Of a stretch of DNA of 64,000 nucleotides, positions 1 through 64,000 are shown piece by piece (positions within the stretch are counted from its first letter, which is position 1; each line of letters begins with the position of its first letter). Source of the DNA: Pacificispira spongiicola. Its GTDB lineage: Bacteria > Pseudomonadota > Alphaproteobacteria > UBA8366 > Aestuariispiraceae. The notes beneath the pieces were generated by a model. That model was not told the DNA's origin and made no database searches. It worked only from the letters and a program-made list of their open reading frames with translations. The DNA lies in assembly GCF_012926505.1 (NCBI RefSeq), contig NZ_JABBNT010000005.1, forward strand, positions 124,001 through 188,000, in the 5' to 3' direction. The translations under genes were made by a program, and so were the position numbers.

Positions 1-224
1 AGGGCGATCTGATCGCGACCCTGGAACGATGCATTGACCGGATCGGCCACATTCAGATCGCCGGCGTTCCCGGACGGAACGAGCCGGATACCGGGGAAGT
101 GAATTACGAACCGGTTCTGAAACGTCTCGACACCCTCGGTTACGACGGCTGGGTAGGGTGCGAATATGTCCCCCGCGACGATACCTGGTCCGGTCTCGGA
201 TGGATGCAACGGTACAAATCATGA
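1..224 (+). CDS. Hydroxypyruvate isomerase-like TIM-barrel protein, C-terminal part
   Basis: Only the last 73 codons are in the window, read from base 3. The visible peptide contains [13 protein letters not shown], followed by a GEVNY segment and [10 protein letters not shown]. These match the C-terminal part of the hydroxypyruvate isomerase / OtnI family (xylose isomerase-like TIM barrel). Family members interconvert hydroxypyruvate and tartronate semialdehyde, or isomerise related 2-oxo-tetronates. The stop overlaps the start of the next gene (ATGA at 221-224), so the two are probably co-transcribed. The 5' end lies outside the window, so length and exact substrate cannot be judged. Confidence 0.75.
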
Positions 225-832
225 CGCGCCGCGCAACGGAGCCTAGGGCCTGGCAACGCATGTTGAGCGGCCGCCGCTTGGACCTGCTCAACCCGAGTCC
301 GGTCGATATCGAAATAGACGATATCGCCCACGGTCTCGCCCGCGTCGCCCGCTGGAACGGCCAGACGACCGGCGACTGGGCGTTTTCCGTCGCCCAGCAT
401 TGCGTGATGGTGGAGGCGCTGGCGGTGGAAATCGACCCGGGCCTATCGCCGGAAAAGCGGCTGCTGGCGCTGCTGCACGATGCCAGCGAATATGTCGTCG
501 GAGACATGATATCGCCGTTCAAGAACGCGATCGGTTATAACTACCGCGACCTCGAGGACAGATTGCAGCGCGCGATCCATATCCGGTTCGGATTGCCCCC
601 AGCAATTCCTCCAACCCTGAAGAAACTGATTAAGAAGGCCGATCTGCATGCCGCCAGGATCGAAGCGACCGGCATCGCCGGCTTTGCGGAGGCGGAAGCC
701 GTCAAAATCTGGGGGAAGCCACCGAAAGTCCCAGCCAGTGGCCCCTTCGACCCAACCCCAATTCCCCCGACCGAGGCCAAGACCCGTTTCCTTCGGCGCT
801 TCATTTCCCTAAACACGGCGATGCAGCGGTAA
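221..832 (+). CDS. HD-domain hydrolase (YfbR-like)
   Basis: A 203-residue protein. The start is the ATG that overlaps the preceding stop; an earlier in-frame ATG at 158 would run inside the upstream gene. An HD-type metal site is visible: AQHCVMVE gives the first His, LLHDASEY gives the HD pair, and DMISPFK follows as in YfbR-like 5'-nucleotidases. The family are soluble metal-dependent phosphohydrolases acting on nucleotides. The N-terminal [11 protein letters not shown] stretch is typical of a group common in alphaproteobacteria. The natural substrate cannot be read from sequence. Confidence 0.7.
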
Positions 833-938
833 GCGTCGACTTGTTCCATACAGTCGCCGTTCTCACGACCGGCGGCAGACTGGTTCGGTCCCCTCGTTTC
901 CGGCAAATTGGCGCCGTGTCGTTTCCAAGGCTATTTCC

Positions 939-1691
939 GTGATCGATATCCATACCCTTGAAATGCTTCTGATCGTCGGTGCCGGATTCCTCGCGGGCGG
1001 CATCCTGAAGGGCGCGACCGGCGCGGGTGCGCCGATCATCGTCGTTCCGCTGATGGCCCTGTTCTACGACGTGCCCTTCGCCGTCACCATGTTCGTGATC
1101 CCCAATTTCGTCACCAATATCCGGCAAGCGCAGGTCTACTGGGACCATCGCCTGCCCGGCCGCTTCACCTATGTCTTCGCCTTTGCAGGATTGTTGGGTG
1201 CCGCTTTCGGCACCGTCCTGTTGGCCGTCCTATCCGGGGACAGTCTGCTACTGATCGTCGCGGGAATCGTCTTCGTCTATATCGCCTTCCGTCTCGCCAA
1301 ACCGCATTGGGCCCTGGATCGCGGCATTGCGACCCGCATCAGTTTTCCGGTCGGGGCCTTCGCGGGCATGTTGCAGGGGGCCTGCGGGATTTCCGCGCCG
1401 GTTTCCATCACCTTCATGAACGCGCAACGTCTGAAACGTGAAGAGTTCATCGCCACGATTTCCGTCTTCTTCGCGGCGATGGCGGTGTCGCAGTTCCCCT
1501 TGATGGTCTGGTATGGGTTGATGACCTGGGAACGCTTCATCCTCAGCTTCGTGGCGCTGATCCCGCTGATGGCGGGAATGCCGTTGGGGGCGCGGATCGG
1601 CAAGCGCCTGTCCCGAGAAACCTTCGACCGGATCATCCTGGTCATGCTGGCGGCAATCGGCGTGAAGCTATTGTTCGACTACCTCACCTAA
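939..1691 (+). CDS. TauE/SafE family membrane permease
   Basis: A 250-residue, strongly hydrophobic protein with about eight predicted membrane segments. It has the family hallmark GxxxGxxGxGAPIIVVPL near residues 16-35 and a second internal repeat around GAFAGMLQGACGISAP. The start is GTG at 939. TauE/SafE proteins move sulfite, sulfoacetate or other organic anions across the inner membrane. The gene precedes the CoA-ester locus by about 130 bp, with a palindrome between them, so a role in moving an organic acid is plausible but not shown. Confidence 0.8.
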   Translation: MIDIHTLEMLLIVGAGFLAGGILKGATGAGAPIIVVPLMALFYDVPFAVTMFVIPNFVTNIRQAQVYWDHRLPGRFTYVFAFAGLLGAAFGTVLLAVLSGDSLLLIVAGIVFVYIAFRLAKPHWALDRGIATRISFPVGAFAGMLQGACGISAPVSITFMNAQRLKREEFIATISVFFAAMAVSQFPLMVWYGLMTWERFILSFVALIPLMAGMPLGARIGKRLSRETFDRIILVMLAAIGVKLLFDYLT

Positions 1692-1726
1692 CCCCCCGAT
1701 CTGACGACGATAGGTTCCGCCAAAGC

Positions 1727-1751
1727 AGGCTATATGAATTTCATATGGCCT
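1727..1751. promoter_or_regulatory. Near-perfect palindrome upstream of the CoA-ester operon
   Basis: The sequence AGGC-TATATGAA-T-TTCATATG-GCCT reads almost identically on both strands (one mismatched pair). It lies about 70 bp before the acyl-CoA dehydrogenase start. It has the size and symmetry of a dimeric repressor site. No regulator can be assigned; the LysR gene of the locus has a different kind of site at 8730-8744. Confidence 0.45.
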
Positions 1752-1820
1752 GTTTTCCGCCGCATTGGAGTAGTTCTAGCCCCGTTAAAATCAAGAACGG
1801 TGCAGTGACGGAGGACTCCC

Positions 1821-2984
1821 ATGCAGACCAGTGCCCCCAGCGACCACGACGAACTTCGCGATGCGCTGCGCGCTCTCTGCCAGGAATTCCCGAGTGACTA
1901 TCACCGGGAACATGCGTCGAAGGACATCTATCCCGAAGATTTCATCAATGCCCTGACGCGCGACGGCTGGCTAGCCGCGATGATCCCGGAAGAATACGGC
2001 GGATCGGGCCTGGGCCTGACGGAAGCCAGCATCGTGATGGAGGAGATCAATCGGTCGGGCGGCAATGCCGGACACTGCCACGGTCAGATGTACAATATGG
2101 GCACCCTGCTGCGCCACGGATCGGAAGAGCAGAAACGCGCCTACTTGCCGGGGATCGCCAGCGGCGACTTGCGCCTGCAATCCATGGCGGTCACGGAACC
2201 GACGACCGGCACCGACACGACAAAGCTGAAGACGACCGCCATGCGCAAGGGCGACCGTTACATCGTTAACGGCCAGAAGGTCTGGATCAGCCGCATTCAG
2301 CATTCCGACCTGATGATCTTGCTCGCCCGCACGACGCCGCTGCCGGAGGTGAAACGCAAATCCGAAGGCATGTCGATTTTCATCGTCGACCTGAAGGATG
2401 CCTTGGGCAACGGCATGGAAATCAGCCCGATCAAGAACATGGTCGGCCATGAAACCAACGAAGTCTTCTTCGACAATCTGGAAATTCCGGCGGAAAACCT
2501 GATCGGGGAAGAAGGCAAAGGCTTCCGCTACATCCTGGACGGGCTGAACGCGGAACGTACGCTGATCGCCGCGGAATGCATCGGCGACGGCTACTGGTTC
2601 CTGGAACGCGCCACGCAATACGCCAATGAGCGCATCGTCTTCGACCGGCCGATCGGCCAGAACCAGGGCGTCCAATTCCCCCTCGCCAAAGCCTATGTGA
2701 ATGTGGAGGCTGCAAACTTGATGCGGTTCGAGGCCTGTCGCCGTTTCGACGCGGGCGAGGCCTGCGGCGCACAGGCGAATATGGCGAAATTGTTGGCCGC
2801 CGACGCCTCCTGGGAAGCGGCCAATGCCTGCCTGCAAACCCATGGCGGGTTCGGCTTCGCGGAAGAATACGATATCGAACGCAAATTCAAGGAAACCCGC
2901 CTGTATCAGGTCGCGCCGATCTCGACGAACCTGATCCTGTCCTATGTGGCGGAACATATTCTGGGTCTGCCGCGGTCCTTCTGA
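1821..2984 (+). CDS. Acyl-CoA dehydrogenase family flavoprotein
   Basis: 387 residues, the usual length for a soluble FAD acyl-CoA dehydrogenase. It should oxidise an acyl-CoA to the 2-enoyl-CoA with electron-transfer flavoprotein as acceptor. Family blocks are clear: AVTEPTTGTDTTKL (residues 123-136), VNGQKVWISR (149-158), and the helical C-terminal domain with QTHGGFGFAEEYDIER (339-354). The position that carries the catalytic Glu in medium-chain enzymes (YEGT) reads YQVAPIS (362-368). A Glu at 245 (GLNAER) sits where isovaleryl/long-chain type enzymes keep their base. GGAGG precedes the ATG. It is first in an operon with a CoA lyase, an MmgE/PrpD protein and a hydratase, which suggests a short branched or dicarboxylic acyl-CoA such as methylsuccinyl-CoA; that is inference. 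Confidence 0.85.
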   Translation: MQTSAPSDHDELRDALRALCQEFPSDYHREHASKDIYPEDFINALTRDGWLAAMIPEEYGGSGLGLTEASIVMEEINRSGGNAGHCHGQMYNMGTLLRHGSEEQKRAYLPGIASGDLRLQSMAVTEPTTGTDTTKLKTTAMRKGDRYIVNGQKVWISRIQHSDLMILLARTTPLPEVKRKSEGMSIFIVDLKDALGNGMEISPIKNMVGHETNEVFFDNLEIPAENLIGEEGKGFRYILDGLNAERTLIAAECIGDGYWFLERATQYANERIVFDRPIGQNQGVQFPLAKAYVNVEAANLMRFEACRRFDAGEACGAQANMAKLLAADASWEAANACLQTHGGFGFAEEYDIERKFKETRLYQVAPISTNLILSYVAEHILGLPRSF

Positions 2985-2986
2985 AC

Positions 2987-3817
2987 ATGACACGGAAAGC
3001 CGCCGCGACCTCCTTCCCTCTCTTCGTTCCCGCCACGCGGCCGGACCGGATCGCCAAGGCCTGCGCCGCCGGGACCGATACGGTCGTCATCGATCTCGAA
3101 GACGCCGTCGCCCCAACGGACAAGACGCAGGCGGCGGACGGTCTACGAGCCGTCGAGCTGCCTCCGGGTGATACAGCCTTATTCTTGCGCATTAACGGCG
3201 TCGGCACCCCTTGGTTCGCCAAGGATATCGAAATCGCCGGGCGCGTCGGTATCGACGGGATCGTCCTGCCCAAGGCGGAATACCCAGACCAAATCATCCA
3301 GATACGCAATGCCGTTCCTCAAGGCATGGCTATCTTCGCCTTGATCGAAACGGCGCGCGGACTGAATAACGCCACATCCATCGCCGCCGCCTGTGACCGG
3401 CTCGTTTTCGGATCGATCGACTACAGCGCGGATATCGGCTGCGCCCATACACCTACCGCGCTTCTGCACGCGCGCAGCACGCTGGTCGTCGCCTCCCGCC
3501 TTGCCGGGCTGCCGGGCCCCATCGACGGGGTCACCACCGGGATCGACCGGCCCGACTTGATCCGAGACGATGCGGCCCATGGCAATGAATTGGGATTCCG
3601 CGGGAAACTGCTGATCCATCCAAAACAACTCGCCTCGGCGATCGAAGGCTATCGGCCCGACGAGGACACACTCGCCTGGGCGCACCGAATTCTAGCCGCC
3701 GCATCCGGCGGTGATGCGGTCGCGGTCGACGGCGAGATGGTCGACAAGCCCGTCATCGACCGGGCACGATCCATTCTTGACCTGAACGAGAGTTTGAACG
3801 CGAAGGCCGCCCTATGA
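2987..3817 (+). CDS. HpcH/HpaI-family CoA-ester lyase (citramalyl/malyl-CoA lyase-like)
   Basis: 276 residues, the CitE-like length. It shows FVPATRPDRIAKA near the N-terminus, VVIDLEDAV (acidic metal-binding strand, about residue 35), LRINGVGTPW and IVLPKAE, the usual order in malyl-, citramalyl- and citryl-CoA lyases. These Mg-dependent enzymes cleave a 3-hydroxyacyl-CoA, for example citramalyl-CoA to acetyl-CoA and pyruvate. It begins 2 bases after the dehydrogenase stop and its own stop overlaps the next start (ATGA). The neighbouring MaoC hydratase and CaiB/BaiF transferase fit a citramalyl-CoA role. Confidence 0.82.
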   Translation: MTRKAAATSFPLFVPATRPDRIAKACAAGTDTVVIDLEDAVAPTDKTQAADGLRAVELPPGDTALFLRINGVGTPWFAKDIEIAGRVGIDGIVLPKAEYPDQIIQIRNAVPQGMAIFALIETARGLNNATSIAAACDRLVFGSIDYSADIGCAHTPTALLHARSTLVVASRLAGLPGPIDGVTTGIDRPDLIRDDAAHGNELGFRGKLLIHPKQLASAIEGYRPDEDTLAWAHRILAAASGGDAVAVDGEMVDKPVIDRARSILDLNESLNAKAAL

Positions 3818-5139
3818 CACTGAACGACGCAATCCTGGATATCGCGATGTTGCGGGAAGAGAGCCTTCCGGCCACTGCCCTGGCCATGGCGCGCCATTCT
3901 CTGGCCGATTGGCTTGTCTGTGGTCGCGCCGGCGCATCCGAACCGTTGAGCCGGCATCTGCGCGCCCTGTCGGAAGAGGAGGCCGGGGTGAAGGCCGCGA
4001 CCGTGATCGGTGGCGGCAAGGCCCCTGCCCGCATGGCGGCCCTGGTCAATGGTGCGACCAGCCATGCGTTGGACTATGACGATACCCATTTCGCCCATAT
4101 CGGCCATCTGTCCGTTGGCGTTTATCCGGCGGCCCTGGCCGTGGGGGAAGAAATCGGCGCGACCGCCGATGCGGTGGTTTCCGCCTTCCTGGTCGGCGCC
4201 GAAGCGGCAATCCGGATCGGCATGACCTTGGGGGCGGTTCATTACAATCGCGGCTTTCACCAAACCGCCACCGCCGGTGCCTTCGGGGCGACGGTCGCGG
4301 CGGGACGCCTATACGGTTTGACCCGCGATCAGATGCGCGCGGCCATCGGCCTCTGTGCGACACGCGCGTCCGGTTTGAAAAGCCAGTTCGGCACAATGGG
4401 GAAACCCTACAATGCCGGGATTGCTGCGGCCAACGGCGTCGAATGCGCGAAATTGGCGGCGAAGGGCTTCACCTCCGCCGATGACGGGTTGATGGGGCCG
4501 CAGGGCTTTATCCCGACCCATTCGGACGCGCCTACACCGGACGCGGCATTGCTAAACCTACCGCCGGAAACTTTCCTGTTTGAGGATATCAAATATAAGT
4601 TCCACGCCTGCTGCCACGGCACGCATGCGATGATTGAAGGCCTGTTGCGGGCGAAAGGCGCGTCCAACGCGATTTCCACGGACAGTGTGGCGCGGTTCAC
4701 GCTGCGCACCAATCCGCGTTGGCTGTCGGTTTGTAACATCGACACGCCGCGCACGGGACTGGAGGTAAAGTTCAGTTACCGCTGGCTTGCCGGGATGGTG
4801 TTGAACGGTATCGCCACCGGCAGCGACCGGATTTACACGGACGCCCTGGCGCGCGACCCCGACCTGGCCGCATTCGCGCCGAAAGTCGATGTTTCCGGCG
4901 ATCCATCGCTGACGGATATGCAGGCGGTCGGCAGCCTGACGTTAACGGACGGCGCCGAAATCCAAATCGACTATGACCTAGCGGCACGTTTGTCGGAATC
5001 AGAACTGACATCCGGGCTGCATAGGAAGGCCATCGATGTTCTGGGCGCGGATAGGGCCGCGCGGCTCGCCGATTTGTCCTCGCGCCTGTCCACGTTGACA
5101 GCCCAAGACCTAGGCGCCTTTTTGGGGAGCGCGGAATGA
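3814..5139 (+). CDS. MmgE/PrpD family protein (2-methylcitrate dehydratase / cis-aconitate decarboxylase fold)
   Basis: 441 residues, full length for the family, which includes 2-methylcitrate dehydratase PrpD and animal cis-aconitate decarboxylase (IRG1/CAD). Residues corresponding to the CAD pocket as I recall it are present: D87 and T91 in HALDYDDT, H98 in HIGHLSVG, H149 in GFHQT, K197 in GKPYN and H264 in KFHACCHGTH. These are largely shared with PrpD, so they do not decide between dehydratase and decarboxylase. Start and stop overlap both neighbours (ATGA), so translation is tightly coupled with the lyase and hydratase. Iminodisuccinate epimerase is another member of the fold and cannot be excluded. 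Confidence 0.85.
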   Translation: MTLNDAILDIAMLREESLPATALAMARHSLADWLVCGRAGASEPLSRHLRALSEEEAGVKAATVIGGGKAPARMAALVNGATSHALDYDDTHFAHIGHLSVGVYPAALAVGEEIGATADAVVSAFLVGAEAAIRIGMTLGAVHYNRGFHQTATAGAFGATVAAGRLYGLTRDQMRAAIGLCATRASGLKSQFGTMGKPYNAGIAAANGVECAKLAAKGFTSADDGLMGPQGFIPTHSDAPTPDAALLNLPPETFLFEDIKYKFHACCHGTHAMIEGLLRAKGASNAISTDSVARFTLRTNPRWLSVCNIDTPRTGLEVKFSYRWLAGMVLNGIATGSDRIYTDALARDPDLAAFAPKVDVSGDPSLTDMQAVGSLTLTDGAEIQIDYDLAARLSESELTSGLHRKAIDVLGADRAARLADLSSRLSTLTAQDLGAFLGSAE

Positions 5140-5960
5140 GCGAGTACCGCGATTGGATCGGCAGAGCGCGGATCAGCAGCGAACCCATCACGGATCGCAT
5201 GCTGGACCATTTCAAGGTCACGCTGACAGGCCTGCTGGGTCCCGGCCCCGTCCCCTGTGGCTTCCAATGGTGCCTTGCTCCCGATTCCGTGGAAGCGGCG
5301 GAACTGGGGCCGGACGGACACCCGCGCACCGGGCTCTTTCTACCAAAACTGCCCCTGCCGCGACGGATGTGGGCGGGCGGTAGCGTGACCACCATCCGAG
5401 ATTTGTCTCTGAATGACATAGTCACAAGAAAATCAGTGATTACCGACGTGACATTCAAGCAGGGTCGCAGCGGAAATTTAGGCTTCGTTACGGTGGAACA
5501 CAGCTACTCGGTCGATGGCGACCCGCGTATCAACGAGGTTCAGAACATCGTCTATCGGGAAGCCCCTGCCGCTGGTGCCGCGCCACCCGCACCGCCTGTG
5601 GCGGAGGCGTGGGCGACCGTCGACCAATGGAAAGTCACCCCGACACCGACCTTGTTGTTCCGCTATTCCGCGCTGACCTTCAACGGTCACCGCATCCACT
5701 ACGATTTCCCCTATGCGACGCAGGAAGAAGGTTATGCCGGGCTGGTCGTGCATGGACCGATGCAGGCAACGTGGATGCAGAACATGGCGGCAAAGCTGTT
5801 CGGCAAGGCACCGTCATGCTTCACCTATCGCGGTGTATCTCCATTGATCTGCGGCATTCCGGTCATTGTGGAAGCACGAGAGTCGGATCGCGGTCTCGAT
5901 CTGCGGGTTCGCAAGGTCGGGGACGATACGGTCACCATGCAGGCCACGGCGGAGGCCTGA
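5136..5960 (+). CDS. MaoC-type enoyl-CoA hydratase (mesaconyl/itaconyl-CoA hydratase-like)
   Basis: 274 residues forming a double hot-dog protein. The N-terminal half resembles the FAS1-type dehydratase domain (GFQWCLAPDS, then LPLPRRMWAGG). The C-terminal half carries the active-site region FNGHRIHYDFPYA..EEGYAGLVVHGP (about 182-208) with the conserved Asp-His type hydratase 2 motif. Length and order match 3-methylfumaryl-CoA (mesaconyl-C4-CoA) hydratase and the itaconyl-CoA hydratase of Pseudomonas. It is the last gene of the plus-strand operon, overlapping MmgE/PrpD by ATGA, and is convergent with the aldolase gene 15 bp away. Confidence 0.8.
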   Translation: MSEYRDWIGRARISSEPITDRMLDHFKVTLTGLLGPGPVPCGFQWCLAPDSVEAAELGPDGHPRTGLFLPKLPLPRRMWAGGSVTTIRDLSLNDIVTRKSVITDVTFKQGRSGNLGFVTVEHSYSVDGDPRINEVQNIVYREAPAAGAAPPAPPVAEAWATVDQWKVTPTPTLLFRYSALTFNGHRIHYDFPYATQEEGYAGLVVHGPMQATWMQNMAAKLFGKAPSCFTYRGVSPLICGIPVIVEARESDRGLDLRVRKVGDDTVTMQATAEA

Positions 5961-5975
5961 CCCGACCCCCAAACA

Positions 5976-6692
5976 TCACCCCAGGGCATGACACCGCAAC
6001 AACGCGGTGTAGAAGGATTCCGCCTGCGGAATTCGCACCTGTTCCAACTGCCGGTGTGTATCCAGCAGCATATCGTCCGAAATGATCTTGAAGGGCAGCC
6101 CGGTGGATTGCGCCAATATCTGCTGCCGGCAGGCCCGTTCCAGGTAATAGAGGTCATCGAAGGCTGCGGCCACGCTTTCGCCGCCGACAGTGACACCATG
6201 ATTATCCAGGAAAAAAATATCGGCGTCGGGATTGTCCTTCTGCGCTTCCGCGATCCGTTCCCCTTCCGCATCGTCCAATGCGATGCCGCCGAAAGCGTGG
6301 TGCGCCATTCGACGCCAAAATCGCACAGCGGTCTGATGCGCCATTTCCAGCTTGCCGCCCTCCAACATGGTCAGCGCGGTGGCATGGGGCATATGCGTGT
6401 GCAGCAGGACCTTATGGCGCGGGTTTGCGCGGTGTCCGGCGATATGGATCGTCCGGGCGGTGGCTTCCACCTCGCCCTCGCCCTCCAAAACCGTCCCCTG
6501 CCCATCGATGAGCAACAGGCTGTCCGGCTTCATTTCGGACCAATGCAGGCCATAGGGATTGATCAGGAAGCGTTCGTCCCGCCCCGGCACGACGGCAGAG
6601 AAGTGATTACAGATCCCTTCCGACAGCCCGAACCGATCCGCCAGAACGAAGGCGGCCGCCAAGTCGCGCCGAAGCGTTTGAATTTCCGTCAT
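5976..6692 (-). CDS. Class II aldolase/adducin family protein
   Basis: 238 residues. The start is the ATG at 6692 with a G-rich ribosome site; longer reading would overlap the upstream dioxygenase. Zinc-site residues are visible in LLHTHMPHATAL (HTH) and in FLDNHGVTVGG, and an acidic residue follows LSEGICNHFS. Members cleave or epimerise short sugar phosphates, or act as decarboxylating aldolases on small hydroxy acids. It lies 13 bp downstream of the TauD-type gene on the same strand, so the two form a small operon opposite the CoA-ester genes. The substrate is not evident. Confidence 0.8.
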   Translation of the reverse strand: MTEIQTLRRDLAAAFVLADRFGLSEGICNHFSAVVPGRDERFLINPYGLHWSEMKPDSLLLIDGQGTVLEGEGEVEATARTIHIAGHRANPRHKVLLHTHMPHATALTMLEGGKLEMAHQTAVRFWRRMAHHAFGGIALDDAEGERIAEAQKDNPDADIFFLDNHGVTVGGESVAAAFDDLYYLERACRQQILAQSTGLPFKIISDDMLLDTHRQLEQVRIPQAESFYTALLRCHALG

Positions 6693-6705
6693 ACCCCCCA
6701 CCCCT

Positions 6706-7671
6706 CTACGCCATTGCAACGAGAATTCGGCGCTCGCCCTTGAACGGTTTCCGCCCATGCATTGCCAGAACGTTGTCGACGACCATCACATCGCCGGCCT
6801 CCCAGGGAAAAGCGACTTCCAGGGATCGGGTCACGGACCGAATGGTGCGCAGGTCATCCGCGTCGATTTCCGTCCCGTCGCCATAGATCACGTGATTGCC
6901 CAGCGACCCCTCGCCCGCCGTCGACGGATCGAAGCGTGGATCGTCCGAGCCGCCAAAAGATGTCTTCACGCCGCCGAGGTCGCGATGCCATTGATCGGCC
7001 TGATTCCACCAGCATTTCTCGCCGGTTTTCGGATGGGTCACGATAGCGTCATGCGGCGCGCGGGTGCGAATGCCGTAATCCGTCCAGGTCCAGTCCATCC
7101 CGGATTGGCGCAGATAGGCTTCCACCGCTTCTCGGCTATCGGTTTCGAAGGTCTCCTGCCAGCTCTTGCCGATGCCCGGCTTTCCATCCGCGTCCCACAG
7201 ATGTTGCAGATAGACGATGCCGCGCGTTTCGAAACGATCCCGGATATCCGACGGGATCGCCTGATAGACCTGCCGTCCGTCCGCAATATGGGTTTCGCCA
7301 CCTTCGGCCGACGGTATCAGGCAGCCAAAGAAGACGATACGCGGCGACCATCCGGCATAGGAAAGCTCGTTGTGCAGAAAAACTTCCAAATCGGCATCAT
7401 ATTCGGTTGAGGTATAGACCTGATCCGTCACGCCGGTGCGCGGGGAATCGCCACCGGTATAGGGCCGCAAATCCGGTTCGATCGCCTGACAGACCGCGCG
7501 GAAGGCCACCGGGGACGGCAGGTCGAATCCACGTAACAAGACAACGCCCGCCTTTTCCGCGATCGCCTGAATATCCGCCGCGTTTTCCCGCGCCCAGGCA
7601 GTACCGTCGCCTGCCGGAACACGTAACATCATGGGAAGGCTGCGGTCTTTTATCATCGGAATTGCATTCAT
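6706..7671 (-). CDS. TauD/TfdA family Fe(II)/2-oxoglutarate-dependent dioxygenase
   Basis: 321 residues. The facial triad is visible: H and E in FLHNELSYAG and a distal His in MHGRKPFKGERRI near the C-terminus, where the Arg binds 2-oxoglutarate. The HNE version (rather than HxD) is typical of SyrP-like members that hydroxylate amino acids or other small carboxylic acids. The first ATG (7669-7671) follows a poor ribosome site; a second ATG lies five codons in. Together with the adjacent aldolase it could hydroxylate and then cleave a carboxylic acid, but the link to the CoA-ester operon rests only on position. Confidence 0.8.
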   Translation of the reverse strand: MNAIPMIKDRSLPMMLRVPAGDGTAWARENAADIQAIAEKAGVVLLRGFDLPSPVAFRAVCQAIEPDLRPYTGGDSPRTGVTDQVYTSTEYDADLEVFLHNELSYAGWSPRIVFFGCLIPSAEGGETHIADGRQVYQAIPSDIRDRFETRGIVYLQHLWDADGKPGIGKSWQETFETDSREAVEAYLRQSGMDWTWTDYGIRTRAPHDAIVTHPKTGEKCWWNQADQWHRDLGGVKTSFGGSDDPRFDPSTAGEGSLGNHVIYGDGTEIDADDLRTIRSVTRSLEVAFPWEAGDVMVVDNVLAMHGRKPFKGERRILVAMA

Positions 7672-7748
7672 TTGGCCGTTTTTTCCCTGTTATCTTTAGT
7701 CGAACAGGAGCAAACCCGACTAATGCCATGCAGGCAAGAGGGCCAATG

Positions 7749-8699
7749 TCATTTCTTATCGTCGGTCATGTATAATTGACCTTCCCAGATTCCGCGCTGC
7801 ACCAGATCTTTTGCGACATCCAGCGTGACGTCGCGGACGGCGCGGCAGGCGCGGCTCATCATCCGGGTCGGCTTCCGGACCAGATAGACTGGGCGTGACG
7901 GCACCGGGTCGATGATCGGCGCGCGCAACAGTTCGCCCCGTGACACGAAATCGTAGACCGCTGCCGGCGCAAATGCCGTATAGGCGGAGCCGCGCGCCAC
8001 CAGATCCTTAATCTGTGTCATCGCATCCATTTCGATGACGACATTCAAGGTCGTTCCGCTGCGCGACGCGGCGTCTTCCACGATCCGGCGCAATCCATGT
8101 GTCCGGCCGGGCAGGATCATGTCTATCCCAGCGAGGTCGGCCATCCGCACCGGCTCCCCCGGCGGTGTCGATAGCGGCCATGCATCGGGCGCGGAAAAGA
8201 AATAGACCTGTTCGTCCAGCACATGCACCGCCTCGAAATGCTCGACGCCCTGCAAATCGTATAGGAATCCGATTTCGACGGTTTCGTCCTCGATCCAGGC
8301 CTTGATATAGCCGCTCATCGCCTCAATCGCTTTCAGGCGAACCTCCGGCAACTCGACTCGAACCGTTTCGGCAAGGGGAACGGACATAACCATGGATACC
8401 GACGGCGGCATGCCGAAACTGACGCTACCGTGCACCGCCTGCCCTAAATCCTGCATTTCCGCCAAGCAGGCATCCATGCTGTTGCAGATATGTTTGGCAT
8501 ATTGCAGGAAAATCCGCCCCTCTTCCGTCAGAACCGACCCCCGATGCGACCGTTCGACCAGTCGAACGCCCAGCTCCTGCTCCATATTCGCCAGATGTTG
8601 AGACAAAGACGGTTGTGCGACATTCAGGCTATGCGCCGCGCTCGATAGCGACGACGACTGCGCGATGGCGATGAAATAGCGGAGCTGTCGGATATCCAT
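7749..8699 (-). CDS. LysR family transcriptional regulator
   Basis: 316 residues. The start at MDIRQLRYF (8699) is the canonical LysR N-terminus; an extension to 8717 lacks support. A winged helix-turn-helix covers residues 1-60 (AAHSLNVAQPSLSQHLANMEQELGVRL is the region around 19-45), followed by a two-lobed effector domain. It is divergent from the CaiB/BaiF CoA-transferase gene across 122 bp that contains a 15-bp T-N11-A site. This fits direct control of the locus by a pathway acid or CoA ester. LysR regulators accompany itaconate loci in Pseudomonas and Yersinia. Confidence 0.88.
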   Translation of the reverse strand: MDIRQLRYFIAIAQSSSLSSAAHSLNVAQPSLSQHLANMEQELGVRLVERSHRGSVLTEEGRIFLQYAKHICNSMDACLAEMQDLGQAVHGSVSFGMPPSVSMVMSVPLAETVRVELPEVRLKAIEAMSGYIKAWIEDETVEIGFLYDLQGVEHFEAVHVLDEQVYFFSAPDAWPLSTPPGEPVRMADLAGIDMILPGRTHGLRRIVEDAASRSGTTLNVVIEMDAMTQIKDLVARGSAYTAFAPAAVYDFVSRGELLRAPIIDPVPSRPVYLVRKPTRMMSRACRAVRDVTLDVAKDLVQRGIWEGQLYMTDDKK

Positions 8700-8729
8700 T
8701 GGGTAACTCGGCAACAAGGTGAGAAGGCC

Positions 8730-8744
8730 ATAAGATTATCCTAT
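8730..8744. promoter_or_regulatory. LysR-type T-N11-A site
   Basis: ATAAGATTATCCTAT is a 15-bp imperfect palindrome with T at position 2 and A at position 14, the classic LysR recognition format. It lies 30 bp before the LysR start and about 78 bp before the CoA-transferase start, the usual place for a shared autoregulation/activation site. Confidence 0.55.
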
Positions 8745-8821
8745 GACATATCCCGTCGATAACTATTTCTCAAATCACCTCACATTCGCCATTCTTGCGA
8801 TCATTTTAAAGGACGGTATCC

Positions 8822-9943
8822 ATGGTTGGTGATTTGGAGGGGTTGTTCGTTGTTTCCGTCGAACAGGCGGTGGCGGCCCCTTATTTGACAGGCAGACTGG
8901 CGGAGGCCGGTGCCCGTGTCGTGAAGGTCGAACGCCCGGAAGGCGACTTCGCCCGGAATTACGATCACCTCGTCCATGGGGAAAGCGCCTATTTCGTCTG
9001 GCTGAACCGCGGGAAGGAATCGGTGTGTCTGAACCTGAAGGACGCCGCCGACGCGCAGCTCATGCATGCAATGATCGCGAAGGCCGATATCTTCGTCCAG
9101 AATCTGGCCCCCGGCGCCATAGAAAAGCTGGGCTTTGCCGCCGACGCGCTGCGGAAAAAGAACCCGCGTCTGATCACCGTCTCGATTTCCGGTTACGGCG
9201 ATAACGGCCCCTATCGGAACTACAAGGCCTATGACCTGCTGATTCAGGCGGAAAGCGGCTTATCTTCGATCACCGGCAATCCGGCGGGCTCGGCGCGTGT
9301 TGGTGTTTCGGTTTGCGATATTTCCGCCGGGATGACCGCACACCAATCCGTTCTTCAAGCGTTGTACGCGCGCGAACGCACCGGCAAAGGACGCCACATC
9401 GCGGTATCGCTGTTCCATGCGCTGGGCGACTGGATGAACGTGCCATATCTGCAATATGTCTATGGCGGCAAGACCCCGGACCGCCCCGGATTGAACCACC
9501 CGACCATCGCACCCTATGGCGCCTATCCAACGCGCGACGGCAAGGAAATCCTGATTGCCATTCAGAACGAACGGGAATGGGTCGTTTTCTGTGACACGAT
9601 CCTGGGACAGGCGTCAGTCGCCACGGATCCGCGCTTTTCCAGCAACAGCAACCGCGTCGCGAACCGCCCAGCCTTAAATGAAATCGTCACCGCCGCCTTC
9701 GTGCAGCACGATCAGGATGTGCTGGCGGACATGCTACTGAAGGCCCGCATCGCTTTCGGGCGGATCAACGGCATGGAGGATCTGCAATCCCATCCGCAAA
9801 ATCGGTATGTCGACGCCGAAACGCCGACCGGCCCGGTCCGGCTGCTCGCTCCCGGCGCCCTGGTGGACGGAAACTCGCCGGAATTCGGACCGGTCCCGGC
9901 CCTTGGCGAACATACCGATGCGGTGAAGCGAGAATTTTCCTAA
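8822..9943 (+). CDS. CaiB/BaiF family CoA-transferase (class III)
   Basis: 373 residues. Family features include GARVVKVERPEGDFAR (about 30-45), NLAPGAIEKLGF (94-105), SISGYGDNGPYR (121-132) and VSVCDISAGM (162-171), in which D166 sits at the catalytic Asp position of formyl-CoA transferase. The enzyme would move CoA from a donor such as succinyl-CoA to a carboxylic acid. AAAGGA lies before the ATG. It is divergent from LysR and provides the activation step expected upstream of the MaoC hydratase and CoA lyase. Itaconate and mesaconate are good candidates, but this is context inference. Confidence 0.82.
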   Translation: MVGDLEGLFVVSVEQAVAAPYLTGRLAEAGARVVKVERPEGDFARNYDHLVHGESAYFVWLNRGKESVCLNLKDAADAQLMHAMIAKADIFVQNLAPGAIEKLGFAADALRKKNPRLITVSISGYGDNGPYRNYKAYDLLIQAESGLSSITGNPAGSARVGVSVCDISAGMTAHQSVLQALYARERTGKGRHIAVSLFHALGDWMNVPYLQYVYGGKTPDRPGLNHPTIAPYGAYPTRDGKEILIAIQNEREWVVFCDTILGQASVATDPRFSSNSNRVANRPALNEIVTAAFVQHDQDVLADMLLKARIAFGRINGMEDLQSHPQNRYVDAETPTGPVRLLAPGALVDGNSPEFGPVPALGEHTDAVKREFS

Positions 9944-9973
9944 CCCCCGCTTCACGCGCGCGTTGCCGTTCTA

Positions 9974-11593
9974 TCAGCCTACCAGTTCTTCAAACAAACG
10001 CGCCACGGCTTCCGCCCCCGGATCGTTATGGCCGATCAGATTTTCCGCTGAAATATAGCTCGCTCGTCCGGCGCGGGCCTTGTCGATCTTCGCCGTCGCA
10101 TCCGCACCGGCGCGTGCCGCCGTGGCCGCCGCCGCAACACCGTCCGATAGCGCGTCCAAGGCAGGCGCAAGAGCGTCGATCATGGTCCGGTCGCCGGGTG
10201 CGGCGCCACCGACTTCCTGAATACGCTGCAATCCGGCTTTCAGCGCCCCGATCATGTCCTGACCGTTCGCGGAGGCATCGCCCGCCGCCGCAAAGAAGAT
10301 CGCCAGCAATACACCGGACGACCCGCCCATGGTCTGGCTCAATTCCAACCCGATGGCCCGATACAATTGCGTGGTATCGGCCTGCGGCAAGCGGTCGAGC
10401 GCTTGGATCAAGGCACGTGCCGCCGTGGCGAGCGTGCTTCCCGTATCGCCGTCCCCGGATTTCTGATCCAGGGCATTCAGGTCCGACTCTGCCGCAATGA
10501 GAATGCGACAGCAGCGTTCGATGAAATCGCGACTTTCCGCGTTTTGGGAGGGCATCGGCGCGATCGGTGCCAACCCGTCCGGCAGCGGCAGGACAGCCAC
10601 CTGTCCCACCGCATGACAACCGGGCCATGCGGTCGGCGCGACCGGGGACAGCAACGCGCTTTCCTCCGCCTTGCCGACCGGCAGCAGAGAGATTGAAAAG
10701 CCGCGCATATCAAGGGAGGTCATCATCGGCGCCGGGCCGATCATCCACCGAATTTGCCCGCCGATACGGGATTTGTGCAGTTCTTCCGCCAGCACCGCCA
10801 TTTCAAGGGGCGTCGTGCTGCCCAGATTGTTGACCAGGGCGACATGCGGGCCGGGACCGATATGCGGCGCCAGCTTTTCGACGACCATGTCCATGGCGTC
10901 CTTCGCATTGGCGAAATCGACCTGTTCAACGCCGGGTTCGCCGTGAATGCCCAGTCCCAGTTCGGCTTTCCCTTCCGGAATGCGGTTGTCCTTGGGCGAC
11001 CCCGGAATGGTGCAGGAATCCAGGGACATACCGATAGAGGAAACACCCGCGATGACCTTCGCAGCAGTACTTGTCACTGTGTCAAGGTCCGCTCCCTGCT
11101 CCGCCAAAGCCCCCGCGATCTTATGAACGAACAGGGTTCCCGCAACACCGCGCGCCTGCGGCAGGTCGGGCAACGCCACGTCGTCATCGATGATGACCAT
11201 ATTGACCTTCAGCCCCTGGGCACGGGCGCGTTCCGCCGCCAGCCCGAAGTTCAGTCGATCCCCGGTATAGTTCTTTACGATCAGAAGGCACCCCGCCTTC
11301 CCCGTTACGGCAAGAATACCCGCCAGAACCGCATCCACCGACGGGGAGGCAAAGACCTCGCCACAGACCGCCGCGGTCAGCATCCCCTGCCCGACGAACC
11401 CCGCATGGCTGGGCTCATGCCCCGATCCGCCGCCGGAAACGAGCGCAACCTTCGACCGATCCCAATCGGTTCGGACGACGACCTTGATATGCGGATACCC
11501 GTCCAGACGCGCCAAGCGACCGCCCGCCGTTCTCAACGTTCCGTCGATCGCTTCGGTAACCAGGCTTTCCTTGGTATTGATGAATTGTTTCAT
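9974..11593 (-). CDS. ATP-dependent dihydroxyacetone kinase (DhaK-DhaL fusion)
   Basis: 539 residues. The DhaK part (about 1-330) has ALVSGGGSGHEPSHAGFVG, the substrate-binding loop with its conserved His, and a second His in LGIHGEPG, where dihydroxyacetone is held covalently. The DhaL nucleotide domain (about 350-539) has SGDGDTGSTLATAA with the Mg-binding Asp residues and MGGSSGVLLAIFF. This is the single-chain, ATP-using type, not the PTS-dependent one. It is the last gene of the ABC importer operon, 11 bp after an ATPase gene, so the imported compound is probably dihydroxyacetone, glycerol or something converted to a triose. Confidence 0.92.
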   Translation of the reverse strand: MKQFINTKESLVTEAIDGTLRTAGGRLARLDGYPHIKVVVRTDWDRSKVALVSGGGSGHEPSHAGFVGQGMLTAAVCGEVFASPSVDAVLAGILAVTGKAGCLLIVKNYTGDRLNFGLAAERARAQGLKVNMVIIDDDVALPDLPQARGVAGTLFVHKIAGALAEQGADLDTVTSTAAKVIAGVSSIGMSLDSCTIPGSPKDNRIPEGKAELGLGIHGEPGVEQVDFANAKDAMDMVVEKLAPHIGPGPHVALVNNLGSTTPLEMAVLAEELHKSRIGGQIRWMIGPAPMMTSLDMRGFSISLLPVGKAEESALLSPVAPTAWPGCHAVGQVAVLPLPDGLAPIAPMPSQNAESRDFIERCCRILIAAESDLNALDQKSGDGDTGSTLATAARALIQALDRLPQADTTQLYRAIGLELSQTMGGSSGVLLAIFFAAAGDASANGQDMIGALKAGLQRIQEVGGAAPGDRTMIDALAPALDALSDGVAAAATAARAGADATAKIDKARAGRASYISAENLIGHNDPGAEAVARLFEELVG

Positions 11594-11604
11594 GACGGTT
11601 CTCC

Positions 11605-12600
11605 CTAAACGATCCGCGCGCCATCGGCGTCGAAATACAAGGCGTCGCGCGGTTGAATGGCGATCCGTTCGCCGGGTTCAAGCGCGGTGTGGGGGTCAGT
11701 CAGGGTCACGATAGCGTGCCCGTCCATGGTCAGGTGCAGTCGCGATTGATCGCCCAAATGTTCCACCCGAACAACCTCCGCCGGTTTGCCTTCTCCTTGA
11801 CGGATATGTTCGGGACGCAGGCCTATGGTGGTCGCGCCGGACGGCGCGCCCGCGAAGATATCGGCGGGCAACAGATTGATGCGCGGCTGCCCCAAACGAC
11901 CGGCGACATAGATGCTTTTCGGGCTTTCGTAGATTTCCCGCGGCGATCCGAACTGTACCAGCCCGCCCTTGTCCAGAACACCGACATGGGTCGCCATGGT
12001 CATCGCTTCGATCTGGTCATGGGTCACGTACAGGATGGTCGCGCCCAGGCTAGCCTGAATGCGTTTCAATTCGATACGCAGATCGGATCGCAGTTTGGCG
12101 TCTAGGGAACTTAACGGTTCGTCCATCAGGTAGACCGACGGTTCACGGACCAGGGCGCGCCCAATCGAAACCCGCTGCATCTCCCCGCCGGAAAGCGCCG
12201 TCGCCTTGTTGTCCAGCTTATGCGCGATATGCAGTACCTCCGCCACGTCCTGAACCTTGCGCTTAATTTCGGCTTCCGGCGTTTTCAGGATGGGCGAGCG
12301 CAATGGGAAGGACAGATTGTCCCGCACCGACATATGCGGATAAAGCGAATATTGCTGAAACACCATCGCGACATTGCGCTGTGCCGGGGTATAGCCGACG
12401 ACGGAATGGTCACCGATCCGGATATCCCCGCCATCCGGCGTTTCCAAACCGGCGATCAGGCGCAGGGTCGTCGTCTTGCCCGCCCCGGTCGGTCCCAGCA
12501 GGACGACGAAGGATCCGTCCTCCACATGCATGGAAACGTCGTTGACGGCGGTGATCGATCCGAATTTCTTTGTGACGTTCGACAGGAAGACATCAGCCAT
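11605..12600 (-). CDS. ABC transporter ATP-binding protein (MalK/UgpC type), second copy
   Basis: 331 residues. Walker A GPTGAGKTT, signature LSGGEMQRV, Walker B YLMDEPLSSLD and a C-terminal TOBE-like regulatory domain (IGLRPEHIR) are present. It is an inner-membrane-associated ATPase for carbohydrate/polyol import. It overlaps the upstream ATPase gene by 8 bases. Two non-identical ATPases in one operon suggest a heterodimer, as in the rhizobial glycerol transporter GlpST, rather than the usual MalK homodimer. Confidence 0.9.
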   Translation of the reverse strand: MADVFLSNVTKKFGSITAVNDVSMHVEDGSFVVLLGPTGAGKTTTLRLIAGLETPDGGDIRIGDHSVVGYTPAQRNVAMVFQQYSLYPHMSVRDNLSFPLRSPILKTPEAEIKRKVQDVAEVLHIAHKLDNKATALSGGEMQRVSIGRALVREPSVYLMDEPLSSLDAKLRSDLRIELKRIQASLGATILYVTHDQIEAMTMATHVGVLDKGGLVQFGSPREIYESPKSIYVAGRLGQPRINLLPADIFAGAPSGATTIGLRPEHIRQGEGKPAEVVRVEHLGDQSRLHLTMDGHAIVTLTDPHTALEPGERIAIQPRDALYFDADGARIV

Positions 12601-13690
12601 GGGACAGCACTCCCTCGTTCAGGGCCGAGCGGATCGCCCGACCGGACTGATTGTCGAACAGGGTCGCCGTCGTCCCGTTGAAGGACAGGCCGACCTTGTC
12701 CCCGACTTTCGCGATTTGATCCGACGATATACGCGCCTTCACCTCGCCGTTGCTGGTCGAGAGGGTGACGATCTGGGTCGTGCCCAGATATTCGGTCGCG
12801 ATCACCTCGCCCCGATATCCGGCGGCATCGTCCAGCCGGATATGTTCCGGCCGAATGCCATAGACCATGTCGCCGTCAAACGCCTCCCGCAGTGCCGGGA
12901 TTTCGACCGCTTCGCCATGCAGATGCGCCGTGGTTGCACCGACGTCCAGGCTTTCATGAAACCGTAGAAAATTCATCGGCGGGGAGCCGATAAAGTCCGC
13001 GACGAACATGGTCGCGGGTTTGTCGTAAATATCCTGCGGCGCGCCGAATTGTTCGATGACGCCGTGATTCATCACCACGATCTTGTCGCCCATCTGCATG
13101 GCCTCCAACTGATCGTGCGTGACATAGACCGTCGTCGCCCCCATCCGGTCGTGAAGCGCGCGCAGTTCTTCGGCCATATGCTCCCGGAATTCCGCGTCGA
13201 GCGCGCCCAGGGGTTCGTCCATCAGGAAGCATTTCGGGTCACGGACAATAGCTCGGCCGAGGGCGACGCGCTGCCGGTCACCGCCGGAAAGCCCACTGAC
13301 CGAAGAATTCAGAATATCCTCAATCCCCAAAATGCGCGCGACTTCCGCCACCTTTTCCTTCACCTGCGCCTTGGGCATGCCCTGGCTGACAAGGGGGTAG
13401 CTGATATTCTTGCGCACATTCATATGCGGATAGAGGGCGAACATCTGAAAGACGAAGGCGATGTCGCGCTGGCTGGCCGGTTTCTGCCCGACCTCCTGCC
13501 CATCGATGTAAATTTCGCCCGACGTCGGAAGCTCCAGCCCCGCGATCATGCGCAGCGTCGTGGTCTTGCCGCAGCCCGACGGTCCCAACAGCATGAAGAA
13601 CTCCCCATCCTCGATCTTGAAGGACGAGGATTGGACCGCCGTGAAGCTGCCGAATTCCTTGCGCAGGTTTTTGATTACGATTTCGGCCAT
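12593..13690 (-). CDS. ABC transporter ATP-binding protein (MalK/UgpC type), first copy
   Basis: 365 residues with Walker A GPSGCGKTT, signature LSGGDRQRV, Walker B FLMDEPLGALD, and the His loop YVTHDQLEAMQ. A C-terminal regulatory domain contains YGIRPEHIRL. It starts 7 bp after the stop of the 67-residue membrane protein gene. It is likely the partner of the ATPase encoded just downstream in a heterodimeric pump. Confidence 0.9.
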   Translation of the reverse strand: MAEIVIKNLRKEFGSFTAVQSSSFKIEDGEFFMLLGPSGCGKTTTLRMIAGLELPTSGEIYIDGQEVGQKPASQRDIAFVFQMFALYPHMNVRKNISYPLVSQGMPKAQVKEKVAEVARILGIEDILNSSVSGLSGGDRQRVALGRAIVRDPKCFLMDEPLGALDAEFREHMAEELRALHDRMGATTVYVTHDQLEAMQMGDKIVVMNHGVIEQFGAPQDIYDKPATMFVADFIGSPPMNFLRFHESLDVGATTAHLHGEAVEIPALREAFDGDMVYGIRPEHIRLDDAAGYRGEVIATEYLGTTQIVTLSTSNGEVKARISSDQIAKVGDKVGLSFNGTTATLFDNQSGRAIRSALNEGVLSHG

Positions 13691-13697
13691 GACATCA

Positions 13698-13901
13698 CTA
13701 CTCGGGAAAATGGCTGACGACGATGAACATCACCGTGCCGACCAACAGGACAAAGAAGGAATAGGTATAGGCGACCAGTGCGAAGGGCTGCATCAGCATC
13801 ACCACGCCAAGCGCGATCAAGATCGATGCCAGCATTTCCCATGGCCCCCGGCGCAGACGGATCAGCCCTTTGATTTGGGTTTTGAAGAAGTCGATGATCA
13901 T
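13698..13901 (-). CDS. Small two-helix membrane protein in the ABC operon
   Basis: 67 residues starting MIIDFFKTQ. Two hydrophobic segments are clear, roughly 20-38 (MLASILIALGVVMLM) and 43-62 (AYTYSFFVLLVGTVMFIVV). The start is fixed by a 4-base ATGA overlap with the preceding permease stop. Its position between permeases and ATPases, in frame and with coupled translation, argues that it is a real accessory subunit. Rhizobial glycerol ABC operons also contain a small membrane protein (GlpU), but I do not recognise a shared motif and do not assign a family. Confidence 0.7.
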   Translation of the reverse strand: MIIDFFKTQIKGLIRLRRGPWEMLASILIALGVVMLMQPFALVAYTYSFFVLLVGTVMFIVVSHFPE

Positions 13902-14836
13902 TTGCGCACCGCCCCGAACGTGATCCCGCGCAACAGGTGTTTGCGCAACAGAATGGTGAAGACCATGACCGGCAGAAGGAACAGGGTCGCCCCGGCGGCA
14001 ACGGCCGGCCAATCCTGGCCGCCGACCCCGATGATGGTCGGGATGAACGGCGGGGCCGTCTGCGCCGTACCGGATGTCAGCAACACCGCGAAAGCATATT
14101 CGTTCCAGGCGAAGATCAGGCAGAAGATGGCCGTCGAGGCGATCCCCGTCGCAGCCTGCGGTAACACGACCTTGTAGAAGGCCTGAAACCGCGTATAGCC
14201 GTCGATCAGGGCCGCTTCCTCATATTCGCGAGGAATTTCGTCGATAAACCCTTTCAGCAGCCAGACCGCCAGAGACAGGTTCACCGCCGTATACAGCAGA
14301 ATCATCCCCGCATGAGTGTCCGACAGCCCGAGAGACCGGAACATCAGGAAGATTGGAATCGCCACGGCAATCGGCGGCATCATGCGGGTCGACAGGATGA
14401 AGAACAGCAAATCGTCCTTCAGCGGCACCTTGTACCGGGAAAAGGCATAGGCCGCCAACGTCCCCAGAAAGACCGACAGGAAGGTCGATCCAAACCCGAT
14501 GATGATCGAATTCAGGAACCGTTCACCGTATCGCGACGGACCGACGACCACCATGTCGTATTTCCGCACGATCTCGTCATACCAGGTTTCCGGCGGGTTT
14601 TCGGCCAGATAATCCGGCGTCTGCCGCGTCCGCGTCGTGAACAGATTCACATAGCCTTCCAGGGTCGGCTCGAAGACCGCCTTCGGCGGATAGGCGATGG
14701 CGTCGGACGGCGATTTGAAGCCGGTGGCGATGATCCACAGCAATGGCAGCAACGTGACAAGGGCATAGGTCACCACCAGGATACCGGCGATCCATTTCTG
14801 CCCGCGCGACGGCTCTGTTACGGAAAAGCCGCTCAT
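13898..14836 (-). CDS. Sugar/polyol ABC transporter permease (MalG-like)
   Basis: 312 residues with six predicted membrane segments. The cytoplasmic EAA loop is seen as EYEEAALIDGYTRFQAFYKVVLP (the central EAALIDG motif), which docks the ATPase. An N-terminal helix is followed by a periplasmic region of about 70 residues. It overlaps the MalF-like gene upstream and the small membrane protein downstream by ATGA each. Confidence 0.9.
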   Translation of the reverse strand: MSGFSVTEPSRGQKWIAGILVVTYALVTLLPLLWIIATGFKSPSDAIAYPPKAVFEPTLEGYVNLFTTRTRQTPDYLAENPPETWYDEIVRKYDMVVVGPSRYGERFLNSIIIGFGSTFLSVFLGTLAAYAFSRYKVPLKDDLLFFILSTRMMPPIAVAIPIFLMFRSLGLSDTHAGMILLYTAVNLSLAVWLLKGFIDEIPREYEEAALIDGYTRFQAFYKVVLPQAATGIASTAIFCLIFAWNEYAFAVLLTSGTAQTAPPFIPTIIGVGGQDWPAVAAGATLFLLPVMVFTILLRKHLLRGITFGAVRK

Positions 14837-15780
14837 CTTTCCTTCACCTTATTCAACGCTTTCACATAGATGGAAGCGAGCCCGAACACGGTGACGAACA
14901 GGATGATCGCATAGGCGGATGCGTAGCCCGTGCGCCATTTTTCAAACGCCTCCCGTTTCAGGTTGATGGATGTCAGTTCCGTCGTCGACCCCGGCCCGCC
15001 GCCGGTCAGCTGCACGACGAGGTCGAACATCTTGAAATTCTCGATCCCGCGGAACAGGACGGCCAGCATCAGGAAGGGCAGCACCATCGGCACCGTGATC
15101 GTCCAGAACTGCCGCCATTTAGACGCCCGGTCGCATTCCGCGGCCTCATAAATCGAATCCGGGATGGATCGCAGCCCCGCAAGGCAGATCAGCATCACGA
15201 AGGGCGTCCACATCCAGGTATCGACGATGACGATGGACCAGGGGGCCAGGGATACCTCCCCGATCATGGAGAAACTGGACGGGTCTGCGCCGGTCAGGAA
15301 GGCGATGGCGTAGTTGAACAGGCCGATCTGCGGCTGATACAGGAAGGTCCAGAAGTTCCCGACAACGGCCGGCGACAGCATCATCGGCAACACGATGATC
15401 GTCGTCCAAAGATCGTTGCCCTTGAATTTGCGGTTGATCAGCCAGGCGAGCGCGAAGCCGATCAGCACCTGAAAGAACAGCGTCCAGAATAGGAAATGCG
15501 CGGTCGCCTGCATCGTCAGCCAGATATCGCTGTCCGTCAGGATGCGTTCGTAATTGCGCAGTCCGACGAATTTCGTTTCCAGATTGGCTCGATTGACGCG
15601 GAAATTCGTGAAGCTGAGGCGGATCGTCCAGATCAGCGGGAAGATATTGACCGCCAGCAGCAGGAAGATCGTCGGGGCCACGAAGATCCAGGCAATCGTC
15701 TTATCCGATAGCCCTTTGATCTGTCGTGCCAATTTCGGCGGCGTCGCATTGGCTGCGCGCTCCATCACTGTCCCGGACAT
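14833..15780 (-). CDS. Sugar/polyol ABC transporter permease (MalF-like)
   Basis: 315 residues with six predicted membrane segments. The EAA loop appears as IYEAAECDRASKWRQFW followed by TVPMVLP. It is the first permease gene after the binding-protein gene, separated from it by 109 bp that contain a strong GC hairpin. It forms the transmembrane channel together with the MalG-like partner. Confidence 0.9.
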   Translation of the reverse strand: MSGTVMERAANATPPKLARQIKGLSDKTIAWIFVAPTIFLLLAVNIFPLIWTIRLSFTNFRVNRANLETKFVGLRNYERILTDSDIWLTMQATAHFLFWTLFFQVLIGFALAWLINRKFKGNDLWTTIIVLPMMLSPAVVGNFWTFLYQPQIGLFNYAIAFLTGADPSSFSMIGEVSLAPWSIVIVDTWMWTPFVMLICLAGLRSIPDSIYEAAECDRASKWRQFWTITVPMVLPFLMLAVLFRGIENFKMFDLVVQLTGGGPGSTTELTSINLKREAFEKWRTGYASAYAIILFVTVFGLASIYVKALNKVKER

Positions 15781-15814
15781 GAGACTGGTACCTCATTCGC
15801 TTCGAAGAAGAGAC

Positions 15815-15843
15815 GCGGGGTCCCGGCGCCCGCCGGGCCCCGC
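15815..15843 (-). other. GC-rich hairpin between binding-protein and permease genes
   Basis: On the plus strand GCGGGG-T-CCCGGC pairs with GCCGGGCCCCGC, giving a 12-bp stem with one bulge and a very short loop. No T-run follows. In ABC operons such a structure downstream of the binding-protein gene usually stabilises that part of the mRNA or partly terminates, so that more binding protein than permease is made. Confidence 0.5.
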
Positions 15844-15889
15844 GCGAGTTTACACGATCTACTTGGGCTTGAGATCGTGTTCGGTGGTC

Positions 15890-17212
15890 TTACATCTTGC
15901 CTTCGTCTTCGAAGGTTTCGGTCCAGTCTTGCACCAAACCGTCAAGCGCTTCCTTTGCCGTGCCCTGACCGGCGATCACGTAGTCATGTACGCGCTTCTG
16001 CATCGCCAGCAGCAGGTCGGCATAGGCCGGTTCCGCCCAGAAATCCTTCACGATCGCCATGGAGTCGAGGAAGGTCTGCGCATAAGGCTGGCTGGAGGCG
16101 AAGCCCGGGTCTTCCACGACCGCGCGCAGCGCCGAATAGCCGCCCAGTTCCCACCATTTCGCCTGAATTTCCGGTTGCGCGAACCATTTGATGTATTCGA
16201 GCGCCGCATCCTGGCTGTCGGAATAGGACACGACCGAAATCCCCTGCCCGCCGAGCTGCGCGAAGTGGCCGCCGGGTCCGGCCGGGTTCGGGAAATAGCC
16301 GGATTTGTCACCGCCGACATTCGCATCGGCGTTCACGCCCGGCCAGATGAAGGCGAAGTTCATCTGTAAGGCGACCTGACCGGACTTATAGGCGTCGATA
16401 TCTTCCGACATGTACCAGTCGGACGAGCCCGGAGGCGTGCAGCAATCGTACAGCGCCTTATAAAATTCGAGACCTTCAACGGCACCCGCCGAGTTCACGA
16501 ACCCTTCCAGGTCATACGGCTTGTTCGGGTTTTCGTATTCGAACCCGTAGTTATAGAGGGCGTTGGTCACACCCATCGTGATCCCTTCCGAACCGCGTTC
16601 GGTATAGATCGCGGCGCCATAAACCGTCGTACCGTCGATTTCACGGCCCTGGAAGAATTCGGCGATATCCTTCAATTCCGCCAGGGTTTTCGGCGGCTCC
16701 AGCTCACGGCCGTATTTTTCCTTATATTCCGCCCGCAGTTCCGGACGGGAGAACCAATCCTTGCGATAGGTCCAACCGACAACGTCACCGAAGGCCGGAA
16801 GGGCCCAGTAATTCGGCGTGTTCTTCGGCCATTCGGAATACCCCGTCACCGTCGCCGGGATGAAGTCGTCCATCGTGATCCCTTCTTTATCGAAGAAATC
16901 GTTCAGCTTTATGTAATGGCCGTTTTCCGCGGCGCCGCCGATCCACTGGCTGTCGCCGATCATCAGATCGCACAGCTGACCGCCGGAGTTCAATTCGTTG
17001 AGCATCCGGTCTGCGAAATTCGGCCACGGCACGAATTCGAAGCTCATCTTATGACCGGATTTGGCTTCGAAATCCTTCGACAGCTCGACCAGAGCGTTCG
17101 CCGGATCCCAGGCCGCCCAGCACAGGGTCAGGTCGTCGGCCTTCGCGGAAGGCGCGGCGAAACCGCAAGCCGCCGCCAGCGTGGCAACGGCAAGTATCTT
17201 GGTGCTCTTCAT
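15890..17212 (-). CDS. Extracellular solute-binding protein of the polyol/sugar ABC importer
   Basis: 440 residues. The start at 17212 (MKSTKILAV) is preceded by GGAGAGGAG and gives a clean Sec signal peptide ending PSAKA before DDLTL. The mature part follows the family 1 binding-protein pattern (WAAWDPANALVELSKDFEAKSG, then a long two-lobe domain). It captures the substrate in the periplasm for the downstream permeases. It is the first gene of the operon and lies behind a 14-bp palindrome at 17283-17296 that looks like a LacI-family operator. Confidence 0.9.
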   Translation of the reverse strand: MKSTKILAVATLAAACGFAAPSAKADDLTLCWAAWDPANALVELSKDFEAKSGHKMSFEFVPWPNFADRMLNELNSGGQLCDLMIGDSQWIGGAAENGHYIKLNDFFDKEGITMDDFIPATVTGYSEWPKNTPNYWALPAFGDVVGWTYRKDWFSRPELRAEYKEKYGRELEPPKTLAELKDIAEFFQGREIDGTTVYGAAIYTERGSEGITMGVTNALYNYGFEYENPNKPYDLEGFVNSAGAVEGLEFYKALYDCCTPPGSSDWYMSEDIDAYKSGQVALQMNFAFIWPGVNADANVGGDKSGYFPNPAGPGGHFAQLGGQGISVVSYSDSQDAALEYIKWFAQPEIQAKWWELGGYSALRAVVEDPGFASSQPYAQTFLDSMAIVKDFWAEPAYADLLLAMQKRVHDYVIAGQGTAKEALDGLVQDWTETFEDEGKM

Positions 17213-17282
17213 TGGGGTCTCCTCTCCCTGCGGGTCATGATTGCCCGCAGCCTCCTTTTTATCTGATAGAGGAGTCATAAAT

Positions 17283-17296
17283 GAGGTACGTACCTC
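17283..17296. promoter_or_regulatory. Perfect 14-bp palindrome, probable LacI-family operator
   Basis: GAGGTAC-GTACCTC is a perfect inverted repeat with a central CG, the typical layout of LacI/PurR-family operators. It lies about 70 bp upstream of the binding-protein start, and the LacI-type regulator is encoded immediately upstream of this region. Confidence 0.55.
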
Positions 17297-17369
17297 TTGT
17301 CAAGAAAACGAAACATGACGCCACCGTTTTCCCAGAAAACAGCAACTTTCTTACAATCGGAAGAGACGC

Positions 17370-18398
17370 TTAATAGGGAAGATTTTCGCGCAGAACGATC
17401 TCGATTCGGATACGTTCCTGCGCATCGTAAATCGGCTGCTGGTCGCACAAACCGCGCAAAACACGAATGGCGCTACGCACCAAATGACCGACATTTTGCG
17501 TAATCACCGCGGCAACTTCGTTATCGACCAGGGCTTGGCGGACGGCCGGGGTCAGCTCATGCATGATCACGGTCAGGTCGGAGAGCCTGCCCGTTTCACG
17601 CAGCGCCGACAGGACCGCCGTATTCCCGAACCCCATCGAATACACGCCGACAAGATTTGGACGGGTCTTCACCACATCCTTGATGACGTCCGGCAGCCGG
17701 GCCGGATCGTCAAAGGATTCGACCGTCGGCAGGACCGATAATTTCGGAAATCCTTCCGCGACAACGGCATCGAACCCCAACCGGCGCTCCAAGCTATCTC
17801 GGGATCGCAGGGAATTCGTCACGACCAGCACCTCCCCGCCCCCCGGCAGGAACCGGCCCATCAGTAGCCCCGCCGTGCGTCCGGCGGCAATGCTGTTCAC
17901 CCCGACGAAATAGTCCCGCGTCGAATGCGGCAGATCCGACACCATGGTGACGACCGCCAGACCTTCTTCCTTCAAATGGGAAATGGCATCGCGAATTTGC
18001 GGGGTTTCCGGGACCATCAACGCAACGCCGTCATAGCGCGCGGCGTTGATCGTTTGCAGCGACCGGACGACGGCATGCGGGTCATAGGACGGAACCGTCA
18101 GAACCTTGATCGCGACCCTGTCGACCAATTGGGAGGAGACGACCTCCCCCAGTCCGGCCTTTACCGTATCGGTGAACTGGCTGGGCCCCTCCGGCAGCAC
18201 GAAGGCAAAACGATAGAGCTTCTGACGCGCAAGGTTGGCGGCATTGGTATCGCGGACATAGCCGATCTTCTCGACAGCGGCTTGAACCTTGGCGATAGTC
18301 TTTTCCCGCACGCCGGGACGGGCATTGAGAACCCGGTCCACCGTCGCCAGACTGACCCCCGCCTCTTTCGCAATATCATGGACGGTGGGCTTAACCAT
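17370..18398 (-). CDS. LacI family transcriptional regulator
   Basis: 342 residues from the ATG at 18398, which has GAAAGG 7 bases upstream; a GTG two codons earlier overlaps that site. The DNA-binding head VKPTVHDIAKEAGVSLATVDRVLNARPGVR (the core is residues 3-30) and the hinge helix are followed by a periplasmic-binding-protein-like ligand domain. It probably controls the importer/dihydroxyacetone kinase operon downstream in response to a sugar or polyol. Confidence 0.9.
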   Translation of the reverse strand: MVKPTVHDIAKEAGVSLATVDRVLNARPGVREKTIAKVQAAVEKIGYVRDTNAANLARQKLYRFAFVLPEGPSQFTDTVKAGLGEVVSSQLVDRVAIKVLTVPSYDPHAVVRSLQTINAARYDGVALMVPETPQIRDAISHLKEEGLAVVTMVSDLPHSTRDYFVGVNSIAAGRTAGLLMGRFLPGGGEVLVVTNSLRSRDSLERRLGFDAVVAEGFPKLSVLPTVESFDDPARLPDVIKDVVKTRPNLVGVYSMGFGNTAVLSALRETGRLSDLTVIMHELTPAVRQALVDNEVAAVITQNVGHLVRSAIRVLRGLCDQQPIYDAQERIRIEIVLRENLPY

Positions 18399-18435
18399 CG
18401 TCACCCTTTCAGACGAAAATACCGCTATCTATCTG

Positions 18436-18457
18436 ATTTACGTACATCATCGTAAAT
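18436..18457. promoter_or_regulatory. Inverted repeat upstream of the lacI-type gene
   Basis: ATTTACG and CGTAAAT form perfect 7-bp arms separated by 8 bases, about 40 bp before the regulator start. The sequence differs from the 17283 palindrome, so it may serve another protein, or the two may share only the TACG core. A possible autoregulatory site. Confidence 0.3.
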
Positions 18458-18519
18458 TCTTTATACGTTGCGATCAAGGTCGGCAGAAAATCGACGTGGA
18501 AAGTCGGAAAAGAAGAAGG

Positions 18520-18596
18520 TGGCGGTCCCTGCAGGACTCGAACCTGCAACCGTCCGCTTAGAAGGCGGGTGCTCTATCCAGTTGAGCTAAGGGACC
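18520..18596 (-). tRNA. tRNA-Arg (anticodon UCU)
   Basis: 77 nt including the encoded CCA. Reading the minus strand, the acceptor GGTCCCT pairs with AGGGACC, followed by discriminator G and CCA. The D arm (GCTCAACTGGATAGAGC), the anticodon stem-loop CCGCCTTCTAAGCGG with anticodon TCT, and the T arm GCAGGTTCGAGTCCTGC are all intact. It decodes AGA/AGG. Confidence 0.95.
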
Positions 18597-18616
18597 GTAT
18601 GGGACGCAGACTTAAA

Positions 18617-18922
18617 TTAGTGCGTCCAGGGACGGCGCCGGTCATAGGCGAAATTATCGGCATAGGCCTTCGGCTTGATCCGGCGGGATTTCGGCTTTTC
18701 CACGGTGTAGGAATAGCCCTGCTTCTTGGCGTAGGCCACGGCCTCTTCTTCCGTTTCGAAGGACAGGCGCACCTGTTTGCGCGTATCGGCGGACCCGACC
18801 CAACCCATCAGCGGGTCCGGGCGGCTCGCATCGGTCGGCTCGAATTCCACGATCCAGTCTTTCGTCTTCCCACGGCCGGACTGCATCGCGGTTTTGGCGG
18901 GTTTGAAAATCCTGACTTCCAC
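18617..18922 (-). CDS. Complex I accessory subunit, NDUFS4-like (ETC complex I subunit)
   Basis: 101 residues from a GTG start with GGAGG five bases upstream. The sequence VRIFKPAKTAMQSGRGKTKDW followed by DPLMGWVGSADT and RLSFETEEEAVAYAKKQG matches the alphaproteobacterial homologue of mitochondrial NDUFS4 (the 18-kDa peripheral-arm subunit). It helps assemble or stabilise NADH:quinone oxidoreductase at the inner membrane. It is a stand-alone gene next to tRNA-Arg, as is common in this class. Confidence 0.85.
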   Translation of the reverse strand: MEVRIFKPAKTAMQSGRGKTKDWIVEFEPTDASRPDPLMGWVGSADTRKQVRLSFETEEEAVAYAKKQGYSYTVEKPKSRRIKPKAYADNFAYDRRRPWTH

Positions 18923-19116
18923 GGTTTTCCTCCGACTGTTCGGGCAAAGGATCGATTACATGCGTGCGTTTAGCATGTCCCCGCCCGGTTTTACAGACAG
19001 TAACGTGCTGGACGAACGCCCATTTCGTGCATTTTCCCTACCCCCATATTCCGGGCCGCGCAAGCGAGTGACACTTTCGAGCCTAAATTTTCAGGGTGAC
19101 AAGAACCGCAAATCTA

Positions 19117-19144
19117 TTTATTTTGAGTGAGCGTTTAAAAAAAT
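19117..19144. promoter_or_regulatory. 28-bp A/T-armed element before the Rieske oxygenase gene (copy 1)
   Basis: Layout: arm TTTATTTT, a 12-bp core GAGTGAGCGTTT, then arm AAAAAAAT. It ends 14 bases before the ATG, just upstream of the AAGGAG ribosome site. The same 8+12+8 layout with a GAG-starting, TTT-ending core occurs at 31283-31310 in front of the convergent operon and its TetR gene. I infer an operator for that BetI-like regulator. Confidence 0.6.
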
Positions 19145-19158
19145 GAAGGAGTGGGACG

Positions 19159-20391
19159 ATGACTCGCCCCCTAACCGCCGAGGAAAAACAATTGAGCACG
19201 GTTCCCAACGAATGGGACCGCAGCGGACTGCCCGCCTGGACCTATTACAGCGAGGAGCTGAACACCGTCGAAAAGGACGCGCTGTTCCGTCGTCACTGGC
19301 AAATCGCCTGTCACGTGAACGACGTTCCCGATCCGGGAAGCTTCATGACCTTCGACATGTGCGGCGACCGCGCCGTCATCATGCGCGGCAAGGACGGCGT
19401 CGTCCGCGCCTTCCACAATCTGTGCCGCCATCGCGGATCCCGCGTCGTCGCAGAGGACAAGGGCGTCTGTAAGCATGTCATGACCTGCCCCTTCCATGGC
19501 TGGACCTATAATCTGGACGGCACATTGCGCAGCCCGGCCATCCCGGAAAGCCTGCCGAAGCTCGACCCCGTCGAACATGGTCTGAAGCCGATCGAAATGG
19601 AAATCTGGAAGGGTCTGGTTTTCATCCGTTTCCAGACCAGCGATCAGCCCTCTATCGCCGAAATGATGGCGCGGCATGAAGATAAGCTGAAAGACATCGA
19701 CCTGGAAAACTGGGTCCCTGCCGATGGCACGCGCTCCGAACACGAAATGGCCGTGAACTGGAAATCGGTGCGTGACGTCGACAATGAAGGATACCACGTC
19801 TCCATGGCCCACCCCGCCCTACAGGAACTGTATGGCGGCGGCTATTGGGACGAACCGCTGCAAAACGGCACCAGCGTTTCCTATGGCATCCTGAACGACC
19901 ATCCGGGCCGCACCTGGAGCGTCCGGCACTATAAGAAGCTTCTGTCCGCCGTCCCGGAAATCCCGGAAGACCAGAAGAAGATGTGGTTCTATATCGGCAT
20001 TTTCCCGAACAACGTGATCAGCTTCTATCCGGGCATGATCAACTATTATCAGGAATTCCCGATATCGGCCCGGCGCACGATCCAACGGTCGGCCACCTAT
20101 TGCGCAGCACCGGACTCCCAGACGATGAAGCAGTTGATCTTCCTAACGGGCCGGATCGACGATCAGACCTATGAAGAAGATACGCAGTTGATCGAATGGT
20201 CCTGCGAAGCGACCGAGTCGAGCGCGTATGACGGAATTATTTTGTCGGACCGCGAATACAATGTACGCTCTTGGCATGATGGCTTCCGGGCCAAGGTTCC
20301 CGTCCTGAATCTGGACAGCGAACCCGCCCCGAACACTGTCTCGACGGTAAACAAGGAAATGACAGCGTCACGCGACGTGGCGGCCGAATGA
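19159..20391 (+). CDS. Rieske non-heme iron oxygenase, alpha subunit (quaternary amine/betaine type)
   Basis: 410 residues. The Rieske centre ligands are C89/H91 (LCRHRG) and C110/H113 (CPFHGW). The mononuclear iron site is DNEGYHVSMAH with H213 and H218. The bridging residue is Glu210 rather than the Asp of ring-hydroxylating dioxygenases; Glu at this place is a mark of carnitine and glycine-betaine monooxygenases (CntA, GbcA). The predicted reaction is NAD(P)H-dependent oxidation of an N-methyl or C-N bond. No reductase partner is encoded nearby. AAGGAG lies 8 bases before the ATG. It is the first gene of an operon with a PotABC-like importer and has the 28-bp element just upstream. Confidence 0.85.
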   Translation: MTRPLTAEEKQLSTVPNEWDRSGLPAWTYYSEELNTVEKDALFRRHWQIACHVNDVPDPGSFMTFDMCGDRAVIMRGKDGVVRAFHNLCRHRGSRVVAEDKGVCKHVMTCPFHGWTYNLDGTLRSPAIPESLPKLDPVEHGLKPIEMEIWKGLVFIRFQTSDQPSIAEMMARHEDKLKDIDLENWVPADGTRSEHEMAVNWKSVRDVDNEGYHVSMAHPALQELYGGGYWDEPLQNGTSVSYGILNDHPGRTWSVRHYKKLLSAVPEIPEDQKKMWFYIGIFPNNVISFYPGMINYYQEFPISARRTIQRSATYCAAPDSQTMKQLIFLTGRIDDQTYEEDTQLIEWSCEATESSAYDGIILSDREYNVRSWHDGFRAKVPVLNLDSEPAPNTVSTVNKEMTASRDVAAE

Positions 20392-20408
20392 CCGTCGAAC
20401 CGGCACGA

Positions 20409-20429
20409 TCCTCCCCGCTAGAGGGAGGA
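20409..20429 (+). other. Hairpin in the leader between oxygenase and permease genes
   Basis: TCCTCCC pairs perfectly with GGGAGGA across a 7-base loop. There is no T-run. The 3' arm (GGGAGGA) resembles a ribosome-binding sequence, so the structure could mask or mimic one. It lies before the mini-ORF at 20448. Confidence 0.4.
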
Positions 20430-20447
20430 CGGCCGGAAGGGGAGCGC

Positions 20448-20483
20448 ATGTACCGCGAAAGCGGGTATCTGGAGAGGCTTTAG
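20448..20483 (+). CDS. Possible 11-codon leader peptide
   Basis: ATG with AAGGGGAG a few bases upstream, coding MYRESGYLERL and ending in TAG. It lies in the 163-bp gap between the oxygenase stop and the permease start. Its good ribosome site and its place immediately ahead of a second mini-ORF suggest a translated leader, but no known leader-peptide motif is recognisable. Confidence 0.3.
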   Translation: MYRESGYLERL

Positions 20484-20495
20484 GGGAGGCACAGG

Positions 20496-20558
20496 ATGCC
20501 TGAGGAATGCTGTAGCCGAAATTCCGTATGCGCACACGGAAGGAGGCTCCAACGGTGA
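20496..20558 (+). CDS. Possible 20-codon leader peptide overlapping the permease start
   Basis: ATG preceded by GGGGAGG, coding MPEECCSRNSVCAHGRRLQR with three Cys. Its TGA (20556-20558) overlaps the GTG start of the permease (20555-20557) as GTGA. That is the same coupling used between real genes elsewhere in the operon, so ribosomes finishing here could restart on the permease. Confidence 0.35.
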   Translation: MPEECCSRNSVCAHGRRLQR

Positions 20559-21436
20559 CAACGACGCAATTCACGCGACTGATGCGTAGCGAAGGGATGC
20601 GTGGCTTCACCTTGATGAGCCCCACCCTGATATACGCGCTCCTCCTCCTCGCCATTCCCATCGGCGTCATTATTACCTTCAGCTTCTGGACGCAGCACTA
20701 CCTCGACTTCGATACGACGCTAACGCTCAAGAACTATGCGATTATCTGGGAAAAGCCGATCTATCAGACGCTGCTTTTCCGGTCTTTGATCGTCGCTGGA
20801 ACCGTAACCCTGGTTACCGTCGTCCTGGCCTATCCGATCGCCTATTTCGTCGCCTTCCGCGTGCAGGATCACAAGGCGATCTGGATCTTCCTGATCACCA
20901 TCCCATTCTGGACCAGCTATCTACTCCGTATTTTCGCCTGGAAGCTCGTGTTGGGCTATGACGGGTTGATCAACTCGACGCTGATCAATCTGGGCCTGAT
21001 CGACGAGCCGCTCAGTTTCATTCTCTACAACATGAATGCCGTCATTGTGACGCTGTCGCATGCCTGGCTGCCCTTCGCGATCCTGCCGATCTATGTGTCG
21101 CTGGAAAAGATCGACCGCAGCCTGCTGGAGGCGGCGACAGACCTGGGCGACAAGCCGCTGATGCGGTTCCTGCGGGTCACCCTGCCCCTTTCTCTTCCCG
21201 GCGTGATCGCGGCGACGCTTGTCGTGTTCATCCCGACGGTCGGCGACTATGTGACGCCGAAGCTGGTCGGTGGGAAGGACGGGGTGATGATCGCGAACTT
21301 CATCCAGATTCAGTTCGGTAAAGCGAACAACTGGCCGCTGGGTGCGGCCCTTGCCATCACCGCGATGGTCTGCGTGACCGCCGTCGCCGTATCGGTGGCC
21401 GGTTTCATCAAGTTCATCGGCTCACGGATTCGATAG
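20555..21436 (+). CDS. ABC transporter permease (PotB-like)
   Basis: 293 residues from a GTG start that has GGAGG nine bases upstream; an ATG at 20528 would add nine residues but lacks such a site. Six membrane segments are predicted. The EAA loop reads LLEAATDLGDKPLMRFLRVTLP (core EAATDLG). This is one half of the channel for a polyamine- or betaine-like substrate, working with the PotC-like protein that follows. Confidence 0.88.
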   Translation: MTTTQFTRLMRSEGMRGFTLMSPTLIYALLLLAIPIGVIITFSFWTQHYLDFDTTLTLKNYAIIWEKPIYQTLLFRSLIVAGTVTLVTVVLAYPIAYFVAFRVQDHKAIWIFLITIPFWTSYLLRIFAWKLVLGYDGLINSTLINLGLIDEPLSFILYNMNAVIVTLSHAWLPFAILPIYVSLEKIDRSLLEAATDLGDKPLMRFLRVTLPLSLPGVIAATLVVFIPTVGDYVTPKLVGGKDGVMIANFIQIQFGKANNWPLGAALAITAMVCVTAVAVSVAGFIKFIGSRIR

Positions 21437-21452
21437 GCGGGGAGACACGATC

Positions 21453-22253
21453 ATGAAATTCCGTTTCCTGACCCTCTATGCCGTCGTCTTCATGTTCATT
21501 CTGTATCTGCCGGTGTTGCTGCTGCCGCTGTTTTCCTTCAACGACAGCACCATCGTCGCCTTCCCCATCAAGGGTTTCACCACGCATTGGTACGAAACTC
21601 TGTTGAAGGAAGAACCGATGCTTCTGTCCTTGGTCAACAGTCTGAAGGTCGCCTGTGCAACGGCGTTCTTCTCCACGCTGCTGGGCATTTGCGGGGCGCG
21701 GGCCGTCACGCGGTACAATTTCTTCGCCAAAAAAACGATCACCGCCTTCGTCATGCTGCCGCTGGTCCTACCGGAAATCATCATCGCGATATCGCTTTTG
21801 GTCGTGTTGCTGCGCATGGGGTTCGACCTGTCGCTGTTCAGCGTCACGCTGGGCCACATCCTGATGACGGTTCCCTTCTCCATAGCCGTCTTGATATCCA
21901 GTTTCGAAGGTTTCGACAAAAGCCTGGAAGAGGCCTCAATGGATTTGGGCGAAGGGCCGCTGATGACCTTCTTCCGCGTGACCCTGCCGATGGTTGCACC
22001 GGGCATCGTGTCCAGCCTGCTGATCACCTTCACGATCTCGCTGGACGAGTTCATCGTCGCCTTCTTCCTCAGCGGGACCGAACCGACCCTGCCGATCTAT
22101 ATCTGGGGCCAATTACGCTTCACGGCGAAACTGCCGACCGTGGTCGCGCTGGGAAGCTGCCTGCTGATTTCGTCCTTCCTTCTGCTCTGGATGGCGGAAT
22201 TCTTCCGTCGCCGCGTCCAGAAACGCACCGGTATTAAGGAGAGCGTATTGTGA
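21453..22253 (+). CDS. ABC transporter permease (PotC-like)
   Basis: 266 residues, six predicted membrane segments, with the EAA loop SLEEASMDLGEGPLMTFFRVTLP (core EASMDLG). It starts 16 bp after the PotB-like stop and its stop overlaps the ATPase start as GTGA. Such permease pairs import spermidine/putrescine, opines and related cationic compounds. Confidence 0.88.
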   Translation: MKFRFLTLYAVVFMFILYLPVLLLPLFSFNDSTIVAFPIKGFTTHWYETLLKEEPMLLSLVNSLKVACATAFFSTLLGICGARAVTRYNFFAKKTITAFVMLPLVLPEIIIAISLLVVLLRMGFDLSLFSVTLGHILMTVPFSIAVLISSFEGFDKSLEEASMDLGEGPLMTFFRVTLPMVAPGIVSSLLITFTISLDEFIVAFFLSGTEPTLPIYIWGQLRFTAKLPTVVALGSCLLISSFLLLWMAEFFRRRVQKRTGIKESVL

Positions 22254-23353
22254 GTGCTGCCAACTCTTCAAACTCCCGCCCCATGATCCGTGTCGATCAG
22301 GTCTGGCGCCGTTTCGGCGATTTCGCGGCCCTGGACGGGGTCAGCCTCGACATTAAAAGCGGCGAATTCTTTTCCCTTCTAGGCCCGTCCGGATGCGGCA
22401 AGACCACCCTGTTGCGTCTGATTGCCGGCTTCGACGATCCGACGGAAGGCGAAATCTTCATCGACGACCAGCCGATGTCGGGCGTTCCGGCGAACCGGCG
22501 GCCGACGAATATGGTCTTTCAATCCTATGCGATCTTTCCGCATCTGACGGTGGCGCAGAATGTCGCCTATGGCCTGCGCCGCCAACGTCTATCCTCGACG
22601 GAACGGGACAAGCGGGTTCAGGACTCCTTGGATCAGGTCGGTCTCGGCCATCTTGGCGCCCGACGCGCGAACGAATTGTCCGGCGGTCAGCGGCAACGCG
22701 TCGCCCTGGCCCGCGCCCTGATCATGCGCCCGAAGGTCCTGCTGTTGGATGAACCGCTCTCGGCGCTGGACAAGAAACTGCGCGAGCATATGCAGGTCGA
22801 ATTGCGCCAGCTGCAACGTCAGGTCGGCATCACCTTTATCCTGGTCACCCACGATCAGGAAGAGGCTGTGACCATGTCTGACCGGATCGCCGTCATGTTC
22901 GGCGGCAAGATCGCCCAATGCGATACGCCGGAGCAAATCTATCAACATCCGAAGACCCGCAATGTTGCGGATTTCATCGGCGGGATGAACTTTATCGAGG
23001 CGAACCTGCTGGACCAGACCAACGGCCATGTCACGATCGACTCCTCGATTTTCGGTAAGGTGCAGATCAACAATCCGCACGGCGTTACCTTTGGGTCCAG
23101 CTTCTCCGTCGGCGTTCGCCCGGAACGCATCACGCTGATGATCGATTCCAACCAGGAAGCCGAACGGGTCATCGAAGGTCGGATCGCCGGGGCGTCCTAT
23201 TACGGGGACATGACCTATTATTCGGTCGCCGTGCCGGGCCAGGACGAACCGATTACGGTTTCCATGCGCAATACGGTCGGTCGCCGAATCCTGGCGGAAA
23301 ATGAGCCCGTCCGGATCGGCTGGGGACCGGAAAGCCTCGTGCCGCTGGCTTAA
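22250..23353 (+). CDS. ABC transporter ATP-binding protein (PotA-like)
   Basis: 367 residues from a GTG start overlapping the previous stop, with AAGGAG upstream. Walker A GPSGCGKTT, signature LSGGQRQRV, Walker B LLLDEPLSALD, His loop LVTHDQEEA and a C-terminal TOBE domain (VGVRPERITL) are all present. It energises the PotBC-like permease. The stop is only 10 bp from the stop of the methyltransferase gene on the other strand. Confidence 0.9.
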   Translation: MSAANSSNSRPMIRVDQVWRRFGDFAALDGVSLDIKSGEFFSLLGPSGCGKTTLLRLIAGFDDPTEGEIFIDDQPMSGVPANRRPTNMVFQSYAIFPHLTVAQNVAYGLRRQRLSSTERDKRVQDSLDQVGLGHLGARRANELSGGQRQRVALARALIMRPKVLLLDEPLSALDKKLREHMQVELRQLQRQVGITFILVTHDQEEAVTMSDRIAVMFGGKIAQCDTPEQIYQHPKTRNVADFIGGMNFIEANLLDQTNGHVTIDSSIFGKVQINNPHGVTFGSSFSVGVRPERITLMIDSNQEAERVIEGRIAGASYYGDMTYYSVAVPGQDEPITVSMRNTVGRRILAENEPVRIGWGPESLVPLA

Positions 23354-23363
23354 CGTCGATCGA

Positions 23364-24140
23364 TCAGGGTTTCCAGGCGCGGAAATGGTGCGGACAGTGC
23401 TCGCCGCTGTCCAGCACCCGGATCATGCTCTCCCAAAGATCAGCCATATGCGCGACGCCGTCGACGCCGAGCGCCGACTCGAACCGCGCCCGATCCTCAC
23501 CGCGCAGGCGCGCCAATTCCTTCGGCGCGATCGTCTTGTACCAGGGGTTGCGGTTGGTCAGCGCCACGTTCAGGAACCCTGCCCCTTCCAGCGCCTTTCG
23601 GTAGCGGCCGGGCGACGCCATGCCGAAACCCAAGTCTTCCTTGCGGATATAGTCCGCCATTTCCGGCGACGGGTCCCCATCATGGGAAATCAGCCAATCC
23701 GATGCGGCGAAACATCCGCCGGACCGTAAAACCCTGAAGGCATCTGCGGACAGGGTTTCCTTGTCCGGGATATGCACGATGGAATCCTTGCTGAAGACGA
23801 TATCGACCGATCCGTTTTCCAAGGGCATCGGCCCCGGCTCCACCTGCCGGATTTCGACACGGTCCGAAACCCCAGCCTGGTCAGCGCGACGTCTGGCATG
23901 GGCGCAGACGGGTGCTTCCACATCAAGGCCGATGACGCGCGCCGCGCCATAATCCCGCGCCAGTCGCACGGCGACCCCGCCCGTCCCACAGCCGATATCG
24001 ACTATGGTTTTCCCGGTCAGGTCCAATCCGTCGAGGATGCGGTTTAATTCCTCCGGGCCACCGGGGGAGAGGAACCCCTCCCCCCACATTTCCTCCAAAA
24101 AGGCGATATGCGTTTCGTCATAGAACAAATCGTCGGACAT
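23364..24140 (-). CDS. Class I SAM-dependent methyltransferase
   Basis: 258 residues. Motif I is VDIGCGTGG (about 47-55), with an acidic residue at the end of strand 2 (VIGLDVE) and motif post-I around SVDIVFSKDSIVHI. The N-terminus (YDETHIAFLEEMWGEGFLSPGG) and HIPDKETL resemble sarcosine/dimethylglycine and phosphoethanolamine N-methyltransferases, so an amine acceptor is plausible. It is the distal gene of the minus-strand amine operon but is separated from the binding-protein gene by a terminator-like hairpin. GGAGG precedes its ATG. Confidence 0.75.
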   Translation of the reverse strand: MSDDLFYDETHIAFLEEMWGEGFLSPGGPEELNRILDGLDLTGKTIVDIGCGTGGVAVRLARDYGAARVIGLDVEAPVCAHARRRADQAGVSDRVEIRQVEPGPMPLENGSVDIVFSKDSIVHIPDKETLSADAFRVLRSGGCFAASDWLISHDGDPSPEMADYIRKEDLGFGMASPGRYRKALEGAGFLNVALTNRNPWYKTIAPKELARLRGEDRARFESALGVDGVAHMADLWESMIRVLDSGEHCPHHFRAWKP

Positions 24141-24155
24141 GCTTGCACCTCCAAA

Positions 24156-24188
24156 CGAAAAGGGCCGCCCCCGGAATCGGGAGCGGCC
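24156..24188 (-). terminator. Terminator-like hairpin between potD-like and methyltransferase genes
   Basis: On the minus strand GGCCGCTCCCG pairs with CGGGGGCGGCC (one G-T wobble) around a 4-base loop, followed by CTTTTCG. It would end or attenuate transcription after the binding-protein gene, leaving the methyltransferase expressed by read-through or from its own promoter. Confidence 0.65.
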
Positions 24189-24210
24189 GCTTTCCTAATC
24201 ATAGTCCAGT

Positions 24211-25290
24211 TTAGAAGCCGGCTTTGATCTGTTCGAATTCCGCGATCATTTTCTCGCGAAGCTGCGCCGGAACCGGCGCCTGCCACAGGGTCTTGTCCAT
24301 GAAAGCTTCGACATTGTCGTAGCCCGCACCGGCCAGGACCGCCGGATCGACCTTGTTCAGGCCGGTCTGGCTGGAATGACCATAACCCCAGGCATTGACG
24401 ATGTAATCGGCCGTACGGTCCTCAAGCCAGGCGTTGATGAAGTCGTACATCTTGTCTTCTTTGCCTTCACCGCTGGCGATATGCGTATAGCCGCAGACCC
24501 AGCTGGACAGTCCTTCGTCCGTATCGCGCTTCATGAGAACGTTGTGGCCTTCAGCCTGCATCTGCACGAAGGTTTCGTTCCACGCCCAGGCGATCTGGAC
24601 CTCACCCGACACCATGGATTGCGCCAGGGTCGCGCCGTCCTGCCAATACAGGCGGACGTTCTGATGAACCTTGCGCAGGAATTCCGACGCGGCCTGGAAC
24701 TGCTCGTCGGTCGCCGTCGTCCAATCCGTCACGCCGATTGCCAGGAAGGCGAGCGCGTAGGCATCGTCGACATTGTCGCCGATGGAAATCTTGCCCTCAT
24801 ACTTCGGGTCGGCAAAGACCTGAAGGGACTGCACGTCCTCCACCGGGACCGTATCCGCCCGGTAGGTCAGCGCCGTATTGCCCCAGTCAATCGGCAGGAA
24901 CCAAACGGTGTTGCCGTCATGGAAGCCCGGCATGTCGCGCAAACCAGGGATCAAATTGTCGTAACCGTTAATCTTGGTCGCATCCATGGGCGCCAGCAGT
25001 CCGGCGTCTTTCCAACGCACAATGCTCTGCGCGCAGGGATGCGCCAGATCGGCCTTGAAACCGGCCCGAAGCTTCTGGAAGGCTTCTTCCTCGTCCCCGA
25101 AGAAGGAGAAGGTCGGCGCGTCGCCGTGCTTCTCGTTGTAACCCAGATAGAAGTTCGGGTCTTCGTAACCGGACCAGTCGAACACGACCAGATCCGGATC
25201 CGCCGCCTGCACCCCGCCGGCGAAAACGCCGACGGAAAATGCCGCGACAACAGCCGCAGTTGCTACCTTTTTAACTGTCTCCAATACCAT
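24211..25290 (-). CDS. PotD/PotF-like periplasmic binding protein
   Basis: 359 residues. The start at 25290 (MVLETVKKVATAA) has AAGGGAG upstream and gives a Sec signal peptide ending VQAA before DPDLVVFDW. The mature sequence follows the spermidine/putrescine-type fold (VVFDWSGYEDP, WFLPIDWGNTALTYR, WAWNETFVQMQ). It is encoded in the catabolic operon, apart from its permeases, which are on the opposite strand. This is evidence that the two convergent operons belong to one system. Confidence 0.88.
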   Translation of the reverse strand: MVLETVKKVATAAVVAAFSVGVFAGGVQAADPDLVVFDWSGYEDPNFYLGYNEKHGDAPTFSFFGDEEEAFQKLRAGFKADLAHPCAQSIVRWKDAGLLAPMDATKINGYDNLIPGLRDMPGFHDGNTVWFLPIDWGNTALTYRADTVPVEDVQSLQVFADPKYEGKISIGDNVDDAYALAFLAIGVTDWTTATDEQFQAASEFLRKVHQNVRLYWQDGATLAQSMVSGEVQIAWAWNETFVQMQAEGHNVLMKRDTDEGLSSWVCGYTHIASGEGKEDKMYDFINAWLEDRTADYIVNAWGYGHSSQTGLNKVDPAVLAGAGYDNVEAFMDKTLWQAPVPAQLREKMIAEFEQIKAGF

Positions 25291-25345
25291 AGTGAAAACT
25301 CCCTTGTTATTGGTGGTCGGCCATCCCCAGCCGATGACCGCGATG

Positions 25346-26725
25346 TTACGCGGCCTGCGGAAACTCCCTGGCGACCTGACGGATCGCTTCTCGGAGAATG
25401 TCGAACATGTCGTCAATTTGCGTCTTCGTGATGATCAGCGGCGGCGAGAAAACGCACATATTGGCCATGGGACGAACGATCAGTCCCATTTCCTCGCATT
25501 TCTCATCGACCTTGGCGCCGAACTGCTGATCGAGGGCGTAGGAATCACCGTCCCCGGTCACCTTCCCCTGGACGCAGCCGACAAGACCGATTCCGCGCGT
25601 ATCTCCGACCATTGGCTCATCCCTCAAAGAATGAAGTCGCTCCAGGAAGTATGGAGATATCTCGCGAACATGTTCCAGGATTTTTTCGGTTTCCATGATC
25701 TCGATATTCTTCAACGCCGCCGCACAAGCGACCGGATGCCCCGAATAAGTATATCCGTTGTTGAACATCACGCCTTCCTGATCAGGGCCGCTGATCGGAT
25801 CGACGATGCGGTCGTTGATCAGGCACGCACCGAGCGGAAGATACCCGGACGTGAGGCCCTTAGCGCAGGTGATCATATCCGGTTCGATATCAAATACATC
25901 CTTCGACGCGAACCAATGACCCAACCGGCCAAATCCCGTCACAACCTCGTCGGAAATGTAGAGGACGTCGTATTTGCGGCAGACCTCCATGCATCCCTTG
26001 TGATAGCCGTTCGGCGGGATGATCACGCCGCCGGACGCCAAGATCGGTTCCGCGATAAAGGCGCCGACCGAATCCGGACCCAGGGCGACAATCGCGTCCT
26101 CAAGGTCTTTCACCTTCGCGGCGCACCAGTCGTCCAGGCTCATGCCCTCCGGTCGGATCAGCGGGTTGACGTCGGGCAGCAGATGTACGCGTTCCCGATC
26201 GACATCGAGGAAGTTCTTGCCCCGATCGCGCCCCGTGACAGAGGCCGACAGGAAGGTGGAGCCGTGATACGCCTTATCGCGGGAAATTACGGTCTTCTTG
26301 TTCGGACGGCCTAAACGGTTGTTGTAGAAATGCATATAGCGAATGGCGGTATCGACCGCCGTCGACCCGCCCGTTGTAAAGAACACGTTGTTCAGACCGC
26401 CGGGCGCCAAATCCGCCAGCTTTTTCGCCAAAACCGCCGGGGGCTCGCTGGCCGTATTCCACGGGGAATGGTAGCTGAGGCGCATAACCTGATCCGCGAT
26501 GGCGTCGGCCATGTCGCGGCGTCCGTATCCGATCTGGGTGCACCACATGCCGCCCGGCCCGTCGATCAGGCGGTTTCCGTGTTCGTCATACACGTAGATG
26601 CCTTCGGCACTCGCCGAAATCGTTCGGTCCGCCTGACCGAAGCTGTCCATCCCTTCCCAAGGATGCATGTAGTATTTGTTATCGTAATCTCTAATGGTCT
26701 GCGAAGACCTGTTATGCGCCTTCAT
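25346..26725 (-). CDS. Class III (omega) aminotransferase, PLP-dependent
   Basis: 459 residues from the ATG at 26725, which has GGAAAGG upstream; an ATG at 26767 would add 14 residues. PLP-fold I blocks: FFTTGGSTAVDTAIRYMHFY (cofactor phosphate region), ISRDKAYHGST, ISDEVVTGFGRLG with the ring-pairing Asp, and the Schiff-base Lys in ITCAKGLTSGYLPLGA. Members move an amino group from a terminal amine (putrescine, beta-alanine, taurine and similar) to pyruvate or 2-oxoglutarate. In this operon it could remove the amine freed by demethylation. Confidence 0.88.
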   Translation of the reverse strand: MKAHNRSSQTIRDYDNKYYMHPWEGMDSFGQADRTISASAEGIYVYDEHGNRLIDGPGGMWCTQIGYGRRDMADAIADQVMRLSYHSPWNTASEPPAVLAKKLADLAPGGLNNVFFTTGGSTAVDTAIRYMHFYNNRLGRPNKKTVISRDKAYHGSTFLSASVTGRDRGKNFLDVDRERVHLLPDVNPLIRPEGMSLDDWCAAKVKDLEDAIVALGPDSVGAFIAEPILASGGVIIPPNGYHKGCMEVCRKYDVLYISDEVVTGFGRLGHWFASKDVFDIEPDMITCAKGLTSGYLPLGACLINDRIVDPISGPDQEGVMFNNGYTYSGHPVACAAALKNIEIMETEKILEHVREISPYFLERLHSLRDEPMVGDTRGIGLVGCVQGKVTGDGDSYALDQQFGAKVDEKCEEMGLIVRPMANMCVFSPPLIITKTQIDDMFDILREAIRQVAREFPQAA

Positions 26726-26771
26726 GACACCTTTCCGATCTTTGAGTTGTGCTTCCCGGTTCGCCATCCGG

Positions 26772-27971
26772 TCAGTAAAGCGCCGGCGGGGTTGCCGCCC
26801 GGCGCGGATAATCGAAGAAACGGCGGTTGACGATCCTGGCGCGTGCCAGTCCCTTCTCCCACTTTCCTTCCTTGTCGCGGTATATTTCGACGAACAGGTC
26901 GTCCGTCACACCGATCCCGTAGGGTGCCTTCAACATGGCAAACGCGAGATTGCGTTTGCAGGTCGGCGACCATAGGGCAGAGGTAACGTGACCCGCCTCG
27001 ACCTTGCCGCGATGATAAACCAACGCGTCGTAAGCCGGTTTGTTGCCGTCAATGTCGAGCCCGACCACCATGTAACGGGGACCGGTCTCCTTTGCTTTCA
27101 GGAGGGCGCGACGGCCATTGAAATGCCCTTTCCCGAAATCCACCATCCATCCGAACCCCAGTTCGAACGGCGTCCGCCCGCGGGTCGACCGCAGGGCGTG
27201 ATGACTTGATTGAAAATCCTTCCCCGGCAGCAGAAGCCCCGCCTCGATCCGGGTCATTTCCACCGCCTCGTATCCGACGGGTTTCAACCCGTGAATACGG
27301 CCCGCCGCAAACAGATGCTGCCACAGTGCGGCAGCCTTATCGTTCGGGACCCACAGCTCATAGCCCAAATCGCCGGTGAAGCCGGTGCGCGATACGGTCA
27401 CGCCATCGTCAAAATGGCGGATATCGAACGGCTTCATCGTCTCAACACCGTTGAAACCCGCCGCTTTCAACACCGCATAGCTGGTTGGTCCCTGCAGCGA
27501 CAGACCGGCGACGTCCAGACTTTCATCCACGATTTCGACATCGAAGCCCCAGGCAACGTCGTTCAGCCAGGAGAATTGCGGTTCCTGGCAGCACAGACGG
27601 AAATCGGTCGCGGTGAAGCGAAACACCGTGCCGTCGTCGATGACATTGCCATCCTCGTCGCACCAGATGGAATAAGCGACGCGATTGTCCCTCATCTTCG
27701 CCACATTGCGCGTGACGAGACGGTTCATGACGGTCAGCGCATCAGGCCCGGCAATTCGGTATTTCCGCATCGGGGAAACATCGAAGACGGTCGCCTGATT
27801 GCGGATGGCGAAATACTCGCTTTCGATCGATTCAAAATGGCGCGGCGACAGAAAGCCGGCCCAGTCCATCCAGGACTGTTCCAGATTCATGGGGGCCAGG
27901 AAGTCATGGAACGGGGTCGGCGACAGGCCGCGCTGCACACCCTTCATCGCGGGTTTCTTGATAACGCTCAT
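26772..27971 (-). CDS. GcvT-like aminomethyltransferase family protein
   Basis: 399 residues from the ATG at 27971, which overlaps the upstream flavoprotein stop (ATGA). The GcvT/DmdA fold is seen in ATVFDVSPMRKYRIAGPDA, LNDVAWGFDVEIV, GLSLQGPTSYAVL, SRTGFTGDLGYELWVP and RIEAGLLLPGKDF. Members move a one-carbon unit from a methylated amine or sulfonium compound to tetrahydrofolate (glycine cleavage T protein, dimethylglycine dehydrogenase C-domain, DMSP demethylase). This supports a demethylation route in the operon, although the methyl donor is unknown. Confidence 0.85.
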   Translation of the reverse strand: MSVIKKPAMKGVQRGLSPTPFHDFLAPMNLEQSWMDWAGFLSPRHFESIESEYFAIRNQATVFDVSPMRKYRIAGPDALTVMNRLVTRNVAKMRDNRVAYSIWCDEDGNVIDDGTVFRFTATDFRLCCQEPQFSWLNDVAWGFDVEIVDESLDVAGLSLQGPTSYAVLKAAGFNGVETMKPFDIRHFDDGVTVSRTGFTGDLGYELWVPNDKAAALWQHLFAAGRIHGLKPVGYEAVEMTRIEAGLLLPGKDFQSSHHALRSTRGRTPFELGFGWMVDFGKGHFNGRRALLKAKETGPRYMVVGLDIDGNKPAYDALVYHRGKVEAGHVTSALWSPTCKRNLAFAMLKAPYGIGVTDDLFVEIYRDKEGKWEKGLARARIVNRRFFDYPRRAATPPALY

Positions 27972-29515
27972 GCCGCGGCCCTCTTCTTCAATCCTTTCAA
28001 CACCTGTCGCGCCGCGTTGCAGCCCGGCAGGCCGGTCACGTCGCCGCCCGGATGGGTCGACGCCCCACACAGATACATGCCGGAAACGGGCATTTCGTAT
28101 CGATCCATCCCCGGTACGGGGCGCAACATCAGCATCTGGTCGGCGATCAGTTCTCCATGATGCCAATGACCGCCCGGCGCGCCGGTTTCCGTTTCGATAT
28201 CGACGGGGGTCAAGACTTCCGCTTCCTGAACCGATGCCGTCAGGCCCGGCGCGAATCCTTCCAAGCGATCCAGCACCTTGCTTTCCAGAGTCTTCTTCGC
28301 ACTGTCCGTCCATCCGCCCTGCAAATCGTAAGGCACGTATTGGACGATCGCGGACAAGGTTGCGCCCATTTCCGCATCGCGGCGGCCCGGCAGGACAATC
28401 TCCATAATCGGGGTTTCCGGCATTTCGCCGTATTTTACCGCATTGTAGGTCAGTTCCAGGTCGCCCAAACCTTGCGCGGTGAGGATACGGCCCGACGCCT
28501 GCTTGTCGGATACACCGGTAAAGCTTGGCATGGCGGACAGGGACAGGTTGACCTTCGCCGCCGCCCCGCGCGTCCGAATATTGCGGACACGTCGCACATC
28601 CTCCGCATCGAACTGGCCGATGCCGGTCAAACGGATCGTCGTCATCGGATCGAGGCTCGACAGGACGCGTCCGCAGGTTATGCGTTCCCCCTCTTCCGTT
28701 TCGACGCCGGTAGCCCGGTCGTCCTCGGTCAGGATGGCCGTGACACCGGTCTTGCATCGAATGGTCACGCCGGCAGCGCTCGCGGCCTCCGCAAAAGCGT
28801 CGACAACGGTCGCCATCCCACCTTTCGGCACGATACGATTTCCTCCATTCCTCAAGCGCTGCAAAAGCGTCAACACCGTGCCTGGCGCACGCGGACCCTG
28901 ACGTCCGCCCAGGACCGCGTCGACACCCAAAAGCGCCGCCAGCGGACTGTCGTCCATTTCGTCCAGCACGGTGTCATAAACGTTGGACAGCAAAACACGC
29001 ATGAATTCGCGGCTATCCACGGCGCCCAAGCGCCGAATACCGAAGGCAAGCCCGGCAAGCCCCACGATTTCCCGCCAATCGCCGCCTTCCAATTGCGGCG
29101 GCGGCGCGGCCACAAGCGGCGCCAGCTTGTCGGCAAAGCGGCTCAGACGATCCCGCAGTGCCGTGAAACCCGCGGCATCGGGATGCGCCGCCCCGTCGGC
29201 ATAGGCGACGCTGGGGCCATCCAGGTAGACATGCCGCCCGTCATCGCTCAACAGCAACGTCGACAGCGGTGCCTCCCGACCCGTCAGACCGTGGCGGGAA
29301 AGCCCCAGATCCGAAATTTCCTGACGACCGAGGGCGATGGTCGAATGCGCGTAGCGCGGCACGCTACCTCCGTCCTTGAACCTGGTCACGCCCACGGCCC
29401 CACCCGGCTGTGCACCCTTTTCCAGAACCAGAACGGACTGCCCCGCCTTCGCCAACAGCGTCGCCGCGGCAAGGCCGTTATGACCGCCCCCGATGACGAT
29501 CGTGTCGTATTGCAT
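27968..29515 (-). CDS. FAD-dependent oxidoreductase, phytoene-desaturase-like (second copy)
   Basis: 515 residues. The N-terminal FAD-binding motif is IVIGGGHNGLAAATLLAKAG with the Glu of VLVLEKG at the end of strand 2. The C-terminal FAD segment is MYLCGASTHPGGDVTGLPG. This is the CrtI/PYROXD2-like family. It overlaps the GcvT-like gene and touches the related 550-residue flavoprotein gene (TGATG). Paired flavoproteins of this kind could form a heteromeric amine or alcohol oxidase; the reaction is unknown. Confidence 0.82.
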   Translation of the reverse strand: MQYDTIVIGGGHNGLAAATLLAKAGQSVLVLEKGAQPGGAVGVTRFKDGGSVPRYAHSTIALGRQEISDLGLSRHGLTGREAPLSTLLLSDDGRHVYLDGPSVAYADGAAHPDAAGFTALRDRLSRFADKLAPLVAAPPPQLEGGDWREIVGLAGLAFGIRRLGAVDSREFMRVLLSNVYDTVLDEMDDSPLAALLGVDAVLGGRQGPRAPGTVLTLLQRLRNGGNRIVPKGGMATVVDAFAEAASAAGVTIRCKTGVTAILTEDDRATGVETEEGERITCGRVLSSLDPMTTIRLTGIGQFDAEDVRRVRNIRTRGAAAKVNLSLSAMPSFTGVSDKQASGRILTAQGLGDLELTYNAVKYGEMPETPIMEIVLPGRRDAEMGATLSAIVQYVPYDLQGGWTDSAKKTLESKVLDRLEGFAPGLTASVQEAEVLTPVDIETETGAPGGHWHHGELIADQMLMLRPVPGMDRYEMPVSGMYLCGASTHPGGDVTGLPGCNAARQVLKGLKKRAAA

Positions 29516-31167
29516 CAGGCAGCCCTCCCCATAACACCGTTGCCGACGGCGGCACGGCCCATATCACTCAACACTTCGCGCGCGGCATTCGCCCCCGGCG
29601 CGGCCATGACGCCGCCGCCCGGATGCGCGGACGATCCACACAAATACAAGCCTTTGATCGGCGACCGATACTGGGCATAGCCAGGGACCGGCCGGTTGAA
29701 CAAAAGCTGATCGAAAGTCAGTTCGCCCTGGAAGATATTGCCTTCCGTCAACCCGACCTCGTTTTCGATATCCCAGGGCGTGCGGACTTCCATATGGACG
29801 ATCTTGTCGCGGAAGCCGGGACTGTGCCGGGCGATCTTGTTGATCACCGTATCGGCAAAGGCCTGCCGCGCCGGACCGTTCCAGGACTCGCCGCCCGCCA
29901 GTTCATAGGGTGCGTATTGCACGAAAACCGTCATCATATGCTTGCCCGGATGGGTCAGCGTCGGGTCGATCTGGGACGGGATCAGCATGTCGAAATACGG
30001 CTCTTCCGACCATTTCCCGACCTTCCAATCGTCATAGGCCCGCTCCAGCTCATCCAGAGATTCGGAGGCATGCATGTCCCCCTGCATCAAGATGGAATTC
30101 GGCGGCAGCGCCGGGAAGTCGGGCAGGCTGTCCAAGGCGATGTTCAGTTTCCCGGACGACCCGCGTATCTTGAACCGCTTCACCGCCTTGATGAAGTCGC
30201 CGTCCAATTCGCCTTCCTCGACATGTTCCAGGAAGGTCCGGCGGACATCCATATTGGAGACAACGGTCGACGCCTCATACACATCGCCATTGTCCAGCAC
30301 GACGCCGGAGACCTGCCCGTTCTCCGTCAGGAAATGGTTGATGCCGCTGCCGGTGACGATCTCGCCCCCCGCTTCCATGAAGGCGAGACTCAGCGCCTTG
30401 CTGACGCCCCCCATACCGCCACGCGTGAAGCCCCAGGCCCCGATGCTGCCGTCGACGTCGCCCATATAGTGGTGCAGCAGGACATAGGCCGTCCCCGGCG
30501 AATAGACGCCCAGACCGGTCCCGATAATGCCGCTGCCCGCGAAATGCGCCTTGAGGACCTCGCTTTCGAAGAATTCGTCCAGGAATTCCCCGACCGACAT
30601 GGTCCAGAAGCGCAGCATATCGGCCATTTCACGGGCGCCGAGATCGTGGAAGCGTTTCAGCAGGAACATCATTTCCTGCAAATCCTTCGGCCGCATACTG
30701 ACCGGATCCGGCGGCGTGCGCAGCAGAAGCGGCCGAATGAATCGGCATTGCCGCATGATGTAGCGCGAATACCGGTCATACGCGTCCGCGTCGATCGGGC
30801 TATGGCGCTGAATTTCGCGCCGGAACGCGTTGTGTTCCGCATAGGACCCGAAATGATCGCCATTGTTCAGGAAGGTCGCCCCACCCTCATAGGGAATGAC
30901 CTGAAGGCCGTGCCGGCCAAGTTCCAAATCGCGCGCCACTTCCGGGCGCAGCAGACTGCAAACATAAGAACAATTCGAATAGGTCCAGCCTTCGTGCAAT
31001 TCCCGACTGACCGCCGCCCCGCCGATATAGTCGTTCTTTTCCACGATCAGGGTTTTCAACCCCGCCTTGGCCAGATACGCCCCGGCCGTCAGGCCGTTAT
31101 GACCCGCCCCGACGACGATCGCGTCATAACGCCCCGCCTTTCCGTTCTTTCCCGATACTTCGGTCAT
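29515..31167 (-). CDS. FAD-dependent oxidoreductase, phytoene-desaturase-like (first copy)
   Basis: 550 residues from the ATG at 31167; a TTG 15 codons earlier is unlikely. The FAD motif is IVVGAGHNGLTAGAYLAKAG followed by LIVEKNDYIGG, and the C-terminal FAD segment is LYLCGSSAHPGGGVMAAPG. It is the first gene of the minus-strand amine operon, with the 28-bp element at 31283-31310 upstream. It is similar to the following 515-residue protein but clearly diverged, so this is an old duplication. Confidence 0.82.
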   Translation of the reverse strand: MTEVSGKNGKAGRYDAIVVGAGHNGLTAGAYLAKAGLKTLIVEKNDYIGGAAVSRELHEGWTYSNCSYVCSLLRPEVARDLELGRHGLQVIPYEGGATFLNNGDHFGSYAEHNAFRREIQRHSPIDADAYDRYSRYIMRQCRFIRPLLLRTPPDPVSMRPKDLQEMMFLLKRFHDLGAREMADMLRFWTMSVGEFLDEFFESEVLKAHFAGSGIIGTGLGVYSPGTAYVLLHHYMGDVDGSIGAWGFTRGGMGGVSKALSLAFMEAGGEIVTGSGINHFLTENGQVSGVVLDNGDVYEASTVVSNMDVRRTFLEHVEEGELDGDFIKAVKRFKIRGSSGKLNIALDSLPDFPALPPNSILMQGDMHASESLDELERAYDDWKVGKWSEEPYFDMLIPSQIDPTLTHPGKHMMTVFVQYAPYELAGGESWNGPARQAFADTVINKIARHSPGFRDKIVHMEVRTPWDIENEVGLTEGNIFQGELTFDQLLFNRPVPGYAQYRSPIKGLYLCGSSAHPGGGVMAAPGANAAREVLSDMGRAAVGNGVMGRAA

Positions 31168-31282
31168 ACGACTGTCCCACGCTCCCAACGCCGTCTCGAA
31201 CCCTGAGCGCAACGGCCCGGAAATTCGTGATCACAATTTCATTTCAGGATTGAGGCTAGCCGAAGCGCGCAAAACCGTCTAT

Positions 31283-31310
31283 ATTTTTTTGAGCGCTTAT
31301 TTAAAAAAAT
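31283..31310. promoter_or_regulatory. 28-bp A/T-armed element between flavoprotein and TetR genes (copy 2)
   Basis: Arm ATTTTTTT, 12-bp core GAGCGCTTATTT, arm AAAAAAAT. It has the same layout as 19117-19144: the same right arm, and cores that share GAG at the start and TTT at the end. It lies in the 228-bp divergent region, about 115 bp from the flavoprotein start and 86 bp from the regulator start, a good position for control of both. Confidence 0.6.
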
Positions 31311-31395
31311 AAAATCCGTTTTAAGTCACCCCTTGCGCCACAGCGCCGCATCATCGAAAGATGAGGGTGAGAAACAGGAGGAAAACGGAACGCCA

Positions 31396-32070
31396 ATGTC
31401 CGACGCGCATGCGAAAAAGCCGCTTGGCAGACCGAAGGGCGAGCAGACGGAAAACGCCGCCAAACGCCGGAAACAACTTGTCGAGGCGGCAATCGATTCG
31501 ATCGTGACGCACGGCATGTCCGCAACTACCCTCGCCACCGTGTCCAAGGCTGCGGGCCTGTCCCAAGGCGTCGCCGTTTTCTATTTCAAGAGCAAGGAAA
31601 ACCTGCTCACCGAAACCCTGAAAAAGCATTACGAGGAATATCAAGCGACCTGGAAACGGGCCCAGGCAGACGCGCCGGACGATCCGCTGGAACAGATCAT
31701 GGCGATCGTCTATGCCGACCTCGACCCGATCATCTGCAACAACCGTAACCTGACGCTTTGGAACTCCTATTGGGGGGAAGCCACGGCCCGCCCGAATTTC
31801 GCGGAACTCTGCGACCACTACGACAAGGAACGGTATGACATGCTGGTGTCCTTGTGTCGCGCGGTAGAGGACCAGATGAGCGGCAAGCAATGGGATGCGG
31901 TATCCGTCGCCGACACGTTGGATACGCTGACCGACGGATTCTGGATTCGTATCCATATTACCCCGAATTTCATGTCCTTGAAGGAAGCGCGCGGCGTTAT
32001 TGCCCGCTATCTGGCCACGGTCTTTCCCCAACATGAATCCCGGATTTTCGAATTGGCGCGGGCAGTTTGA
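31396..32070 (+). CDS. TetR family regulator, BetI-like
   Basis: 224 residues from the ATG at 31396, with AGGAGG about 14 bases upstream. The N-terminal helix-turn-helix reads IVTHGMSATTLATVSKAAGLSQGVAVFYFKSK (about residues 37-68, core AGLSQGVAVFYF). The ligand domain carries LTLWNSYWGEATARPNFAEL, as in BetI-type regulators of choline/betaine genes. It is divergent from the catabolic operon. The presumed ligand is the substrate or an early amine intermediate. Confidence 0.85.
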   Translation: MSDAHAKKPLGRPKGEQTENAAKRRKQLVEAAIDSIVTHGMSATTLATVSKAAGLSQGVAVFYFKSKENLLTETLKKHYEEYQATWKRAQADAPDDPLEQIMAIVYADLDPIICNNRNLTLWNSYWGEATARPNFAELCDHYDKERYDMLVSLCRAVEDQMSGKQWDAVSVADTLDTLTDGFWIRIHITPNFMSLKEARGVIARYLATVFPQHESRIFELARAV

Positions 32071-32106
32071 TCCGATGTCAAATTGACGTGCAAATTGGCC
32101 GTATCC

Positions 32107-32517
32107 ATGGCACGTATTTTCCCCATGCACCGGGGGATCGGACATAACAATGACTGGTGGGATCGCGTTTTCCGCGTCCTGCTTGCCTTGCTGTTGGTCT
32201 ACAGCTTTTCCTCCCCGGCATCCGCCCTTCCGCAGAAAGAAGGGTATATCGCGATCTGCTCCGGTAGCGAGATCCTCTATATCCCGCTTGCCGATGCCGG
32301 ATTGGAAGACCCGTCGCAGGAAGCGCAGGCGCCGACCTCTTCGCCCTGCCCCTGGTTCACCCAGTTGCACGCACTCGATGCCGCGGACATTGCCGTCGTC
32401 GGGCACAGCACCGTCATTTATGACGCATTGCCGATACCGGCGGACGATACCCGACCCGTCGCGCAGCAAATCCCACGCGCCTTCCAGGCAAGAGGCCCGC
32501 CCCTCCTCGCCGCTTGA
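32107..32517 (+). CDS. Small exported or membrane-anchored protein of unknown function
   Basis: 136 residues if started at ATG 32107; ATG 32125 is an alternative, and no good ribosome site decides. After a short basic head a hydrophobic segment (VLLALLLVYSFSSPASA) ends in an AxA-like cleavage site. The mature part has a single CPWF motif (SSPCPWFTQLHAL) and little else. It resembles the small exported proteins (DUF2946-like) often found next to PepSY or TonB-dependent metal systems, and a PepSY protein follows 74 bp later. Assignment to that family is tentative. Confidence 0.55.
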   Translation: MARIFPMHRGIGHNNDWWDRVFRVLLALLLVYSFSSPASALPQKEGYIAICSGSEILYIPLADAGLEDPSQEAQAPTSSPCPWFTQLHALDAADIAVVGHSTVIYDALPIPADDTRPVAQQIPRAFQARGPPLLAA

Positions 32518-32542
32518 TCGCCGTTAAAAACCGACAAGCAGC

Positions 32543-32562
32543 CGCCCTGATCCGTCAGGGCG
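32543..32562. other. Short perfect hairpin
   Basis: CGCCCTGA-TCCG-TCAGGGCG has an 8-bp stem and a 4-base loop, without a T-run. It lies between the small exported protein gene and the PepSY gene. It may slow transcription or modulate expression of the second gene. Confidence 0.4.
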
Positions 32563-32590
32563 GGGCACCCTATTGCAATGGAATTGGATA

Positions 32591-33943
32591 ATGACCAAGA
32601 AACCCTCCGCGGCGGCGGTGAACACCCCGCTATATCGTGCCGTCTGGCGATGGCATTTCTATGCGGGACTGATCGTCCTGCCCTTCATGATCCTGCTGGC
32701 GGTGACCGGCGGACTGTATCTCTTCAAGGACGAGATAAACGACGCATTCTACAGCGACCTTCGACGCGTCGAACCGGCGGCGACGGCATTCCTAACACCG
32801 TCTGAGCTGACGGCCAGTGCCCTGACCGCCCATCCTGGCAAGTTGAAGGCCTACCTGCCCCCGGCGGCCCCGGACCGGGCCGCCCAGATTCGCATCGCTA
32901 CGGAAGACGGACAAAAAAATGTCGTCTATGTGAACCCCTATTCCGGCGCGGTATTGGGCAGCGACTGGGACGCCGGATTTGCCGGGTCCCCCCTGATGTG
33001 GACGATCCGCAAGCTGCATAGCCTGGAATATGTCGGCTGGCTGGGGAACCGGGTCATCGAATGCGTCGCCGGATGGGCGATCCTGCTGACGGTTACCGGG
33101 GTTTATCTGTGGTGGCCGCGCGGCCGGAAGGAAGGCGTCCTGAAACCGCGCCTGACACGCGGACGCACCATGTGGCGTGATTTCCATGCCGTAACAGGGA
33201 TTTACGCCGCAGCCTTCATCGTCTTTCTAGCAACCACCGGCCTGCCCTGGTCCGGGTATTGGGGCAAGAACTTCTACGACTTGTCCTATTCCGCCGGTCT
33301 CGGCATGCCCGACGGATATTGGGACAAATACCCGACATCCACCGTATTGACGGGGGAAGCCCTGGATCGGGCGCCGTGGATCCTGGAAAACCAGCCCATG
33401 CCGCTGTCCAAGGCGGCGGAAGGAATTCCCGCCGGCCTAGACGCCGTCGTGCGGATTGTGGAAGACATGGGCATTCATCCCGGTTACGCCCTGTCGATGC
33501 CGAACGGCCCGACCGGCGTTTTCACCGCCTCGGTCTATCCGGACGACATCACCTATGAACGGGTGATCCATCTGGACCAATATACCGGCGAGGTTCTGTT
33601 CGACATGGGATTGGCCGATCTCGGTGCATTGGGCCGTGCGGCAGAATGGGGGATCAGCGTCCATATGGGGCAGGAATTCGGCACTGCGAACCAGATCGCA
33701 ATGCTGCTGGCCTGTATAGTCATCGTCCTTATGGCGATATCGGCCATCGTCATGTGGTGGAAACGGCGTCCGGTAGGCTCTCTGGGCGCACCGCGTGTCC
33801 CGGCGGACTGGCGCATTCCACGCGCGATCCTCGGTATCGCCGTCGTCGCGGGACTGTTCTTCCCACTGGTCGGCCTGTCGATGCTGGTCGCGCTGACGGT
33901 CGAATTGCTCCTTACCCGCGTAATGCAACCGAAACCGGCTTAA
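32591..33943 (+). CDS. PepSY-associated transmembrane protein
   Basis: 450 residues from ATG 32591; a TTG at 32573 is less likely. Four main membrane segments are predicted, near 18-38, 150-170, 195-215 and 365-390, with a final hydrophobic pair at about 410-440. The first begins LYRAVWRWHFYAGLIVLPF, the hallmark of PepSY_TM proteins, and LWWPRGRKEG and RDFHAVTGIYA follow as in the family. Such proteins often accompany siderophore receptors and may reduce or handle metal complexes at the inner membrane. No receptor is encoded here. Confidence 0.85.
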   Translation: MTKKPSAAAVNTPLYRAVWRWHFYAGLIVLPFMILLAVTGGLYLFKDEINDAFYSDLRRVEPAATAFLTPSELTASALTAHPGKLKAYLPPAAPDRAAQIRIATEDGQKNVVYVNPYSGAVLGSDWDAGFAGSPLMWTIRKLHSLEYVGWLGNRVIECVAGWAILLTVTGVYLWWPRGRKEGVLKPRLTRGRTMWRDFHAVTGIYAAAFIVFLATTGLPWSGYWGKNFYDLSYSAGLGMPDGYWDKYPTSTVLTGEALDRAPWILENQPMPLSKAAEGIPAGLDAVVRIVEDMGIHPGYALSMPNGPTGVFTASVYPDDITYERVIHLDQYTGEVLFDMGLADLGALGRAAEWGISVHMGQEFGTANQIAMLLACIVIVLMAISAIVMWWKRRPVGSLGAPRVPADWRIPRAILGIAVVAGLFFPLVGLSMLVALTVELLLTRVMQPKPA

Positions 33944-33964
33944 ACCCCGGAAGGTGGCAAAAGA

Positions 33965-33998
33965 AACGCCCCGGCTGCAACAGCGCAGCCGGGGCGTT
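33965..33998. terminator. Bidirectional rho-independent terminator
   Basis: AACGCCCCGGCTGC (33965-33978) and GCAGCCGGGGCGTT (33985-33998) form a perfect 14-bp stem with a 6-base loop. It lies between the convergent PepSY and MipA genes. The flanking A/T is short, but the stem is very strong and could serve both strands. Confidence 0.8.
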
Positions 33999-34027
33999 AT
34001 TCGGTCGGGGCGTTTTCGTTCTTCCAA

Positions 34028-34864
34028 TCAGAATTTGTAGCTGCCACCCAGGAAAAGGCTCGGCTGTGTCGCGTTGCCCGGGCCGTCGACCAGCGGACTG
34101 TCCGCCGCGTCGCCAATCAGGCGATCCACGCCGACATTGCCGATCAGGGACCAGTTTTCGGTAATCCCCCAATTGGCGCTAACGCCGACACCAACCGTCT
34201 TGAAACCGGAATCGGGTGTGTAACGGGTATAACCGGAGGATGCGGCCTGACTTCCGCTGACACCGAAGAATTGCTGCATATGATCGTCGCTCGCCCAAAC
34301 TGCCGACACTTGCGGAATCAACACTATGGAGTCGGATACAGGCATCTGCATGCCCAGTTTCGTTTCCACCGTATAGCCGTTGTCGTCATCGCTGAGCGAC
34401 TGGTTCAAATCGGCCCCGGCGAAAAGGCCGATCCGTGATTTGACCAGGGCGCCGAACTTACCGACGACAAAGCCGTCGATATCGCCCATTCCCGTTAGGG
34501 CGTCATTGTCACCTGCGTCGCGGCCGAATTCGTAGCCAAGCCCGGTCGAAAACTCGACCGCCCCCAAAGGCCCTCGAATATCCGCGAAGGTCACGTCCAG
34601 GCCTTTGGGAAAAGACAGGCTCGCGTCCAAAAGCCCCACACTTGCATCCGTTTCCCCGTCGCCCAGATCCGACCGTTTCGCCTTCCAATCGACGGACATC
34701 ATCGGCAGCGCCATTGCCTCATAATCGTCAGAGCCTTCATAGTCGGGGCTGTATCGGGCGGCGGCGCCGAGGGAGAAGGAAAACCCACTGTCATCCTCGG
34801 CCTTTGCAGCGGCTGAAAACGCCGACGCCAGACCGCCGAGGAGCACGATTATCGTCTTTTTCAT
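34028..34864 (-). CDS. MipA/OmpV family outer-membrane protein
   Basis: 278 residues from ATG 34864. A signal peptide (KKTIIVLLGGLASAFSAAAKA) precedes EDDSGFSFSLGAAARYSPDYEGSDDY, the typical start of MipA/OmpV, and the C-terminus GGSYKF ends in Phe as in beta-barrels. Members are MltA-interacting scaffolds or small porins linked to antibiotic and salt responses. Its first 74 bases overlap the 3' end of the XRE regulator gene in another frame. Confidence 0.85.
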   Translation of the reverse strand: MKKTIIVLLGGLASAFSAAAKAEDDSGFSFSLGAAARYSPDYEGSDDYEAMALPMMSVDWKAKRSDLGDGETDASVGLLDASLSFPKGLDVTFADIRGPLGAVEFSTGLGYEFGRDAGDNDALTGMGDIDGFVVGKFGALVKSRIGLFAGADLNQSLSDDDNGYTVETKLGMQMPVSDSIVLIPQVSAVWASDDHMQQFFGVSGSQAASSGYTRYTPDSGFKTVGVGVSANWGITENWSLIGNVGVDRLIGDAADSPLVDGPGNATQPSLFLGGSYKF

Positions 34865-35093
34865 CTTTTCCACTTTCGTCGTTGGTCGGTTCTTCCACGA
34901 ACTCGATGATGTCGCCGGGCTGGCATTCCAGCACGCGGCAGATGGCTTCCAGGGTCGAAAACCGAATAGCTTTCGCCTTCCCGGTTTTCAGAATCGACAG
35001 GTTGGGCATCGTGACGCCGATTGCGTCGGAAAGTTCGTTCAGTCGCATCTTCCGTTGGGCGAGGACGACGTCGAGATTGATGTTGATGGGCAT
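34791..35093 (-). CDS. XRE/Cro-CI-type helix-turn-helix regulator
   Basis: 100 residues. The DNA-binding domain (MRLNELSDAIGVTMPNLSILKTGKAKAIRFSTLEAICRVLECQPGDIIEF is residues 16-65; the HTH core is IGVTMPNLSILKTG) matches the short YozG-like regulators that accompany DUF2975 membrane proteins. The C-terminal tail after EEPTNDE is hydrophilic and basic, and its codons overlap the start of the mipA-like gene by 74 bases. The overlap suggests a short functional domain whose tail is free to vary. Confidence 0.85.
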   Translation of the reverse strand: MPININLDVVLAQRKMRLNELSDAIGVTMPNLSILKTGKAKAIRFSTLEAICRVLECQPGDIIEFVEEPTNDESGKDEKDDNRAPRRSGVGVFSRCKGRG

Positions 35094-35113
35094 GAATTTC
35101 GCTCCGGATCGAC

Positions 35114-35644
35114 TCAGATCGTCAGTTCCTGCTCGGCCTTCAATTCAAGGCCTTGCTTCATGATTCGCGCGATCAGGAAGAAGAAGACCCCCATCATCAG
35201 GATGTCGATTTCCAGAATCTCGAATATGCCGGTAATATCGGGCCGATAACCCTCCGACAGCACCCCGCGCCACCCCAGGAATCCGGACAGCACCGGAACC
35301 TCCAGCGTTTTGGTCGCAGCGAGCCATATCACGCCGTTTGCGGCTTTCTGGAACAATGTGACCGATTTCAGGGTGAACACTTCACCACTTCGAAACTCGC
35401 GGCACAGTCTGATGACCTGGAACGCCACCCAGATAAAAATCAGGCGCGGCGCCATGCTCACAACGGCGACCACGATCCGCTCCAGCGTCGGAAGCGTCCA
35501 GTAATCGTTTACCAGAAGGATTCCGTTTGGCTGAACCGCCTGCGCATCGTGCAGGACCCGTATGAACAACGGTTCGGCAAGGCGCATCAGGATGACCACG
35601 ATCGCCAGCACCAAAAGAAGATTAGCCGTGTTCCGAACGCTCAT
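35114..35644 (-). CDS. DUF2975 family membrane protein
   Basis: 176 residues from ATG 35644. Four hydrophobic segments are visible (NLLLVLAIVVILMRL; RIVVAVVSMAPRLIFIWVAF; NGVIWLAATKTLEV; IDILMMGVFFFLIARIM). RSGEVFTLKSVTLFQKAANG between helices 2 and 3 is characteristic of DUF2975. The gene is followed after 20 bp by an XRE regulator, the standard partner of this family. The function is unknown; in other bacteria such pairs behave as small membrane-linked regulatory modules. Confidence 0.82.
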   Translation of the reverse strand: MSVRNTANLLLVLAIVVILMRLAEPLFIRVLHDAQAVQPNGILLVNDYWTLPTLERIVVAVVSMAPRLIFIWVAFQVIRLCREFRSGEVFTLKSVTLFQKAANGVIWLAATKTLEVPVLSGFLGWRGVLSEGYRPDITGIFEILEIDILMMGVFFFLIARIMKQGLELKAEQELTI

Positions 35645-35813
35645 GGTCCGCAAGCCCCATCCAGTCAAACACCGTCGAAGCCTGATTATGTGAAATCAAA
35701 CCGTTAATCAATAACTTTTTATCGATAAACGATATTTTATAGCGAGACGACGAACTCAAAAATGGAACGCGCCCGCTTACCGGCCGAGATCGAAAGTTTG
35801 AATTTTGAGAAAA

Positions 35814-35890
35814 TGGTCGGGGCGGCTGGATTCGAACCAACGACCCTCTGCTCCCAAAGCAGATGCGCTACCAGACTGCGCTACGCCCCG
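35814..35890 (-). tRNA. tRNA-Pro (anticodon UGG)
   Basis: 77 nt including encoded CCA on the minus strand. Acceptor CGGGGCG pairs with CGCCCCG, discriminator A precedes CCA, the anticodon stem-loop CTGCTTTGGGAGCAG carries TGG, and the T loop is GGTTCGAATCC. It decodes CCA/CCG/CCU codons. Confidence 0.95.
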
Positions 35891-35988
35891 ACGCGGGAAT
35901 AGCTGGGGTTTTCGGTGATTTCAGACCCACTGTCAAACGCCTAAAGGTCCGGGCGGGAAGATGCCCCGATAAGACGGCGGGAAATCCG

Positions 35989-36021
35989 AAGCCTCGCAGG
36001 CGCGATTGTCCTGCGAGGCTT
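35989..36021. terminator. Bidirectional terminator downstream of hmuS
   Basis: AAGCCTCGCAGG (35989-36000) and CCTGCGAGGCTT (36010-36021) form a 12-bp stem with a 9-base loop. TTTGATTTT follows on the plus strand. It lies 12 bp after the hmuS stop and separates it from tRNA-Pro. Confidence 0.8.
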
Positions 36022-36033
36022 TTTGATTTTGCA

Positions 36034-37092
36034 TTAAGCGGCCTTGCTGGTTTCGATCAGCGAGGCGGTCAGGTCGCGCCAACCGTCCAGCTCTTTCTCC
36101 CCCGGCTTGCGGGCGCCGAACAGCGTCAGGGCGACATCGCCGTCGACGTCGAACAGCTCATAAGACGTGACGATCCCGTCCACCGTCGGTTTGCGGACGA
36201 TATAGGCGTTTTGCAGCCGATCCGTGCGAACATGCAGGTTGAAGTCCGGGTCTAGGACGTTCAGCCAGTCGCCCATTTCCTTGATCGACGAAACCGGGCC
36301 GGTATGGATCTGAATGCAGCCGCGGTTACGGACGAACACCATGATCGGCAGACCGCTTTCCGACGCCGAATTCAACACTGTTTTCAGCCCATCCGTCGCA
36401 ACGGATTCAACGAACCGGCCTTCGGCGAGGCGCAGCGCCTGCTGCCGTTCGACGGAGAAAGACCGCAGCATGCCATGGAACTGGTGCACGTCGGTCAGAC
36501 CGGACCAGGCTTCCAGCAATGCGTCGCTGTCGATCTCGCTATCCGCGAGGACCTTCGGGTCGCGCGCGGGCGCGGAGGCGACGATCCCCGGCGTCTGGTC
36601 TTCGGACACCATAGGGTCAATCAGCGCGTCGAAGGCGGCGCGATCGCTGTCTTCCTGCAGGAATATCTTGTGCATGGCCAGACCGGCCTTGTCGAAGAAT
36701 TGCAGGCTGGTCCGCATGCGCCCATGGACTTCTTCCTCAATGAGGAAGGCATGGCGCCAAACATTGTGGAACAGACGCAGGTCGATGGTTTCGTTCAAGA
36801 CGAAGCCGTGGGCGTTGCCGATATTCACGTGACCGAACACGCCCTTGCGTTCATGCACCGCCGTTTCGTTGCGGGTCAGCACCATGACCCGCCCCACGGC
36901 GGGCATGCCTTCGAACAGGGTCTTCGCGTCGAAGTTCAGACGCCGCACGCTCTGGCCGACCTTCGCGGCGACGATCTCGCCCTCTCCGACGCCCAAACGC
37001 GCCGCACCGTCGCGGATGCGCACATTCGGTTCTTCCTGCTGCAGCGTCTGCCATTTGGACAGCAAGGCCTGCGCGTTTTCGATCTTCGTCAT
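36034..37092 (-). CDS. hmuS: Hemin-degrading/heme-transport factor HmuS (HemS/ChuS)
   Basis: 352 residues from ATG 37092 with AGGAG six bases upstream. The two tandem halves of the family are visible: the first with GRVMVLTRNETAVHERKGVFG and LFHNVWRHAFLIEEE, the second with FHGMLRSFSVERQQALRLAEGRFVE and VFVRNRGCIQIHTGPV. The cytoplasmic protein accepts heme from the importer and, in several bacteria, breaks it down to release iron. The hemP gene is immediately upstream on the same strand. Heme receptor, permease and ATPase genes are not in the window. Confidence 0.9.
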   Translation of the reverse strand: MTKIENAQALLSKWQTLQQEEPNVRIRDGAARLGVGEGEIVAAKVGQSVRRLNFDAKTLFEGMPAVGRVMVLTRNETAVHERKGVFGHVNIGNAHGFVLNETIDLRLFHNVWRHAFLIEEEVHGRMRTSLQFFDKAGLAMHKIFLQEDSDRAAFDALIDPMVSEDQTPGIVASAPARDPKVLADSEIDSDALLEAWSGLTDVHQFHGMLRSFSVERQQALRLAEGRFVESVATDGLKTVLNSASESGLPIMVFVRNRGCIQIHTGPVSSIKEMGDWLNVLDPDFNLHVRTDRLQNAYIVRKPTVDGIVTSYELFDVDGDVALTLFGARKPGEKELDGWRDLTASLIETSKAA

Positions 37093-37170
37093 TTCCAACT
37101 CCTGGATAAGATGACCGGCGGCCCGCGGAACCGGTGCCGGACGGATTGGTTCCCCGACGGGGGTCAGGCA

Positions 37171-37341
37171 CTATTTCGTCAGGATCAGCTTGCCCTGGCG
37201 GGTTCGGCGCAGCCGATAGCACTCCCCACCATGGTCGATCATGATTTCCGTCCGCCCCCGAAGAAGGTCGCTGCTCGACACCACAATCGGGTCCGATCCG
37301 GTCGCTTCGGTTCTCATGGAAGAGGCGGCTTGCGCGTTCAT
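37171..37341 (-). CDS. hemP: Hemin uptake protein HemP/HmuP
   Basis: 56 residues from ATG 37341, with CGGAG 8 bases upstream; a GTG at 37365 would add eight residues. The conserved HemP core VSSSDLLRGRTEIMIDHGGECYRLRRTRQGKLILTK (about 21-56; key parts SSDLLRG, I.H.G..YRLR and the K-LILTK end) is complete. In rhizobia HmuP is a co-activator of heme-uptake genes with Irr. It lies 78 bp upstream of hmuS in the same direction. Confidence 0.9.
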   Translation of the reverse strand: MNAQAASSMRTEATGSDPIVVSSSDLLRGRTEIMIDHGGECYRLRRTRQGKLILTK

Positions 37342-37634
37342 GTCTTTATCTCCGTCGTTCTTCACTGCGTGCGGCCGGTCTCGGCTCCCCTTTCGGTTTC
37401 AGCAACAACGACGCATGGCATGCCCCCGAAACGGTCAAACCGTCCGGCGGTTCCCTTATCCAGGACCGGGAAACGAAATCGGTTCAGCATCCGTCTTGCC
37501 CCCACAGCACCCGGAACTGGGCATCACCCAATACGCGTTCTTGGCTGGCAATCGGTCTCTCAGGAACCGCGCTGGCTTGCACATCGCTACATGCGAATTA
37601 TTCGCGTTTGCACTGCTCTGAGATACCTTTTGTT

Positions 37635-37659
37635 AAGAATGATTGTCAACATCATTCTT
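37635..37659. promoter_or_regulatory. 25-bp palindrome, possible Fur/Irr-type iron-responsive site
   Basis: AAGAATGAT and ATCATTCTT are perfect 9-bp arms around TGTCAAC. The inner ATGATT..CATCATT resembles Fur-box half-sites. It lies about 295 bp before the hemP start and about 160 bp before the AhpD gene. The heme genes suggest iron control, but the distance to hemP is long. Confidence 0.5.
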
Positions 37660-37760
37660 CCGCAAAAGGGTCACGAACGTCATGCAAACATACCCGAGTA
37701 TATCAATACATTGATGTACCCGTACGCGCGCATGCGAGGTGCAAAAAAATCCATCGCCGA

Positions 37761-37787
37761 TGTCACGAAGGCCGATCCTGTTTCGTC
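37761..37787 (+). promoter_or_regulatory. ECF41-type sigma promoter
   Basis: TGTCACG, exactly 16 bases, then CGTC. This matches the ECF41 promoter consensus as I recall it (TGTCACA-n16-CGTC) at six of seven -35 positions and all four -10 positions. It lies 31 bp upstream of the AhpD-like start, and the ECF41 sigma factor is the next gene, so the pair is probably autoregulated. Confidence 0.75.
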
Positions 37788-37818
37788 TTGTCATTGTCCA
37801 CTAACGACGGAGATTAAA

Positions 37819-38283
37819 ATGACACCGAGAATTCAGAACCCCCATGCCCTCGCCCCCAAAACAATCAAGGCCATGATGGGCTTGGAGGCCACTCTTGCGG
37901 AAAGCGGCCTTGACCATATGCTTCTGGAACTGATCAAACTTCGGGCATCGCAGATCAACGGATGCGCATTCTGCATCCATATGCACACCACCGATCTGCG
38001 CAAACATGGCGAAAGCGAAATGCGGCTCTACATGCTGAACGCGTGGCGTGAATCGACACTTTACACAGAACGGGAACGCGCCGCCCTCGCTTGGACGGAA
38101 GCCCTGACCCGCGTTGCCGAGACCGGCGCGCCCGACAGCGACTTCGACCTGATGAAGGCGGCCTTCACGGACGAGGAGATCGTCCAACTGACCTTTGCGA
38201 TCGGGTCGATCAACGTTTGGAACCGCTTGCAGGTCGGTCTACGCGCCGCCCACCCCGAGGACGACATCCGTGACGTCGCCTGA
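37819..38283 (+). CDS. Carboxymuconolactone decarboxylase/AhpD family protein
   Basis: 154 residues with ACGGAG upstream. The redox motif NGCAFCIHMH (CxxC plus His) and the preceding LIKLRASQ helix are those of AhpD-like alkylhydroperoxidases, which relay reducing equivalents to peroxides. It is encoded directly in front of an ECF41 sigma factor, with which it overlaps by 14 bases. ECF41 genes are typically paired with such carboxymuconolactone decarboxylase, oxidoreductase or epimerase genes and control only these targets. Confidence 0.88.
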   Translation: MTPRIQNPHALAPKTIKAMMGLEATLAESGLDHMLLELIKLRASQINGCAFCIHMHTTDLRKHGESEMRLYMLNAWRESTLYTERERAALAWTEALTRVAETGAPDSDFDLMKAAFTDEEIVQLTFAIGSINVWNRLQVGLRAAHPEDDIRDVA

Positions 38284-39148
38284 TACCAGAGCGGATATGT
38301 TCGAGACGCACCGGCCCCGGCTGGTGCGTCTCGCCTACCGGATGGTCGGTACGATGCCGGAGGCCGAAGATATCGTTCAGGATGCCTGGATTCGCTGGGA
38401 ACGGACGGAAAGTCGGGATATCCGGGATGCTGGCGCCTATCTGCGCCGCACCGTGGCGCGATTGTGCCTCGATCACCTGAAATCCGCCCGTACACGGCGC
38501 GAAACCTATTTCGGCAGTTGGTTGCCGGAACCGATCCTCGATGAAGGCATGAACGACGACCTGCGCGAGGATCACCTGACGCTCACCCTGATGCTGGCCT
38601 TGGAACGACTGTCGCCGCTGGAACGCGCGGCTTTCCTGCTACATGACGTTTTCGATACACCGATGCCCGATATTGCGGAGGCCCTGGGTCGCGATGCCGC
38701 CGCAATCCGGCAACTGGCGTCCCGTGCACGCAAGCATGTTCGCGACAGCCGTCCGCGGTTCCCGCTGGAAAAGACAGAGGGAGAACGGATCGCAAAGGCC
38801 TTTTTCGACGCAGCCAAGAGCGGCGACGCCGATGCATTGCGAGGATTGCTGAGCGACGCGGTGATCGCCCGGTCCGACGGCGGCGGCCGTGTGGCGGCCT
38901 TCCCCAACCCGGTCTACGGGGCCGATCGCGTGACACGGTTGTTCGAAGGCATTCACCGCAAATTCGGTGGGGCGGAAACGGAATTGATCCGTTTGACGAC
39001 AATAGACGGCCTACCCGGCTTCATAAGCCGCGATCCGGAAGGCGTCTTGCAAACCGTCGCATTCGAAATCATCGATGGGCGGATCGTATCGATCTTCATC
39101 ACGCGCAATCCGGATAAGATGACGGTCGTCGCGCGCGCCCTGAACTGA
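38270..39148 (+). CDS. ECF41-group RNA polymerase sigma factor with SnoaL-like C-terminal domain
   Basis: 292 residues from a GTG start (38270) inside the end of the AhpD gene. Sigma region 2 (RLVRLAYRMVGTMPEAEDIVQDAW, core AEDIVQDAW) and region 4 (LSPLERAAFLLHDVFDTPMPDIAEALGRDAAAIRQLASRARKHV, core around LHDVFD) are followed by a SnoaL-like domain. The three ECF41 signatures are all present: WLPEP in the linker, DGGGR, and NPDK at the end. In this group the C-terminal extension replaces an anti-sigma factor and tunes activity. Its final codons are repeated as a remnant at 41283-41321. Confidence 0.92.
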   Translation: MTSPDTRADMFETHRPRLVRLAYRMVGTMPEAEDIVQDAWIRWERTESRDIRDAGAYLRRTVARLCLDHLKSARTRRETYFGSWLPEPILDEGMNDDLREDHLTLTLMLALERLSPLERAAFLLHDVFDTPMPDIAEALGRDAAAIRQLASRARKHVRDSRPRFPLEKTEGERIAKAFFDAAKSGDADALRGLLSDAVIARSDGGGRVAAFPNPVYGADRVTRLFEGIHRKFGGAETELIRLTTIDGLPGFISRDPEGVLQTVAFEIIDGRIVSIFITRNPDKMTVVARALN

Positions 39149-39256
39149 CCCGCTGGTCTTCCATTACGGGGTCATGCCGACATCGGCGATGATTTCATAG
39201 GATCGCAGCCGCTTTGGATGCTCGTAGACGTCGGACACGATAATCAATTTGTCCGC
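39111..39256. repeat. Diverged direct repeat, copy A
   Basis: 146 bp covering the last 12 codons of the sigma factor gene, the spacer, and a remnant of the LLM gene 3' end. It aligns with 41284-41430 with about 20 differences and one indel. The repeats bracket the TetR/oxidoreductase/monooxygenase cassette. Confidence 0.85.
39164..39256 (-). pseudogene. 3' remnant of an LLM-class monooxygenase gene
   Basis: On the minus strand it reads [20 protein letters not shown] and then [10 protein letters not shown] before a TAA. This matches the C-terminus of the intact LLM protein at 41338-42324 ([10 protein letters not shown] and onward) with only conservative changes. Most DNA differences are synonymous, so this is an allele from a related genome rather than a recent copy. 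The rest of the gene is missing; the TetR gene begins in its place. Confidence 0.8.
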
Positions 39257-39257
39257 C

Positions 39258-39827
39258 CTAGTTTTCCAAACCCCCGCCGGGCCGCTTCAAGAGAATAGCG
39301 TCCGATATGATGTCGAAGAGGTGATCCGCCCGCGGGACGAGCGGAGGCTGATCGGCGAGCCACGCCAGGGCGCTGATCAGTGCGAAGAGATCGTTGCCAT
39401 CCATGTCATCCCGAGCCACGCCCTCGGCTTGCGCCCGTTGTAGAAGCGCCGCTCCCGCCCGGCGCAGATCCACGCATGAGGAATGCAGGGCGGAGTTTTC
39501 GTCGGCGATCGCGGCTACCATCGGCGCGATGACACCCTTGTAGCTGTGCGTCACCATAATCGCCTCGCGCAACCAGCTTAATAGCGCCTCGTCGGCTTTT
39601 TCGCTCTTCGCCAGTTCGCCCGCCCGCCCGCTCAACGCGTCGAAGCTTGTGCGGAGCAAGGCCTCCAGCAGGGCTTCGCGCGTGGGAAAGTGGCGATGCA
39701 GCGTTCCATCTCCGACGCCGGCCTTTCGGGCAATGTCACGCAGCGACGCGTCGACGCCGTCCGCAGAAAGAAGGTCGCGGGCAACAGCAAGGATGTGATC
39801 GTAGTTCTTCCGGGCGTCTGATCTCAT
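39258..39827 (-). CDS. TetR family regulator
   Basis: 189 residues from ATG 39827. The helix-turn-helix core is ASLRDIARKAGVGDGTLHRHFPTREALLEALL (about 28-59, key GVGDGTLHRHF). The ligand domain resembles AcrR-type repressors with a typical C-terminal EGVARDDMDGNDLFALISALAWLA segment. It is divergent from a quinone oxidoreductase-like gene, with two strong palindromes between them. Its 3' end lies exactly at the junction with repeat copy A. Confidence 0.88.
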   Translation of the reverse strand: MRSDARKNYDHILAVARDLLSADGVDASLRDIARKAGVGDGTLHRHFPTREALLEALLRTSFDALSGRAGELAKSEKADEALLSWLREAIMVTHSYKGVIAPMVAAIADENSALHSSCVDLRRAGAALLQRAQAEGVARDDMDGNDLFALISALAWLADQPPLVPRADHLFDIISDAILLKRPGGGLEN

Positions 39828-39865
39828 GATATCACTTGACAAACGGAGCGCCACCCCGTTTAAAC

Positions 39866-39900
39866 GGAGCGTCGCTCCACATAATGCGGAGCAGTGCTCC
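39866..39900. promoter_or_regulatory. Tandem palindromes, probable TetR operators
   Basis: GGAGCGTCGCTCC (39866-39878) and GGAGCAGTGCTCC (39888-39900) are two near-identical perfect palindromes with centres 22 bp apart. A related half-site CGGAGCG precedes them at 39844. They lie between the divergent TetR and oxidoreductase starts, the expected place for an autoregulating repressor. Confidence 0.75.
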
Positions 39901-39934
39901 AACTGTAGCACGCTTGCCTTGAAAGGACCAAGCC

Positions 39935-40951
39935 ATGTCGTACGAAACAATGAAAGCCATCCGAATCCACGCCTTCGGCGGCCCGGACGTCCTGCAATAC
40001 GAAGATGCTCCGAAACCCGCACCGCAGGCGGGCGAAGTTCTGGTGCGCGTTCATGCCATCGGCATCAATCCTCCCGACTGGTACCTGCGCGACGGCTACA
40101 GCGCGCTGCCGCCGGAATGGCGGCCGCAGGCGGATTTTCCACTCATTCTGGGCACCGACATCTCAGGGATTGTCGAGGCAGTTGCAGAGGATGCAGAAGG
40201 GTTTTCGGTCGGCGACGAGGTCTATTCCATGGTGCGCTTCTTCAGCGTCGGGGAAAGCAAGGCCTATGCGGAATATGTTACCGTGCCGGCTTCTGAACTT
40301 GCGAGGAAGCCCGTCGGTATCGATCACATTCATGCCGCCGCAGCCCCCATGTCGTTGCTTACCGCCTGGCAGTTCATGGTGGATGTCGGGCACAGCGAAC
40401 CGAACCCGCTTCAGGCCGACCCGCATCAACCGGTCCCGCTTCAGGGCAAGACTGTGCTGATCAACGGGGCCGCGGGCGGGGTCGGACATTTCGCGGTGCA
40501 GGTGGCGAAGCTGAAAGGCGCGCATGTGCTTGCCGTTGCCTCAAGCAAGCATGAGGCCATCCTGCGCGACCTCGGCGCCGACAAATTCATCGATTACACC
40601 AAGACCCCGCCCGAGGACGTGGCTCACGATCTTGACTTGGTCGTCGATACGCTGGGGGGGCCGACATCGGGTCGATTTCTGCGCACGCTGAGGCCGGGAG
40701 GAGCCTTGTTTCCGGTCTACCCGCTTGGCTTTTCAGATGCCGAAGAGGCCGAAAAGCGGGGTATTGCGGTCTCCACAACCCAGGTCCGTTCCAGCGGCGC
40801 GCAACTGACGGAACTGGCCCGCTTGCTCGATGACGGAACGATCCGTGCGGTCATCGACAGCACCTATCCGCTTGCCGAGGCGCGCCAGGCGCATGAACGG
40901 GCCGCCAAAGGTCATATCCAGGGAAAGATCGTGTTGACCGTCGGCCTATGA
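39935..40951 (+). CDS. NADP-dependent medium-chain oxidoreductase (quinone oxidoreductase-like)
   Basis: 338 residues with AAAGGA upstream. GroES-like N-terminal domain (AIRIHAFGGPDVLQYEDAP, VHAIGINPPDWYLRDG) and a Rossmann domain with VLINGAAGGVGHFAVQVAK, giving the NADPH site. The catalytic zinc ligands of alcohol dehydrogenases are absent, as in zeta-crystallin-type quinone/enal reductases. Under the divergent TetR gene it is likely to detoxify an electrophilic carbonyl or quinone. Confidence 0.85.
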   Translation: MSYETMKAIRIHAFGGPDVLQYEDAPKPAPQAGEVLVRVHAIGINPPDWYLRDGYSALPPEWRPQADFPLILGTDISGIVEAVAEDAEGFSVGDEVYSMVRFFSVGESKAYAEYVTVPASELARKPVGIDHIHAAAAPMSLLTAWQFMVDVGHSEPNPLQADPHQPVPLQGKTVLINGAAGGVGHFAVQVAKLKGAHVLAVASSKHEAILRDLGADKFIDYTKTPPEDVAHDLDLVVDTLGGPTSGRFLRTLRPGGALFPVYPLGFSDAEEAEKRGIAVSTTQVRSSGAQLTELARLLDDGTIRAVIDSTYPLAEARQAHERAAKGHIQGKIVLTVGL

Positions 40952-40967
40952 ACGAGAGGAAACCGAC

Positions 40968-41267
40968 ATGCTCATACTCATGGGTAACATCCACACCGAT
41001 CCGCTGGACGTTGACGCATTCGCCCGCGACGTTGAGGCGATCCGGCTCAGCACGGAGGCCGAAGAGGGCTGCCAGTTCTATGGCATCATTCTAGATCACA
41101 GGCCTACGGGTCGCTTCGTGGTGGCCGAGCGTTGGCAGGACCGGGAAGCGCTGACAGCCCATCTCTCAAGGGCGGAGACGGTGGCGTTCCTGAAGACCTG
41201 GGGCGCCAGGATCAAAAGTGACCTTCAAACCTACGAGGTGGTGGCAGAAGTACCCAGATCCGGTTGA
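40968..41267 (+). CDS. Antibiotic biosynthesis monooxygenase (ABM) domain protein, YgiN-like
   Basis: 99 residues, a small ferredoxin-like fold of the ABM family. STEAEEGCQFYGIILD and FVVAERWQDREALTAHLSRAETVAFL (central WQDREALTAH) are the family blocks. YgiN-type members oxidise quinols without cofactor. It starts 17 bp after the oxidoreductase stop, making a two-gene quinone-handling operon. Confidence 0.82.
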   Translation: MLILMGNIHTDPLDVDAFARDVEAIRLSTEAEEGCQFYGIILDHRPTGRFVVAERWQDREALTAHLSRAETVAFLKTWGARIKSDLQTYEVVAEVPRSG

Positions 41268-41282
41268 CCGGACATGACGGCG

Positions 41283-41321
41283 GCGGACGGGATGACGGCC
41301 GTTGAGCGCGCCCTGAACTGA
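41283..41321 (+). pseudogene. 3' remnant of the ECF41 sigma factor gene
   Basis: Reads ADGMTAVERALN and a stop, against DKMTVVARALN at the end of the intact sigma gene (39148). It is the left end of repeat copy B and lies just after the monooxygenase stop. With the LLM remnant at 39164-39256 it shows that the ancestral order was sigma factor directly followed by the LLM gene. Confidence 0.75.
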
Positions 41322-41430
41322 CCCGCCGGTCTTCCCGCTACTTGGTCATGCCGACATCGGCGATGATTTCATAGGATCGCAGCCGCTTCGGATGTTCGTA
41401 GACATCGGACACGACTATCAGTTCGTCCGC
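41284..41430. repeat. Diverged direct repeat, copy B
   Basis: 147 bp aligning with 39111-39256. It covers the sigma remnant, the spacer with CCCTGAACTGACCCGC, and the intact 3' end of the LLM gene. Identity is roughly 87 percent by eye. Confidence 0.85.
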
Positions 41431-42324
41431 ACCGGTTTCCTGAACCAAATCCGCGATGCCCGTGCGGACGGTTTCCGGCGATCCGTAAATCGTGCGGGCG
41501 AGCATGCGCTGAACTTGCGCCTTCTCGACCGGACTCCAATACGCCTCGATATCGTCGATCGGCGGCATCCCCAGCCCCCGCGTCCCGCGAAAGATGTTGG
41601 TGAAGGACATCTGCTGCGTCGTCGCCAGACGCTTCGCTTCCGCGTCGGTTTCCGCGGCGATGACGTTCACCCCCACCATCGCGTAAGGCTTATCCAGTTG
41701 ATCCGACGGCTTGAAGCGGCTGCGGTAAATCTCCAGGGCTTCCAACAGATGATCCGGCGCGAAATGCGACGCGAAGGCATAGGGCAGCCCCAATTCGGCA
41801 GCCAACATCGCCCCAAAATGACTCGACCCCAGAATCCAGAGCGGCACCTCGGTCCCGGCGGCGGGGATCGCGACGATGCGCTGTCCCGGCTCTTCCGGCG
41901 CCAGGAAGGCTTTCAATTCCATCACATCCTGCGGGAAGCGGTCGGATGCCGCCGCATCGCGCCGCAAGGCCCGCAGGGTCAATTGATCCGTGCCCGGCGC
42001 GCGGCCCAGCCCCAGATCGATCCGACCGGGAAACAATCGCGCCAAGGTACCGAACTGTTCGGCGATGATATAGGGAGCATGGTTCGGCAGCATGATACCC
42101 CCTGCCCCGACCCGGATCGTTTTCGTCCCCGCCGCGATATGACCGATGACGACGGATGTCGCGGCACTGGCGATCCCCGCCAGATTGTGATGTTCCGCGA
42201 CCCAGATCCGGTTATAACCCCAACCCTCCGCATGCTGGGCCAGATCGCGCGCATTATAGAGCGCCCCGGTAGCGTCCGTGTCTTCGGTCACCCGAACGAG
42301 GTCGAGAATGGAGAGTGTTGTCAT
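41338..42324 (-). CDS. LLM-class flavin-dependent oxidoreductase
   Basis: 328 residues, a luciferase-like TIM barrel. Typical blocks: [64 protein letters not shown] (cores [11 protein letters not shown] and GLGRAPG), and the C-terminal [15 protein letters not shown]. Members use FMNH2 or F420 to hydroxylate alkanes, sulfonates or other substrates, and this YhbW/MsnO8-like group has no fixed substrate. A degenerate copy of its 3' end lies at 39164-39256. Confidence 0.88.
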
Positions 42325-42529
42325 GATGGTCCCATGGTTCTGTAAACTGCGGCGGGTGAAAACTCTTGTCCGGTACTTAGTGTAATGCCGTCATGAGACC
42401 AGTGTGGGGAGGAAAGACTTTCCCTATGCCGGTGGAAATCTGGTAGTGCGGCGCTGATTGGAGTCGAACACCCCACCACCAGTTCCGATTCAGCCTGAAT
42501 CGCACCGTGCCTTTCAGGCCATAACGCAA

Positions 42530-42751
42530 TCAATGTGATTGTTTGCGAAAGTCCGGTACCGGTAAACCGCCGATCCCCCAGCTTTCCATCTCGACTTCAT
42601 CGATCACCACGAATGTCGTGGCGGGGCTTTTTCCCAGGACGTCGACGAGGACATCCGTCACGCCCTTTATCAATCGCGCCTTCTCTTCCGGTGACGGCCC
42701 ATTGCCGCCCGGCCCACCTTCCCGTGTGACCTTGATGTTGACGTAGGGCAT
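42530..42751 (-). CDS. 4-oxalocrotonate tautomerase-like protein
   Basis: 73 residues. After Met removal, Pro1 becomes the catalytic base (MPYVNIKVTREG). The loop GGPGGNGPSPEEK is longer than in the classical 62-residue enzyme, followed by ARLIKGVTDVLVDVLGKSP and FVVIDEVEMESWGIGGLP. It is last of three genes (GST, SnoaL-like, tautomerase) in one direction, 3 bp after the previous stop. Its likely role is isomerisation or detoxification of an unsaturated oxo acid. Confidence 0.88.
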   Translation of the reverse strand: MPYVNIKVTREGGPGGNGPSPEEKARLIKGVTDVLVDVLGKSPATTFVVIDEVEMESWGIGGLPVPDFRKQSH

Positions 42752-42754
42752 GGC

Positions 42755-43135
42755 TCAATCCTTTCGGGACAAATAGGTGAATACTTTCGCGACGATCCGC
42801 CATTCGGCGCCATCGCGAACAAGGGTCAGAAAGTCCAGATAAGTCCGGCCCATCATGCTCATCCGCGCGGTGACATGGGCCAGACGATCGTTTCCGAACG
42901 CAATCTCCAGCACGGCTTCATCGCGCGCCTCACCGCGCTTGGCCGGCGGTTCCCTTTTGTCGACCCGTGCCATGTAGGTGTCGAGATCCAGGTAAAGTTC
43001 GTCCCCTTCCGTGGCGCAGACATAGGCGAGACGCGGGTGAAAGACGCCCCGCAATACAGTGCTGTCGGCATGGTGCAATCCGTCGAAATAGGAATCCATC
43101 AGCGTGGATACGGCGTGATATTGATCGGCGATCAT
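42755..43135 (-). CDS. Nuclear transport factor 2-like (SnoaL/lumazine-binding type) protein
   Basis: 126 residues from ATG 43135, which overlaps the GST stop as ATGA. A cone-shaped NTF2 fold is suggested by YHAVSTLMDSYFDGLHHADSTVLRGVFHP at the start and AEWRIVAKVFTYL at the end. Family members bind small hydrophobic molecules or act as cyclases/isomerases. The specific ligand is unknown. Confidence 0.75.
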   Translation of the reverse strand: MIADQYHAVSTLMDSYFDGLHHADSTVLRGVFHPRLAYVCATEGDELYLDLDTYMARVDKREPPAKRGEARDEAVLEIAFGNDRLAHVTARMSMMGRTYLDFLTLVRDGAEWRIVAKVFTYLSRKD

Positions 43136-43743
43136 TGGATCAGCCCTTCGGCGCGCATCGCGGCCTGCGTCGAGGATCGGGCAGCGATACGGGCAACAAA
43201 GGCCGCGAGCCGTGGCCAAGTCGCCAAGTCGATGCCGGTGAAATTCGCCCAGTTCGCGACGACGAACAGATAGGCATCGGAAATCGTCATCTTTCCGCCC
43301 ACCAGATAGTCTCGACCGTCCGCGAGGGTTGCCTCGACGTGATCGAATTTGCCTGTCACCGCATCCCGTGCGGCGGATTTTTCGGACTCCGTCGCTCCGT
43401 CGCGGAACAAGGGAGCGAACGCTTTATGCAGTTCCGACGATACGAAGGTGAGGTGTTCCAACATACGCGCACGCGCCAAGCTCCCAATAACGGGCGCAAG
43501 CTCGGTAGTCGGCGACCCATCCGCAAGAAACTGCAGAATCGCGGGTCCTTCCGTCAGAAACTGACCGTCGTCAAGTTGGAGCGTCGGCACATATCCCTTT
43601 GGATTGATCGTCAGATACTCTTCCCCGCCGGCGGTTCTACCGGAGTCAGTATCGACGAATTCGATGTCGAACGGACGCCCAATCTCGTGCAGAACGATGT
43701 GACTTGCCAGGGAACAAGCACCGGGTTTGCAGAACAGTTTCAT
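43132..43743 (-). CDS. Glutathione S-transferase (beta-class-like)
   Basis: 203 residues from ATG 43743. The thioredoxin-like N-terminus MKLFCKPGACSLASHIVLHE contains the beta-class Cys (GACS). NPKGYVPTLQLDDG carries the cis-Pro, and LTEGPAILQFLAD binds the glutathione gamma-glutamyl part. The helical domain includes MTISDAYLFVV. It is divergent from the HxlR regulator, which presumably controls it and the two following genes. Confidence 0.9.
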   Translation of the reverse strand: MKLFCKPGACSLASHIVLHEIGRPFDIEFVDTDSGRTAGGEEYLTINPKGYVPTLQLDDGQFLTEGPAILQFLADGSPTTELAPVIGSLARARMLEHLTFVSSELHKAFAPLFRDGATESEKSAARDAVTGKFDHVEATLADGRDYLVGGKMTISDAYLFVVANWANFTGIDLATWPRLAAFVARIAARSSTQAAMRAEGLIQ

Positions 43744-43821
43744 GGCGTATTCGCCTCCTATCGGTTTCGGTAAGCGGATAGGTGGCGGCATCGGTATCCA
43801 TTGACAATGAAGTAACCAATA

Positions 43822-43843
43822 GTAACCTATAAAAATAGATTAC
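43822..43843. promoter_or_regulatory. Imperfect palindrome, probable HxlR operator
   Basis: GTAACCTAT-AAAA-ATAGATTAC has one mismatch between its arms. Further GTAAC repeats flank it (43812, 43850 and 43857), giving a cluster of sites between the divergent GST and HxlR starts. GTAAC-type sites are common for HxlR regulators. Confidence 0.6.
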
Positions 43844-43867
43844 CCGGCAGTAACTTGGTAACTCAGT

Positions 43868-44218
43868 ATGACTTTAAAGATGCGGCATAATCGAAGCCCA
43901 AAACCACCCGAACCCTGCATGCTGACGGAATGCATGGCCGTGATCGCCGGGGCCTGGGCCCCGAATGTGATTTGGTCTCTACGTGCCGGACCGCGCCGCT
44001 TCAGCGAACTCAGGACCGATATTCCCCCGATCTCGGCCAAGGTACTCTCCGCGCGCCTATCGGAATTGGAGGAAAGAGGCGTGCTGGTTCGCCACGTCAG
44101 ACGGACATCCCCGCCGTCCACGGAATACGAATTAACACCCTTGGGCCGGGAACTGATCCCGGCGCTCGATGCAATCGTCCAAGTCGGACACAGGTTGAAA
44201 ACCGTTCGATCGGCGTAG
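43868..44218 (+). CDS. HxlR family transcriptional regulator
   Basis: 116 residues with the winged-helix blocks AVIAGAWAPNVIWSLRAGPRRFSELR and PPISAKVLSARLSELEERGVLVR (core ISAKVLSARL). Two Cys near the N-terminus (PCMLTECMAVIAG) resemble those of redox- or quinone-sensing members. It is divergent from GST, so an electrophile-sensing repressor is likely. Confidence 0.88.
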   Translation: MTLKMRHNRSPKPPEPCMLTECMAVIAGAWAPNVIWSLRAGPRRFSELRTDIPPISAKVLSARLSELEERGVLVRHVRRTSPPSTEYELTPLGRELIPALDAIVQVGHRLKTVRSA

Positions 44219-44242
44219 GAATTCAGCAATAGAAAGCTGGCG

Positions 44243-44797
44243 TTACAGTCCCGGCGGCAGTTTCGATCGCATTAAGTCCTTCCGATCCACCCCCTCGCCA
44301 TCCGCAACGAAAGTGCCGTCGCCAACGGCGTGCAGAAGGCGCCGTTCCGTCCGCGCGGTGTCGATCCAAGCGGCCACGCCTTCCAGAATGACGATGTTGT
44401 GCCGCGCTACGATATCGACGACCCGGCATTCGATATTCGCGAGACATTCAGCGATCAGTGGCGCACGAACATGGTCCGCCGCGACGCGGGTCAAACCGAA
44501 CTTTGCGAACTTATCCGTATCGATACCGGAGCACATGCCAATCCCGACCGCCGTATCGATCATATCCACCGTCGGGATGGCCAGAACGCATTCCCGCGAC
44601 GTTTCCAATGCCGCGTAGGAATGGTTCCACGGCCCCGTCGTGATCGCGAATTCCGCATCGAAGCCCAGCACCATGGTCCAGGTGATGGTCATGATGTTGT
44701 CCTTCGCCCCATCGCCGGTCGTAACCAACACGACGGGTCCGGGCTCGATCAGGGTGAATGCCCGGTGGAGAGGGAGTACCTCGAACCCGCTTTTCAC
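44243..44797 (-). CDS. Flavin reductase family protein (FMN-binding split barrel)
   Basis: 184 residues from a GTG start that overlaps the MscS stop (GTGA). PGPVVLVTTGDGAKDNIMTITW and NHSYAALETSRECVLAIPTVDMID (cores VVLVTT and ALETSRECVLAIP) belong to the flavoredoxin/flavin reductase group. It would supply reduced flavin or act on a small electron acceptor. Its coupling to a mechanosensitive channel gene is unusual. Confidence 0.8.
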   Translation of the reverse strand: MKSGFEVLPLHRAFTLIEPGPVVLVTTGDGAKDNIMTITWTMVLGFDAEFAITTGPWNHSYAALETSRECVLAIPTVDMIDTAVGIGMCSGIDTDKFAKFGLTRVAADHVRAPLIAECLANIECRVVDIVARHNIVILEGVAAWIDTARTERRLLHAVGDGTFVADGEGVDRKDLMRSKLPPGL

Positions 44798-46140
44798 GTA
44801 CCAACCTCCCCGTCCTCGTCCAACCGCACCGGGATGGGCACGGAGGAGCGGATATGCAGATCGCGCTGACCGAAGGGGAATTCGATACTATTCGCGCGAT
44901 AGGATTCCCATATTTTCAGCAGGATATTGCTGCGCACATTGGCGACGCCGTCCTGCGGGTCCGCGATCCAGATGCGCAGTTCGAGTTCGAGCGCATCATT
45001 GCCGAAATTCATAAATCGCGCGACCGGGGGCGGCTCCTTGCGCACGCGGTCTTCGGACATCGCCGCCTCGACCGCCAGTTCCATCGCCAGTTTCGGGTCG
45101 GAATCGTAGGAAATGCCGATCGGCAGCTTCAGGCGGATCAGTGTGTTCGAATAGGACCAATTCTCCACCCGTTGGGAGATCAATTCCTCATTCGGGATCA
45201 AGTGTTCCGTGCCGTCGCGCGTGATGACGGAGACATAGCGGGCGCGCAGCGAATTGATCCAACCGAAGGAATCCCCGATGGCGATGACGTCGCCCGGTTT
45301 CACCGACTTGTCCATCAGCAGGATCAATCCGCTGATCAGGTTGGACACGACCTTCTGTAGCCCGAAGCCGATGCCGAGCCCGACCGCGCCGGAAAACACG
45401 GCAAGCGCCGTCAGGTCGATCCCGATACTGTCGAGCGCGACGACCACCGCAATCGCCATCATGACGATCCGGAATGTCTTTCCCAGCAATACCCGCGCGG
45501 AGGGCGATAGCGAGCGCACCCCCGCCAATTGCGTATCCGCCAGATGCGATACCAGCCCCGCCAACCACAGCAAGACAGCCAGAACGATCGCCGCCTTGAT
45601 CGCGCCCAACAGCGTGATGCGGATTTCGCCCAGCGTCAGGCCCATATTGTCCAACACGGCGATTGTGGGACCCAACAGTCCCAGAAGGTTCAACGCCGCG
45701 ATCCCCCAGGCGACGATGGCCAGGGTCTTCGCCCATCCCGGATCGCGCACCGTATTCGATATCAACCGGATCACGACCCAGGCGGTCAGCAGGCTGACCA
45801 CGCTTTCGATCAGATGATTGGGCCAGCCCGCCCGCTGTGCCGCGAAGACGGAAAACCACTGCAATAGCAACCAGATCAACGGCAGAGACAGCGGCGCGAC
45901 GGCCCGGATGACGGCATCGGAAATACGGCTGTAGCGGAATTTTCCCAGCCACCCTTCGAGGTAACGCTGCAATTTCGGCGCTAGAAACCGCGCCAGAGCC
46001 CAGGCCGCGGCGATAACGCCAATCTGCGCCAGCGTGGCGGGAACGAGCAATTCGCCCCGCACCCACTGCAACGCTTCCATCCCCCAACCTTGCCAACGGT
46101 CCGGGTCGAGCGCTTGGTCGACTATCCCTTCCTGTTCCAT
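44794..46140 (-). CDS. Mechanosensitive ion channel, MscS family
   Basis: 448 residues. About six membrane segments lie in the N-terminal 260 residues. The pore helix and upper beta domain are typical: ALAVFSGAVGLGIGFGLQKVVSNLISGLILLMDKSVKPGDVI (core GLGIGFGLQ..V.N..SG) and GWINSLRARYVSVITRDGTEHLIPNEELIS (core TRDGTEHLIPN). It releases solutes on hypo-osmotic shock. An extra N-terminal membrane region makes it larger than E. coli MscS (286 residues). Confidence 0.9.
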   Translation of the reverse strand: MEQEGIVDQALDPDRWQGWGMEALQWVRGELLVPATLAQIGVIAAAWALARFLAPKLQRYLEGWLGKFRYSRISDAVIRAVAPLSLPLIWLLLQWFSVFAAQRAGWPNHLIESVVSLLTAWVVIRLISNTVRDPGWAKTLAIVAWGIAALNLLGLLGPTIAVLDNMGLTLGEIRITLLGAIKAAIVLAVLLWLAGLVSHLADTQLAGVRSLSPSARVLLGKTFRIVMMAIAVVVALDSIGIDLTALAVFSGAVGLGIGFGLQKVVSNLISGLILLMDKSVKPGDVIAIGDSFGWINSLRARYVSVITRDGTEHLIPNEELISQRVENWSYSNTLIRLKLPIGISYDSDPKLAMELAVEAAMSEDRVRKEPPPVARFMNFGNDALELELRIWIADPQDGVANVRSNILLKIWESYRANSIEFPFGQRDLHIRSSVPIPVRLDEDGEVGT

Positions 46141-46238
46141 CTCAACAGGTTAGCAGGGATTGATCACAAGGCGGTACAGAAAATGGAGAGTCGAGCAGCC
46201 TGAATTTGTAGCCCATTTCTAAACTCGCCAAAGCAAAT

Positions 46239-46262
46239 GGAGCCCGCAGGTCTGCGGACTCC
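46239..46262 (-). terminator. Probable terminator after the flavodoxin-like gene
   Basis: GGAGCCCGCAG and CTGCGGACTCC pair with one mismatch around a 2-base turn. On the minus strand it is followed by ATTTGCTTT. It lies 14 bp after the stop of the flavodoxin-like gene. Confidence 0.55.
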
Positions 46263-46275
46263 ACTAAGGTCACGG

Positions 46276-46854
46276 TTAAGCAACTGGCGTATCGGAAAAG
46301 CGACCGGCAATTTCCGCGACCCGAACGCCGTAACGCCGCGCGGTTTCAAGATCACCGACAGACATTTCTTCCGGGGCAGCATCCGCATCCGATTGGGCCA
46401 TGGGACCGACATAGGAGCCCATGCGGTTCGGATCGTCCCGTTTTGACGCCTTCACATTCGACGGCTTGATAGCGAGACTGACCCAAATTCCGCCATGCTG
46501 GCCCGCCAGCAGAAGGAAGTACTGCAAGGTGTTGAGCTTGTCGCCGTTAATGGTGGCACTGTTCGTGAAACCGCCAAAAACCTTGTCCTTCCACTTCTCT
46601 TCGAACCAGGGCTTCGACGTGGCGTCGGCGAACTTTTTAAATTGCCAGCTCGGCCCGCCCATATAAGTCGGCGATCCAAAGATAATCGCATCCGCCGCAT
46701 CGAGCGTATCCCAAGCAGAGTCCGGAATATTGCCGTCTGCGTCGATCGCAATCAGCTCGGCGGAAGCACCGCGGGCAACCGCTTCCGCCACACGTTTCGT
46801 ATGCCCATAGCCGGAATGATAGACAACGGCGGTGGTAATGGTGGCTTTTGTCAT
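46276..46854 (-). CDS. Flavodoxin/WrbA-like NAD(P)H:quinone oxidoreductase
   Basis: 192 residues. The FMN phosphate loop is VVYHSGYGHTKRVAEAVARG, the isoalloxazine loop contains GSPTYMGGPSWQFKKF, and NSATINGDKLNTLQYFLLLAGQHGGIWV (core AGQHGGIWV) matches WrbA-like proteins. It should reduce quinones by two electrons. It is divergent from a LysR regulator with a palindromic site between them. Confidence 0.87.
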   Translation of the reverse strand: MTKATITTAVVYHSGYGHTKRVAEAVARGASAELIAIDADGNIPDSAWDTLDAADAIIFGSPTYMGGPSWQFKKFADATSKPWFEEKWKDKVFGGFTNSATINGDKLNTLQYFLLLAGQHGGIWVSLAIKPSNVKASKRDDPNRMGSYVGPMAQSDADAAPEEMSVGDLETARRYGVRVAEIAGRFSDTPVA

Positions 46855-46974
46855 ACTGATTTCCTGTCGATTAGAGTTTCAGGGCGCTGACGACCTGTTC
46901 GTCGGCGCGGCGTTCTCATCGACAGAATGACTACAATATCAATTTTACGAAATAAATCGCGCCAAACTGAACAG

Positions 46975-46997
46975 ATTGTTACTATGAAAATAACAAT
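46975..46997. promoter_or_regulatory. LysR-type inverted repeat
   Basis: ATTGTTA and TAACAAT form perfect 7-bp arms 9 bases apart. It ends 14 bp before the LysR start and lies about 120 bp from the flavodoxin start. It is probably the regulator's own binding site. Confidence 0.6.
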
Positions 46998-47011
46998 CAT
47001 GAGATACCGAT

Positions 47012-47935
47012 ATGCACAATCTTGAACATCTCCTCATCTTTACCCGTGTGGCCGACATGCGGAGCTTCAGTCACGCGGCCGAAAGCCTGGGCATTCAAAA
47101 GGGACGCGCCTCCACAGCGGTCAAGAGGCTGGAAGAAACAGTGGGCGTCAGGCTTCTGCATAGGACCACGCGCAGCGTTCAGCTAACGGAAGACGGGCGG
47201 GTTTTTCATGCACGCGCGCGTGATCTGCTTGCCGACTGCGACAATCTGCATTCGATGTTTTCAGTCGATGGTGCGCCACTGCGCGGCCGCCTGAGGATAG
47301 ACCTACCGACGGAATTGGCGCGGTCGACCATTGTGCCTGCGCTACCGGATTTTATCGCCCGTCACCCTGAACTTGAATTGGAACTGTCCAGTACGGACCG
47401 CCAGGTCGATTTAATCGAGGAAGGTTTCGATTGCGTGCTGCGGATCGGGCCGATTGGGGACGACACGTTGATTGCCCGTCCACTCGGTCGGATGCGTATG
47501 GTCAACGCCGCCAGTCCCGCCTATCTCTCCCGCCATGGCGTCCCTCAGTCGTTGGAGGATTTGCGCCACGGCCACCACACCATTCATTACAATCGGATAC
47601 TCGGCTCCAAACCCTACGGTTGGGAATATCCGACCGGCGACGGAAACACCTATGCGACGCTGGCCTTGCCGGGTTCCCTACACGTCAACAGTGTCCAGGC
47701 CTATGAAGCCGCGGGGCTTGCCGGTCTCGGTTTGATACAGGCCGCTCTGTCGGGAATAGGACGGCATCTCGAAAGCGGCGCGCTGATAGAAATTCTACCG
47801 GAATTCCCGCCCGAACCTCTCGACGTATCGCTTGTCGTACCGCATCGGAGCAATCCATTGCACCGCGTCCGCACGTTCATGAAATGGATGGAAGACCTTC
47901 TGGCCCCCTATCTTGAGCTACCCAACCGCTACTGA
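47012..47935 (+). CDS. LysR family transcriptional regulator
   Basis: 307 residues of the PecT/DsdC-like type: MHNLEHLLIFTRVADMRSFSHAAESLGIQKGRASTAVKRLEE (HTH about 18-45, core AAESLGIQKGRAS), then the effector domain beginning GRLRIDLPTELAR. It is divergent from the WrbA-like gene, which it likely controls in response to quinones or oxidants. Confidence 0.88.
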   Translation: MHNLEHLLIFTRVADMRSFSHAAESLGIQKGRASTAVKRLEETVGVRLLHRTTRSVQLTEDGRVFHARARDLLADCDNLHSMFSVDGAPLRGRLRIDLPTELARSTIVPALPDFIARHPELELELSSTDRQVDLIEEGFDCVLRIGPIGDDTLIARPLGRMRMVNAASPAYLSRHGVPQSLEDLRHGHHTIHYNRILGSKPYGWEYPTGDGNTYATLALPGSLHVNSVQAYEAAGLAGLGLIQAALSGIGRHLESGALIEILPEFPPEPLDVSLVVPHRSNPLHRVRTFMKWMEDLLAPYLELPNRY

Positions 47936-47983
47936 CGGTGACAAACGGTCAATTGGCGACAGTGCCGCCTTCCAGACGAAATC

Positions 47984-49552
47984 TCACTCCCACTCGATCG
48001 TGCCCGGCGGCTTGGAGGTCACGTCGTAGACGACGCGGTTGATGCCGCGAACCTCGTTGATGATGCGGGTGGCGCAGCGGCCGAGGAAATCGCTGGGGAA
48101 CGGATAGAAATCCGCCGTCATGCCGTCGGTCGAGGTAACGGCCCGCAAGGCGCAGACATGGTCGTAGGTACGCGCATCCCCCATGACCCCGACGGTCTTC
48201 ACCGGCAGCAGCACGGCGAAGGCCTGCCAGATCTTGTCGTAGAGGCCCGCATTGCGGATTTCTTCCAGATAGATCGCGTCGGCCTTGCGCAGGATATCGG
48301 CCTTGTCCCGGTCGACCGGCCCCGGAATGCGGATGGCGAGGCCCGGCCCGGGGAACGGGTGGCGGCCGATCATGCTTTCCGGCAGACCGAGTTCGAGACC
48401 AAGCTCGCGCACCTCGTCCTTGAACAACTCGCGCAGCGGTTCCACCAGCTTCATGTTCATGCGTTCCGGCAGACCGCCGACATTGTGGTGCGACTTGATC
48501 GTGGCCGACGGCCCGCCCGCGAAGCTGACGCTTTCGATCACGTCGGGATAGAGCGTGCCTTGGGCCAGGAAATCCGCGCCGCCGAGCTTCGTGGCCTCTT
48601 CCTCGAACACGTCGATGAACAGGCCGCCGATGATCTTGCGTTTCTTTTCCGGGTCGTCGACGCCTGCCAGCTTGCCCAGGAACAGGTCCGAGGCATCGAC
48701 GTGAACCAAGGGGATATTGTAATGATCCCGGAACAGGCGCACGACCTGATCGCTTTCGCCCAGGCGCATCAGACCGTGATCGACATAGATGCAATTCAGC
48801 CTTTCGCCGATGGCCTCGTGAATCAGGACGGCGACGACGGAACTGTCGACCCCGCCGGACAAGGCACAGATCACCCGGCCGTTCTCCCCGACCTGACGGC
48901 GGATGCCTTCGATAGCCTGGGCCTTGAAGGCCGCCATGGTCCAATCGCCGCTGCAGCCGCAGACCAGATGCACGAAATTCGAAATCAGGCGCGCACCGTC
49001 CGGGGTATGCACGACCTCCGGATGGAACTGCACGGCGTAGAATTTGCGGTCATCATCGGCGATGGCGGCGAAGGGCGCATTCTTACTCTTGCCGACGACA
49101 CGGAAACCCGGCGGCAGGCTGTCGACGCGGTCGCCATGGCTCATCCATACGACCGGCTTTCCGCCCTTCTGCCAGACGCCCTCGAAGAGGCCGCAATCGT
49201 CCACGACGTCCAGTTCCGCACGGCCGAATTCCTGCTCGTCAGACGGTTCGACGGAACCGCCCAACTGCGCGCACATCGTCTGTTCGCCATAGCAGATGCC
49301 GAAAACCGGAATACCCAGATTGAAGACAAGTTCCGGCGCGCGCGGCGTGTCCGAGTGAGTGACGCTGGCCGGGCCGCCGCTGAGGATAATCCCCTTCGGT
49401 GCGAAGGCCTCGATCTCTTCGTCGGAAATACGGTTGAAAGGATGGACTTCGGAATAGACGCCCGCTTCCCGGACCCGCCGCGCGATCAACTGCGTGACCT
49501 GGCTGCCGAAATCCAGAATCAGGATGCGGTCGGCGACGGTGATCTCGGTCAT
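47984..49552 (-). CDS. guaA: GMP synthase (glutamine-hydrolysing)
   Basis: 522 residues. The class I glutaminase domain has the nucleophile Cys in [11 protein letters not shown] and the His/Glu in FHPEVVHT. The ATP pyrophosphatase P-loop is [10 protein letters not shown], and the C-terminal dimerisation domain ends KPPGTIEWE. It converts XMP to GMP with ATP and glutamine. It is the last gene in the guaB-SemiSWEET-rsmB-guaA set, all on the minus strand. Confidence 0.97.
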
Positions 49553-49582
49553 GGGGCGGTTCCTTCTTTTCAGCAGCTTCTA

Positions 49583-50920
49583 CTAGGTCAGTTTTCGGCC
49601 CAAAACGGCGACAAAGAACCCGTCGGTTCCATGGTCGGCCGGGGTCAGGCGCAAATAGGGATTTTCCGGGGCTCCAGGAAAGGCAACATCCGGCAGCGTT
49701 TCGGACCAGATTTCCGAAACCGGATGGGCGTAGAAATCGCCATGTTCCGCCAGAAAGGCATCCACACGGTCCTCGTTTTCCTGTTTCAGGATCGAACAGG
49801 TCACATAGATCAGACGCCCGCCCGGCGCGACCAGACGCGCGGCGCTTTCGAGGACGGAAGACTGTTTTTGCATGACTTCCGCCAGCCCGTCCGGCGTCAG
49901 CTTCCATTTCTGATCGGGATTGCGGCGCCAGGTGCCGGAGCCGCTGCATGGCGCATCCACCAGCACACGGTCGAAGCCGCCGTCAAAACGCGCGGCCCGC
50001 CGCTTCACCCATTTATCGCGTTCGGACGATAGGGGGCGGCGTTCGACCAGGAAGGCCCCTGCCCGCTTCAGGCGCTGCCCCGCGCGTTTCAGCCGCGCTT
50101 CGGATACGTCGCAGGCAATGATCCGGCCCGTATTGTTCATTGTCGCCGCGAGCGCCAGGGTCTTGCCCCCCGCCCCGGCGCAGAAATCGACGATCTTCAT
50201 GCCCGGTTTTGCTTCAACCAGCAGAGCCGCCAATTGCGATCCTTCATCCTGCGGTTCGATCAAGCCGTCCTTGAACACCGCCGTCCCAGACAGCGGTTTG
50301 CGTTCGGTCAGACGCAGGCCGATCGGGGAATAGGGTGTCGGCGCGCTGTCGATCCCCGCTTCCGCCAAGGCCGCCCGAACCGTATCGCGGTCCGCCTTCA
50401 ACGTATTCACGCGCAGGTCGACCGGTGCTTCGGCATCATGCGCGGCCAATTGCCGGGACGTTTCCGCGCCATAGAGCGCAATCAGGTCCTGTTCCAGGAA
50501 AACCGGCATATTGCCGCCGATGGAAACCGGCTGGCAGGACAGGTCGAAGCCCTTCTGCGCGGATAGTTCCACGGCGACACGCTTTTCCACCGGCGTCAGC
50601 GGCGGCGGATCGAATTTCTCCCCGGAACAGAAGCGTTCCAGGTCGCTCAACGCCGCTTCCCCGGCCAATTGCATCCAGACCAAAAGGCGCGGTCTGGCGG
50701 CGGGTTCGTCACCTTTACACCGTGACAACCACCAATCGATCTGTCCGCGACGGCGTAAGCAGCCATAGACCATGGCGGCAATGGCGGATTTATCCTTGGA
50801 CCCGGCATAGCGGTTGGCCCGCGCCCAATCCGCCAACAATTTATCCGCGGGCGGCGCGTCCGGCCCATCGAGCCGGGACAACAGCGTTATGGCCGCCGAC
50901 ATGCGGGCCCCGGGTGTCAT
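49583..50920 (-). CDS. rsmB: 16S rRNA (cytosine-C5)-methyltransferase, RsmB/NOL1-NOP2-Sun family
   Basis: 445 residues. The N-terminal NusB-like RNA-binding domain contains DKSAIAAMVYGCLRRRGQIDWWL. The SAM motif is VDFCAGAGGKTLALAA; motif IV DAPCSGSGTWRRNPDQKW and motif VI YVTCSILKQENED carry the two Cys needed for catalysis and release. The start is the ATG overlapping the SemiSWEET stop. It methylates a cytosine of 16S rRNA; RsmB versus RsmF specificity is inferred from the NusB-like domain. Confidence 0.88.
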   Translation of the reverse strand: MTPGARMSAAITLLSRLDGPDAPPADKLLADWARANRYAGSKDKSAIAAMVYGCLRRRGQIDWWLSRCKGDEPAARPRLLVWMQLAGEAALSDLERFCSGEKFDPPPLTPVEKRVAVELSAQKGFDLSCQPVSIGGNMPVFLEQDLIALYGAETSRQLAAHDAEAPVDLRVNTLKADRDTVRAALAEAGIDSAPTPYSPIGLRLTERKPLSGTAVFKDGLIEPQDEGSQLAALLVEAKPGMKIVDFCAGAGGKTLALAATMNNTGRIIACDVSEARLKRAGQRLKRAGAFLVERRPLSSERDKWVKRRAARFDGGFDRVLVDAPCSGSGTWRRNPDQKWKLTPDGLAEVMQKQSSVLESAARLVAPGGRLIYVTCSILKQENEDRVDAFLAEHGDFYAHPVSEIWSETLPDVAFPGAPENPYLRLTPADHGTDGFFVAVLGRKLT

Positions 50921-51165
50921 CCGAACCGTACCTTCATAAAAAGGATCGCGCCGCTGAGGATCAGCGTCACGCTATTCGCCACGATCAGCGACGGACTGTT
51001 CAGGAAGAGGCCATAAACGAGCCACAGGAACACGCCTGTCGTCATGGTCGAAAACATGATCAGGGAGATATCCGCCGTGGACCGGCTACGCCAGCATTTC
51101 AGAACCTGCGGGATAAACGCTGCCGTCGTCAGAATTCCGGCCAGCATTCCGATAAGTTCGATCAA
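50917..51165 (-). CDS. SemiSWEET sugar transporter (PQ-loop protein)
   Basis: 82 residues with three membrane helices. The first holds the PQ motif (TTAAFIPQVLKCWRSRSTADISL, core FIPQ); WLVYGLFLNSPSLIVAN is the second and third helix boundary. SemiSWEETs dimerise to move sugars down a gradient. The gene sits 10 bp after guaB and overlaps rsmB by ATGA, so it is translated as part of a purine/rRNA operon, an unexpected place for a sugar carrier. Confidence 0.88.
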   Translation of the reverse strand: MIELIGMLAGILTTAAFIPQVLKCWRSRSTADISLIMFSTMTTGVFLWLVYGLFLNSPSLIVANSVTLILSGAILFMKVRFG

Positions 51166-51175
51166 TCGCGTATCC

Positions 51176-52660
<1,485 letters not shown>

Positions 52661-52826
52661 TCAACGATGCCGCAATATACGCAAATTCGCCCTTTCTCCA
52701 AGCTTCATCAGAAGGCCGGACGCAAAAATTCCATAATTTGTCACTTTCGAAAACAGCAGACCTGCAAATCGATGGTTTTTGAACCGGTTCCTGACGCTCC
52801 CCACTGCAATCGGGAGCGGAATCGGG

Positions 52827-54332
52827 TCAATCCGACCCGGTCACGAATTCAGGGGTGGCCGAAAGCACCTTTCCCAGATGCGCGAAACGCCGTTCGACGG
52901 CATCCCCGATCAGGAACGCAAGGTCGGGCGGAATGTTGAGTAGCAATTTCGCCCCATCCCGACGCAAGGTCATGCGATCCAGGATCGGCGATACCCCGCC
53001 GGTCAGCGTGTAGGCGAAGCGGATCGCCAAACCGATGGCGCGGGCCTTATCCATATCCTTGTCGTCGATCAGGGAGCGCACCGCGCGCATACCCGCGTGA
53101 TCGTCCGATACCTGGGCGTGCCGCGACGACACGGCCAGGGCCAGAAACGCCCGTTCCTTATGTTCGATCCCCGTCACCGGCAGGCGCAGCACGCGCATCA
53201 AGGCATGTTCGGCGCGATAATCGGGATGTTCCCGCCGCGCGATGTCGGACAGGATGCAGGCGGCCTTGCGCAAACGCCGTTGCGGCAGCTCCTCCCCGTC
53301 GAACAATCCGGACATCCAATCGAACAGGTCATCGCCCGTCACGGCGGAATCCGGCTTTTCATGATCCGCATGACGGACGCAGCCGGACAAGAGCGGGTCT
53401 ATCGCCTTTTCATCAGCCGACAGTTTGTCGAAAAGGCACCCTTCCCGCAGGCCGTTGGCGCAGAACACGACTTCCTTCGGCTGCCCCTTTATCAGGATGC
53501 GGTGTAACAGCATCGCGGCATAGGGCAACGTTTCGACGCGGCGTTTGGAAATCCCCGGCACCCGTTGCAGCGCCGTCGGGGACTGATGCGCCACAAGATC
53601 GATCAGTTCTAGGGCCTTCGCCGTCGGTATGCGGTAGTTATGGATAATATGCAGCGGATAGCCGGTGTGATCCATATGCATCCGCGCCAAATTGCGCCAC
53701 GCCCCGCCGACAAGATGGAAGTGGCGCCCCTTCATGGAATCGATCCAGTCGACCCCGGCCAGGGCCGCGTCGAGCGTTTCAACCGCCTTTGTCGGTTTCG
53801 CCACCAATTTGGGATCCAGGCGCAATGGCCCAAGCGGCAGGGTCGCCTGACGTCCGGTCTGGCCATGGTCCAATTCGACCAGTTCGACGCTACCGCCGCC
53901 CAGATCGCCCATCATGCCGTCCGCGCCAGGCGTACTGGACACGACGCCCAGACCGCTGAGCCGCGCTTCCTCCTCCCCCGTCAGAACACGGATTTCCTGA
54001 CCGCAGAGCTGACCGGCCCGGCGAATGAATTCCGCCCCGTTTTCCGCATCCCGAGCCGCCGCCGTCGCCAGGATATCGATGCTGGCGACGCCCATTTCGC
54101 GCGCTACACGCATAAAACGCGGCAGCGCCTTCAGCGCCATTTCCACGCCTTCTTCATGTAGACGTCCGGTCGCGTCCAATCCGCGTCCCAACCCACAGAG
54201 CAGCTTTTCATTGAACAGCGGGACCGGCGCACGATCGGCGGATTCGTAAACGACCAAACGAATGGAATTCGACCCGATGTCGACGACGGCTGCGGAAGGT
54301 TTGGGGGAATAGTCGATCCGCAACTCGGGCAT
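52827..54332 (-). CDS. ppx: Exopolyphosphatase / guanosine pentaphosphatase (Ppx/GppA)
   Basis: 501 residues from ATG 54332, with AGGTGG 8 bases upstream; a GTG four codons earlier overlaps this site. The ASKHA-fold motifs are AAVVDIGSNSIRLVVYE, GEEEARLSGLGV and GDLGGGSVELVEL. A C-terminal HD-like region follows. It removes terminal phosphates from polyphosphate (or pppGpp). It sits 93 bp after ppk in the same direction. Confidence 0.92.
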   Translation of the reverse strand: MPELRIDYSPKPSAAVVDIGSNSIRLVVYESADRAPVPLFNEKLLCGLGRGLDATGRLHEEGVEMALKALPRFMRVAREMGVASIDILATAAARDAENGAEFIRRAGQLCGQEIRVLTGEEEARLSGLGVVSSTPGADGMMGDLGGGSVELVELDHGQTGRQATLPLGPLRLDPKLVAKPTKAVETLDAALAGVDWIDSMKGRHFHLVGGAWRNLARMHMDHTGYPLHIIHNYRIPTAKALELIDLVAHQSPTALQRVPGISKRRVETLPYAAMLLHRILIKGQPKEVVFCANGLREGCLFDKLSADEKAIDPLLSGCVRHADHEKPDSAVTGDDLFDWMSGLFDGEELPQRRLRKAACILSDIARREHPDYRAEHALMRVLRLPVTGIEHKERAFLALAVSSRHAQVSDDHAGMRAVRSLIDDKDMDKARAIGLAIRFAYTLTGGVSPILDRMTLRRDGAKLLLNIPPDLAFLIGDAVERRFAHLGKVLSATPEFVTGSD

Positions 54333-54424
54333 GCAGCAGTCCACCTTGAAATGACGCTTCGCCGGAAATTCCTTGATCGGACCCGGCGCGTCAACCGTTG
54401 ATCGGCTTTAATGATACCGTAGCG

Positions 54425-56668
54425 TCAGGGCTTTTTTGCCGCAGCCTTCTTGGACGGCGTCTTCGCGTCGGCCTTTGCGCCCTGCTTCGCAATTGCCTTT
54501 GTCTGGCGCGCCATTCGGCTGACTTTCTTCAGGGCCTTGCCCCGCCCGGACAGGCTGGGATTGGTCATGAAGAAGACGTGGCAGTTAAACCCATCGCCAA
54601 CCGGTTCGTTGCGAATATAGTGCGCTTCGGCGTCCATGTGCCATGTCTGCGCCTCGTCGTTCAGGTTCGCATACATGACCTGTTCCAGGATCTGGCGCTT
54701 CACCGTCACATTCTGTACCGGCACCATGGTTTCCACACGGCGGTCGAGGTTGCGCGGCATCAAATCGGCGGAACTGATGAACACATCGGCATCAAGCGAC
54801 GGCAGGCCGTGACCGGCGCCGAAGCAGAATATCCGGCTGTGTTCCAGAAACCGCCCGACGATGCTTTTCACGCGGACATGCTCCGACAGTCCTTCGACAC
54901 CGGGACGCAGGCAACAAATGCCGCGAATGATCAGATCGATTTCGACCCCGGCCATGGACGCCTCATACAGCGCATCTATAATGTCGCCGTCGACAAGGTT
55001 GTTCACCTTGATCCAGACTTGCGCCGGACGCCCCGCCTTCGCATGTTCGATTTCGCCGCGTATGCCGCTCAACACGCGATGCCGCAACGTGATCGGGGCA
55101 ATGGACAGACACTCCAAGGCCTCCGGCGTCGCATAGCCGGTCATGTAATTGAACACCCGCGCCGCATCCCGGCCCAAACCCGGATCGCAGGTGAAATAGC
55201 TGAGATCCGTATAGATCTTCGCCGTGATCGGGTGGTAGTTGCCGGTACCGTAATGAACATAGGTCCGCAGGCCCGTGCCTTCGCGGCGGACCACCATGGA
55301 TACCTTCGCATGGGTCTTCAGGTCGACGAAGCCGTAGACGACTTGAACCCCGGCACGTTCCAAGTCGCGCGCCCAGCGGATATTCGCCGCTTCGTCGAAC
55401 CGCGCTTTCAGCTCGACGAGGGCCGTGACGGACTTACCCGCTTCCGCCGCCTCGCTCAACGCCGCAATGATCGGGGAATCCTTGGAGGTGCGATACAGTG
55501 TCTGTTTGATCGCGATTACCGCCGGATCCTGCGCGGCCTGACGCAGGAACTGGACGACGACATCGAAACTTTCATACGGGTGATGGACGATGATGTCCTT
55601 CGCCCGGATCGCCGCGAAACAATCGCCGCCGAAATCGCGGATACGCTCGGGGAAGCGGATGTTGAACGCGTCGAACAGCAGGTCCTGGCGGTCCGATACG
55701 ATCATCTGACTGACATCGGACATGCCCAGGATACCATCCAGCGGGAAGACGTCCTCGCTATCCGCATCGCTTTGATCCACGACGAAATCGCGCAGGTCTT
55801 CCGGCATGCTGCCGCCCAGGGTCAAACGGATGACATGCCCGCGGCGGCGCCGGCGCAACATGCTTTCAAAGGTCCGGACAAGATCTTCGGCTTCTTCGTC
55901 GATTTCGACGTCGCTGTCGCGAATGACGCGGAACATGCCCTGCCCCGTCACCGTGAATCCCGGGAACATGCGGTCCAGATAGATGCGGATGGCGTCTTCC
56001 AGCAGGATGAAGCGGATTTTCGGGCCGGGCAGACGGATGAAGCGGTCCAAATTGCTGGGGATCGGCAACAACCCGTTCATGTTCCGGTCGTCCGACGGCC
56101 GCGTCATTTCAACGGCCAGCACCAACCCCTTGTTCGGGATGAAGGGGAACGGGTGCGCGGGATCGACGGCCAGGGGCGTCAGGGCCGGGAAAATCTGTTC
56201 CAGGAACCAGCCGTCCAGCCAGCTTTTTTCCCGCGTCGTCAATTCGTCCGCTGTGGCGAGCACGACACCGGCCGCGCGCAATTCGACCTGAAGCTCTTCC
56301 CAAATCTTCTGCTGGCGGCGCATCAGGGCGCCCGCCTCTTCCGAAATGAGCTGCAACTGTTGGGCCGGGGTGTGACCGTCCTGGCTGGGCGACGCGATGC
56401 CGGCATGAACCTGCCCCTTCAAACCCGCCACGCGCACCATGTAGAATTCGTCCAGGTTGCTGGCCGAAATGGACAGGAAACGCAGGCGTTCAAGCAGCGG
56501 ATGATGCGGGTTGCTCGCTTCCTCCAACACGCGGGTGTTGAAGGACAGCCACGAAATTTCACGGTTGATGAAGCGGTACGATCCCCACTCAGCGGGTTTC
56601 TTGGGCGTATCGTCGACAACCTCCGCCGGAAGAGTTTCCGCCTGTTGCGCCTGATCGTCCATCGCCAT
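54425..56668 (-). CDS. ppk: Polyphosphate kinase 1
   Basis: 747 residues. The autophosphorylated His region is [21 protein letters not shown], and the second essential His lies in [11 protein letters not shown]. The N-terminal domain begins [22 protein letters not shown] lysine/alanine-rich tail (SKKAAAKKP) is added at the C-terminus. GAGGG precedes the ATG. It makes polyphosphate reversibly from ATP at the membrane. A Pho-box-like site lies 105 bp upstream. Confidence 0.95.
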
Positions 56669-56772
56669 CGTGATTACCCTCTTTCGCTATCGACCGTCCT
56701 GCAGGGTGCGTCGGTCGGAATCAGCATACCCTTGCGAGATACCCAAAGGCTATGTCCAAGTCACGGTCAATA

Positions 56773-56790
56773 TTGTTACAAATCCGTTGC
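56773..56790. promoter_or_regulatory. Pho-box-like direct repeat
   Basis: TTGTTAC-AAAT-CCGTTGC gives two 7-bp half-sites 11 bp apart, as in PhoB boxes (CTGTCAT-AAAT-CTGTCAC). About 12 of 17 core positions match. It lies midway between the divergent ppk and sixA-like starts, so phosphate limitation may control both. Confidence 0.45.
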
Positions 56791-56884
56791 AATCGTGCGG
56801 ATTTCAACGATATGAGCGCATCTCTATTGAGCGCCTTCCATCCTCCATGCTATGGCGCCTCGACTGAGGACCGGGAGGAAACCC

Positions 56885-57418
56885 ATGCCGACGCTCTTTC
56901 TTCTGCGCCATGCGAAATCCAGTTGGGCCGATGAGAGCCAACGTGATTTCGATCGCCCCCTGGCCAATCGGGGACTGAAGGCCGCGCCGCGCATCGGTGC
57001 CTATATGCGGGACAACCGCCTGCGGCCCAATTTCATCCTGTGTTCCACAAGCCGCCGCACGCGGGAGACCTTGGGCCTCATTCTGCCGTTCCTGGAAGGC
57101 GAGTCCCGCATCCTGATGGAAGACGGCATTTACGACATGACGGCGGCAAGCGATCTGTTGGACCGCTTACGCCACCTACCGAAAACGGCGTCGCGGGTTC
57201 TGGTCATCGGCCACAATCCAATTCTTCACGATACGGCCCTCGCCCTTGTCGAGTCCGCCATGGACCCTATCCAGGGCGCGATGTTGGAAGAAAAGTTTCC
57301 GACCGGCGCCCTGGCGGCGATCGACATGAAGGATACGCCCTGGCCTGCCCTGGCGCCGCATACGGGTGTGTTGAACGATTACGTCATCCCGCGTGAACTG
57401 GATCGGGACGAAACCTGA
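56885..57418 (+). CDS. SixA-like histidine phosphatase
   Basis: 177 residues from ATG 56885 with GGAGG upstream. The phospho-accepting His is in LFLLRHAKSSW (RHG-type motif), a second Arg/His set is in TSRRTRETLGL, and VIGHNPILHD carries the distal His. SixA-type enzymes remove phosphate from His in phosphorelays (ArcB or PtsN systems). It is divergent from ppk and only 20 bp from the end of the CYTH-CHAD gene. Confidence 0.87.
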   Translation: MPTLFLLRHAKSSWADESQRDFDRPLANRGLKAAPRIGAYMRDNRLRPNFILCSTSRRTRETLGLILPFLEGESRILMEDGIYDMTAASDLLDRLRHLPKTASRVLVIGHNPILHDTALALVESAMDPIQGAMLEEKFPTGALAAIDMKDTPWPALAPHTGVLNDYVIPRELDRDET

Positions 57419-57437
57419 CGGAAGAGCGCGTCGCGGA

Positions 57438-58949
57438 TTATCGCCAATAGACCGGCAGGGCGGCGAAGCCGATCCAGGCATCCTGCAAATCCATCAGACC
57501 GCTTTCGATCTTTGCATTGTTATGTGCCGTAATGAAGGCCCGGACTGATTTCGGGACCGGCATATCGGGCGCTTCCATCGCGTCGATCATGTCTGCATGC
57601 ACGACCGCGTCGTTCAACCCGCCCAGACAATCCTGCAAGCGCTTGGTCGCGGACAGCCATTCCTTCGCCGATTCCTGATCGTATATTGAATCAAAAAATT
57701 CAATGGCATACCGAAGTTTCTTAATGTCTATCCGCAACATATGCAGATAGGTTTCCGCCAATTGCGCCGGGCTTTCCCCCGCCGCCTCCAACACTGTGTC
57801 ATACCGTTCCTGCAAAAGGCGGGTGGCAACGTCACGGGTCGTCAAACCACGGACCGATTCCGGCTCCGGCAGATAGGGCATGCGGATCAACCGGATCTGC
57901 AAACGTCCATAGCGCGCGCCCCGCACGATCTTATGCGCCCGCCGATAGGCCAGATGCCGCGCCCGCTCCGCGCGGTGCAAGAACTTCTCGAAGGCCGACG
58001 GAGCGCCTTTCTTCGTCACAAGCGGTTCCAAGGTCTCGGTAATGAAAACGTCCCAATCCCGCGCAGGGCCGAGAGCGTTTTGCACCCAGCGAAGTTCCTT
58101 CCCCGCCGGTTTGCGGATGTCGTCGGGCACCACACCCGAAAATGCGGAAAGTGCGGCCCTCAAACGGCGCACGGCGACACGCGCCTGATGCACACCTTCG
58201 ATATCGGTACCGTCCAATACCGCCGCCTCATTCCCGAAAAGCTGCGCGGAGCCTTCCTCCACAATCCGTGCAAAGGACGTCCAAGCGTCCGCGTCCGGGT
58301 TCAGAACCGGCGGCTTCGCCTTGCGCGGTTTCGGCGTCACGCCTTCGAATAGGCCGTAGCCGCGGACGGCCTTGCTTTCCTCGGACACGCGCAGGCGATA
58401 GCGCTGCGCCAACTCACAGGCAAAGTTCAACAGGCCGAGGGACGGGCCGCCCTTCAACTCCAATTCGACCTCACACACATCGACGGAATTGCCGTTGCTG
58501 ATAATCTTGCCGAGGTCGAGCGCGACCTCGATCGTGCTGCCGTCATGATCGATCAGCCAGATCGTGCGCCGTATATCGGTGGTGAAAACGGGCTGCAGCT
58601 TTTTACGGCCGATAATCCCGGCGATTTCGGACCGTGCTTCCGTATCGGCAATCAGCGACAAATCAGGGGTGTCGCCGGTAATCGGCGCGTTGTGTTCCAA
58701 CCGGCGCAACAGCCCCGCCCCGCCCAGGCTGGCCTTTACCGTTTGTATGCGTTGCGCGCCTTCCTGGCGGATACGCAGGGCCACGCGTTTCTTGCGCAAG
58801 ACCAGGGCCTTGGTATCGAAATACACGGCCAACAACTGTTTCGATCGTGCCCGTCCGCGTTTGCATGCATGAAGGACCGGTTCGCGCCGGAAACGGACGA
58901 CGTCTTCGGGCCGGATCGTCAGCTTCAGTTCAATTTCTTTTTCCGCCAT
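57438..58949 (-). CDS. CYTH and CHAD domain protein (polyphosphate-related)
   Basis: 503 residues. The CYTH triphosphate tunnel domain (about 1-200) begins with ExExK in KEIELKLTI and contains VYFDTKALVLRKKRVALRIR. The CHAD helical domain (about 225-503) has the conserved basic helix GVHQARVAVRRLRAALSAF and MLRIDIKKLRYAIEFF. CYTH domains hydrolyse inorganic triphosphate and CHAD domains bind polyphosphate. The gene lies beside ppk, ppx and a SixA-like gene, supporting a polyphosphate function. Confidence 0.92.
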   Translation of the reverse strand: MAEKEIELKLTIRPEDVVRFRREPVLHACKRGRARSKQLLAVYFDTKALVLRKKRVALRIRQEGAQRIQTVKASLGGAGLLRRLEHNAPITGDTPDLSLIADTEARSEIAGIIGRKKLQPVFTTDIRRTIWLIDHDGSTIEVALDLGKIISNGNSVDVCEVELELKGGPSLGLLNFACELAQRYRLRVSEESKAVRGYGLFEGVTPKPRKAKPPVLNPDADAWTSFARIVEEGSAQLFGNEAAVLDGTDIEGVHQARVAVRRLRAALSAFSGVVPDDIRKPAGKELRWVQNALGPARDWDVFITETLEPLVTKKGAPSAFEKFLHRAERARHLAYRRAHKIVRGARYGRLQIRLIRMPYLPEPESVRGLTTRDVATRLLQERYDTVLEAAGESPAQLAETYLHMLRIDIKKLRYAIEFFDSIYDQESAKEWLSATKRLQDCLGGLNDAVVHADMIDAMEAPDMPVPKSVRAFITAHNNAKIESGLMDLQDAWIGFAALPVYWR

Positions 58950-59033
58950 GCGGGAAATCTATACGGGTGTTCCTTCGGATCAAACATATAGTTTTCCGTC
59001 ACATTTTATTCACATATTTGAAATATTTCACTC

Positions 59034-59813
59034 CTATAGCGTGCCGGGGAAGCTGCCGCCGTCTACCAAAAGGTTTTGTCCGTTGATGAAACCGGACTTG
59101 TCCCCGCACAGGAAGGCGCAGGCTTGACCGAATTCATCGGGATCGCCGACTCGACCGGCGGGATTGGTCTCTGCCATCCGTGCCATCGCATCATCCATTG
59201 TAATGCCGTCCTTTTCGGCCCGTGCCGCGATGGTGTTGCGCAGACGGTCCGTGTCGAACGGACCGGGCAACAGGCCGTTGATCGTGACATTGTGCCGGAC
59301 GGTTTCGCGCGCGATACCGGCAACGAAGCCCGTCAAACCGGCGCGAGCGCCATTGGACAGGCCCAAAACGGCAATCGGCGCCTTCACGGCCGAAGACGTG
59401 ATATTCACGATGCGTCCGAAGCGGCGTTCCATCATCCCGTCGACAACCGCCTTGATCAGGAAAATGCCGGTCAGCATGTTGGCGTCCAGGGCCTTGATCC
59501 AGTCGTCGCGGTCCCAATCGCGGAAATCACCGGGCGGTGGTCCCCCGGCGTTGTTCACCAGGATATCCGGCGATGGGCAGGCTTCCAGCAGCGCAGCACG
59601 ACCCTCTTCCGTCGTCACGTCGGCCGCGACAGGGGTCACGGAAACACCGGTGGCCGCTTGGATTTCATCCGCTGTGCGGGAGAGTGTGTCGGCAGACCGT
59701 GCATTGATCACCAGATCGACCCCTTCATGGGCCAACGCCATGGCGCACGCGCGCCCCAATCCTTTCGACGACGCACAGACAATCGCCTTACGACCTTTAA
59801 GCCCCAAATCCAT
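59034..59813 (-). CDS. Atypical SDR-family oxidoreductase
   Basis: 259 residues of Rossmann fold: cofactor loop IVCASSKGLGRA (residues 11-22), NNAGG (87-91), NITSSAV (137-143) with the catalytic Ser, and a C-terminal FLCGDKSGFINGQNLLVDGG. The YxxxK catalytic pair is replaced by SxxxR (S153-N-G-A-R157 in LGLSNGARAGLTGF). A known subgroup of SDRs shares this LSNGAR pattern, so it is probably not a broken gene, but classical dehydrogenase chemistry is doubtful. Confidence 0.85.
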   Translation of the reverse strand: MDLGLKGRKAIVCASSKGLGRACAMALAHEGVDLVINARSADTLSRTADEIQAATGVSVTPVAADVTTEEGRAALLEACPSPDILVNNAGGPPPGDFRDWDRDDWIKALDANMLTGIFLIKAVVDGMMERRFGRIVNITSSAVKAPIAVLGLSNGARAGLTGFVAGIARETVRHNVTINGLLPGPFDTDRLRNTIAARAEKDGITMDDAMARMAETNPAGRVGDPDEFGQACAFLCGDKSGFINGQNLLVDGGSFPGTL

Positions 59814-59836
59814 CGGTAGTCCCTTTCAATCCGTTC

Positions 59837-60523
59837 TTATTCTTCGTCATATCCCAGTTGCGCCAGAACACGGCGGGCCAGCGGCACGGTCAGCGCGCGT
59901 CTTTCCGCGAGGCTCAACCGGTCCATCGCCGAAACGACGGCGGAAACCGCCGCGAAGGTACGCGGCATGCGTTCGGTCAGATACCTTAGGACATCCGGCC
60001 CCGGCGCCAAGCGGCGGTCATCGAATTGTTTCAAAAGAACCGCCTGCAGAACCGCGTCGTCCGGCGCCCCCAATTCCAACAAGGGCGCGGCGGCCAGTCT
60101 TGACCGCATATCCGGCGTACCGAAGGTCCATCGCGCAGGCGGTTCCCGAACGGCGACCAAAAGATGCCCGCCGCGTTCTCGCACCATGTTGATAAGGTGG
60201 AACAGGGTGTCCGGTTCGTGCACGCCGTCCGCGGCATCCACCGCCACGGCCACCGCACCTCCGATCGCCGTTTCAAGCCCGTTTACAGTCAAGTCCGCGC
60301 CGACCAGAAACACCGCCTGCGAAACGTCGCTCCACACCGCCAACAGATGAGACTTCCCACTTCCCTCCGGCCCGCACAGCACGGCGACCGGCCCCGGCCA
60401 ATCGGGAAAGCGGTCGATCCAGGCCACCGCCGCCGCATTGCAAGGGGCAACAAGAAAATCCTCCCGCCCCGATGCCGGTCTGAAACCAAGATCGAGGGGT
60501 AATTGCATCGGCTTTTCGGTCAT
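59837..60523 (-). CDS. hdaA: DnaA-related replication regulator HdaA
   Basis: 228 residues from ATG 60523, which overlaps the upstream stop (ATGA). The N-terminal QLPLDLGF is a beta-clamp binding motif, the hallmark of Hda/HdaA. The AAA+ domain follows with GPEGSGKSHLLAVW (Walker A) and VDAADGV (Walker B). The DNA-binding domain of DnaA is absent. With the sliding clamp it promotes ATP hydrolysis by DnaA and prevents over-initiation. Confidence 0.9.
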   Translation of the reverse strand: MTEKPMQLPLDLGFRPASGREDFLVAPCNAAAVAWIDRFPDWPGPVAVLCGPEGSGKSHLLAVWSDVSQAVFLVGADLTVNGLETAIGGAVAVAVDAADGVHEPDTLFHLINMVRERGGHLLVAVREPPARWTFGTPDMRSRLAAAPLLELGAPDDAVLQAVLLKQFDDRRLAPGPDVLRYLTERMPRTFAAVSAVVSAMDRLSLAERRALTVPLARRVLAQLGYDEE

Positions 60524-61722
60524 GGCCGGACAAGGGCCCATTCGTCGCGGCGCAGACCCGGCAACGTCGCCGCCCCCGGCGGTGTCAGTTGGAGGGCCGA
60601 CCGGGCAAAGGCTTGCTGTAAGCGAGCGGTATTGCCGACGAAGTCGATTTCGACCACGGCATGGTTGGTCGCCAATTCGGACAAGCGCCAGGATTTCACC
60701 GGCGCGAGACCATTCAGGACTTGCCGTACCGACAGCCAATCCGTCAGACCGGACACAAGCCCGACCCGCGCGGTCAAGGTTTCGGCGGATTCGTCGAACC
60801 GCAAAATGTTCGCGCGTTTCCAACGGGTATCCAGGGCATCGCGGACGATTGCCGCCGCTGCCACCAACGGGGCCGCATCTTCCCCTTGAGCATCGACATA
60901 TTTCGCCGATTCCGAGGTCAGCGTCGACGGGTGGATCGTGACCAATTCCGGGGCGGACGGCCACCCTGCCCCAAAGGTCGACACCTCCACCAGCATGCCG
61001 CCATCCGGCGTCTTGGTCGCGACCGGCACGATCACGGCACCGGCCTGATACCGTGCGGCAATCGCGTTGATCGCGGCGGCATCGATATTCAGCGCCCGAC
61101 GCACGTCGATTGCCGCGATATCGGCAAGGTCGCCCAGCGGTACCGTATAGGGCACGATCGGGGACGGCGTATCCAAGCGCCACCACGCGTCCAACCAGGG
61201 ATTGGCATCGCTCCACAGCAGGTCGCCGGTCTCGTTGCGATAGATCGGCAGGATGACCGCCTTGGGGCTCGGACCGGCCAGATAGGCCTTTCCGGCCCGT
61301 TGAAGGAAGCGATTCACCTCCTCAGGATGGAATCGGATGGTCATTTCCGCCAGATATCGACCGCCGCCGAATTTCTCGTTCTGGAAGGACAGGTCCCGAA
61401 TCATGAATTCCAGGCGTTCGCCGTCAGGCAGATCAAGCTGTTGCGGATCCTGATGCAGGGCGGCCCCGGGCGAATATTCCGGTTCCACCGTCAATCGATC
61501 GATGACGATCTGCAAGGCGCGGGTCTTCGCGTTGGCGATACCGATCTGCTTTGCTTCCACCTCGTTCGCGGCGCGTTCGTCGACCGGCAGCCCGGTTACG
61601 GCATAGAGATCCTGCGCGCGCACGGGCGACGCGGCGGCCCCGGCGGCGAGCAACAGGCCCGCAAGCGCCACAAAAAGACCGGACTTTCCGAAAATTCCCG
61701 ATATGCTGGGCCGCTCGGCCAT
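60520..61722 (-). CDS. DUF2066 family exported protein
   Basis: 400 residues from ATG 61722 with AGGAG upstream. A signal peptide (SGLFVALAGLLLAAGAAASPVRA) precedes QDLYAVTGLPVDERAANEVEAKQIGIANAKTRALQIVIDRL, the DUF2066 start (core A.a.AKTRALQIVIDRL). No catalytic motif is visible. It is coupled by overlap with hdaA and divergent from purM. The same neighbours are common in alphaproteobacteria, but the function is unknown. Confidence 0.82.
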   Translation of the reverse strand: MAERPSISGIFGKSGLFVALAGLLLAAGAAASPVRAQDLYAVTGLPVDERAANEVEAKQIGIANAKTRALQIVIDRLTVEPEYSPGAALHQDPQQLDLPDGERLEFMIRDLSFQNEKFGGGRYLAEMTIRFHPEEVNRFLQRAGKAYLAGPSPKAVILPIYRNETGDLLWSDANPWLDAWWRLDTPSPIVPYTVPLGDLADIAAIDVRRALNIDAAAINAIAARYQAGAVIVPVATKTPDGGMLVEVSTFGAGWPSAPELVTIHPSTLTSESAKYVDAQGEDAAPLVAAAAIVRDALDTRWKRANILRFDESAETLTARVGLVSGLTDWLSVRQVLNGLAPVKSWRLSELATNHAVVEIDFVGNTARLQQAFARSALQLTPPGAATLPGLRRDEWALVRP

Positions 61723-61896
61723 TGCAAAAGGCTCCTGTTTGGATAATGTCCCGCTCGTTATAGAGCAAATGCCCAGCGGGCGAAAACGCCTGCGACGACG
61801 GTTTGCCACAAATGTCATTTGGGCCCGCGCGCGGCAAACGCAAGAGACGCGATTGCACACCGGTCCGCGAATATGCCGCCGAGATAGGAGGGCGCC

Positions 61897-62964
61897 ATAC
61901 CAAACGAACCCAAAAAGAACGGCCTGACCTATGCCGATTCCGGGGTCGACATCGATGCCGGAAATCGGCTCGTCGACCGGATCAAACCGCTCGCCAAAGC
62001 CACGGCCCGCGCCGGTTCCGATGCCGGATTGGGCGGATTCGGCGCATTCTTCGACCTGAAGGGCGCCGGTTTCAAGGATCCCCTGCTGGTGTCCGGCACG
62101 GACGGGGTTGGCACGAAGCTGAAAATCGCCATCGATTCCGACATTCACCACACGGTCGGAATCGATCTGGTCGCGATGTGCGTGAACGACTTGGTCGTCC
62201 AGGGGGCGCAGCCGCTGTTTTTCCTCGACTATTTCGCCTGCGGCTGTCTGTCGGTCGATGTGGCGGAACAGGTCGTCAAGGGTATTGCCGACGGCTGCAT
62301 CCAGGCGGATTGCGCCCTGGTCGGCGGCGAAACGGCGGAAATGCCGGGCATGTACGGCGACGGCGACTATGACCTCGCCGGGTTCGCGGTCGGCGCGGTC
62401 GAACGCGACGCCGTGTTGAGCGCGGATAAGGTCGCGGAAGGCGACGTCCTGGTCGGCATGTCGTCCAGCGGCGTCCATTCCAACGGGTTCAGCCTGGTTC
62501 GGCGCGTCCTGTCGCTCGAGGGTCTGGGCTTCGACGCCCCCTGCCCCTGGGAAGACGGTAAAACGGTCGGCGAGGCCCTGCTTGTCCCGACCAAGATTTA
62601 TGTACAATCCGCCCTGGCGGCAATCGCAGCGGGCGGCGTTCATGGCATTTGCCACATTACCGGCGGCGGTTTCTACGAAAACCTGCCGCGTATCCTGCCC
62701 GATACGCTGGGGTGCCGAATCGATGGCGCAAGTTGGCCGAAGCTGCCGGTCTTCACGTGGTTGGCCGACGCGGGCGGGATTACGCCGCATGAAATGCTGC
62801 GCACCTTCAACTGCGGTGTCGGCATGGTAATGGCCGTCGCCCCGGACAGCGTTGAAGCGGTGTGCAAGGCGTTGAGCGATGCCGGTGAGACCGTCACCGT
62901 GATCGGCGAGATAGAATCGCGCGATACGCTGGGCCGTCCGGTTCTCGTGGACGGAATCGACTGA
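61897..62964 (+). CDS. purM: Phosphoribosylformylglycinamidine cyclo-ligase (AIR synthetase), apparent ATA start
   Basis: 355 residues if begun at ATA 61897-61899. The conserved N-terminus [23 protein letters not shown] is intact and must be translated, yet no ATG, GTG or TTG lies in frame between the upstream TAG (61885-61887) and it; the next TTG (62029) would remove 44 residues. AGGAGG sits five bases before the ATA, exactly where a start is expected. Other motifs: [35 protein letters not shown]. It closes the imidazole ring in purine synthesis using ATP. The ATA is either a rare real start, a sequencing error or a fresh mutation. Confidence 0.9.
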
Positions 62965-62968
62965 TCCG

Positions 62969-63628
62969 ATGGCGCAGGAGTCCGGCCGTACCAAGGTCGC
63001 CGTCCTGGCATCCGGCGGCGGCACGAATCTTCAAGCCCTGATCGACGCGGCGGCGGCACCGGATTTTCCGGCGGAAATCTGTCTTGTCCTGACGAATTCC
63101 CCCGGTGCCTATTGCCTGGAACGGGCACGGCAGGCCGGTATTCCGGGCCGCGTGATCGATCACCGCGACTATCCTGACCGCGAAAGCTTCGAACGCGAAA
63201 TCGACTTGGTGCTGCGGGAATACGGAACGGAGATCATCTGTCTTGCGGGGTTCTTGCGTATCCTGACCAGCAGCTTCGTTTCGTTGTGGCTGGATCGCAT
63301 GTTGAACATCCATCCGTCGCTGCTGCCGCATTTCAAGGGGTTGCATACCCATCGCCGCGCCCTGGAGGCGGGCCACGATACGCATGGATGTTCCGTGCAT
63401 CTGGTGCGCCCGGAACTGGACGACGGCCCGTTGATCGTACAGGCGGAAGTCCCCGTCCTACCTGACGATACGGAAGACAGCCTGGGGCAACGCGTGCTGA
63501 CCCGCGAACATGTCATCTACCCGCTGGCCCTGTCGCTCCTGGCAAGCGGTCGAATTGACGTCGCCGGGGATGAAACCAGGATCGACGGCGCGCCGGGGCC
63601 GCTGCTTCTGCATTGGGACGACAAATAG
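62969..63628 (+). CDS. purN: Phosphoribosylglycinamide formyltransferase
   Basis: 219 residues, starting 4 bp after purM. AVLASGGGTNLQAL (phosphate loop), NIHPSLLPHFKGLHTHRRAL with the catalytic Asn and His, and SVHLVRPELDDGPLIVQ with the catalytic Asp are all present. It formylates GAR with 10-formyl-tetrahydrofolate, two steps before PurM. Confidence 0.96.
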   Translation: MAQESGRTKVAVLASGGGTNLQALIDAAAAPDFPAEICLVLTNSPGAYCLERARQAGIPGRVIDHRDYPDRESFEREIDLVLREYGTEIICLAGFLRILTSSFVSLWLDRMLNIHPSLLPHFKGLHTHRRALEAGHDTHGCSVHLVRPELDDGPLIVQAEVPVLPDDTEDSLGQRVLTREHVIYPLALSLLASGRIDVAGDETRIDGAPGPLLLHWDDK

Positions 63629-63752
63629 GCCCACCGGAACACTTGAGCCTGACGCTGGGTTCTGTATAAACGCTGTTGGACCATGACTGCGGCACTCTGG
63701 AAACCGAGATGGGAACCGGGGGCCGCGCAAACGCGGATGGGGAAGGATCAAC

Positions 63753-63896
63753 ATGCACTCCGAACCGGATATGGAATTCACCAAGGCATCGCCGCAGTTC
63801 ACCCAGACGTGGGGCGGCGTGAAACGTCTGATCACGATCGGCGCGATCGGTGTTATCATCGTGCTGGGCCTGATGGCGCTGACGCTGACGCCGTAA
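63753..63896 (+). CDS. aa3-type cytochrome c oxidase subunit IV (small alphaproteobacterial subunit)
   Basis: 47 residues with GGAAGGA before the ATG. A short polar head with TQTWGGVKRLI is followed by one hydrophobic helix (TIGAIGVIIVLGLMALTLT). This is the pattern of the small subunit IV of Paracoccus-type aa3 oxidase (PF07835-like). It is a single-span inner-membrane protein. The oxidase core genes are not in the window, which is usual for this orphan gene. Confidence 0.82.
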   Translation: MHSEPDMEFTKASPQFTQTWGGVKRLITIGAIGVIIVLGLMALTLTP

Positions 63897-63920
63897 CGGC
63901 TCGCTTCTTCTGAACAAACA

Positions 63921-63953
63921 AAAAGGGCGCCGAGATTTCTCGGCGCCCTTTTT
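63921..63953. terminator. Bidirectional rho-independent terminator
   Basis: AAAAGGGCGCCGA and TCGGCGCCCTTTT form a 13-bp stem with a 7-base loop, flanked by A-rich and T-rich sides. It separates the oxidase subunit gene from the convergent gene that runs off the window end. Confidence 0.9.
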
Positions 63954-63972
63954 CTATTCAGATCGCGAAGGA

Positions 63973-64000
63973 TCAGCCGACGATTTCGGCACCCGCGAAG
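63973..64000 (-). CDS. C-terminal end of a gene, probably nucleoside diphosphate kinase
   Basis: Only the last eight codons and the stop are visible, reading FAGAEIVG. Alphaproteobacterial Ndk proteins commonly end in a similar F-F-x-x-x-EIVG pattern, and ndk is a frequent neighbour of purMN. The call rests on these few residues and on context. Confidence 0.45.

Follow-up and report, generated by a model that had tools for sequence, protein, structure and literature searches.

To our knowledge, few bacterial genes retain a non-AUG start codon over long evolutionary spans. Of those considered here, most (infC, sigR, ccpN and pcnB) either encode regulators or belong to translation and RNA. Here we describe purM, which encodes the purine enzyme phosphoribosylformylglycinamidine cyclo-ligase. 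Like purM, infC has a conserved AUH codon (AUA, AUC or AUU) and not AUG after a Shine-Dalgarno sequence, and the two occur in the same genomes; unlike purM, whose third base does not track that of infC, infC autoregulates its own product. The available parts of the published accounts describe IF3 as favoring strong codon-anticodon pairs (PMC10158994) and as repressing noncanonical starts at infC and sigR (PMC5472188). Streptomyces sigR resembles purM in its conserved, misannotated noncanonical start, which is IF3-repressed, but its codon is GTC, its product is a sigma factor and, in the available part of that account, it is reported in one genus (PMC5472188).

Other genes share some of these features. 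In Staphylococcus aureus, ccpN (AUA), cvfC1 (AUU) and citZ (AUA) have AUH starts as purM does, and that of ccpN is conserved to B. subtilis (PMC13009471, in the part available). Reporters in the same account placed AUA and AUU starts at about 10% of AUG in poor medium, with ccpN reaching up to 30% in rich medium (PMC13009471). These genes differ from purM in belonging to another phylum, in their identity and in their extended Shine-Dalgarno sequences; citZ does encode a metabolic enzyme, but its AUA is described there as confined to a single strain lineage, that of NCTC 8325 (PMC13009471). E. coli pcnB also has an AUU start, which is described as limiting pcnB expression, but it is an RNA-processing gene of a gammaproteobacterium. 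Rhodobacter capsulatus aerR is, like purM, an alphaproteobacterial gene with a noncanonical start, for which IF3 involvement has been proposed; unlike purM, it uses CTG as a second, internal start that yields a short isoform (PMC6199135, in the part available). In Rhodospirillum centenum, purM and purN are among the purine genes that fall during encystment, in an account whose available part is silent on the start codon (PMC4340629). We found no report of a non-AUG purM start in the open-access literature searched. A conserved AUH start is known as a kind; what appears to be new is its occurrence in this gene and this pathway, and the breadth described below.

The purM start site and its leader

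In the window, a 64,000-nucleotide stretch of the Pacificispira spongiicola genome, purM occupies positions 61897–62964 of the forward strand, including the stop codon. It was identified by TIGR00878 (448.5 bits against a cut-off of 236.35) and by PurM chains in the PDB, and it is the single purM match in the whole genome. A sequence-only reading of this DNA had placed the start at an ATA codon, and direct reading of the forward strand confirmed each element: an in-frame TAG (61885–61887) four codons 5' of the ATA, a Shine-Dalgarno AGGAGG (61886–61891), five intervening bases, the ATA itself (61897–61899) and, directly 3' of it, the codons CCA AAC, in a frame that stays open to TGA 62962–62964. 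As had also been stated, 44 codons without ATG, GTG or TTG (the canonical starts) separate the ATA from TTG 62029–62031 on the same strand, which the ORF list marks as the earliest canonical codon in the purM frame. The mechanical ORF list puts the purM start at this TTG, just as gene callers had been predicted to do. Both the AUA start without a canonical alternative and the spacing of the Shine-Dalgarno (AGGAGG, 5 nt) place the gene with the infC-type AUH-start genes.

Translation could in principle begin elsewhere, either at TTG 62029 or upstream by readthrough, and the standing of the TTG as the first canonical codon in frame speaks for this, as do the canonical codons found far upstream in an open frame in some relatives. 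We numbered the window PurM so that residue 1 is the codon after ATA and TTG 62029 is residue 44. On this scale, 7 of the 18 matched PDB sequences align only from residue 36–64 on, which would also suit a later start. However, 11 of the 18 align from residue 6–10 on, including E. coli 1cli, in which chain residues 4–343 pair with window residues 6–348, so a start at TTG 62029 would drop conserved N-terminal residues. In the translation, the conserved PurM N-terminus follows the ATA. Additionally, the TAG shuts the frame four codons upstream, and GAGG precedes the ATA and not the alternative codons. We consider a start elsewhere very improbable.

The leader of this gene departs from that of its relatives. 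A TTATA box that lies at −27 in many of them is displaced from the start here (61758–61762, forward strand), and about 112 bases between this box and the Shine-Dalgarno (61763–61874, forward strand) are absent from the congener L002 in a pairwise alignment. Of 80 AUH purM loci, 28 have TTATA at −27, a position that suggests a purM leader of about 15 bases. No second full copy of the 61763–61874 insert was found in the genome, where, apart from the insert itself, a single stretch of about 35 bases matches it in part. Searches of 61500–62200 gave no match to an Rfam family up to E 1, and no sigma-70-like promoter was found at 61650–61910.

AUH starts in the order and the class

We sampled 43 genomes of the same order and read all 40 loci in the genomes that have purM. 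ATA occupies the start place in 36 of the 40, all of which (36/36) carry GAGG at −9 to −6, and the remaining 4 loci are canonical (L009, L013, L015, L027). The expectation that close relatives would carry ATG was therefore wrong. A locus was called forced when no canonical codon lies between the in-frame stop and the conserved domain, the first form of this rule ignoring codons within two of the anchor. Under the first rule, 20 loci of the order are forced, 12 have the motif and no rival start bearing a Shine-Dalgarno, and 4 AUH loci have a canonical codon far upstream plus some Shine-Dalgarno. A strict rule that ignores no codon leaves 18 of 40 forced.

Where the start lies, that it is conserved and that alternatives are absent are direct observations. 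The recurrence of ATA at one position in 36 of 40 loci exceeds chance, and AUA is strongly supported as the true start. Since the GAGG at −9 to −6 recurs with the ATA in all 36, the codon is not an error. Gene finding under table 11 does not accept ATA as a start, so one might suspect a mistake in sequencing or assembly, or decay of purM, but codon and context are the same in these 36 loci from separate genomes, and the purM of the window genome is single and intact; we regard error or decay as negligible in probability. We conclude that purM translation almost certainly begins at the ATA or another AUH codon.

Beyond the order, a search of 385 alphaproteobacterial genomes gave a purM match in 289. 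We read 135 loci outside the order, the best-ranked among the matches listed, and could classify 131; because it was taken from the best-ranked matches, this sample leans to proteins like the window PurM and is not random. Among these 131 best-ranked loci, 22 are forced (in 15 families), 21 have the motif, 2 are ambiguous, 85 are canonical and 1 is neither. After removal of L248, AUH starts account for 44 of the 131 (ATT 17, ATA 14, ATC 13), so the expectation of ATG fails for a part of these best-ranked class matches as well. The strict rule, which spans the stretch from the in-frame stop, or 40 codons, to the conserved domain, leaves 21 of the 131 best-ranked class loci forced, in 14 families. 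For order and best-ranked class matches together, it gives 39 of 171 purM loci without any canonical start. The strict recount drops L021, L138 and L123 from the forced set; in L022, L029 and L155 the stop lies past the 40 codons covered by the rule, and 36 loci are left without these three. Taken by family, AUH purM occurs in 31 of the 70 sampled in order and class, 9 of the 31 being mixed.

A number of loci lie at the edges of these categories. L188 was counted as AUH though an ATG sits two codons upstream, and L150, L200, L229 and L153 were counted as canonical by rule despite an ATH at the usual place. For want of an anchor, L060, L185, L194, L245 and L251 were left unclassified; by eye, L185, L245 and L251 resemble AUH loci and L194 and L060 resemble ATG loci. 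L115 lacks both canonical and ATH starts from the stop to the conserved domain, and CTG is a candidate there. L162, L165 and L250 have ATG in an AUH-like context with an altered Shine-Dalgarno, a pattern resembling a trade-off between the codon and the strength of the Shine-Dalgarno.

In another collection, none of the 79 classified named loci (alpha-, beta- and gammaproteobacteria and two Exiguobacterium) was forced. Three Azospirillum records, including A. brasilense Sp7, read TAG and then GAGGATACC ATC AGC ACC CAG at purM, with no canonical start 5' of the conserved domain. As judged by comparison of these loci, the purM ATA is one of a group of ancient and conserved AUH starts that extends across many alphaproteobacterial families.

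Shine-Dalgarno context and choice of codon

Across the 171 loci, the in-frame codons that have GAGG at −9 to −6 are ATA in 50 cases, ATC in 12, ATT in 7, ATG in 1, TTG in 1 and another codon in 6. Because this tally amounts to 69 AUH against 1 ATG, the third base ranges over A, C and T, with G near-absent. AUH is thus kept and AUG avoided within this GAGG-5 context, yet 85 of the 131 best-ranked class loci are canonical. We think it very likely that selection acts against AUG at the purM start. Of the 29 forced loci that offer a single possible ATH, 23 have GAGG exactly at −9 to −6, compared to 2 of 86 canonical loci; under the strict rule, 21 of 27 do. A Shine-Dalgarno of at least 4 bases is present in 25 of the 29 forced AUH loci and in 36 of the 86 canonical loci. 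Fisher values for these comparisons overstate independence because the loci are related.

The residue after the AUH start is A, S, T, P or V in 27/29 forced loci, 25/27 strict loci and 68/80 of all AUH loci. Such a residue at this place fits a starting methionine that is made and then removed, and we infer that purM initiates with methionine. A quick PurM tree with 183 rows requires at least 33 changes between the AUH and canonical states, and by this measure the AUH start is often lost or gained; because the backbone is weak, these gains and losses are not orderable.

Much of the same data fits an unregulated set point, given that the Shine-Dalgarno sequences of canonical relatives are weaker. 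In such a case the AUH would be real and its weakness offset by a good Shine-Dalgarno, output would respond neither to IF3 nor to growth, and lineages would drift between AUH with a strong Shine-Dalgarno and AUG with a weak one. The proportions of loci with at least 4 bases (36/86 canonical against 25/29 forced) point in this direction, as do L162, L165 and L250, in which ATG and a changed Shine-Dalgarno stand in a similar context. Against it, ATG is near-absent in the GAGG-5 context (1 against 69), and the same architecture at infC is regulatory in other bacteria, according to the available part of that account (PMC5472188). We hold a fixed output of this kind to be possible but doubtful.

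Comparison with infC and a proposed mechanism

Genes beside purM served as controls for the start assignment. The next gene, purN (62969–63628, forward strand, TIGR00639), has an ATG start, as does the divergent neighbor of 400 aa read from its frame (60520–61722, reverse strand). A canonical start is available in 30 of 30 loci for purN and in 28 of 30 for the divergent gene, the other 2 having aligned too late to score. When the window was compared with two congeners, 15 genes had a homolog in the compared stretches, and purM and an ORF at 59840–61321 (reverse strand) were flagged in both. The ORF was judged a probable overlapping-frame artifact. The motif GAGGAYRCCATH has 4 matches elsewhere in the genome, compared to 1 for the control, and the three inspected were judged internal to frames.

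As a positive control, we assigned infC starts in 100 loci (30 of 40 matches plus 70 of 74 matches). These are ATA in 70, ATC in 16, ATT in 3 and none in 11, and no canonical start is in reach in 67 of the 100. The infC of the window genome (L259) has GAGGAGGCTCCT ATA at its start, and AUH starts at infC are found whether the purM of the genome is AUH or canonical. With AUH assigned in 89 of 100 infC loci, the likeness to infC drawn in the sequence-only reading stands. Agreement of the third base between purM and infC was considered and rejected on the 100 infC loci, where infC ATA pairs with purM ATA in 28 cases, ATC in 8 and ATT in 7.

The wide and conserved occurrence of AUH starts could also reflect a dedicated initiator tRNA or factor that takes AUH as a cognate start. 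A pattern search of the window genome found two CAU tRNA-Met genes with an initiator-like arm and no non-CAU tRNA-Met with this pattern, one further site being no tRNA. In this one genome the initiator arm pattern is matched by CAU genes only, which argues against a dedicated tRNA, and neighboring genes have ordinary starts available. We regard such a device as highly unlikely.

Our preferred reading, to which we give a probability of roughly 0.6, is that purM is a conserved infC-type gene whose AUH start is used through the ordinary initiator tRNA and restrained by IF3. The ribosome would be positioned on the AUH by a GAGG Shine-Dalgarno at a constant spacing of five bases, and the ordinary CAU initiator tRNA would read the AUH with a third-base mismatch. 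IF3 would then reject most of these initiation complexes, as at infC, and reduce PurM output. Output would climb when the supply of IF3 is low compared with that of 30S subunits, and purine synthesis would thereby be tied to the state of the translation apparatus. By analogy with published non-AUG genes, purM should be weakly translated and IF3-sensitive; the sensitivity is likely, and the earlier suggestion that purM is weakly expressed and dependent on initiation-factor fidelity is plausible. We infer IF3 control, and any physiological role of the start, from what has been described elsewhere, and that real regulation passes through the AUH codon strikes us as a little short of an even bet. 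Somewhat more tentatively, purM may be a second standing IF3-controlled member, in which start-codon fidelity tunes an essential purine step to the IF3:30S ratio in many alphaproteobacterial families.

A purine enzyme with an AUH start in 31 of 70 sampled families would broaden the set of non-AUG genes, and gene finders restricted to ATG, GTG and TTG would trim the N-terminus of PurM. What start-codon fidelity controls besides infC would also become a testable question in Azospirillum brasilense. If true, control of purM through its start codon would link nucleotide supply to translation capacity.
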